DNA from: a virus
Direction: 5' to 3' (one strand)
IMG/VR virus record: IMGVR_UViG_3300040957_000044
Location: 1 to 28,159 of that record
Length of the DNA stretch: 28,159 nucleotides
The notes under the pieces were generated by a model that ran no database searches, had not been told where the DNA came from, and was given only the letters and a program-made list of their open reading frames with translations. Both the position numbers and the translations under genes were made by a program. Positions 1 through 28,159 of this stretch are shown piece after piece. The first letter of the stretch is position 1. The number at the start of each line of letters is the position of its first letter.

Positions 1-93
1 TTGATGATGGCAATGCACAACATATTTCCCCTTAAATCCTTTAAACGCTTTCCTGCATGCTGCCGCCTCTTTTTTAATGCTTTTTAGTTTCAT
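1..93 (-). CDS. Hypothetical small protein, 3' end beyond window
   Basis: This is a partial gene that runs off the left edge. It starts with ATG at 93 behind a near-perfect Shine-Dalgarno (AAAGGAGG, spacing about 6). The 31 visible codons give a lysine-rich N-terminus followed by a His/Cys cluster ending HCHHQ, which could be the start of a small metal-binding motif. It follows the coiled-coil gene by 31 nt and is probably part of the replication operon. I do not recognise it. The strong ribosome binding site is the main reason to believe it is a gene. Confidence 0.6.
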   Translation of the reverse strand, partial: MKLKSIKKEAAACRKAFKGFKGKYVVHCHHQ

Positions 94-124
94 AAATCCT
101 CCTTTGGCTATGCCTTTATTACTT

Positions 125-295
125 TTACTTTCTCTTTCTTAATTCAATTTCTAATTCTGTTATTCTTTTATTTTTTAATTCTATTATATCTAAATATTTC
201 ATTTCTTTTTCTGCCCTTATAGCCATCAAGTTTAATAAATTAGTTATTATTGTTTGCAAACTTTCCAATAATTGATTCTTTTCAGCGTCAGTCAT
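125..295 (-). CDS. Small coiled-coil protein of unknown function
   Basis: This 56-aa protein starts at ATG 295, which has GGAGG six nt upstream. A longer reading from 334 would start at a weaker site inside the helicase gene. It is almost entirely heptad-like, rich in Leu, Ile, Glu and Lys (LLESLQTIITNLLNLM, then ELKNKRITELEIELRKRK), so a single long helix or coiled-coil dimer is likely. Its start overlaps the helicase stop by 8 nt, so the two are translationally coupled. Small coiled-coil proteins beside helicases can be helicase partners, but nothing in the sequence proves that here. Confidence 0.7.
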   Translation of the reverse strand: MTDAEKNQLLESLQTIITNLLNLMAIRAEKEMKYLDIIELKNKRITELEIELRKRK

Positions 296-1610
296 TTTGT
301 GCCTCCATTGGATTAAAATCGTCTGGACATTCAATAAATTTATGTATGCTTTTTAAAAATTTCACGTTCATATAAAAACTTGCCCCGTGTCGATTCTTTG
401 CTATATCCAGTTTGTATTCACTATCCCCTTCAACTTTATTTAAAAATATTACTAAATCGCTTGCCTGTTCGATTGCGCCGGATTCCCGAAGGTCTGAAAG
501 CTCATAGCGTCTTTGGTGTTTCTTTTCCCCGCTCCAGTCAACTTTTTTCCCGTCATGTATTTCCGCATTCCGGTTTGTTTGCGCTACTGCAAGGACAAGA
601 CAATCAAGGCTCTTTGCTAAATTCTTTAATCCATAAGCAAAAGAGGCAACTTCCCTTTCCCTGGATTCCGGCTTGTCCGATTCCGTTATAAGCTGTAAAT
701 AATCCACTACTACCACATCAAGCCTTTTCTTATCCCGCTTTAATTCATTACTTAACGCCTTTGCGCTTGCAACAAGACCGTATATTGTTTGCGGTTTATC
801 GTCAATGTAAAGCTGGTATTTAAGTATTTGTTCGTATGCCTTTTGTCTTTGTTCTTTTTTCTTTTCGTCAATCTCAAAGTCCGCAAGATTTGAATTTACA
901 TTTGCCTTGAACGCAAGCAACCGTTTTTGTATTTCCTGCCATGACTGCTCCAACGAATAAAAGCATACCACATTGTCAAGCATTAAAAAATTTGCGGTAA
1001 AATTTATTGCTAAGGCCGTCTTTCCTTTCCCCGCGCCGCTTGCAAGCGTTATCATATTTCCTCTGTGAAATCCTTTGAGTAAATTATCTATCTTATTAAA
1101 TCCGGTCAAGAAGCCCGTCTTTTTTCCGGCGTTAACCTCTTTTAAAATCTCTTCTATGGTATCTTTGCTGTCAACCATTTCGTCTAATACATCTCGTTTT
1201 ATATTATTTCTGATAGTATCAAAATCGTTTAATGTTTTTTCAATGTCATTATTTTCGCTTAATTCAAGTCCGGCGTTTTTTATAGCCTCGGAAATTTTTC
1301 TAATATCAGAAATTTTTTTAATATAGACTATATAATCACAAAGATATTCTATTGTCGGCATTGATTCCGCCAACCCCGAAAGATAGCTTGTTGAAATATT
1401 AGGATTTTGCAGTTCCTGAAATACAGTTATATAGTCAATATTTATTCCCCTGCTGTCAAGGTCTATGACTGCTTTTAATATATCTCTGTAATTCCTATTT
1501 TGAAAGTCCTCCGGCGTAAGTGTCTTTAAAATAATAGGCAAAGACTTTTCAGCGTCTACAAGTAAGCAACCTATTATTGACTGTTCGTTTACCTCAATTG
1601 CCCTGTTCAT
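288..1610 (-). CDS. DnaB-like replicative DNA helicase
   Basis: This 440-aa protein has the usual length and layout of a DnaB-family hexameric helicase, which unwinds DNA at the replication fork. Residues 1-110 match the DnaB N-terminal helical domain (NEQSIIGCLLVD). The RecA-like motor follows: Walker A SGAGKGKT at 191-198, the FYSLEQS motif near 217-223, Walker B LDVVVVDYLQ at 297-306, AQTNRN with its Gln at 344, and LSDLRESGAIEQASD near 371-385. All catalytic motifs appear intact. It starts at ATG 1610 with GAGGAA upstream and overlaps the initiator gene by 17 nt, so initiator and helicase are made together. A loader is not separately visible; the upstream initiator may serve as one. Confidence 0.95.
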   Translation of the reverse strand: MNRAIEVNEQSIIGCLLVDAEKSLPIILKTLTPEDFQNRNYRDILKAVIDLDSRGINIDYITVFQELQNPNISTSYLSGLAESMPTIEYLCDYIVYIKKISDIRKISEAIKNAGLELSENNDIEKTLNDFDTIRNNIKRDVLDEMVDSKDTIEEILKEVNAGKKTGFLTGFNKIDNLLKGFHRGNMITLASGAGKGKTALAINFTANFLMLDNVVCFYSLEQSWQEIQKRLLAFKANVNSNLADFEIDEKKKEQRQKAYEQILKYQLYIDDKPQTIYGLVASAKALSNELKRDKKRLDVVVVDYLQLITESDKPESREREVASFAYGLKNLAKSLDCLVLAVAQTNRNAEIHDGKKVDWSGEKKHQRRYELSDLRESGAIEQASDLVIFLNKVEGDSEYKLDIAKNRHGASFYMNVKFLKSIHKFIECPDDFNPMEAQND

Positions 1611-2364
1611 TGAGTTCCTCCGCCATTTTCATTTCTTTTTCTGTATCTGCTTTTGTATCACTTGCGGTTTTCCAGTTGTCTTTTTGAATTGGTTTTTTAT
1701 TTTTATCAATATAATTTCCCTCTACTACCTTACGCCAATTTGTATCATTCTTAATTATCCAGTCAAAAGTAAACCAATTTCCTTCTTTTAAAAAATCACT
1801 TGAACTGTCAGCCGCTTGCATTAATTTTTCAAAATCAAAATCTTTATTGGAAAATCTTATTTTAATTTTATTTTTTCTATCATCATTGAGTTTTGAAACC
1901 TTTTTTCGCCAAGTGGAATTATTCCATAATACAAGAATTTTATTATATTCTATCTTATTATATTCTATGTCATTTGACCCACCGTGTATACACGGTGTTA
2001 TAATTTCATGTTTTTCAAGAAATTCCTTTATAAATATAGTAGAATTAGCAACAACATTTCTAAAACCTATATCTATGGATTCGTTGTTTTGAACGTTGTA
2101 TTTTTTTCTATTTTTAAAGCATATCCAACCCTCTTTATATAAAACTTTAGTATCTGTTTCAAATTTTAATAATATTTCTTTTATTCTTTTTTCGGGAATT
2201 TTTTTGTTATGCCCTGCAATTTCATCAAAAGAAATTTGATAAATACCGAAAATATTAGAAGCCGGACACGTTAATAAATAAAAGAAAAGTCTGCTTTCGT
2301 CTAATAAAAGGGATTGATAATAAGGGTCTCGCCACATTTGACTATCTATTTGTGCTTTTGGCAT
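1594..2364 (-). CDS. Phage replication initiator (replisome-organizer type)
   Basis: This 256-aa protein probably binds the origin and recruits the helicase encoded next to it. The N-terminal 110 residues look like the winged-helix domain of phage replisome organizers and DnaD-like proteins (SRLFFYLLTCPASNIFGIYQI, then a kinetic 'KVLYKEGWICFKN' wing). The C-terminal part has the conserved pattern of these proteins in which a Phe-rich segment ends in FDWIIKNDTNWRKVVEGNY. I chose ATG 2364, which has GGAG with a 6-nt spacer; ATG 2376 lies upstream with a poorer site. The low-complexity linker between the domains carries tandem repeats and a palindrome (see the entries at 1940 and 1980) that may be the origin. 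Function is inferred from domain pattern and position. Confidence 0.8.
   Translation of the reverse strand: MPKAQIDSQMWRDPYYQSLLLDESRLFFYLLTCPASNIFGIYQISFDEIAGHNKKIPEKRIKEILLKFETDTKVLYKEGWICFKNRKKYNVQNNESIDIGFRNVVANSTIFIKEFLEKHEIITPCIHGGSNDIEYNKIEYNKILVLWNNSTWRKKVSKLNDDRKNKIKIRFSNKDFDFEKLMQAADSSSDFLKEGNWFTFDWIIKNDTNWRKVVEGNYIDKNKKPIQKDNWKTASDTKADTEKEMKMAEELNEQGN
1940..1968 (-). repeat. Two tandem 14-bp AT repeats inside the initiator gene
   Basis: TTATTATATTCTAT (plus strand) occurs at 1940-1953 and again, identical, at 1955-1968, a 15-nt period. In the protein it encodes IEYNK twice. It lies in the linker between the two domains of the initiator, next to an 18-bp palindrome. Many phages keep iterons and an AT-rich unwinding element inside the initiator gene, so this is a candidate for part of the replication origin. 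Two copies is few for iterons. Confidence 0.5.
1980..1997. repeat. Perfect 18-bp palindrome inside the initiator gene
   Basis: CACCGTGTATACACGGTG reads the same on both strands, with no spacer, 11 bp from the tandem AT repeats. It sits in coding sequence (encoding P-C-I-H-G around the junction of the two initiator domains). A perfect 18-bp palindrome is rare by chance in a 28-kb window. It could be a dimer-protein binding site at the origin or an operator. Which protein binds is unknown. Confidence 0.55.
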
Positions 2365-2390
2365 ATCATTCTCCATTGTCCATCGCCTTT

Positions 2391-2516
2391 TAAAAATAAA
2401 AGAGAGAGCGAGGCAGGAGTAATCAAATGCTCACGATCAGGTGGGCTATCTAAAAACGTCCTCGCTCTCTTATTTGTTTGATTTCCGTGATACATTTAAT
2501 TACTCCCTTTTTCTAC
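2391..2516 (-). promoter_or_regulatory. Structured leader RNA with interleaved stems and terminator-like 3' end
   Basis: This is the presumed 5' leader of the replication operon, about 126 nt from the predicted start site near 2516. Stem 1 pairs 2493-2506 with 2416-2429 (14 bp) and 2486-2490 with 2431-2435 (5 bp). Stem 2 pairs 2460-2470 with 2403-2413 (11 bp, GC-rich) and is followed at once by C-UUUU-A-UUUUU. The 5' arm of stem 2 lies inside the loop of stem 1, so the stems interleave: either a pseudoknot or two alternative folds. The one odd pair in stem 1 (2424 with 2498) is G-U in minus-sense RNA but C-A in plus-sense RNA, which supports minus-strand transcription. It could be an attenuator, a riboswitch-like element or a free small RNA. 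I recognise no known family. Confidence 0.65.
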
Positions 2517-2522
2517 ACTTCA

Positions 2523-2551
2523 AGTATACAAAATTTTTAAAAAACTGTCAA
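2523..2551 (-). promoter_or_regulatory. Promoter of the replication operon
   Basis: The minus strand reads TTGACA (2551-2546), exactly 17 nt, then TATACT (2528-2523). This is a near-consensus sigma-70 promoter with a perfect -35 box. The predicted start lies near 2516, just before the first stem of the structured leader. The same -35, spacer length and -10 occur at 6066-6094, including the flanking TTG before and TTG after TATAC, so the two are probably read by the same polymerase form early in infection. Confidence 0.85.
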
Positions 2552-2575
2552 GGGAAATCGTAAACTATTTTCGCC

Positions 2576-2716
2576 TCATTTCATAAAGCATGTTGTTATA
2601 GTCAATATCGCAGCCGACAGCCAGTATACGACACGGCAAAAGTCCTTATTCCAACCATAGCACACCGCATATACCAGATTCAACAGCACCGATAAAAACG
2701 GTAAATACTTATACAT
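2576..2716 (-). CDS. Small two-helix membrane protein (46 aa)
   Basis: A 46-aa frame starts at ATG 2716 with a strong GAGGTGA site four nt upstream. It encodes two hydrophobic helices (LPFLSVLLNLVYAVCYG and VVYWLSAAILTITTCF) joined by a short polar turn (WNKDFCR). Short phage proteins of this two-helix form with a 'YW-AA-LT' second helix are common in tailed phages, generally without a known job; that comparison is from memory. It lies between the 87-aa gene and the replication promoter and fills most of what would otherwise be a gene-free stretch. Possible roles include superinfection exclusion, but there is no direct evidence. Confidence 0.7.
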   Translation of the reverse strand: MYKYLPFLSVLLNLVYAVCYGWNKDFCRVVYWLSAAILTITTCFMK

Positions 2717-2742
2717 AACCTCACCTCATAGTTTATGATTCC

Positions 2743-2761
2743 GCCGGAGTTTTATTCCGGC
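2743..2761 (-). other. Small GC hairpin between two genes
   Basis: GCCGGA and TCCGGC pair with a 7-nt loop in the gap between the 87-aa gene and the 46-aa gene. In minus-sense RNA no U tract follows, so it is not a convincing terminator for these genes; it may protect or process the mRNA. The rest of the 2717-2872 gap is AT-rich, apart from a GC-richer patch (2825-2880) just after the 87-aa gene in which I see no clear element. Confidence 0.4.
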
Positions 2762-2872
2762 TTTGTTTACTTAAATTAAATAGCTTTTAATATTTTTGTA
2801 TCTGTATTTTTTTACATGTTTTTGGGCCGCTCAAATTCGCCCTAAAAGGCTCTACCATACACGGGCAAAGGG

Positions 2873-3136
2873 CTATATCATTTTTATCGGCAATAATCCT
2901 TCCTTTACAAAATCCTGCCATAGTTTCAAAAATTCAGGGCTGTAAATGCTGAAATATTTATTGCCTTTATATTCTTTATATGTGAAATGATTTGTTGTTA
3001 ATTTACTCTTTGCCTTTACAAAATCGGAAAACACGTCAAAGCAGCCGCCGACCTCAATATTGTTTGCTGTCCCATCTATCAAATCGCTGTATATCTCTAT
3101 CCTATGGCCTGACTGTACTGACTTTGCGTGTATCAT
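2873..3136 (-). CDS. Hypothetical protein (87 aa)
   Basis: This 87-aa protein has no motif that I recognise. It is polar and mixed alpha/beta, with aromatic residues in the middle (YKEYKGNKYFSIYSPEFLKLW). Its ATG at 3136 lies one nt after the stop of the ERF gene with no clear ribosome site of its own, so it is probably translated by coupling. Its position beside ERF suggests a recombination or early-function accessory gene, but that is only position. Confidence 0.65.
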   Translation of the reverse strand: MIHAKSVQSGHRIEIYSDLIDGTANNIEVGGCFDVFSDFVKAKSKLTTNHFTYKEYKGNKYFSIYSPEFLKLWQDFVKEGLLPIKMI

Positions 3137-3137
3137 G

Positions 3138-3716
3138 TTATTGCGCCGCTAACTTAACACGTTCTTTTAACTCTGCAATAAACTTTTCAAGAATATCTTT
3201 TGGCATATCATAAAAACTTTTATATTCTTTACCAAAAATATCCTTGCTTGTCGCCTTGAATGCTACTAATCTCCCTGCCTTATCTAATCCAGGGCTTAAT
3301 GTTTTTAATAAAGCAAAGCCTTCGTCTATCAGTTTATTCAAGTCTTGTTTGGGAACTGCGGCGTTGCCATCATCATCATCTTCAGTAACTATACCAAGTA
3401 ATGCGCTTAAAGCGTATTTACGGGCATAAGTAACGGCACCTCCAAAGTCCTGCGGGTTTTTGTCCGTTTTGGAAACAATAGGGAAATTGCTTTCGATTGA
3501 TTCCCCTGATACATGAGTTAATATCGTTATAACCTCTTGCCCCCTGACTGGCTGATTGATTATAAACCCGTTTGCGTGTAAAACAGGCCTTACAGCTTCC
3601 CAAATTGCTCCAAGTGTAGCATAATCCGAATGAAAAAATGGATTCTCAGCATCTTTCTTTACTGGCTTTAATTCTGATTGCAATTTCAATAAAGCATTAA
3701 ACATTTCAGTTTTCAT
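3138..3716 (-). CDS. erf: ERF family single-strand annealing recombinase
   Basis: This 192-aa protein matches the ERF family of phage annealing proteins, which pair complementary single strands during phage recombination and replication. Family hallmarks are visible: an N-terminal helix followed by PVKKDAENPFFHSDYATLGAIWEAVRP, the beta segment with LTHVSGESIESNFPI, and the conserved QDFGGAVTYARKYAL(S/A)ALLGI segment near 88-110, then an acidic EDDDDG linker. The C-terminal 60 residues are a variable helical tail. It starts at ATG 3716 with GGGAG upstream. No exonuclease partner is recognised nearby. Confidence 0.9.
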   Translation of the reverse strand: MKTEMFNALLKLQSELKPVKKDAENPFFHSDYATLGAIWEAVRPVLHANGFIINQPVRGQEVITILTHVSGESIESNFPIVSKTDKNPQDFGGAVTYARKYALSALLGIVTEDDDDGNAAVPKQDLNKLIDEGFALLKTLSPGLDKAGRLVAFKATSKDIFGKEYKSFYDMPKDILEKFIAELKERVKLAAQ

Positions 3717-3744
3717 AAAAGCACACTCCCTTTGCCGTTATAGG

Positions 3745-4026
3745 CTAAAATATTTTCTTATCAAATAAAATCTTGTCCATTGTTGTTTTAATTTCTGATT
3801 CCTCTTTCGTAATGCCAAAGACAGCCTTTGTTTCTTCTTTCCCTTCATAAAAATACATTGGATTCCCTTTTTCATCTCGGCTATTGCATTTATAATTGGC
3901 ATAACACGCACTTGCTTTACAGCCTTCTTTTGTATCAAATTTACAAACGTCTTCTTTTTTGACTGCATTTTCTAATAGCTTGTTTTCGTTTTCTAAAGAA
4001 TATTCAAATAATTTGATGTTGTCCAT
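3745..4026 (-). CDS. Hypothetical protein with a cysteine cluster (93 aa)
   Basis: This 93-aa protein begins at ATG 4026 behind an excellent site (GGAGGTGAT). Residues 28-47 hold four cysteines spaced C-x7-C-x4-C-x5-C (CKFDTKEGC, then C and C), which could bind a metal or an iron-sulfur group. The second half is charged and contains VFGITKEESEIKTT. It overlaps the end of the methyltransferase gene by 34 nt in another frame. I do not recognise the family. The cysteine pattern is not a classic zinc ribbon. Confidence 0.65.
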   Translation of the reverse strand: MDNIKLFEYSLENENKLLENAVKKEDVCKFDTKEGCKASACYANYKCNSRDEKGNPMYFYEGKEETKAVFGITKEESEIKTTMDKILFDKKIF

Positions 4027-5015
4027 AAATCATCACCTCCCCATATTTTTAAGTATGCCTGTTCGATAATGGCTCGTGCAGTTTCATAATCAAGCCTGCG
4101 CCTTCTTCTGCCGTCTTTCATATTGCCTTTAAACGGAGACAACAACACGTCATTAGTTGTTGAACGGAAATTTTCTAATATGCTATTGCTTTCAGAAATA
4201 AAATTGTTAAAGATTGAATTGTTGTCAATGGGCGTTTTAATAATGGTAATCAGTCGGGAGCTTTCTTTTATCCCCTTTAAATCGTAATCTAGTTCGTCTT
4301 TTTTCATAAACCGTATAGTCTTGCTAGGGTTGGTTGTGTCAACGGCTCTTAATGCCAGATTACCTTTAATATTATTAAACTCAATTTTAACATTTTTGTT
4401 TGGTTTTAATCGCAAATTTTCAAAATATCCAAAAGTATTTAAATACTTTTCATTTTTATACACCTTAATTTTATCAAAAGATTTTACTTTGCCGTCAAAA
4501 CAAGCAACACAAACAGGAGTTTCGGTATCATTAAAACAATTCTCTTCCAAAATAGTAATTGAATGAAGTTTAAATTTATTTTTGAAACTGCTGTTAATAA
4601 AAGTTTCTGGTATTATTGCCACAACGTAATCTTGGGCGTTCAACATCTTGTCTAACGCTATCATATAAATATCTTCATATTTTGTGTCATCAAAATATTT
4701 TGATACCTTATCATAAACGCCTTTTCTTTTTGCGCTGTAATTTGTTAGATAGGGCGGGTTAGTTATTATTATAGCGTTCTCTACCTTGGGAATACTTACA
4801 AGGCTATCGTTCTTCTCGTATTCCGGAAGGGGTTCAATATCTAAACCTTTTGTTTTTTTAAATCCTAAATCACACGCAACTTTTAACAAGTCTCCGTTCC
4901 CTACAAATGGATCATACGCAATCTTACACTTACAACTTGCAATAAACTCCTGTATGTGTTTCTTCAGCCAATAGTCTTTTTTTGTATAAAATTGGCCTAA
5001 AACCGCTTTTTTCAT
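3993..5015 (-). CDS. N6-adenine DNA methyltransferase (orphan)
   Basis: This 340-aa protein is an adenine-N6 methyltransferase of the class with motif X first: GQFYT at 7-11, motif I DPFVGNGDLL at 35-44 (binds S-adenosylmethionine), LDIEP near 58-62, and catalytic motif IV TNPPY at 85-89. The C-terminal half would be the target-recognition part. No restriction endonuclease lies next to it, so it is probably a solitary phage methylase that protects phage DNA from host restriction or modifies gene control. It starts at ATG 5015 (GAGGAG upstream) and overlaps the 76-aa gene by 4 nt. Confidence 0.9.
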   Translation of the reverse strand: MKKAVLGQFYTKKDYWLKKHIQEFIASCKCKIAYDPFVGNGDLLKVACDLGFKKTKGLDIEPLPEYEKNDSLVSIPKVENAIIITNPPYLTNYSAKRKGVYDKVSKYFDDTKYEDIYMIALDKMLNAQDYVVAIIPETFINSSFKNKFKLHSITILEENCFNDTETPVCVACFDGKVKSFDKIKVYKNEKYLNTFGYFENLRLKPNKNVKIEFNNIKGNLALRAVDTTNPSKTIRFMKKDELDYDLKGIKESSRLITIIKTPIDNNSIFNNFISESNSILENFRSTTNDVLLSPFKGNMKDGRRRRRLDYETARAIIEQAYLKIWGGDDLWTTSNYLNIL

Positions 5016-5242
5016 TCATTGCTCCTCTTTGTTTGTTTACTGCATGCCGGGCAATTGTATTTGAACAACGTCCGTAGGGTCTTTATAAAACACCCAGACT
5101 TGTGCGGCTTTTGACCCTCTTTTTTTCTTAAATCTATTGCGTCAACTATACTTGCGCTTGCATGTGAAAACCCACAAATATTTAATTGATGATACATTTC
5201 TTTAAGACGCAAAAAGATTTTCGCTGATTCTTCCCGCTTCAT
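5012..5242 (-). CDS. Hypothetical protein with C-terminal CPAC knuckle (76 aa)
   Basis: This 76-aa protein has an N-terminal helical part and a CPAC motif near its end (YNCPACSKQ), with further Cys at residues 23 and 51. A single zinc knuckle is possible. Its ATG at 5242 has no clear ribosome site and lies within the 36-aa membrane peptide gene, so coupling is likely; it overlaps the methyltransferase start by 4 nt. Function is unknown. Confidence 0.6.
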   Translation of the reverse strand: MKREESAKIFLRLKEMYHQLNICGFSHASASIVDAIDLRKKEGQKPHKSGCFIKTLRTLFKYNCPACSKQTKRSNE

Positions 5243-5312
5243 ACCAAATTGCTATTACTGCTATTAATAAGATAGCCCATAACAGCCAAAATTTCCAGTT
5301 GAAGTCTTTCAT
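5202..5312 (-). CDS. Single-helix membrane peptide (36 aa)
   Basis: A 36-codon frame starts at ATG 5312 with AAGGTG five nt upstream, overlapping the previous stop as ATGA. It encodes MKDFNWKF followed by one strongly hydrophobic helix (WLLWAILLIAVIAIWY) and a short polar tail (EAGRISENLFAS). It overlaps the start of the 76-aa gene by 41 nt in another frame, which explains why it is easy to miss. This is probably an early membrane peptide; function is unknown. Confidence 0.6.
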   Translation of the reverse strand: MKDFNWKFWLLWAILLIAVIAIWYEAGRISENLFAS

Positions 5313-5512
5313 AATTGCACCTTTTCTTTTAATTGTACCTCGGCAAACCTGAAATCCTTCTTTGTGCCGTCTTTCATTTCTACTACAAAATATAGTTCCT
5401 TGCCTACTTTGCTGTCCACGATCAGCCCCTCTTCTTTTGTCGCTACGATTATCACCGGAACCGGCTCATTCTTTTTTTTCATCTCATAACCATATCCGCC
5501 TTTGTGTACCAT
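5309..5512 (-). CDS. Hypothetical small beta-rich protein (67 aa)
   Basis: This 67-aa protein starts at ATG 5512 with GGGAG and a 6-nt spacer. It is rich in beta-strand patterns (PVPVIIVATKEEGLIV, KELYFVVEMKDGTKKDFRFAEVQL) and could be a small SH3-like or OB-like barrel. It sits in the early operon two nt from the winged-helix gene. No family is recognised. Confidence 0.65.
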   Translation of the reverse strand: MVHKGGYGYEMKKKNEPVPVIIVATKEEGLIVDSKVGKELYFVVEMKDGTKKDFRFAEVQLKEKVQL

Positions 5513-5514
5513 GA

Positions 5515-5787
5515 TTATCTCCCTTCTGCTTTTATACAGTATTCTGACGTTCTTGTTATTTCATTTTTTGTATTTACATAATAACGCCACGGCAATGACT
5601 TCCCCTTCTTTTGTACTATTACCCTTGCTTTCCTTATTGCCATGCTTGCCGTTGTTTCGGCTATCTGTTGATGGCAACGGTCAATGCAATATTTATGTAT
5701 TTCAAATAGAGTGTACCATTTCCCGTCCTCTAATAATTCTAATACAGCGTCTATTACTGTCGGACAAAACAAGGATGGCTGCGTCAT
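5515..5787 (-). CDS. Winged-helix-like small protein (90 aa)
   Basis: The order helix (VIDAVLELLEDGKWYTLFEIHKYC), second helix (AETTASMAIRKAR) and a basic beta hairpin (SLPWRYYVNTKNEI) fits a winged helix-turn-helix DNA-binding fold. It may be a regulator or an accessory replication protein. It begins at ATG 5787, overlapping the ribbon-helix-helix gene by 4 nt, and is second in the early operon. The fold is inferred by eye; no family name is offered. Confidence 0.6.
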   Translation of the reverse strand: MTQPSLFCPTVIDAVLELLEDGKWYTLFEIHKYCIDRCHQQIAETTASMAIRKARVIVQKKGKSLPWRYYVNTKNEITRTSEYCIKAEGR

Positions 5788-5960
5788 TTGGACACCTTAT
5801 ATAATACAGTCTTTATTGCCTGACGCACCCATGCGCTTACCGGCACTCCTATCCTTTCACACTCACTTTTTAAATCGGTTAACAACTCCGGCTTCATCTT
5901 TATTGCTATTGCCTTCGATAGAATAATTCCTTTCGGTCTGCCTGCTTTTACTTTTGCCAT
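5784..5960 (-). CDS. Ribbon-helix-helix DNA-binding protein (58 aa)
   Basis: The start is ATG 5960, with AGAGGTGA upstream; an upstream TTG has no such support. After a basic N-terminus (AKVKAGRPKG) comes the classic ribbon-helix-helix order: strand AIAIKMKPEL, helix TDLKSECERIG, turn VPVS, helix AWVRQAIKTVL. Such dimers bind palindromic operators. It is the first gene after the early promoter at 6066-6094, where an 18-bp AT palindrome abuts the -35 box, so autoregulation is a reasonable guess. The leader between promoter and gene is about 100 nt, with only short hairpins. Confidence 0.8.
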   Translation of the reverse strand: MAKVKAGRPKGIILSKAIAIKMKPELLTDLKSECERIGVPVSAWVRQAIKTVLYKVSK

Positions 5961-6065
5961 TATTTCACCTCTATAATTTTGCTGTTTCAATTTTTGAAAT
6001 TAAAACCTTTAAATTTTTCCTTTCCGCCTTTCGGCTTTTGATTTTCTTTCCTTCTTTCTAATACA

Positions 6066-6094
6066 AGTATACAAGAATAATATAAGTTTGTCAA
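6066..6094 (-). promoter_or_regulatory. Early promoter
   Basis: The minus strand reads TTGACA (6094-6089), 17 nt, TATACT (6071-6066), the same boxes and spacing as the promoter at 2523-2551. The predicted start is near 6059. Upstream A/T tracts fit an UP element. It should drive the operon from the ribbon-helix-helix gene through methyltransferase and ERF. Confidence 0.85.
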
Positions 6095-6095
6095 G

Positions 6096-6113
6096 AAATA
6101 TTTTAAAATATTT
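6096..6113. promoter_or_regulatory. 18-bp AT palindrome touching the early promoter -35 box
   Basis: AAATATTTTAAAATATTT is a perfect palindrome one nt upstream of the -35 hexamer. It can act as an UP element for RNA polymerase, and it is also well placed as an operator. All-AT palindromes arise easily in AT-rich DNA, so the operator reading is weak by itself. Confidence 0.45.
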
Positions 6114-6120
6114 TCATTAT

Positions 6121-6290
6121 TCAAGAATGGGGGTCAATGATAGATTTCACGTTAAAAGGGCTAATCTACGCCCTACGCAAGCCCTGTAAAGCGTGGTATA
6201 GGCTGTAGCAGGCAGTCAATCGGCAAAAGAGATGCGGCAGGGCTTTAGGGGGAATGTGGAGGTGGAATATCGCAACGCCTGCCGCCGGTG
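6121..6290 (-). other. GC-richer intergenic segment with competing stems
   Basis: The gap between the transglycosylase and the early promoter is clearly richer in GC than its flanks. In minus-sense RNA, 6278-6285 (GCGGCAGG) can pair with 6234-6241, while 6239-6246 (AAGCCCTG) can pair with 6179-6186; these share 6239-6241 and exclude each other. A last small hairpin (6170-6174 with 6157-6161, 8-nt loop) is followed by UUU-A and may be a weak terminator of the late cassette. It could be a small RNA or just the end of the transcript. No tRNA features were found. Confidence 0.4.
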
Positions 6291-6737
6291 TCACTTCCAT
6301 TTCATAGCGTATCTTGCAACTCTTATAAAATAGTTTAATGAATGACCGCCATGATAGCCTTGAATTATTTTTAATATGTTTCCATGATAACGTTGTCTTA
6401 AAATTTTTAAATATTTTACGCCTTCCATGATATTAATTTCGGGCTGGTAAAGGTCGAGCCATCCGCCTGTATAAGCACATTCCTTTTTTGCGGTAATTAA
6501 TGTCATACCCATTAACCCGATTGAAAAATCTTTCATTGAAGGCTCGTAGCGGGAAATTATTACTCGGCAATTGCTTTCAGTTTCGACAATTCCCCATGTC
6601 CACATCTCATAACCTTCCATAGATTGCAATTTACATTCATCTTTAATAATTATTTTTATATCTTTCACTGTATAGGCAAGTAAAGACTGCGCCAAAAAAA
6701 GCAGAAAAAAGAAACTAAGGAATGTAAAGCGTTTCAA
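6291..6737 (-). CDS. Secreted lytic transglycosylase (SLT-like)
   Basis: This 148-aa protein has a signal peptide (MKRFTFLSFFFLLFLAQSLLA) and a compact lysozyme-like SLT domain, which cleaves peptidoglycan glycan strands. The catalytic Glu is probably E54 in VETES (family pattern E-S). SIGLMGM at 72-78 corresponds to the usual G-L-M-Q, with Gly replacing Gln. LDLYQPEINIMEGVKYLKIL near 95-113 matches the NI-x2-G-x2-YL helix, and QGYHGG replaces the usual YN-A-G. The start is TTG 6737 overlapping the previous stop (TTGA) with AAAAGGAT upstream. It may help DNA entry or lysis from the periplasm. Confidence 0.8.
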   Translation of the reverse strand: MKRFTFLSFFFLLFLAQSLLAYTVKDIKIIIKDECKLQSMEGYEMWTWGIVETESNCRVIISRYEPSMKDFSIGLMGMTLITAKKECAYTGGWLDLYQPEINIMEGVKYLKILRQRYHGNILKIIQGYHGGHSLNYFIRVARYAMKWK

Positions 6738-9187
6738 GTTAATATCCTTTTATTTTTTATCATGCCAGGAATAATATAAGGCGTCCTGCTTGCGTTTGGT
6801 GTTGGAGTTATATAAATTGTCGGCGTAAAAACCGGCGTATTAGTTTTTGTCGGTTCCGGTGTTTTTGTCGGCGTCCAAGTCGAGCCTACTACATAAGCGC
6901 TTCCGACTGATGTCGGTGTCATTGTAAAGGATAAATTAGGAGTTGGTGTTTGAGATAAAATTACAATTTCCGTTTGTGTAAATCCGGCAATTGCCGTAAG
7001 TTGGGCATTTATAATTGCCGTTGATGTTTGATTAACTATTGCCGTCAAAGTTAGATTTGGTGTAATTGTAAATGTCGGCGTTGCCGTTGGTGTCCCCGTT
7101 GGTGTTGGCGTTAATATTCCGCAACTTGCGAACTGTGCAAATGTACCGTTGTAAACACTATATCCTATTGCGCCACCCGGATAAACACCATAAGGCCCGT
7201 TGGCGTTATCAGTACCATCATAAAATAAATATGTTTGTCCGTTATATTCACAAATGCTTGCGTCAACAGCCTGGTTATTGTCATTAAGCCCGAACATGTG
7301 TTGCGTCCATGAAACAAGAGGGTTGACATCAAACACATACCAGTTAAATAAGTCATTGCTTTCGGCCATATAAAGATTTGTATTCATTCCCAAACCGTAA
7401 AAAGTATAATAAATGCCATTATATTCCATTGTTGCCCTACCGCCCTGTGTTATCCTTCCACTTGTCAACGGAATATAAGACCCGTTATACATTACAAGCC
7501 CGACAAGCGTTTCCTGTGAGGCTGGATAAAATTGAGTGGCATTTCCACTCGTATCGTCCATCAACCATAATGCGTAAGGATAATTATATGGGCCGGGACA
7601 TTGATTTGCTATAATTTCCGCTATGCCGTGATATTTCCCATCGCTTCCTAAAAATATTCCTATGCCGTCCGATTCACCGCCAGATCCCGTACATGGCGGC
7701 TGAAAATATGAAATCTGAAAAACAGGATTTAAAGGATAACCGACAAGAGTATAATTATATCCATCTACTGACGTAGCGTAATAAACCATTTTGTGAAGTT
7801 CATCTGAAAAATAAATCCTGTATTCGCTGCCGATATGCAACTGGCTTGACTGCCCGCAAGCATTCGGCTCGCCAAGTGCCCCGCCACCGATTATACTGCC
7901 GTATCGTGTCCAGTTTATTCCATCGCTTGATGTCGCAAGGCAAATTGTTTCAACCCCGCCGTTTAAATAAAAGGCATTGCCGGTATAAGTCATGTGTAAA
8001 AGTCCATCTGGGCCGACAATAACGTTTGGCTCAACAACCGAACCTGCGCTCCCGCCTTCAAATGTTGTAGTTGGAACTAATACCGGCGTCTGATTCTGCA
8101 CAAAGGAATTAACCTGCCACGGCGTATTACATATCATTGGGGGTACTCCTGGGGTCGGCGTATAACTTGAAATAACCCAGATTTGAGTCGCGTTATATGT
8201 TTGTGTTACTGTCCGCGTAAAAGTTGGTGTCATTGAAAATGTTGGAGTTAAACTTTCAACGGCATAAAAACACCCGCAGGCCGTCTGGTTTGCTTGAAGT
8301 ATTGCGATATTGGTTTCGTCTGCCGCCTGTGTTTGGTTTGGCGTTGCCGTCCATGCTGTTTCAGTGCCGATTTGTTGCAATGTAGCCAATATATTCGGCT
8401 GTGTTGGTGTCCATGTCGGAGTATAAACCGGCGTATTTGTATATGTAGGGCTATTTGTAAAAGTCGGACTCCATGTTGGAGTATTTGTAAAAGTAAACGT
8501 GGGCGAAGGCACAACCGGAGTAATTTCAACGCCCGCATAATTTGTTGTAGAAAATATTATTGAATTGTAATAAGCATTTGAATAATTGCCGGAAGTATAG
8601 GCATTATAATATTGTCCCCACTCATAATAAGTTGCTATATTCCCCGGTAAGTGTACATTTGTATCTGTTGCCTTTAAACTGCTATCAACATAAATTAAAC
8701 ATTCCCCGCTGCTTCCTGTATCATAACACAAGTCTATTGTATGCCATGCGTCCCGGCTAAAAGCAATACTGACCTGTCTATTATTCTGGGAGTCATCATA
8801 ATATAAAGTTCCCGAATAAAAATATAACCGAAATTCCATATAAGAATCTTCAAACAATTCGCTGTTTACCGGCTGCCCGGAAGATACTACTAATACTGAT
8901 AATTGAATTGTGCGGTATGGAGTGCTATCAAGTGCCGCTGAAATGCCATATTCATTATTCCCATTTATCAATCCGAAGGATTGAGTTATCCCCGAACATA
9001 TTCCAGTAAAGTAATAAGATGAATTCCAGTTTGAGCTGATAGTATATGTTTGAGAACCGCTGCCGTCATTTGTTGTGCTGCCATTTAATTCAAGAACAGT
9101 TTTACAATCACTTGAAAAAGTACATAATGAGGCAAAAAGATATACTGGCAATAAGCTAAAAAAAAACCAAAATATAATTTTTTTCAT
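6734..9187 (-). CDS. Exported LamG-like + five-bladed-propeller-like protein with Thr/Pro repeats
   Basis: This 817-aa protein has a signal peptide (1-20). Residues 30-215 look like a concanavalin/LamG jelly roll (YRTIQLSVLV, MEFRLYFYSGTLYY, DAWHTIDLCYDT, CLIYVDSSLKAT). Residues 226-350 hold Thr/Pro repeats (TPTWSPTFTNSPTYTNTP). Residues 375-690 resemble the five-bladed propeller of GH43/32/130-type glycosidases (EPNVIVGPDGLLHMTYTG, then LATSSDGINWTRYG, YATSVDGYNY, and MAESNDLFNWYVF as blade motifs). A second Thr/Pro tract (692-800) ends the protein. The first blade has EPN where active GH43 enzymes have DP, so activity is uncertain. It is probably a glycan-binding surface or virion protein. 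It follows the 508-aa protein by 4 nt. Confidence 0.7.
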   Translation of the reverse strand: MKKIIFWFFFSLLPVYLFASLCTFSSDCKTVLELNGSTTNDGSGSQTYTISSNWNSSYYFTGICSGITQSFGLINGNNEYGISAALDSTPYRTIQLSVLVVSSGQPVNSELFEDSYMEFRLYFYSGTLYYDDSQNNRQVSIAFSRDAWHTIDLCYDTGSSGECLIYVDSSLKATDTNVHLPGNIATYYEWGQYYNAYTSGNYSNAYYNSIIFSTTNYAGVEITPVVPSPTFTFTNTPTWSPTFTNSPTYTNTPVYTPTWTPTQPNILATLQQIGTETAWTATPNQTQAADETNIAILQANQTACGCFYAVESLTPTFSMTPTFTRTVTQTYNATQIWVISSYTPTPGVPPMICNTPWQVNSFVQNQTPVLVPTTTFEGGSAGSVVEPNVIVGPDGLLHMTYTGNAFYLNGGVETICLATSSDGINWTRYGSIIGGGALGEPNACGQSSQLHIGSEYRIYFSDELHKMVYYATSVDGYNYTLVGYPLNPVFQISYFQPPCTGSGGESDGIGIFLGSDGKYHGIAEIIANQCPGPYNYPYALWLMDDTSGNATQFYPASQETLVGLVMYNGSYIPLTSGRITQGGRATMEYNGIYYTFYGLGMNTNLYMAESNDLFNWYVFDVNPLVSWTQHMFGLNDNNQAVDASICEYNGQTYLFYDGTDNANGPYGVYPGGAIGYSVYNGTFAQFASCGILTPTPTGTPTATPTFTITPNLTLTAIVNQTSTAIINAQLTAIAGFTQTEIVILSQTPTPNLSFTMTPTSVGSAYVVGSTWTPTKTPEPTKTNTPVFTPTIYITPTPNASRTPYIIPGMIKNKRILT

Positions 9188-9191
9188 TAAC

Positions 9192-10718
9192 TTAATGCCC
9201 TAACTTCTGGATTTCTATTTGAGTAATTGCGTTTAAGACCGCCGCTGTGTATGTATCAGAACTTGGACTTGACGGGGCTGCTGGCTCATTTATGACCGTA
9301 GCTATTGCTACCACTAACCCCGAAATTTGGCTGTCAAGCAACGGAGTAGGTGTTAATGTGGGAGTATTTGTTACACTTACAATCGGGGTTGCCGTTAAAG
9401 TAATGGTCAATGTAGGTGTCCATGAGGTCATGCCTATTATATATGTCCAGGTTGCGTTGGGTGTTGAAGTATAAGACGGAGTAAATGTATTTGTACCCGT
9501 GAAAGTATTTGTAAAGGTATTTGTCGGCGTTGAAGTAAAAGAAGCCGTGGGGGTTTGTGTTTCTGAAATCAAATTTATTATATACGTCCATGTAGCTTGC
9601 GGCGTAAAAACAGTTGTAGCCGTTAATGCCGGTGTCGGGGTATCTGTAAAAGTATCGAAAGCTATTTGAGTATTAAAAGCATTGACAATATTTGTGCTTG
9701 TAGCGTTTGGAGTTATTGTTAATGTAAAAGTCGGGGTGTAAGTAAAAGTAAATGTATATGTTGCAGTCAATGGCGGAGTTGGTGTCATTGTCAATGTAGT
9801 AATATATACTATTGTCGTTCCTGCCGCAAGCGGTGTTGTTATTGCTGTTAATGTTAAATTTGGTGTCGGCGTTAATGTCTGAATAAATGTTGCCGTTGTC
9901 GCAAGGCTGTTATATTGCCCCTGTATCGGTGTTTGAGTATTAAAAGCGTTTTGTAATGGAGTAGCCGCAAAAGTCTGTGTTGCCTGTCCTGCCGTTATCC
10001 CTATTGTCGCCGTTTGATTTGGTGTTGCCGTTAACGCAGCGTTTACTTCCATAAGTATTACAGATGATATTTTAGTTGAACCTACTATCCATGAAAAACT
10101 TTCTGAAGTTCCGGCGGCTGGCCCTGTTTCGTAACCATCAGAAAAACCTATAACCGCTGAGGACGCCGGCCATGTCAGTCCATTTATCTGCGTTTCGCCT
10201 GCTGTATATGTCTGTGGCATATAAGCCGTTGAAGCGGTATCCATCCCCACTGAATAAAACATACTGCTTGCCTGCTGCGCTGTAATTGCGTTGGCCCACG
10301 TCAAAGCAGTTGCGTTATATTGATAAGCACACTGACCGATTTGTGTTGCCGCGCTCCATCCCGTTGCGTCTTCTACCCAAGTATAAGAGCCTGCCATAGT
10401 CCATGTTAAAGTATACGCCGAACCTGTTGGCGGGTATTGCATATACCATACACTCATGCCGCCGACAGTATTATTATATTGTCCAAATTCAGTTAAAGCA
10501 ACGCTATTAAACTTAACGGTTAAAGCTTGTTGAGTTGCAGCGCTTGAACTTGTTGCAATAGTTACGATAAGCAAAGTTGTAGAAGCGTTGAGGTTGATGC
10601 TTTCCCCGCCTGTGGCAACTCCCGTTCCGCTTGTTTGTGCTTTTTGGACATAACCAGGCTGTGCATATAATGCCTGCGCCGATAATAATATCAGCGCAAT
10701 AAATAAAAATTTTTTCAT
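9192..10718 (-). CDS. Exported beta-sandwich protein with Thr/Pro/Asn repeats
   Basis: The start is ATG 10718, one nt after the previous stop; a TTG nine nt earlier is an alternative. A canonical signal peptide (MKKFLFIALILLSAQALYA, cleavage after YA) precedes a beta-rich domain to about residue 230 (TTLLIVTIATSSS, SVWYMQYPPTGSAYTLTW). Residues 230-465 are repeats of the type TPTFTLTITPNATSTNI. A short conserved-looking tail (LDSQISGLVVAIATVINEP and ITQIEIQKLG) may oligomerise. There is no membrane anchor or cell-wall sorting signal. It shares its repeat module with the two other exported proteins. It may be an adhesin or fibre-like protein; function is unknown. Confidence 0.7.
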   Translation of the reverse strand: MKKFLFIALILLSAQALYAQPGYVQKAQTSGTGVATGGESINLNASTTLLIVTIATSSSAATQQALTVKFNSVALTEFGQYNNTVGGMSVWYMQYPPTGSAYTLTWTMAGSYTWVEDATGWSAATQIGQCAYQYNATALTWANAITAQQASSMFYSVGMDTASTAYMPQTYTAGETQINGLTWPASSAVIGFSDGYETGPAAGTSESFSWIVGSTKISSVILMEVNAALTATPNQTATIGITAGQATQTFAATPLQNAFNTQTPIQGQYNSLATTATFIQTLTPTPNLTLTAITTPLAAGTTIVYITTLTMTPTPPLTATYTFTFTYTPTFTLTITPNATSTNIVNAFNTQIAFDTFTDTPTPALTATTVFTPQATWTYIINLISETQTPTASFTSTPTNTFTNTFTGTNTFTPSYTSTPNATWTYIIGMTSWTPTLTITLTATPIVSVTNTPTLTPTPLLDSQISGLVVAIATVINEPAAPSSPSSDTYTAAVLNAITQIEIQKLGH

Positions 10719-10719
10719 G

Positions 10720-11349
10720 TTAAACAAAAACCTTTATCGCGTCTGCCTGCGTAATACCCCATGTGTCCCAAATTATCCAGCCATTTTGTTTATTGACTAC
10801 CTGATTAGTAAGATATACTCCTATATCTCCGGGACTTGTAAGTTCCGCTTTTTTTTGTGATATAGGAATATTCTGCGAGGCATATTCCTGTACATCCGCT
10901 TCGCTGCAAAAATCTGTTGCGTTTGAACTATCATCACCACCGACAAGAAAATCAATCACTATTGCCGGATAATTATACGGCTTTCCCTTAAGCCCCTTTG
11001 CAAAAGCAATTATACTTACCGCTTGTATTGGAGTTAAGTCCTGCTTGACGTAAATTATCCCCTGTCCGGTTGTCGGGTCTAATTTATCTTCTGTCATTCC
11101 CCCGCCCTCAGCTTCTATGGTGTCAAGTCCACCACAAGACAAAGCGGCATGATTAGCCCATTCTTGTGTAATTTTTCTTATAGCCCCTTCTACAAATCCC
11201 TTCCCACGCTCAATTATAACTGCCGCAGGCGGGATATTTGTACTATTAAGCGTCTTTGCTGTATAACAGGCTTGTATGTCCTTGCCCGTGCAACCTGTCC
11301 AAAGTTTTTTAAAGAAATTCCCAAATCCTGTAAAAAAAGGAATTGTCAT
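10720..11349 (-). CDS. YiiX-like permuted NlpC/P60 (papain-fold) hydrolase
   Basis: This 209-aa protein fits the permuted papain-like amidases (YiiX/YaeF type): the His comes first (NHAALSCGG, H67) followed by IEAEGGG (E79), and the Cys comes late in DFCSEADVQEY (C148-S-E). LTSPGDIGVYL near 171-180 matches the family's P-G-D-L segment. Such enzymes cut peptide or lipid amide bonds, in phages usually cell-wall peptides. No clear signal peptide is seen (PFFTGFGNFFKKLW is amphipathic). ATG 11349 has GAGGTG. It sits between exported-protein genes, so a wall-remodelling role is likely. The family call is by motif only. Confidence 0.65.
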   Translation of the reverse strand: MTIPFFTGFGNFFKKLWTGCTGKDIQACYTAKTLNSTNIPPAAVIIERGKGFVEGAIRKITQEWANHAALSCGGLDTIEAEGGGMTEDKLDPTTGQGIIYVKQDLTPIQAVSIIAFAKGLKGKPYNYPAIVIDFLVGGDDSSNATDFCSEADVQEYASQNIPISQKKAELTSPGDIGVYLTNQVVNKQNGWIIWDTWGITQADAIKVFV

Positions 11350-11363
11350 AATTCACCTCTAAT

Positions 11364-11573
11364 TTATTTTGGTGTCTCTGTTGAAACCGGAGCTTGCGGC
11401 GTTGGCTGTGTTGCCGGAGTTGGGTTTTCAATCTCTTCAATCAAAGCCGCTACCTTTTTAAGCAATGGATTTCCCGCTATAAAATCCGCTTCCGGCGTTC
11501 CCGGAGTAATAGCCTGTTTTACTTCTGTAGCAAGAACGTGCTTTAAAAGAATTAATAATAATTCTTGTATCAT
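11364..11573 (-). CDS. Small protein with hydrophobic N-terminus and Pro/Thr tail (69 aa)
   Basis: ATG 11573 has AGGTGAT four nt upstream and is preferred; a GTG at 11582 that overlaps the previous stop is possible. The N-terminus (MIQELLLILLKHVLA) is a short hydrophobic or amphipathic helix, followed by a helical segment (LLKKVAALIEEIENP) and a Pro/Thr-rich tail (TPATQPTPQAPVSTETP). It could be membrane-associated and may work with the neighbouring 52-aa membrane protein. Function is unknown. Confidence 0.6.
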   Translation of the reverse strand: MIQELLLILLKHVLATEVKQAITPGTPEADFIAGNPLLKKVAALIEEIENPTPATQPTPQAPVSTETPK

Positions 11574-11578
11574 TCTAA

Positions 11579-11737
11579 TCACCTGCCTTTAAAAGTAAGT
11601 TCATTCCTGTTTTTATCCACTTCATTTAAAAACTTTTTTTCCTTATGCCTTTGCCATATTGACCTTATAAAAATAGCCGCCAATATGGCCAATAACCAAA
11701 TACCGACTAATAGAAAACATTCGGCGTAAGGATTCAT
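11579..11737 (-). CDS. Small membrane protein with basic tail (52 aa)
   Basis: This 52-aa frame starts at ATG 11737, one nt after the stop of the 582-aa gene, and fills the gap exactly. One hydrophobic helix (CFLLVGIWLLAILAAIFI) is followed by a highly charged tail (RSIWQRHKEKKFLNEVDKNRNE). The length and layout fit a small holin or an inner-membrane spanin-like protein, but no partner outer-membrane lipoprotein is seen. It is coupled to the genes on both sides. The ribosome site is weak. Confidence 0.6.
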   Translation of the reverse strand: MNPYAECFLLVGIWLLAILAAIFIRSIWQRHKEKKFLNEVDKNRNELTFKGR

Positions 11738-11738
11738 A

Positions 11739-13487
11739 CTACCACACGGCATTCCACACTATAATTACGCTCATACTTGCCGAAGTTGTTATACCCGAAT
11801 AAATAAGCTGCACAACCTCGTTTGTAGCGTAAGTTGTATTTGGATAAAAAGTTGGCGGAGTTTTGTTTGTAGCCGCGTTCAAAACTGCCGCTGTAATTGA
11901 GTTTGTCCCGCCCTGTACCGTTATGGTTCCCGTACTTGATGAAGTTGCCATAAAGATACTCAATACTTTGACTTTCATCCCCGCCGGTGGAGTAATACTG
12001 TTATAAGTTATTGTAGCTGTTGAAACCGCCGTTGCCGAAAATACTACCGTATAAGGTACAATGGTATTTACCGGAGTTGGGGAAGCTACAACAATATTGT
12101 ACTGTGGCCCTAAAATTGGAAGTTCGCTTGTTAAAGTCGTGCTGTCGGCGTTCGCGTAAAAATTCCAAATGTCAAGATTTGAGGCAAGCGAACTATTGCC
12201 GGAAAATACCCACGTCAAATGCTGTCCTGCGCCTGCCGTTGGGATTGCTATAACCATGCCATAATTAGTATATGATTTTGTACCGACAACTTGTGTCGGG
12301 CCTGCCACCGCGATATAACCAGGTGTTGCTGTTGCCTGTGGTGTGCCATTTACAGCGAGGTTGTTCCAATAAATATTCGGCCTTGTTATTTCTACTGCTC
12401 CAGCCTGTACACTTACAGGAAAATATCCAATAAATGTAAATGCCTGTATTGTATTTGGAAGTGGAGTTAAAGCGGGCGGATTTTGTGAACTTAAAACAAA
12501 ATCACTGTAGGGGCTGTTGGCATAAACTTTAGGAAGCCCTGCATTTGCGATTGTTTGGCTTAACGTCGCCGCTTTTACGCTGCTGTAATGATTATCTTTT
12601 ATTACAAACGTAAAACTTTGATTTGTTACAGAAGCCGGTATCGTAATTCCATAATAAGTAAAAACTACGGTATCATTTGCGACTGCCGATAAGGTCAATC
12701 CTGCCCCGCCGCCATAATTGATTATTTTCAATCCACTATTCGCGCCGGTTGTAGAAGCTGTCATTGACAAATTTCCATATTTAACGGTACCACTTACAAA
12801 TTTAGGGAAACCCTGCGGTGTATAAAGATACATTTCGCCATTTACATAAGTACCTTTTACTGTAATAGTAATAGAAATAAATGAGCAATACTGTCCGCCG
12901 CCCACGATTGCCGGATATATTGATACAGTATCGGTAACAATCGGTGTTGCCGTAATTGCCGCGACTGCCGTCCCTGTTGCGACTATTGCGGTTTTAGTTC
13001 CCGCGATTGCCGTTTTTACTGCATTGGCGCTTGCCGTTGCTGTCGCCCATTTTCCGGCAATGCTTGTTTTTGTTGTGTTTGGCGTAGTGGTTATTGTAAA
13101 TGTCGGAGTTATAGTATAACTTGACGCTACATAAGTACCAGTAACCTGCGCCGTAAGTGTCGCAATATATGCTGCTGTTGTAGTAGCAACTGCGGCATTT
13201 GTCGCAGAAGCATTTGCAGTCGCAACAGCCGCGTTTGTAGCGGAAGCCCCCGCCGTTTGTGTCGCTATTACGGCAATTTGCGTTTGAATAGCAACAATAG
13301 TTTGACTTGCTGCCGCCGTTTGTGTTGCGGCAACAGAAGTTAAAATTGCGTTTGCCGTTGATGTCTGTGCAATCTGTGTCAAAGTCGGATCGCCCCACAA
13401 ATTAGCGCATTTGTGGCAAATTAAATTGTAAATTGTAAAACACAAAATCACTCCTAAAAATACTCCTAAAATCCTTTTCATTTTCAT
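11739..13487 (-). CDS. Exported Ala/Thr-repeat protein (582 aa)
   Basis: The start is ATG 13487 with AGGAGG seven nt upstream, just after a predicted promoter. An N-terminal hydrophobic signal or anchor (ILGVFLGVILCFTIYNLIC) leads to residues 35-185, low-complexity Ala/Thr repeats (a 12-residue unit ASATNAAVATAN repeated in tandem, IATQTAGA and similar) like the helical stalks of phage fibres. The rest (190-582) is beta-rich and looks like two or three sandwich domains, ending in a hydrophobic strand (SMSVIIVWNAVW). It carries the shared TPNTTKTSI element. Its role may be a fibre, an adhesin or a surface protein. No family is recognised. Confidence 0.7.
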   Translation of the reverse strand: MKMKRILGVFLGVILCFTIYNLICHKCANLWGDPTLTQIAQTSTANAILTSVAATQTAAASQTIVAIQTQIAVIATQTAGASATNAAVATANASATNAAVATTTAAYIATLTAQVTGTYVASSYTITPTFTITTTPNTTKTSIAGKWATATASANAVKTAIAGTKTAIVATGTAVAAITATPIVTDTVSIYPAIVGGGQYCSFISITITVKGTYVNGEMYLYTPQGFPKFVSGTVKYGNLSMTASTTGANSGLKIINYGGGAGLTLSAVANDTVVFTYYGITIPASVTNQSFTFVIKDNHYSSVKAATLSQTIANAGLPKVYANSPYSDFVLSSQNPPALTPLPNTIQAFTFIGYFPVSVQAGAVEITRPNIYWNNLAVNGTPQATATPGYIAVAGPTQVVGTKSYTNYGMVIAIPTAGAGQHLTWVFSGNSSLASNLDIWNFYANADSTTLTSELPILGPQYNIVVASPTPVNTIVPYTVVFSATAVSTATITYNSITPPAGMKVKVLSIFMATSSSTGTITVQGGTNSITAAVLNAATNKTPPTFYPNTTYATNEVVQLIYSGITTSASMSVIIVWNAVW

Positions 13488-13523
13488 TGTAAAGCCTCCT
13501 GTAATTTAGTTTTATGTATAGGC

Positions 13524-13552
13524 ATTATATTACAATATTGATTAAAAATCAA
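13524..13552 (-). promoter_or_regulatory. Promoter of the exported-protein cassette, with inverted repeat
   Basis: The minus strand reads TTGATT (13552-13547), 17 nt, TATAAT (13529-13524): perfect -10, four of six at -35, ideal spacing. An exact 9-bp inverted repeat with a 3-nt loop (13535-13543 and 13547-13555) covers the -35 box and spacer, a typical operator position. The predicted start near 13517 lies just before the ribosome site of the 582-aa gene, in the largest gap of the late region. Confidence 0.6.
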
Positions 13553-13563
13553 TATATTATCCA

Positions 13564-14082
13564 TTATTTCACCGCCGGAACCGCCGGAACCGGAATTAAA
13601 TAAATTCCGTTTTGTTGCTTTAGTTCTGTCCATAATGAAAAGTCCGAAACGCTTAAATGTATCCATGTGTCTGTAAAAGCCTCTATGCCCGAAACGCCGA
13701 GTTTTAATAAATCCATGCAATATTTATTTAAAATGTCCTGTTGTACCTGTGAAACTGAAACCCCGTTAACATTGAAGTCAACTGCCCGCCCGAACGAATG
13801 GCAGGAATGTTCAATAAAATCTGGGTCAGGTGGAGTGTTAATATTGCACAAATCAAATGCCGGAATATTAGCAACCGAACCATAGGGACGTAAACATCTC
13901 CTATCAAAATCCCCGCCAACGTGCCAATCATTAATTATTATCTGTACCCCATATACATTTCTTAAATACTGCATAATCGGTGGAATTCTGTAATCAATAA
14001 ATCTCATTGCTTTCGCGCCCCAAAGACTATATACTGATTTTGGGATAAATTCCTGCTCTAAAAAGTTTTCCGCTCCGTTCAT
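13564..14082 (-). CDS. Endolysin: M15 family zinc peptidase
   Basis: This 172-aa protein has the M15 D,D-/L,D-peptidase signature: SCHSFGRAVDFNV with H95 and D102 as zinc ligands, and GIEAFTDTWIHLSVSD with E134 as the likely base and H142 as the third ligand. It should cut peptidoglycan peptide cross-links to release phage. There is no signal peptide, so a holin is needed for export; the 104-aa gene upstream is a candidate. ATG 14082 has GAGGTGA. The C-terminal PVPAVPAV tail is odd and probably unstructured. Confidence 0.85.
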   Translation of the reverse strand: MNGAENFLEQEFIPKSVYSLWGAKAMRFIDYRIPPIMQYLRNVYGVQIIINDWHVGGDFDRRCLRPYGSVANIPAFDLCNINTPPDPDFIEHSCHSFGRAVDFNVNGVSVSQVQQDILNKYCMDLLKLGVSGIEAFTDTWIHLSVSDFSLWTELKQQNGIYLIPVPAVPAVK

Positions 14083-14085
14083 AAA

Positions 14086-14400
14086 TCACCTCTTTAAAAA
14101 GATATCATAAATAACACTTATAGCCATCACAACAATCCCAATAACTGTTATAAGCTGTCCAATCGTCCATTCTCTTTTTTGTTCTCGTTTTTCATATGTT
14201 TCCCTCATTTCTTTAAATCCTGTTTGAATATCTACTTTCACGTCGCCTACCTCCTTTTCTAAATTTCCTATCCTACTGTCATGCCTTATGCCCTGCGGAC
14301 AATTTTTCATCTCATCTTTGCATACCTGTCGAGCTGCCTCTCTTATTTTGCTTGTCATCATGCCTGCCATACTTTCCCCGTTTTCATTGTCATCTGGCAT
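14086..14400 (-). CDS. Holin-like protein with coiled coil and C-terminal membrane helix
   Basis: This 104-aa protein has a polar N-terminus, a coiled-coil segment (RIGNLEKEVGDVKVDIQTGFKEM) and one C-terminal membrane helix (GQLITVIGIVVMAISVIYDIF). The layout resembles XhlA-type holin-associated proteins. It lies 3 nt upstream of the M15 endolysin, as lysis partners often do. ATG 14400 has AGGTGG six nt upstream. Holin function is inferred from layout and position. Confidence 0.65.
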   Translation of the reverse strand: MPDDNENGESMAGMMTSKIREAARQVCKDEMKNCPQGIRHDSRIGNLEKEVGDVKVDIQTGFKEMRETYEKREQKREWTIGQLITVIGIVVMAISVIYDIFLKR

Positions 14401-14401
14401 T

Positions 14402-15454
14402 TTATTCCACCTGCAATCCTATCCCGTCTATTATATAAGACGATAAACGAGTTTCAAATCCTGTGCAAACATATATATAATTATCATACTTAAAAAAAGT
14501 CGAAAGTCCTATTTCGTTATATAAATTAGTAATCTCTAAATTCCTTATTTCCTTATACTCTCTTGAGTAAATCTGGTTTCGCCTGTCCGCGAGTATTTGT
14601 AAAGAATCCAAAGACATAAAAATATTTGACAACGAATCAGTAAATATTAAACTGCTTGTACTGCCTATAACTTCATTGGTTAAAATATTAACGGGATTAG
14701 AAGTTAATAAACTTAAAGCCGTGTTTTCCGTGCCGTTTGGCGCGGTTGTAGCCGTTAGTTTTGTCTGATTACAGTATATCTCTGTCATACAAGCGGGCTT
14801 TGGCCTATTTGTAATCGGGCATGGTTTTTGTGTTTCGGTTATATCAACAGCGTAAGTCGGCCAATAAGTAGGTATAACAAAGAAATTAATTTCAAGCCCA
14901 TTAAAATATATCCCCACCTGTAAATACTCCAATAGTTTTGTCAATAAATCCATGTCATTGACATCCTGCCCGTTAGAGTTAATCATAATATCTATGCCTG
15001 CGAAATTATCCGCTAAACCTACCGCAATAGGGTTAATGGTGTAATAGTTTGGGATTTTCGCAAGCATATTTTGTAAGACCTGGATTAATCTTATAAATGC
15101 GTTTGTATATGTAGTATCATTATAAGTTGTTTGATTTTTAGCGAAAAAATTCAAGAACGGTATGCTTTCAATCTCAAAAAATCTTGTTTGTTCGTTATTG
15201 ACACATTCAGTTTCATATCCCTTAAATATTGGAATACCGGATTTATTCACTTGTATCACATTATCCTCAATTGCGGGGAAAAAAGCGTCCGCATACTCAA
15301 AAGGAACTTTCATTGAAATTTTATTAAAATCAACCGTATATTTTTTGAGTATGTTCAAATAAGCCTGTTGTTTAAACCTGCTTAATTGCAAGGTTGAAAC
15401 AAACTGCCCGTTTAAAATTAAGTCATAGTTTCCTGTCGGCGTTAATGTAATCAC
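14402..15454 (-). CDS. Baseplate hub / tail-associated protein (350 aa)
   Basis: This 350-aa protein follows the large tail protein. Its N-terminus (TLTPTGNYDLILNGQFVSTLQLSRFKQQAYLNIL) and the mixed beta domains fit the hub fold of gp27/Tal-like proteins, but sequence motifs are weak. No peptidase motif is visible. It starts at GTG 15454, overlapping the previous stop (GTGA), with GGTGA upstream. It probably caps the tail tube below the tape measure. The call rests mainly on gene order. Confidence 0.55.
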   Translation of the reverse strand: MITLTPTGNYDLILNGQFVSTLQLSRFKQQAYLNILKKYTVDFNKISMKVPFEYADAFFPAIEDNVIQVNKSGIPIFKGYETECVNNEQTRFFEIESIPFLNFFAKNQTTYNDTTYTNAFIRLIQVLQNMLAKIPNYYTINPIAVGLADNFAGIDIMINSNGQDVNDMDLLTKLLEYLQVGIYFNGLEINFFVIPTYWPTYAVDITETQKPCPITNRPKPACMTEIYCNQTKLTATTAPNGTENTALSLLTSNPVNILTNEVIGSTSSLIFTDSLSNIFMSLDSLQILADRRNQIYSREYKEIRNLEITNLYNEIGLSTFFKYDNYIYVCTGFETRLSSYIIDGIGLQVE

Positions 15455-18400
15455 GGGTTCACCACGGTATATTTTGAAATATTAAATGCGGGCTGTAAAA
15501 TAAAATGTAAGTTAATCCCACCGTAAGCATTAAGATAAAATTGCCATTCCTGCGGCTCAAAACTTAACGGACTTGACTTGTCTATTTTGTAATAAGTCCA
15601 TGTCTGGCCGTAATCCTCACTTATTCCACACACCCATAAAGTCTGATAAACTTCCATAATGGCGGTTTTTAAATTTTCCGATATTCTGCTGTCCTTGCCT
15701 GCTGATTTCCAAGTTAAAATTTCATCCTGATTATATCCCGTTGGATTTGCCATATAAGTCCCGTCCACGAGTTTAATGCTTGACGGATTTAGTGCCTCTA
15801 TCCCGTATTTTACGCTGTTAGGATTTTCTAAAGCCCAAAAATTAGAGCTATAGACATTTCCAGAATTAAGGCTTCCATTAGTATCATAAAATATGTAAGA
15901 AGAGAATACTGGCAAAGCATTTATAATTCCCGAATGATTTAAGTTATTCAAATTTCTCGCGCCTATATTTGACTGATTGTCCGAAGCCGCGCCAAAGGCA
16001 GATGAATCATTAAAATAACCCATTATCTGCAAGGCGGGATATAAATATACAGGGTCAAGTAATGGAGCGTTGCTTAAATCGCTGGTTCCCTGTGTTAAAT
16101 AATAATCCGGGTCTGTTAATGGCAATAAGTCATAGTACCGCGTTCCGATATAATTATAACTTGTCTGCATTTCCATAACATAATCACTGATATTATTCAG
16201 CATAATAATATTGTTTTGTATTGTGCATATAGTCGAACTATATTGCGGTTGCGCGTAAAATCCCTGGAAAAGCGAAACAACTCCGTAATTATTATTTATT
16301 ATTGTATTATTTTGTAAATTAACCCCGCTGTTTATTTCAAGCGCCGTATTATTATATTGCATAATACAATTTTGTATATTGCCGATTAATGATTGCGTGG
16401 CGCAATTTTCCCTTATACCAATTCCATTTACTCCTATCCTGTTGTTTATTATTTGATTACTGCCTATTGTAGAGTTTAAAACATTAATATTTATATTCTG
16501 GCTCAATACTCCTATCAATCCGCCTATTACATTACAATATTGTAAAGTACATGGAGATTGATTTGACGATACTATGACCGAACCCGCAAATCCCTGTAAT
16601 TGCAAAAACCGATATTGAATCGTTGCCGATCCGCCCGGATTTGATAATTCAGGAGTTAAAAAACAATTATTAAACGCAAAATTCGTATAATTTCTTACGG
16701 GAAATTGCTCAATCCCGGAACTTGCAAACCATCCAAAATTATCATCAAGGGGGTCTATAAAAGAAGGATTTCCATTAAAACAAGTTAGAGCATAATACAT
16801 AGAGCTATATTTACCATTTAATCCTATTAATCCTATGGTAACAAAATCATTATTAGTTGCGCCTATAAGAGTATTATATAAATTTATATTTACATTTCCA
16901 CCGCCATAAGTCATGGGTTGCCAATTAATAGCATTGTTTTGCATAACAAAATCCTGTATATTGATACTGCTTGTTGTGTCAGAAGAATACACAAATGCTA
17001 CATTGGTATTATTCACAAATGCATTACCATTTAATGTAAACGTGTTAATAGCCGATATGTCGGAAATCTCAAGTGCCGCCCTTCCATTAAAGGGCTCTTC
17101 TGTAAGATTGCCCATTGTAGAAAAAAATAGAGGGCCTCCACTGCAATTATTTATTATATTATTTGAAAAATTAATAGCTCCCCCATTGGAAGTATTTGTT
17201 AATTGAATTTTAATAGATGAAGCTATTGCAAAGGGGGAATTTATGTTTGGTGCGTTATAACTTGCTGTTACATTAAAATTATTAATTAAATTTTTAAAAT
17301 AGTTTTTTTTCATTACAACATTAATTGCCGTTGCTGATGAAGGTGGAGTTAAATTACAATAAAAATTATAACAATAAAATCCATGTGTGTATGAGTTTTG
17401 ATTTGTGTTTGGGTCTGAATTTATATTATTATCATGCTGATAATTTCCTATATAATAAATATTCGGAAAAGTTGTTATTGAATTAGCATTTATATGCCCC
17501 GCTACGTGTAAATATTCGGGCGTTGTTAATGCCGTATAAAAATTAGTATCTATTGCCCCGCCAAAATTTCCATCTATGCACAATCTATTTGTAAAATCAT
17601 TCATTAGTAATGTTATATTTTCCGAACCTTGCGGGTTTACAGCAGAACTACCCGCATATAAAAAATACGAATAATTATTAGCGGAAGAACCCATTACGGA
17701 ATTAAATTCTCCATAAAAATTCATCGCATAAGACGCATTGCTTTTGTCTATATAAATAAAATAATTATTTGATGTTTGTCCCTGGAATCCCGTATTATTT
17801 TTAACATAAGCATTGCCATAACTTCCAATTTCACATTTTATCATTGTTGTATATTCATTATTTCCAATAAATGTGCAATTTTCAACATAAGCATTTGTAA
17901 GTCCATTAAAATCAATTGCTATGCCATTTCCAGAACTATTATTTCCTATGCCTGTAAAGGTGCATTCTTTTAAAAATAATACCCCGGAACCAGAAACGTC
18001 TGTTAAAATAAGAACTTCAGTTCCCGTCCCCTGTCCTTGAAATTTTATTCCGTATACATAGCAGCTATAGATCGAATCGGTGATTAAAATATTATTCCCG
18101 CCGGTATATTTCCACGTTGGTAAACAATTTTCTGCCGCTTCAATAGTAATATTTTTTGTTGCCGTTAATACTTCATTATAAACATTGCTGTCTATTATCT
18201 GTATGCAATCATTCGCGCTTGCCGCCGAGTGTGCCGCCGCTATACTTGTATATGCCGCACCTAAAGGATTTCCTGGCTGATTGCTGACCGTTCTTATGGT
18301 TCCCGCCCCACCGGTTGTTTCATAAAAATAATTCCTATAATAATTTCTTGCTCCTATCCGTGTATTATCACAAACTCCGGGAACCCTTGAAATTGTAGGC

Positions 18401-19428
18401 GTTTCAAGATAATCGGCTTGTATAATTAAATTGCTAAAGGTAGGAACTCCCCCGGTTATTCCGCCTTGATTTCCCGGAATACCTATATCAGTGCCATCTT
18501 GATAAACCGGCTTATATATCGCTGAATCAATTATGACAATATTTCCTTTTCCAGTCGCACCGTTTGATATTTGATACATTGCTTGCTCTATCGTAGCAAC
18601 GGCGGTTTTTCTTGACAAACCATTATTATATTTATCATTGCCAAAATATTGAGATACAAAAATACAGGTTCCCGCCTGCGCTAAATTTGTATAATAAGCG
18701 TTTAACACCGTATTTATTCCGCCGTCATCCGTATTTTGCGGCAAAGCGAGCCATGCGTCCTGTAAATATAAGTTCATACTGCATGCTCCGGAGGCTTTTG
18801 TTACGGTTAACTGCATTTGTATCATAGTAATAGTTTCCATATCCATTGATTGAAACCCATTATAATAAGTCAACCCTGAAAGGTATGGTATACAGAATTT
18901 ATTCCATCCAATATTCATTAAAGATGTTACTGTATAATTTGCTGTCGCGTATTTTGAGCCGTTATAAAAAAAGAACTGCATTGTTACACTGTCGGGCGTT
19001 GATGTTACATATTCGCCCCGTAAATTCAAAACAAGATTTAATTGCTCGTTTAAGGCGCCATACATACCGGTTCTTGTTATTTGTGAGTAATTATTTTGTG
19101 TTGTGCCAAGTGAAGTAAAATCAAATGGCGTTGTAAAATTAATCCAAAATAAACTCTGGCTGTTTTCATGCGCGTTAACTTCCAAACACCGGCCCTGATA
19201 GCTGTTTCTATATGCCCTTGAATAATCCCAGAATCCAGATGAAACACCTGATTGCGACAAGAACCATATTTCAAAAGGGTCGCCAGGCGGACGGTCAAAA
19301 TATGTGAGATGCAAATTAGGAATCTGATTTCCTATAATTGGCAAATAGTCTTTTAATAATAATTGTTCAAAAGATTGATATTGGAGTTGTAATGGCGGCC
19401 TTCTAAATGGAGCATTAGGATATGTCAT
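15451..19428 (-). CDS. Giant tail-tip protein with jelly-roll and beta-helix domains (1325 aa)
   Basis: Directly after the tape measure, where a distal tail protein would be expected, is a 1325-aa protein. Residues 45-235 look like a jelly-roll carbohydrate-binding domain. Near 255 comes the standard entry of parallel beta-helix proteins (FVSQYFGNDKYNNGLSRKTAVATIEQAM), and a second entry follows (AYTSIAAAHSAASANDCIQI). Asn-rich rungs such as AYVENCTFIGNN and NVLNSTIGSNQIINNRIGVN then run to about 1190. The C-terminal 130 residues (TYMANPTGYNQDEILTWKS) are globular. It is probably a receptor-binding or depolymerase tailspike built into the baseplate; catalytic residues cannot be assigned. Confidence 0.75.
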   Translation of the reverse strand: MTYPNAPFRRPPLQLQYQSFEQLLLKDYLPIIGNQIPNLHLTYFDRPPGDPFEIWFLSQSGVSSGFWDYSRAYRNSYQGRCLEVNAHENSQSLFWINFTTPFDFTSLGTTQNNYSQITRTGMYGALNEQLNLVLNLRGEYVTSTPDSVTMQFFFYNGSKYATANYTVTSLMNIGWNKFCIPYLSGLTYYNGFQSMDMETITMIQMQLTVTKASGACSMNLYLQDAWLALPQNTDDGGINTVLNAYYTNLAQAGTCIFVSQYFGNDKYNNGLSRKTAVATIEQAMYQISNGATGKGNIVIIDSAIYKPVYQDGTDIGIPGNQGGITGGVPTFSNLIIQADYLETPTISRVPGVCDNTRIGARNYYRNYFYETTGGAGTIRTVSNQPGNPLGAAYTSIAAAHSAASANDCIQIIDSNVYNEVLTATKNITIEAAENCLPTWKYTGGNNILITDSIYSCYVYGIKFQGQGTGTEVLILTDVSGSGVLFLKECTFTGIGNNSSGNGIAIDFNGLTNAYVENCTFIGNNEYTTMIKCEIGSYGNAYVKNNTGFQGQTSNNYFIYIDKSNASYAMNFYGEFNSVMGSSANNYSYFLYAGSSAVNPQGSENITLLMNDFTNRLCIDGNFGGAIDTNFYTALTTPEYLHVAGHINANSITTFPNIYYIGNYQHDNNINSDPNTNQNSYTHGFYCYNFYCNLTPPSSATAINVVMKKNYFKNLINNFNVTASYNAPNINSPFAIASSIKIQLTNTSNGGAINFSNNIINNCSGGPLFFSTMGNLTEEPFNGRAALEISDISAINTFTLNGNAFVNNTNVAFVYSSDTTSSINIQDFVMQNNAINWQPMTYGGGNVNINLYNTLIGATNNDFVTIGLIGLNGKYSSMYYALTCFNGNPSFIDPLDDNFGWFASSGIEQFPVRNYTNFAFNNCFLTPELSNPGGSATIQYRFLQLQGFAGSVIVSSNQSPCTLQYCNVIGGLIGVLSQNININVLNSTIGSNQIINNRIGVNGIGIRENCATQSLIGNIQNCIMQYNNTALEINSGVNLQNNTIINNNYGVVSLFQGFYAQPQYSSTICTIQNNIIMLNNISDYVMEMQTSYNYIGTRYYDLLPLTDPDYYLTQGTSDLSNAPLLDPVYLYPALQIMGYFNDSSAFGAASDNQSNIGARNLNNLNHSGIINALPVFSSYIFYDTNGSLNSGNVYSSNFWALENPNSVKYGIEALNPSSIKLVDGTYMANPTGYNQDEILTWKSAGKDSRISENLKTAIMEVYQTLWVCGISEDYGQTWTYYKIDKSSPLSFEPQEWQFYLNAYGGINLHFILQPAFNISKYTVVNP

Positions 19429-20885
19429 GGATTTATCCTAACTGCTCCGCCAACTGAATCATGCCCTAAAATTCCGCCACGATGTAAGCGCACATGGGCC
19501 ACAAACCCATCATAAATTTCAGGAAGTATCTGTTTTACACTATGGCCGTCAAGTGCCGATATATTCGGCGCAAAAATTGTCGGCCCTAAGTTCCCACTAC
19601 TTAATGGCACAACAGCTTCGTCTTTATGCAAAAATGCCATTGTATCGGATGTCGTTATCCCGCCTGATTGCATGTGTGGAATAGACCCCAAAAGTCCCGA
19701 TAGCCCGCTTGTAATAGGCGAAAGCACGGGCGATAAGGCCGTAGCCATCCCGCCGGTGATTGCATCTATCCCAAGATTGAGCATGTTTTTTAATATCGTT
19801 TTCCCCAAATCCTCAAAAGATTTTTTCATATTAAAATTTGTTTCTACTACCTTCGAACCAAAACTCTTAAATGAGCTTGTAAGTTTATCCATAACAACGT
19901 CAGTATCTTCAACCGTGGGAATAACGTCTTTATCAAACGCAAGTTTGATATTTCCTGCTACCTGTTTCCATTCTTTCTCGGTTTTTTTCCTGTTTGCTTC
20001 GGCCATAGCGTCTATTTTTTTATACATTTCTTCATTTGAGCCTTCGGCCCAGGCTTTTTTCATGGCTTCCTTGCCTTCCAAGCCCAACATCGCTATTGTC
20101 CTGTTTATTGAATATAAAACTTTTGGTAATAAATCATCCACTAAAAACTGGAATCCATGTACCAGCCACATTGCTATATCGTTAAGATGTATAGTTTCAG
20201 CGAGCTTAACCCATTCATTACCGGTATTAATTAACGCAAGATTAAAATATTTCATAGCCGGAAGTAATTGATTTCCCAACATAGCGAAATCCGTTTGCCA
20301 TGCCGCGTTGCGTCTTTTTTCAAGGCCTTCTTCTGTCTTGCCATAGTTTTCCATTTCACCGGCGAACTTACGTTGTATTGCAGATAAAGCATCATATCCC
20401 GCAGCTACATTATGAAGTTCGGGCGCTATTCTTGTCAACGCCGCCCCGCCTGTTATATATGCCCGCGAAACCAACCTCGCGGACTGCTCCATACTCATAT
20501 TTTTCGCTATTGACATATCTATTGTAGGTTGTAAGGCCTGCATTGCAAGCTGTGTGCTTCCAAGCCCGGATGTAAGATAAGCCAATCCGTCCCTTAGTTC
20601 CACCGCCGTTTTAGTTGATTTTTGCGACATTGTAACAGCAAGGTCGTTCGCGGAATTTATCATTTGTTTTGAGCCGTCAGACGAATCAAGTATCGCGGTA
20701 TTAAGTTTCGCCATTGAAACTTCTTCAACTTTCGCGGCTTCGGTAACTGCTTTAAACGTTTTTGATATGGCTTCCCATCCGAGATACGCGCCGACTGCGG
20801 TTTTGGCAAAACCTATCACGCGCCCCATTGCCGACTCAAACTGTGTAGTTACCGCTCCAACTCGGAATAAAAGGTCATCTTCCAT
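19425..20885 (-). CDS. Tail tape measure protein
   Basis: This 486-aa protein sits in the tape-measure slot after the two chaperones. It has long helical stretches, an Ala-rich amphipathic middle, the common segment AGYDALSAIQRKFAGEMENYGKT followed by a helical LGNQLLPAM, and the typical C-terminal motif GGITTSDTMAFLHKDEAVVPLS. Using the rule of about 0.15 nm per residue, the tail would be about 70 nm. No lytic domain is present. It overlaps the next gene as ATGA. Confidence 0.88.
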   Translation of the reverse strand: MEDDLLFRVGAVTTQFESAMGRVIGFAKTAVGAYLGWEAISKTFKAVTEAAKVEEVSMAKLNTAILDSSDGSKQMINSANDLAVTMSQKSTKTAVELRDGLAYLTSGLGSTQLAMQALQPTIDMSIAKNMSMEQSARLVSRAYITGGAALTRIAPELHNVAAGYDALSAIQRKFAGEMENYGKTEEGLEKRRNAAWQTDFAMLGNQLLPAMKYFNLALINTGNEWVKLAETIHLNDIAMWLVHGFQFLVDDLLPKVLYSINRTIAMLGLEGKEAMKKAWAEGSNEEMYKKIDAMAEANRKKTEKEWKQVAGNIKLAFDKDVIPTVEDTDVVMDKLTSSFKSFGSKVVETNFNMKKSFEDLGKTILKNMLNLGIDAITGGMATALSPVLSPITSGLSGLLGSIPHMQSGGITTSDTMAFLHKDEAVVPLSSGNLGPTIFAPNISALDGHSVKQILPEIYDGFVAHVRLHRGGILGHDSVGGAVRINP

Positions 20886-20887
20886 GA

Positions 20888-21262
20888 TTAATGAAACTCC
20901 CCTCTTAATTTTGATACAGTTTCATTTATAACCTTATTCCTGTCTTTTTCCTGTTTAGCCTGCTGTAATCCTTTTGTCATTTCGCTTAACATCTTTGTTG
21001 CCTCACTCGTTTCACTTTCAACCGGCGTTAAATAAATCGCCGACTGCCTTTGTATTTCGTCAAACTTATCGTATAAAACTTCCGGCAAATCATTTATATT
21101 AACTCCATTTTCAATATACCTGTGCAACTGCTCTACCAATAAAATCTCGTTAAGAGCCTTTAATATCTTTCCCGTTTCCCGCGGTGTCATTGCCTTTATT
21201 TCTTTTTCTGAATAGCCATGCAAATAATACATTATGTTTGTGATTATTTCCCTTGCCCTCAT
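20888..21262 (-). CDS. Tail assembly chaperone, distal frame (GT-like)
   Basis: This 124-aa frame overlaps the end of the proximal chaperone and lies just before the tape measure, as lambda gpT does after gpG. It is highly helical (YSEKEIKAMTPRETGKILKALNEI). Its own ATG at 21262 has only AAGGG directly adjacent (too close), so it is probably made mainly as a frameshift fusion with the upstream frame. The frame is open upstream to a TAG at 21332-21334. A -2 (or +1) shift is required. The fusion at the G run would be about 249 aa. Confidence 0.75.
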   Translation of the reverse strand: MRAREIITNIMYYLHGYSEKEIKAMTPRETGKILKALNEILLVEQLHRYIENGVNINDLPEVLYDKFDEIQRQSAIYLTPVESETSEATKMLSEMTKGLQQAKQEKDRNKVINETVSKLRGEFH

Positions 21263-21635
21263 TCCCTTTTGTTTCGGGAAACCCCTCGCCGTTTCCGGCT
21301 GCGCCCCCCTCGGCCAGTACCAATGAAAATCCTATTGTGGCCATGACCTTATTGGCAAGTTCCGTTTCGTTAAATTCCTGTACAGTTGTTTTATTTTTAA
21401 AATCCTGTAAAGTTGGATAATCCTTTTTGCCGTTTTCATCAAGCAGTTCATAAGCGAGTTCGCGGAAAAACTTATTGGGCTCTTTTCTTAACGCCGTTAT
21501 GACATCCCATTCCATGCCGTATTTATCTTCAAAATATTCCTGCACGTCAAGGGTATATGCCCTTAATATATATTCCTTTTCTTTTAAAATTATCTTTTGA
21601 TTTTCAGCTTTAACCCTAACCGGTACTAATTCCAT
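21150..21635 (-). CDS. Tail assembly chaperone, proximal frame (G-like)
   Basis: This 161-aa protein has a folded first part (EYILRAYTLDVQEYFEDKYGMEWDVITAL) typical of proteins between tail tube and tape measure that hold the tape measure before tail polymerisation. From about residue 105 it turns into low-complexity Gly/Asn/Lys sequence, consistent with a read-on tail beyond a frameshift site. It starts at ATG 21635 with AAGGAG upstream. It overlaps the distal frame by 113 nt. Confidence 0.78.
   Translation of the reverse strand: MELVPVRVKAENQKIILKEKEYILRAYTLDVQEYFEDKYGMEWDVITALRKEPNKFFRELAYELLDENGKKDYPTLQDFKNKTTVQEFNETELANKVMATIGFSLVLAEGGAAGNGEGFPETKGNEGKGNNHKHNVLFAWLFRKRNKGNDTAGNGKDIKGS
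21304..21309 (-). promoter_or_regulatory. Candidate frameshift slippery run (GGGGGG-C)
   Basis: In frame 0 the codons are GAG GGG GGC GCA. A -2 slip here moves translation into the distal chaperone frame at GCG CAG CCG. From memory, a similar G-run before C is used for the -2 shift in Mu-like tail chaperones. TTT CCC at 21276-21281 is a weaker alternative (+1). Confidence 0.5.
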
Positions 21636-21651
21636 GGTTCACTCCTTATTT

Positions 21652-21685
21652 TTCAGGAAGGGGGATTTACTCCCCCTATCCTGAA
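21652..21685 (-). other. Strong stem-loop after the tail tube gene
   Basis: In minus-sense RNA TTCAGGA pairs with TCCTGAA and AGGGGGA with TCCCCCT, 14 bp with one bulged base and a 5-nt loop (GTAAA). It starts 9 nt after the tail-tube stop and is followed by an A-rich stretch and the next ribosome site, not by a U tract. It probably stabilises the 3' end of processed tail-tube mRNA or reduces downstream expression. Confidence 0.65.
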
Positions 21686-21693
21686 TTATTTTA

Positions 21694-22590
21694 TCATCTG
21701 TAGTTGCGCTGACACCTGAATACTTGCGCAATCATGTTCGCCGTCGAATCGTAAAGAGCCGTCAACTTCGGGCTATTAGCCGCCCATGCGAACTCTTTTA
21801 ACGGTAACTGCAATCCTGAAGGCTGCATGTTAGGAATATGAATCAGATATGATTCACCGTTTCCTTTTTCCTGCGTTGAGCACCATACATCCACTTTAGG
21901 GATATATAAATTGCTCATACCAATAACAATCTGTTCGTCCGCTACTCTTGGCGGCATAACGTCAATATATGCCGAATCTCCTGTTGTCATTGCGGGAGTA
22001 GCAACGCTTGTAATCGAAAATCCAAGTCCCGTAATGGTTGTAGCCGCGTTTGACAATGTAAACGGGCTGCCGATTACCAATAACGTATTATCCGCGTAAG
22101 TCATGGTATTTGTACCCATATTCGCTTCCAAGTCCGTTATTGCGTAAATATCAACAGTGCTTGAACTCATTGCTACGATTATATACCGCCCAACTTTCAA
22201 ATCTACTGCTGCTGTGATGGCAGTAGACGCAATTCCTTTTGTTACGTCGGTTACGGTATTTGTGGCTCCATTAGTAACAATCGCCTCCGGCGTTCCCAGC
22301 GTTCCCGTTGTGTTTGGTGTTACGTTTGTCGTTATGGTCGCGCCGGAAAGTATTTTATACAACGCCGCGTCAAACTGTTTAAACTGCATTGTAACGGTTG
22401 ACTTAAAATACGCCGGTTCCGCTTCCAGGACAAACTTATTCGCGCCGCCGAACAAATCAACAAGGTCTGCCTCAAACGGGAAGTTTAGTTCCGCTGGTAC
22501 TTTTAACTGCGCTATAGGGATTTTTGTCTGCTGGTTAGAAAACGTAACCGACTGCACTCCAAAAACTCCTGTTTGTGGTTGTCTTGCCAT
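21694..22590 (-). CDS. Major tail tube protein
   Basis: This 298-aa protein is beta-rich and Thr/Ala-rich and lies before the chaperones in the tail-tube slot. The N- and C-terminal parts (FEADLVDLFGGANKFVLEAE, FKSTVTMQFKQFDAALYKIL; and LYIPKVDVWCSTQEKGNGESYLIHIP) look like the tube core; the middle (110-205) is a Thr-rich inserted sandwich. A strong stem-loop follows, as for the capsid gene. ATG 22590 has AGGAAG upstream. No sheath gene is next to it. The name rests on fold pattern and order. Confidence 0.75.
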   Translation of the reverse strand: MARQPQTGVFGVQSVTFSNQQTKIPIAQLKVPAELNFPFEADLVDLFGGANKFVLEAEPAYFKSTVTMQFKQFDAALYKILSGATITTNVTPNTTGTLGTPEAIVTNGATNTVTDVTKGIASTAITAAVDLKVGRYIIVAMSSSTVDIYAITDLEANMGTNTMTYADNTLLVIGSPFTLSNAATTITGLGFSITSVATPAMTTGDSAYIDVMPPRVADEQIVIGMSNLYIPKVDVWCSTQEKGNGESYLIHIPNMQPSGLQLPLKEFAWAANSPKLTALYDSTANMIAQVFRCQRNYR

Positions 22591-22605
22591 AATCTCACTT
22601 CCTTT

Positions 22606-23136
22606 TTAATACGCCGCAAAAGACATTTCTAAGAGTATTCCTACCTCACGCCAGGAGGAACCTCTTTTATCTGTTAGCGGCTCTGATTTTAAATCTTTTA
22701 TTCTTGCCGTATCGCTTCCTAACCCGTAAATAAACCGGAACTCTTCAAACACCTGCCTTAACGCGCTTCTGTATCTCCACGTTTTCGGCGGTGTTGTAAA
22801 ATCTCCGGCGTCCGTAAACCCGATGGCAACTTTCATTTTCAATGTAACGGACACGCCTCCGCCCAGGCCATCAAGCTCAAAACCTTCTTCCGATATGCAT
22901 AGCCAACTATTAGAGTTCACCACACTTTCATTGACTATTTCAAAATACCAGAATTCCGGTTGTGGTATGTCGCATATTATAGTTTGTCCATAATTAACCA
23001 AATCAGTATCAACACCCATATTCGGGTCTCCCTGCGCTTTTATGGTATTTATATTTGTAATAGCTACCGCAACCCCGTTTACAGGGTCGGCTAATTTCTT
23101 TTTAAGTTCCAGGGCAATTGATTCAGCGTCTATCAT
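22606..23136 (-). CDS. Tail terminator candidate
   Basis: This 176-aa protein lies just before the tail tube, the usual place of the tail terminator that ends tube growth. It starts with a helix (DAESIALELKKKLADP) and goes on with strands (VSVTLKMKVAIGF, WREVGILLEMSFAAY), a pattern seen in terminator folds. ATG 23136 has AAGGA upstream. The call is made by position and secondary-structure pattern only. Confidence 0.55.
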   Translation of the reverse strand: MIDAESIALELKKKLADPVNGVAVAITNINTIKAQGDPNMGVDTDLVNYGQTIICDIPQPEFWYFEIVNESVVNSNSWLCISEEGFELDGLGGGVSVTLKMKVAIGFTDAGDFTTPPKTWRYRSALRQVFEEFRFIYGLGSDTARIKDLKSEPLTDKRGSSWREVGILLEMSFAAY

Positions 23137-23138
23137 TT

Positions 23139-23693
23139 TTAATTTCCTTTAGCTTTATGTACTTGTCTTTTTAAATATTCCACTAAAATTCTATTCCACC
23201 GCAACATATTAGATTCAAATATATTCAACCTGCTTTCACCGATAGATTTATTAAACAAAAATTCCCTTCGTGGTAAATGTGTTCTCGGCTGTGAACTGCT
23301 TTGGTGAAAAATCCCATAAGGTACTTTTGTACCAAGTACCATTCCCTTATCAGTTATAACCCTGACGGTATCGGAACTGGACGGATTAGTTACGCTGTCT
23401 TTTAATCTCCCGCCCCATACAAGTACCGGGTATGCTGGCGGATGCACCTTCGCTTTGTGCATTAAATAATGCGACGTAGTCGGCGGATTGCCGTCAGGTA
23501 CTGGAGCCAAATCCTGATATAATCCCGGCCCACCCTCCACAAAAAACGCCTGCTCATTGCTTCTATACCAGTCCGAGGCAATGGATAAAAAAGCCGGTTT
23601 CATGTTTATTCCCGCTTTAACCATATATTTTATTTTATTTTCAAACTCTGGATAATTTACACACTCACCATAGAAAAAAGATTCACCTACCAC
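23139..23693 (-). CDS. Mu gpG-like virion morphogenesis protein
   Basis: This 184-aa protein resembles the phage virion morphogenesis family (Mu gpG-like), needed for joining or completing tails. The family pattern is visible late in the protein: VLVWGGRLKDSVT, then a strand and KVPYGIFHQ-x-S followed by HLPRREFLF. It starts at GTG 23693 with AGGAG seven nt upstream and overlaps the previous gene by 7 nt. An unusually long loop rich in Pro/Gly lies near residues 50-85. Confidence 0.7.
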   Translation of the reverse strand: MVGESFFYGECVNYPEFENKIKYMVKAGINMKPAFLSIASDWYRSNEQAFFVEGGPGLYQDLAPVPDGNPPTTSHYLMHKAKVHPPAYPVLVWGGRLKDSVTNPSSSDTVRVITDKGMVLGTKVPYGIFHQSSSQPRTHLPRREFLFNKSIGESRLNIFESNMLRWNRILVEYLKRQVHKAKGN

Positions 23694-24211
23694 ATCGTAT
23701 CTCCTTTTCGAAAAAACCTTCCATTAGTACTATCCGGTTGTGAGGATAGGTTAATATTTACCTCATTAACTCCGCCTGATTGTATTTTATCAATTCTCGG
23801 CGCGTGTGAGCTTTCAACCGTGTTTTCAATCTCTACAACCCTATTCGCGTCAACCAATAAAATTTTGTTAAGCATTATATCGTCAAGAATATTCTGGCCC
23901 TTTGTAGTCAAGTTTTTCATTCGCGTTAAATCATTTGGGTTGACTACTTCCATCCCGTTCCGTCTTAATATTTCCTGTCCACGTCCAGCTACCAAGTAAG
24001 TACAAAGTTCTTTTACCACATTAAACGATTGCGCGTTTATTACAGGGTCAAACGGCGTTAAAAACTTCCGCGCTAAAACTCCCGTTACTCTTGCTTCGGT
24101 TTCATCACAAAATGTTTGCAATACGGTTGCGTTCAACGTAGACGCCGGACTTAATATATTTAAGTTTCTAAATTCCGTTTGTATATCTGTTGGCTGTACA
24201 TATATACTCAT
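23687..24211 (-). CDS. Head-tail connector (gp36/gp6-like)
   Basis: This 174-aa protein has the helical bundle pattern of DUF1320/gp6-type connectors that sit below the portal: YVQPTDIQTEFR, then ETEARVTGVLARKFLTPFD and VVKELCTYLVAGRGQEILRR. The polar C-terminus ends FFRKGDTMW. ATG 24211 has AGGAG seven nt upstream. Its place after the capsid gene supports the call. Confidence 0.65.
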   Translation of the reverse strand: MSIYVQPTDIQTEFRNLNILSPASTLNATVLQTFCDETEARVTGVLARKFLTPFDPVINAQSFNVVKELCTYLVAGRGQEILRRNGMEVVNPNDLTRMKNLTTKGQNILDDIMLNKILLVDANRVVEIENTVESSHAPRIDKIQSGGVNEVNINLSSQPDSTNGRFFRKGDTMW

Positions 24212-24231
24212 AATTCAACTCCTATTATTCC

Positions 24232-24251
24232 GCCCCGCATTTCTACGGGGC
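24232..24251 (-). other. GC stem-loop between connector and 110-aa gene
   Basis: GCCCCG and CGGGGC pair across an 8-nt loop in the 44-nt gap. The transcript crosses it after the 110-aa gene; wait-free reading gives no U tract in minus sense (GGAATAATAGG follows). It is the third such element in the head-tail operon. Confidence 0.5.
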
Positions 24252-24255
24252 TTCT

Positions 24256-24588
24256 TTATCGTTTCAGGTCCTTGACCCGTTCTGCTTCGGCGTCTGCCTC
24301 TGCTTTTTTCATTTTATCCCAGTCGGCCTTTGACACAATCATTTTGCGTTTGAGCCACGACTTGATATGTAACTTTGTTAAAACTGATTCATCTATCGGG
24401 TCTCCAGCAAGTAAAGTTCCAGAAAATATTGGTTCTTTATCGCCATCCTCGTTTTTCTTTACTGCTGTTACAAAAATGTTTTGTATTGCTACATGTGTAA
24501 CATTTTTCATAATTGGCAGTTTTGAAACGTCTTTCTCTTCATCTTCCGCCGGAGCAACCGGTTCTTTCTTGTCATCTGCTTTTGCCAT
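24256..24588 (-). CDS. Small charged virion-region protein (110 aa)
   Basis: This 110-aa protein starts with a charged, disordered stretch (KADDKKEPVAPAEDEEKDVS), has a short beta core (NVTHVAIQNIFVTAV, EPIFSGTLLAGDPIDESVL) and ends in a charged helix (KADWDKMKKAEADAEAERVK). It follows the capsid gene and precedes the connector, with AGGAGG upstream of ATG 24588. It may be a small head accessory protein. I recognise no family. Confidence 0.6.
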   Translation of the reverse strand: MAKADDKKEPVAPAEDEEKDVSKLPIMKNVTHVAIQNIFVTAVKKNEDGDKEPIFSGTLLAGDPIDESVLTKLHIKSWLKRKMIVSKADWDKMKKAEADAEAERVKDLKR

Positions 24589-24608
24589 TGTAAATCCTCC
24601 TGTTTTTT

Positions 24609-24639
24609 TATCAAGGGGAGTGATTAACTCCCCCTGATA
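24609..24639 (-). other. Strong stem-loop after the capsid gene
   Basis: A 13-bp stem with a 5-nt loop lies 8 nt after the capsid stop: TATCA with TGATA, and GGGGGAGT with ACTCCCCT. The one non-Watson-Crick pair (24614 with 24634) is G-U in minus-sense RNA but A-C in plus-sense RNA, which favours function in the capsid transcript. A-rich sequence and a ribosome site follow, no U tract. Confidence 0.65.
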
Positions 24640-24647
24640 TTATTGTA

Positions 24648-25640
24648 TTACGCTATAACGCTTGTCATCAAACAAGCGCAAGTGTAATCAAGTATCAAAT
24701 CCTGATACTTAAATCCTCTAACAAGGTATACGCCCATTTGCGGCATAGTACCCGGCTGTACGAACTCATAGCTAAATTCCGCAAGTCCCTGATCCGGCCC
24801 TGCGGGAACCATTGTATAGCCCAAACTCTGCTGAGCCTCGTTTGGTGTCTGTTCTCTGTTCACATAGGCCATTACTATACTGCCCCGCGCCCAGATGTCA
24901 GACCTTGAAACTGTCGCTCCTATTTCGTTGGTGTTATACTGTCCTTCAGGTACAAGGACTTCTTTGACATCCAGTATATCCGCCAGCTGCTCGCCTGTAA
25001 GTTTATAATTCGCGTTAAACTTACCGAGCCATGCTTTTACGAGGTCGGGATGTCTGCGAAGCCTGTTAAATGCCGGAAACGGTATAATCGCCTGGTTTGG
25101 CGGGAATCCGCAACCGGTTGTATTACCGGAACCTGTCCTGACTACATCAATTGCCTGTGAAAAATCCTGTAATGGCGTTGAGTTGGTGTAATCAGTGTAC
25201 TGAAAAGACGGCGCGAAATTCTGCGTTACCAGCGCTGTTGAATCTAAATTGGCCGCAAGTCCATATTCCCTGTTGACCTTGATAATTGAATCAAGCTGGT
25301 TATATGACTTTGACCTTGCGTTTGCGCCGCCGCCTAACTGCTGTAAATCTGTTGGGGACAAATAAACCTGTAATCCCCTGTTTTGCAACTGGTAGTAATC
25401 AGTTGCCGTATAACTCAACCGGATTGTAGGAAATCCTGTCGGGCCGAGTTGTAAATCTGACATAATGTATAATGGTGTATTCTGTTTAGGAATACGTCCA
25501 TAATCCATTTCTGTCTTGACCGCCATAAGGACTTTATCAAAAATCAGCCCCTTTGGCATATAACCTTCCAGCAAACCTGTGTGGTACGGGTCGGCTATGG
25601 TTACGTCTGACATTCCCTGTATTACATTATACGTTGCCAT
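24648..25640 (-). CDS. Major capsid protein (HK97-fold)
   Basis: This 330-aa protein lies after the protease-scaffold and cement genes, the usual place for the major capsid protein. Segments such as VNREYGLAANLDSTALVTQNFAP, FPAFNRLRRHPDLVKAWLGKFN, GEQLADILDVKEVLVPEG and RSDIWARGSIVMAYVN are typical of HK97-fold capsid proteins of this (Mu-like head) type. It has no obvious long N-terminal delta domain, in line with a separate scaffold. ATG 25640 has AAGGGGGT. A strong stem-loop follows the gene. Confidence 0.88.
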   Translation of the reverse strand: MATYNVIQGMSDVTIADPYHTGLLEGYMPKGLIFDKVLMAVKTEMDYGRIPKQNTPLYIMSDLQLGPTGFPTIRLSYTATDYYQLQNRGLQVYLSPTDLQQLGGGANARSKSYNQLDSIIKVNREYGLAANLDSTALVTQNFAPSFQYTDYTNSTPLQDFSQAIDVVRTGSGNTTGCGFPPNQAIIPFPAFNRLRRHPDLVKAWLGKFNANYKLTGEQLADILDVKEVLVPEGQYNTNEIGATVSRSDIWARGSIVMAYVNREQTPNEAQQSLGYTMVPAGPDQGLAEFSYEFVQPGTMPQMGVYLVRGFKYQDLILDYTCACLMTSVIA

Positions 25641-25654
25641 ATTTGTTTACCCCC

Positions 25655-26044
25655 TTATGCGTTCTTATAACCAGGGGAAACATACGCCCGTATAAAAGAC
25701 GGACTCCCTGCGTTAGTAGTAGTTTCCCGCGGCCATACCATATATGACCCCGCTGAACCTTGCGGCGTTAATTGTCCGCCCGTTGTCGCTGTTAGTGGAA
25801 CTGTTAATACAGTTACTGCCGCTGCGACAGCAACTTCACATTCAGAACCAAACTTGTAAACAGTTACTTGGTCTCCTGTTGCGACAGTAGTGGCCGCAAT
25901 CCCTATTCCTATCCCGGATGTGCATACCACAACAGTTCTTGTATTTCCTGACAATCCATTATCCTGCACAACGCATCCTTTATTGATTGCGCCCGCTGCG
26001 ATAAAGTTTTCTGTAAATATTGGAGCCTGTATTTCACCTGGCAT
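25655..26044 (-). CDS. Capsid cement/decoration protein (DUF2190-like)
   Basis: This 129-aa beta-rich protein matches the small cement proteins next to Mu-like protease-scaffold genes: an N-terminal FTENFIAAGAINKGCVVQDN, a strand repeated Gly/Ala pattern (GIGIGIAATTVATGDQVTVYKFG) and a C-terminal hydrophobic tail. It binds the outside of the capsid lattice. ATG 26044 has AGAGGT; the gene ends 14 nt before the capsid gene. Confidence 0.8.
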   Translation of the reverse strand: MPGEIQAPIFTENFIAAGAINKGCVVQDNGLSGNTRTVVVCTSGIGIGIAATTVATGDQVTVYKFGSECEVAVAAAVTVLTVPLTATTGGQLTPQGSAGSYMVWPRETTTNAGSPSFIRAYVSPGYKNA

Positions 26045-26046
26045 AG

Positions 26047-26691
26047 TTATTTACCTCTTTTCTTTTCAGATTCAGCTTCAGCAGTCTGCCTCAAATGCTC
26101 CGTGTATTTCGCGTCATGCATTTTTTGGGCTTTCTTGGCCGCTTTTGCGAACGCGCCCTTTTCGGCTGCCTCTTCCGCTTTCATTTCATCCATGACCTTA
26201 TTGGTCTTTTTTGTCTTTGTGCCGGAATCAAGTTTGTCCCACGGTGTTTTCGCGTCGTCCTCTGATTCCTCGTTTTTCTCGCCTTTATCAGCCTCGGAAA
26301 GCTGGACGTCCTTATACCCTTTCGGCAAACTCTTTAAAATATCCGTCAATGCTTCATATTTCCTTTCAGCAAGCAGGATATTATAAAAGCTCTTCTGGTC
26401 GGTTATGACCGAAGCCGCGCATTTCTCTTTGCCCAGTTTTTCGACAACTTCCTTTTTCCGTGTCTCTTCCGCAAGCTCTATTCCTTTTACTTTCTCGGTC
26501 ATCTCGGACAACTTCACTTCATTTGCCTTTGAGGTTGTCTTTAACTCCGATAATTCCCTGCTGAGTTCGCCGTTTCTTTCAGATAAGTTTGTAATAACAT
26601 CAACTGCCTTATCTTCCAAATATTCAGCCGTTGACGTTTCCGAAAGCTGCGTGATACCCATAGCATTGAGAATTTTCAATAACTTTTTCAT
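26047..26691 (-). CDS. Free scaffold protein from internal in-frame start
   Basis: Inside the protease-scaffold gene, M287 (ATG 26691) has AAAGGAG with a 6-nt spacer, a much better site than chance. Translation from here gives a 214-aa protein starting MKKLLKILNAMGITQLSE and holding only the coiled-coil scaffold. Lambda Nu3 and Mu gpZ are made in the same way from their protease genes. The start falls exactly at the domain border after a Pro/Lys/Glu linker. Confidence 0.75.
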   Translation of the reverse strand: MKKLLKILNAMGITQLSETSTAEYLEDKAVDVITNLSERNGELSRELSELKTTSKANEVKLSEMTEKVKGIELAEETRKKEVVEKLGKEKCAASVITDQKSFYNILLAERKYEALTDILKSLPKGYKDVQLSEADKGEKNEESEDDAKTPWDKLDSGTKTKKTNKVMDEMKAEEAAEKGAFAKAAKKAQKMHDAKYTEHLRQTAEAESEKKRGK

Positions 26692-27549
26692 GTTAAGCTC
26701 CTTTCGCTCTTCTGGTTTTTGTCCATTGGTTTTATCAGGCTCGGAAAGTATCGCTGGCGTGAGCGGTGGCATTTCCTTGACTGACGGCCTGTTTGTCAGG
26801 CCTCCCCCGAACATTACATCCTTATACGTTTTTTTGTTGTCGGGATTGTACCAGACATCACGGAAATCACCGCTGAAATACTTGAACTTGTCTCCGCGGA
26901 TTGCGCTCTGCCCTTCCGCAGTCCAAATTCTCGGCTTCATCCATAACGCCTTTACTTTCCTTCCATCGGGTAACGTATAATCCCGCTTTTCCAAATCGCC
27001 AACCCACCCCGCGGCTTGCTCACCGTAGTTAGGGTCTTTTTTATGTGCGAAATCTATATCCACTGTCGGGATAAGATTGTCTTTATCAAAATATAAACCC
27101 CTGACATTCGCGTAGAAATTTTTAATATATCCGTCAATCTTTTTTTCAGTACAGACATATAAGGAACCATCCGCCGAATTGTCAAACTCGCCTTCCCTGA
27201 CCGCCATTATCCATTTTGGATTTTGCCCTTCGTCAAGCTCTATAGTGGAAAAATCCGCCGCGAAATATATCGGCTCGGATAATTCGCATTCCTCAAATTT
27301 TTCGCACTCACACTCTTCAATTTCTGTCATGTGATACTGGTCATGCTTATTAATCCACGCCTTGACGCTTTCTTTATCAGGAAAACTGTCCTTTGCGAAT
27401 CTTACTGATTGCGTTTCGGATTTCCCGTTTTTAATCCCTAATACAAGCGAAACTCCACCACCTATGCTTTTACGGGCATATTTATCATATTGCCCCGGAT
27501 TCGTCTGACGCACTCTCCATTCATTCGTAGTTTTATCTATACCCGGCAT
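26047..27549 (-). CDS. Head maturation protease-scaffold fusion (Mu gpI-like)
   Basis: This 500-aa protein combines three parts. Residues 1-75 are an N-terminal module with W-R and F-K patterns seen in front of phage prohead proteases. Residues 90-265 are the Mu gpI-like protease: VDIDFAHK with H169, AAGWVGDL, WTAEGQSAIRGDKFKYFS with S226 as possible nucleophile, FGGGLTNRP near 247-254. The remainder is an acidic/charged coiled-coil scaffold (LSRELSELKTTSKANEVKL, KAEEAAEKGAFAKAAKKAQK). ATG 27549 has GAGGTG. The protease cleaves scaffold and capsid parts during head maturation. Confidence 0.88.
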   Translation of the reverse strand: MPGIDKTTNEWRVRQTNPGQYDKYARKSIGGGVSLVLGIKNGKSETQSVRFAKDSFPDKESVKAWINKHDQYHMTEIEECECEKFEECELSEPIYFAADFSTIELDEGQNPKWIMAVREGEFDNSADGSLYVCTEKKIDGYIKNFYANVRGLYFDKDNLIPTVDIDFAHKKDPNYGEQAAGWVGDLEKRDYTLPDGRKVKALWMKPRIWTAEGQSAIRGDKFKYFSGDFRDVWYNPDNKKTYKDVMFGGGLTNRPSVKEMPPLTPAILSEPDKTNGQKPEERKELNMKKLLKILNAMGITQLSETSTAEYLEDKAVDVITNLSERNGELSRELSELKTTSKANEVKLSEMTEKVKGIELAEETRKKEVVEKLGKEKCAASVITDQKSFYNILLAERKYEALTDILKSLPKGYKDVQLSEADKGEKNEESEDDAKTPWDKLDSGTKTKKTNKVMDEMKAEEAAEKGAFAKAAKKAQKMHDAKYTEHLRQTAEAESEKKRGK

Positions 27550-27558
27550 ACTGCACCT

Positions 27559-27894
27559 CTAATCAATATCCCATATAAGGGATACCGCAGAAATAATTTT
27601 CCAATTAATTTTAGGATAATCCATTAAAAGTTTTTCATATTTTTTCTTTAAATGTTGTCTAATATATTTTGTTTGTCCTTTTAATTCTATCCATTCCTTA
27701 GTATTAGGTAAATAAAAGTCACAAATATAATATCTATTGGTTGATAAATTATTTCCACCTTTCATATTGTTTGTATCTTTCATTTTAAATTTCTTCCCTA
27801 AAGTTCCTACATGATGTTGTTTAGCTTCTTCTGGCCATTTTACATGATGTGCTTCATTACATTTATCAGTTCTTTCATAAACTCCTATTGGCAT
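27559..27894 (-). CDS. PD-(D/E)XK-like endonuclease, possibly free-standing homing type
   Basis: This 111-aa protein is unlike its neighbours in function. It begins MPIGVYERTDKCNEAHHVKW, like the NUMOD-type start (MP-x-G-x-Y-x-RT) of many phage-borne nucleases, and then has the nuclease pattern: D in YYICDFYLP, and E-x-K in WIELKG, followed by a helix (LKKKYEKLL) and a strand (NWKIISAV). ATG 27894 has AAGGTG. It sits between two conserved head genes, a usual spot for homing endonucleases. The rest of the sequence is too short for certainty. Confidence 0.6.
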   Translation of the reverse strand: MPIGVYERTDKCNEAHHVKWPEEAKQHHVGTLGKKFKMKDTNNMKGGNNLSTNRYYICDFYLPNTKEWIELKGQTKYIRQHLKKKYEKLLMDYPKINWKIISAVSLIWDID

Positions 27895-27895
27895 A

Positions 27896-28159
27896 TTAAC
27901 TCACCTTCTCTGCTAAGGTTTGAAAGCGGTCTACTAATTTTTGGTCTGCTTTTATTCCAGTCCATTCGGGAGCCTCTTCGTCTTTTGTTATCGGAATTAA
28001 AATACATCGGCACTGGGGATGTAGCGGCGGCGTTTCGTCTACATTCGGGTCGTCTATTGACAATGTTTTGCCGTCAAGTTCTTCACACAGAGAGCATGTG
28101 CTTTCATCAAGAATAGCCGAATATTGAAACCCCTGCAATTCGTTTTTATATTCCATAAA
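27896..28159 (-). CDS. Minor head protein, Mu gpF-like, C-terminal part
   Basis: This is the end of a gene whose start lies beyond the window; the frame stays open to the right edge and the Met at 28156 is probably internal. The visible 86 residues carry the Mu gpF C-terminal signature: DESTCSLCEELDGK, DDP and PPLHPQCRCILIP, with four Cys and one His that may bind zinc. These proteins sit inside or at the portal vertex of the head. Portal and terminase genes are expected further right. Confidence 0.88.
   Translation of the reverse strand, partial: FMEYKNELQGFQYSAILDESTCSLCEELDGKTLSIDDPNVDETPPLHPQCRCILIPITKDEEAPEWTGIKADQKLVDRFQTLAEKVS

Follow-up and report, generated by a model that had tools for sequence, protein, structure and literature searches.

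Between the M15-type endolysin gene and the early genes of a 28,159-base virus record (IMGVR_UViG_3300040957_000044, examined at full length and here called the window) lies a block of genes that we interpret, with moderate confidence, as a late lysis-plus-surface module, whose host-like secreted products would cover, bind, or trim glycans of the host surface. By a rule-based test Sec signals are confined to this block, an observation that favors action at the surface. The presence of a matching block in two distant relatives suggests that these phages alter the exterior of the cells they infect. The block is probably a novel version of exported phage morons and not a categorically new system. 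If the reading is true, some phages give over a sizeable part of their late genome to proteins whose action lies beyond the infected cell and relies on host-type secreted domains, which would be relevant to the handling of receptors, matrix, and competitors by phages from uncultured phyla.

Gene order and export signals

On the minus strand the window runs from protease, major capsid protein, connector proteins, tail tube, and tape measure through p1325, p350, p104, and the M15-type endolysin to the block and the early genes (Table 1); a near-identical contig (L002) adds portal and terminase upstream of the window. The gene set originally predicted for the block, namely proteins of 817, 508, and 582 aa, a transglycosylase, two small proteins, and a YiiX-like enzyme, is present in full, with all ORFs on the minus strand. 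The 52-aa ORF falls under the 60-aa cut-off for ORF calling and was identified from the sequence. Ahead of the block, p1325 has no homologue among 50,697 phage records, and AlphaFold2 modeling of p350, from an alignment of 3 sequences only, gave a pLDDT of 34.

Table 1. Features of the block and its flank, in window positions (G048 and G049 are the two distant relatives described below)
Feature	Position	Strand	Basis
p148, lytic transglycosylase (SLT), N-terminal Sec signal, final block gene	6291..6737	-	PF01464, E=6e-8
p817, signal peptide, LamG-like domain, Thr-rich linkers, GH43/GH130-like beta-propeller	6734..9187	-	rule-based signal and homology
p511 (508 aa from a better ATG), signal peptide, long Thr-rich C-terminal region	9192..10727	-	
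p209, YiiX/YaeF-like permuted papain-fold enzyme, no signal peptide	10720..11349	-	PHROG 1128, E=6e-9
69-aa protein, hydrophobic N-terminus, PT-rich C-terminus; 72 aa from an upstream GTG	11364..11573 (GTG form to 11582)	-	sequence
52-aa single-TM membrane protein, holin-like in size	11579..11737	-	sequence
p582, N-terminal signal that is either cleavable or an anchor, region of Ala/Thr repeats, C-terminal domains of no known family	11739..13487	-	
Promoter-like site TTGATT-17-TATAAT, overlapping small palindrome TTGATTTTTAATCAA	13524..13552	-	consensus match only
172-aa M15-peptidase-type endolysin, no signal	13564..14082	-	PHROG 894 endolysin, E=1e-11
p104, C-terminal TM, XhlA/holin-accessory-like	14086..14400	-	TM; homologue in G049
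p350, tail-end protein (baseplate/hub position), synteny anchor	14402..15454	-	homologues in G049 and G048
p1325, tail protein, no signal peptide, candidate virion receptor-binding protein	15451..19428	-	homologues in G049 and G048; after tape measure

Export was assessed by a rule requiring a positive n-region, an uncharged hydrophobic core, and a small-X-small site. The rule flagged all three large proteins and the transglycosylase, as had been claimed from their N-termini, and it flagged exactly these four (p148, p817, p511, and p582) among all minus-strand genes of the window. All four signal-positive ORFs are thus among the 6 block ORFs, out of 22 ORFs of at least 100 aa (p = 0.002). The control rate is 10 in 199 ORFs from 18 other viral contigs, several of those 10 being dubious. 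By the same rule p511 has the best score, the signal of p148 lies within MKRFTFLSFFFLLFLAQSLLAY, and the N-terminus of p582 could be an uncleaved anchor instead of a cleaved signal. The three large proteins further share T-x-T linkers, with counts far above those of composition shuffles in p817 (44 vs 15.5 ± 3.4) and p511 (52 vs 24.7 ± 3.7) and a smaller excess in p582 (25 vs 15.4 ± 3.2).

Predicted exported proteins and lysis enzymes

In p817, a LamG-like domain (about 20-220) and a propeller (about 345-695) are joined and followed by Thr-rich linkers (221-345 and 690-803). Its own profile matches are weak, including one to the NCBIfam beta-1,2-mannosidase (E=1e-5), and the propeller matches GH43/GH130 profiles only below threshold, with none above a curated cut-off; members of its homologue alignment, on the other hand, match Laminin_G_3 and GH43 in Pfam. 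These domains are predicted to be of carbohydrate-binding or carbohydrate-cleaving types. No homologue of p817 was found in the 50,697 phage records, and a scan of viral contigs gave no close relative. The propeller has a match in the Goldiibacteriota group at E=1e-69, the control search of 198 genomes of the phylum of G003 giving partial weak matches with a best E of 2e-7. In one Goldiibacteriota-group genome, a protein (G046:C121) is 45% identical across residues 332-698 of p817 and also has a LamG match, so that the domain order of this Goldiibacteriota/FCPU426 secreted protein is that of p817; its linker holds few T-x-T, although T-x-T linkers do occur in the phylum. Unlike p817, it appears to be chromosomal: its contig carries asnB along with radical-SAM and methyltransferase genes, and none of phage type was seen on it. 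A second, more distant homologue (G004) has T-rich linkers and ends in what by eye is a sorting-type domain, absent from p817. An architectural homologue on a chromosomal-looking contig favors the surface-module reading. AlphaFold2 on the propeller, from a single sequence only, gave a pLDDT of 32.

The PF01464 match of p148 exceeds the Pfam cut-off, resembling SLT proteins are present in Goldiibacteriota-group genomes, and the protein combines the muralytic domain and the N-terminal Sec signal (by rule) of Sec-exported/SAR endolysins; it is predicted to be a Sec-exported muralytic enzyme. The YiiX-like assignment of p209 is weak but real as judged from its similarities, which include Bacillus phage G gp212 (E=1e-6) and NCBIfam NF008552 YaeF (E=8e-6; 25 bits, against a cut-off of 279). 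Scans of viral contigs yielded no close relatives of p148 or p209. Taken together with the M15-type enzyme, the SLT protein is better read as part of a lysis module interleaved with exported genes than as glycan-altering cargo. Outside their Thr-rich parts, neither p511 nor p582 has recognizable relatives: p511 has no homologue in the 50,697 phage records and none was found for its N-terminal domain, and no convincing relatives of p582 were found. Matches of p511 in host genomes were mostly Thr-rich low complexity and were not counted as homology, a resemblance of its N domain to exported proteins of the relatives, suspected by eye, was unsupported on comparison, and an apparent relative of p582 (L003) was a spurious antisense match.

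Predicted exported runs in other phages

Viral contigs were scanned with a DNA pattern for F/Y-T-x-T-P-T-F/Y-T-x-T, and at least two of the matches lie in distant relatives of the window, G049 (IMGVR_UViG_3300023311_000279; loci L141, L184, and L185) and G048 (IMGVR_UViG_3300017988_000315; loci L132 and L183). The tail proteins p1325 and p350 are common to all three at 26-34% identity (p1325, 34% to G049 and 29% to G048), and in both relatives a run of exported proteins comes soon after the p350 homologue. In G048 a 134-aa protein bearing a TM at its C-terminus comes first, and the run itself comprises proteins of 153, 1011, 110, 319, and 258 aa; the signal of the 1011-aa protein was judged by eye and missed by the rule-based script, and the 319-aa protein, LamG plus T-rich, is 30% identical to the N-terminal part of p817. 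In G049 the exported proteins are of 537, 84, 789, and 459 aa, interrupted by an 86-aa ORF that is not exported, and the 789-aa protein is Kelch by Pfam and LamG-like by eye. Next come a homologue of p104 (E=2e-14), a small protein with a TM segment, a protein of 172 aa, and an exported SLT-like protein of 189 aa; the last of these covers nearly the full PF01464 profile at E=0.006, below the cut-off, and was not linked directly to p148 by BLASTP. A 213-aa protein of G049 is YiiX-like by eye only, BLASTP and Pfam giving no match. The search for the same gene set in other phages thus recovered an exported block in the same place but with different contents, which indicates that the place and style of the block are kept although what it contains changes. 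Such differences (LamG plus GH43-like in one case, Kelch in another) are as expected for fast-changing surface factors. The tail-tube protein of G048 (L183 13194-14087) starts identically to that of L004 (9823-10143), a 53% terminase relative, which is therefore probably in the phage group of G048.

At least five further virus contigs have runs of exported proteins as well, whose late positions vary, and runs of at least three such proteins, some of them Thr-rich, are found in L186, L189, L142, and L068. In L186 (11209-15183; IMGVR_UViG_3300043811_000019) four exported proteins surround a short protein whose N-terminus is T7 gp17 adaptor-like by eye; in L189 (5141-8642; IMGVR_UViG_3300017991_000037) exported proteins of 297, 123, and 742 aa, the last Thr-rich, lie between capsid and tail genes; and in L142 (4366-8024), as in L065 and L094, all of another phage group, two to three successive exported proteins adjoin terminase and portal. 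L173 (10396-12545) encodes an exported Kelch protein and, beside it, a partial protein whose end is a propeller of the p817 type (47% over 61 aa). The T-x-T repeat is put to a separate use in L064, L104, L106, L135, and other viral contigs, where Thr-rich proteins containing it, many of them large, are without signal peptides.

These positions bear on whether the exported proteins are virion receptor-binding fibers, packaged despite a signal-like N-terminus or attached outside the cell or after lysis. The block does directly follow the tail genes, glycan-binding domains are typical of fibers, and in L186 three exported proteins follow the gp17-like protein. Nevertheless, the signals look canonical and cleavable, the nearest homologue is a cellular secreted protein, and, given the capsid/tail site in L189 and the terminase and portal site in L142, such runs are not tied to the fiber position in general, so that a fiber identity is unlikely. 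Phage DGR target proteins, for comparison, are stated to be without signal peptides (PMC6199706). Further, the surface-module reading is favored by p1325, a non-exported candidate receptor-binding protein that is already present.

Transcription, proposed action, and host

The block was originally credited with its own promoter, and a promoter-like TTGATT-17-TATAAT (13552-13524, minus strand) does sit at its start, matching consensus at 10 of 12 positions in the sole real gap (76 bases) ahead of the block. However, the evidence is a consensus match alone, and since comparable sites in the region are only mildly enriched (48 vs 34 in shuffles), it is suggestive only. The palindrome (13538-13552) overlaps the -35 region and is a possible operator. 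No minus-strand terminator was found at either border of the block, and in the absence of bracketing terminators and with genes that nearly overlap, late read-through is likely and co-transcription with the late genes probable. The block is accordingly taken to be expressed late.

The same evidence weighs on the possibility that these are lysogenic-conversion morons, whose promoter would be active in the lysogen and whose products would alter adhesion, glycan use, or phage sensitivity with no lytic role. The promoter-like site, the host-like character of the secreted proteins, and the precedent of the signal-peptide genes of Porphyromonas gingivalis phages agree with this. Conversely, the block is not bracketed by terminators, its genes are intermingled with those for lysis, neither an integrase nor a repressor was seen in the window, and base composition is not atypical (GC 0.410 against 0.394 in the late region), which leaves lysogenic conversion improbable. 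Doubtful to a greater degree is an extracytoplasmic adhesin system spread over several unrelated phage lineages of Thr-rich-coated bacteria, in which fast-changing receptor-binding or decoy proteins are exported via Sec and join virions or the surface. Least probable is a secreted depolymerase or dispersal set in which the propeller protein digests extracellular matrix and progeny spread, as the GH43/GH130-like propeller and LamG might imply, because the profile matches are weak, catalytic residues are not established, and one relative has a Kelch propeller instead.

Under the preferred lysis-plus-surface reading, a cytoplasmic M15 endolysin and a Sec-exported SLT would be made late in infection and cut peptidoglycan; small membrane proteins would be made as well, as would three Thr-rich proteins that are host-like and exported through Sec. 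These three would leave by the host Sec system for the envelope and the cell surface, where they may bind, mask, or trim host glycans; adsorption to the dying cell or its debris, both by other phages and by the progeny of this one, might thereby be prevented. The original interpretation is therefore supported in part. Signals, a host-type homologue, and exported blocks in relatives agree with a moron-like set on the host surface, whereas the SLT and M15 enzymes fit lysis better, and a fiber system assembled outside the cytoplasm found no positive evidence.

Among lambdoid phages, Lom and Bor are exported late-region morons, one or two small outer-membrane proteins. The block resembles them in encoding host-exported proteins among late genes and differs in the size and number of its products, large repeat proteins whose genes form a run interspersed with lysis genes. 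Endolysins exported by Sec are likewise established (fOg44 Lys44 and SAR endolysins; PMC6116005), and p148 similarly is a cell-wall enzyme with an N-terminal export signal, although here it stands at the far end of an exported-repeat-protein block and is accompanied by a second, cytoplasmic M15-type endolysin. P. gingivalis phages are reported to have five genes with signal peptides, of unknown function, for which a role in modifying the outer membrane of the host has been proposed (PMC10367356), and are thus also phages with several Sec-signal genes; their host is of the Bacteroidota, and they are not reported to have Thr-rich LamG/propeller proteins or an exported SLT. The claim that no such phage system had been described was consequently too strong, judged by the open-licence literature searched, while this specific gene combination was not found in the 50,697 annotated phage records.

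The host is likely of the Goldiibacteriota group, a poorly known bacterial phylum, given the p817 homologue in G046 and a composition that is nearest to the relative G049 and moderately near some genomes of the group. Among 45 Goldiibacteriota-group genomes no prophage of this clade was found (an SLT/YiiX/M15/MCP concatenate gave SLT-domain matches only), a p350 profile search gave no match, and neither did a terminase-alignment scan of genome contigs. Long T-x-T secreted proteins are present in the phylum, and T-x-T proteins may help to connect virus contigs with hosts of this kind. In one Goldiibacteriota protein (L023 1-3904), near-perfect repeats of the TVTETVTPT type extend over more than 1000 residues, and the C-terminus by eye holds a FlgD-like domain.
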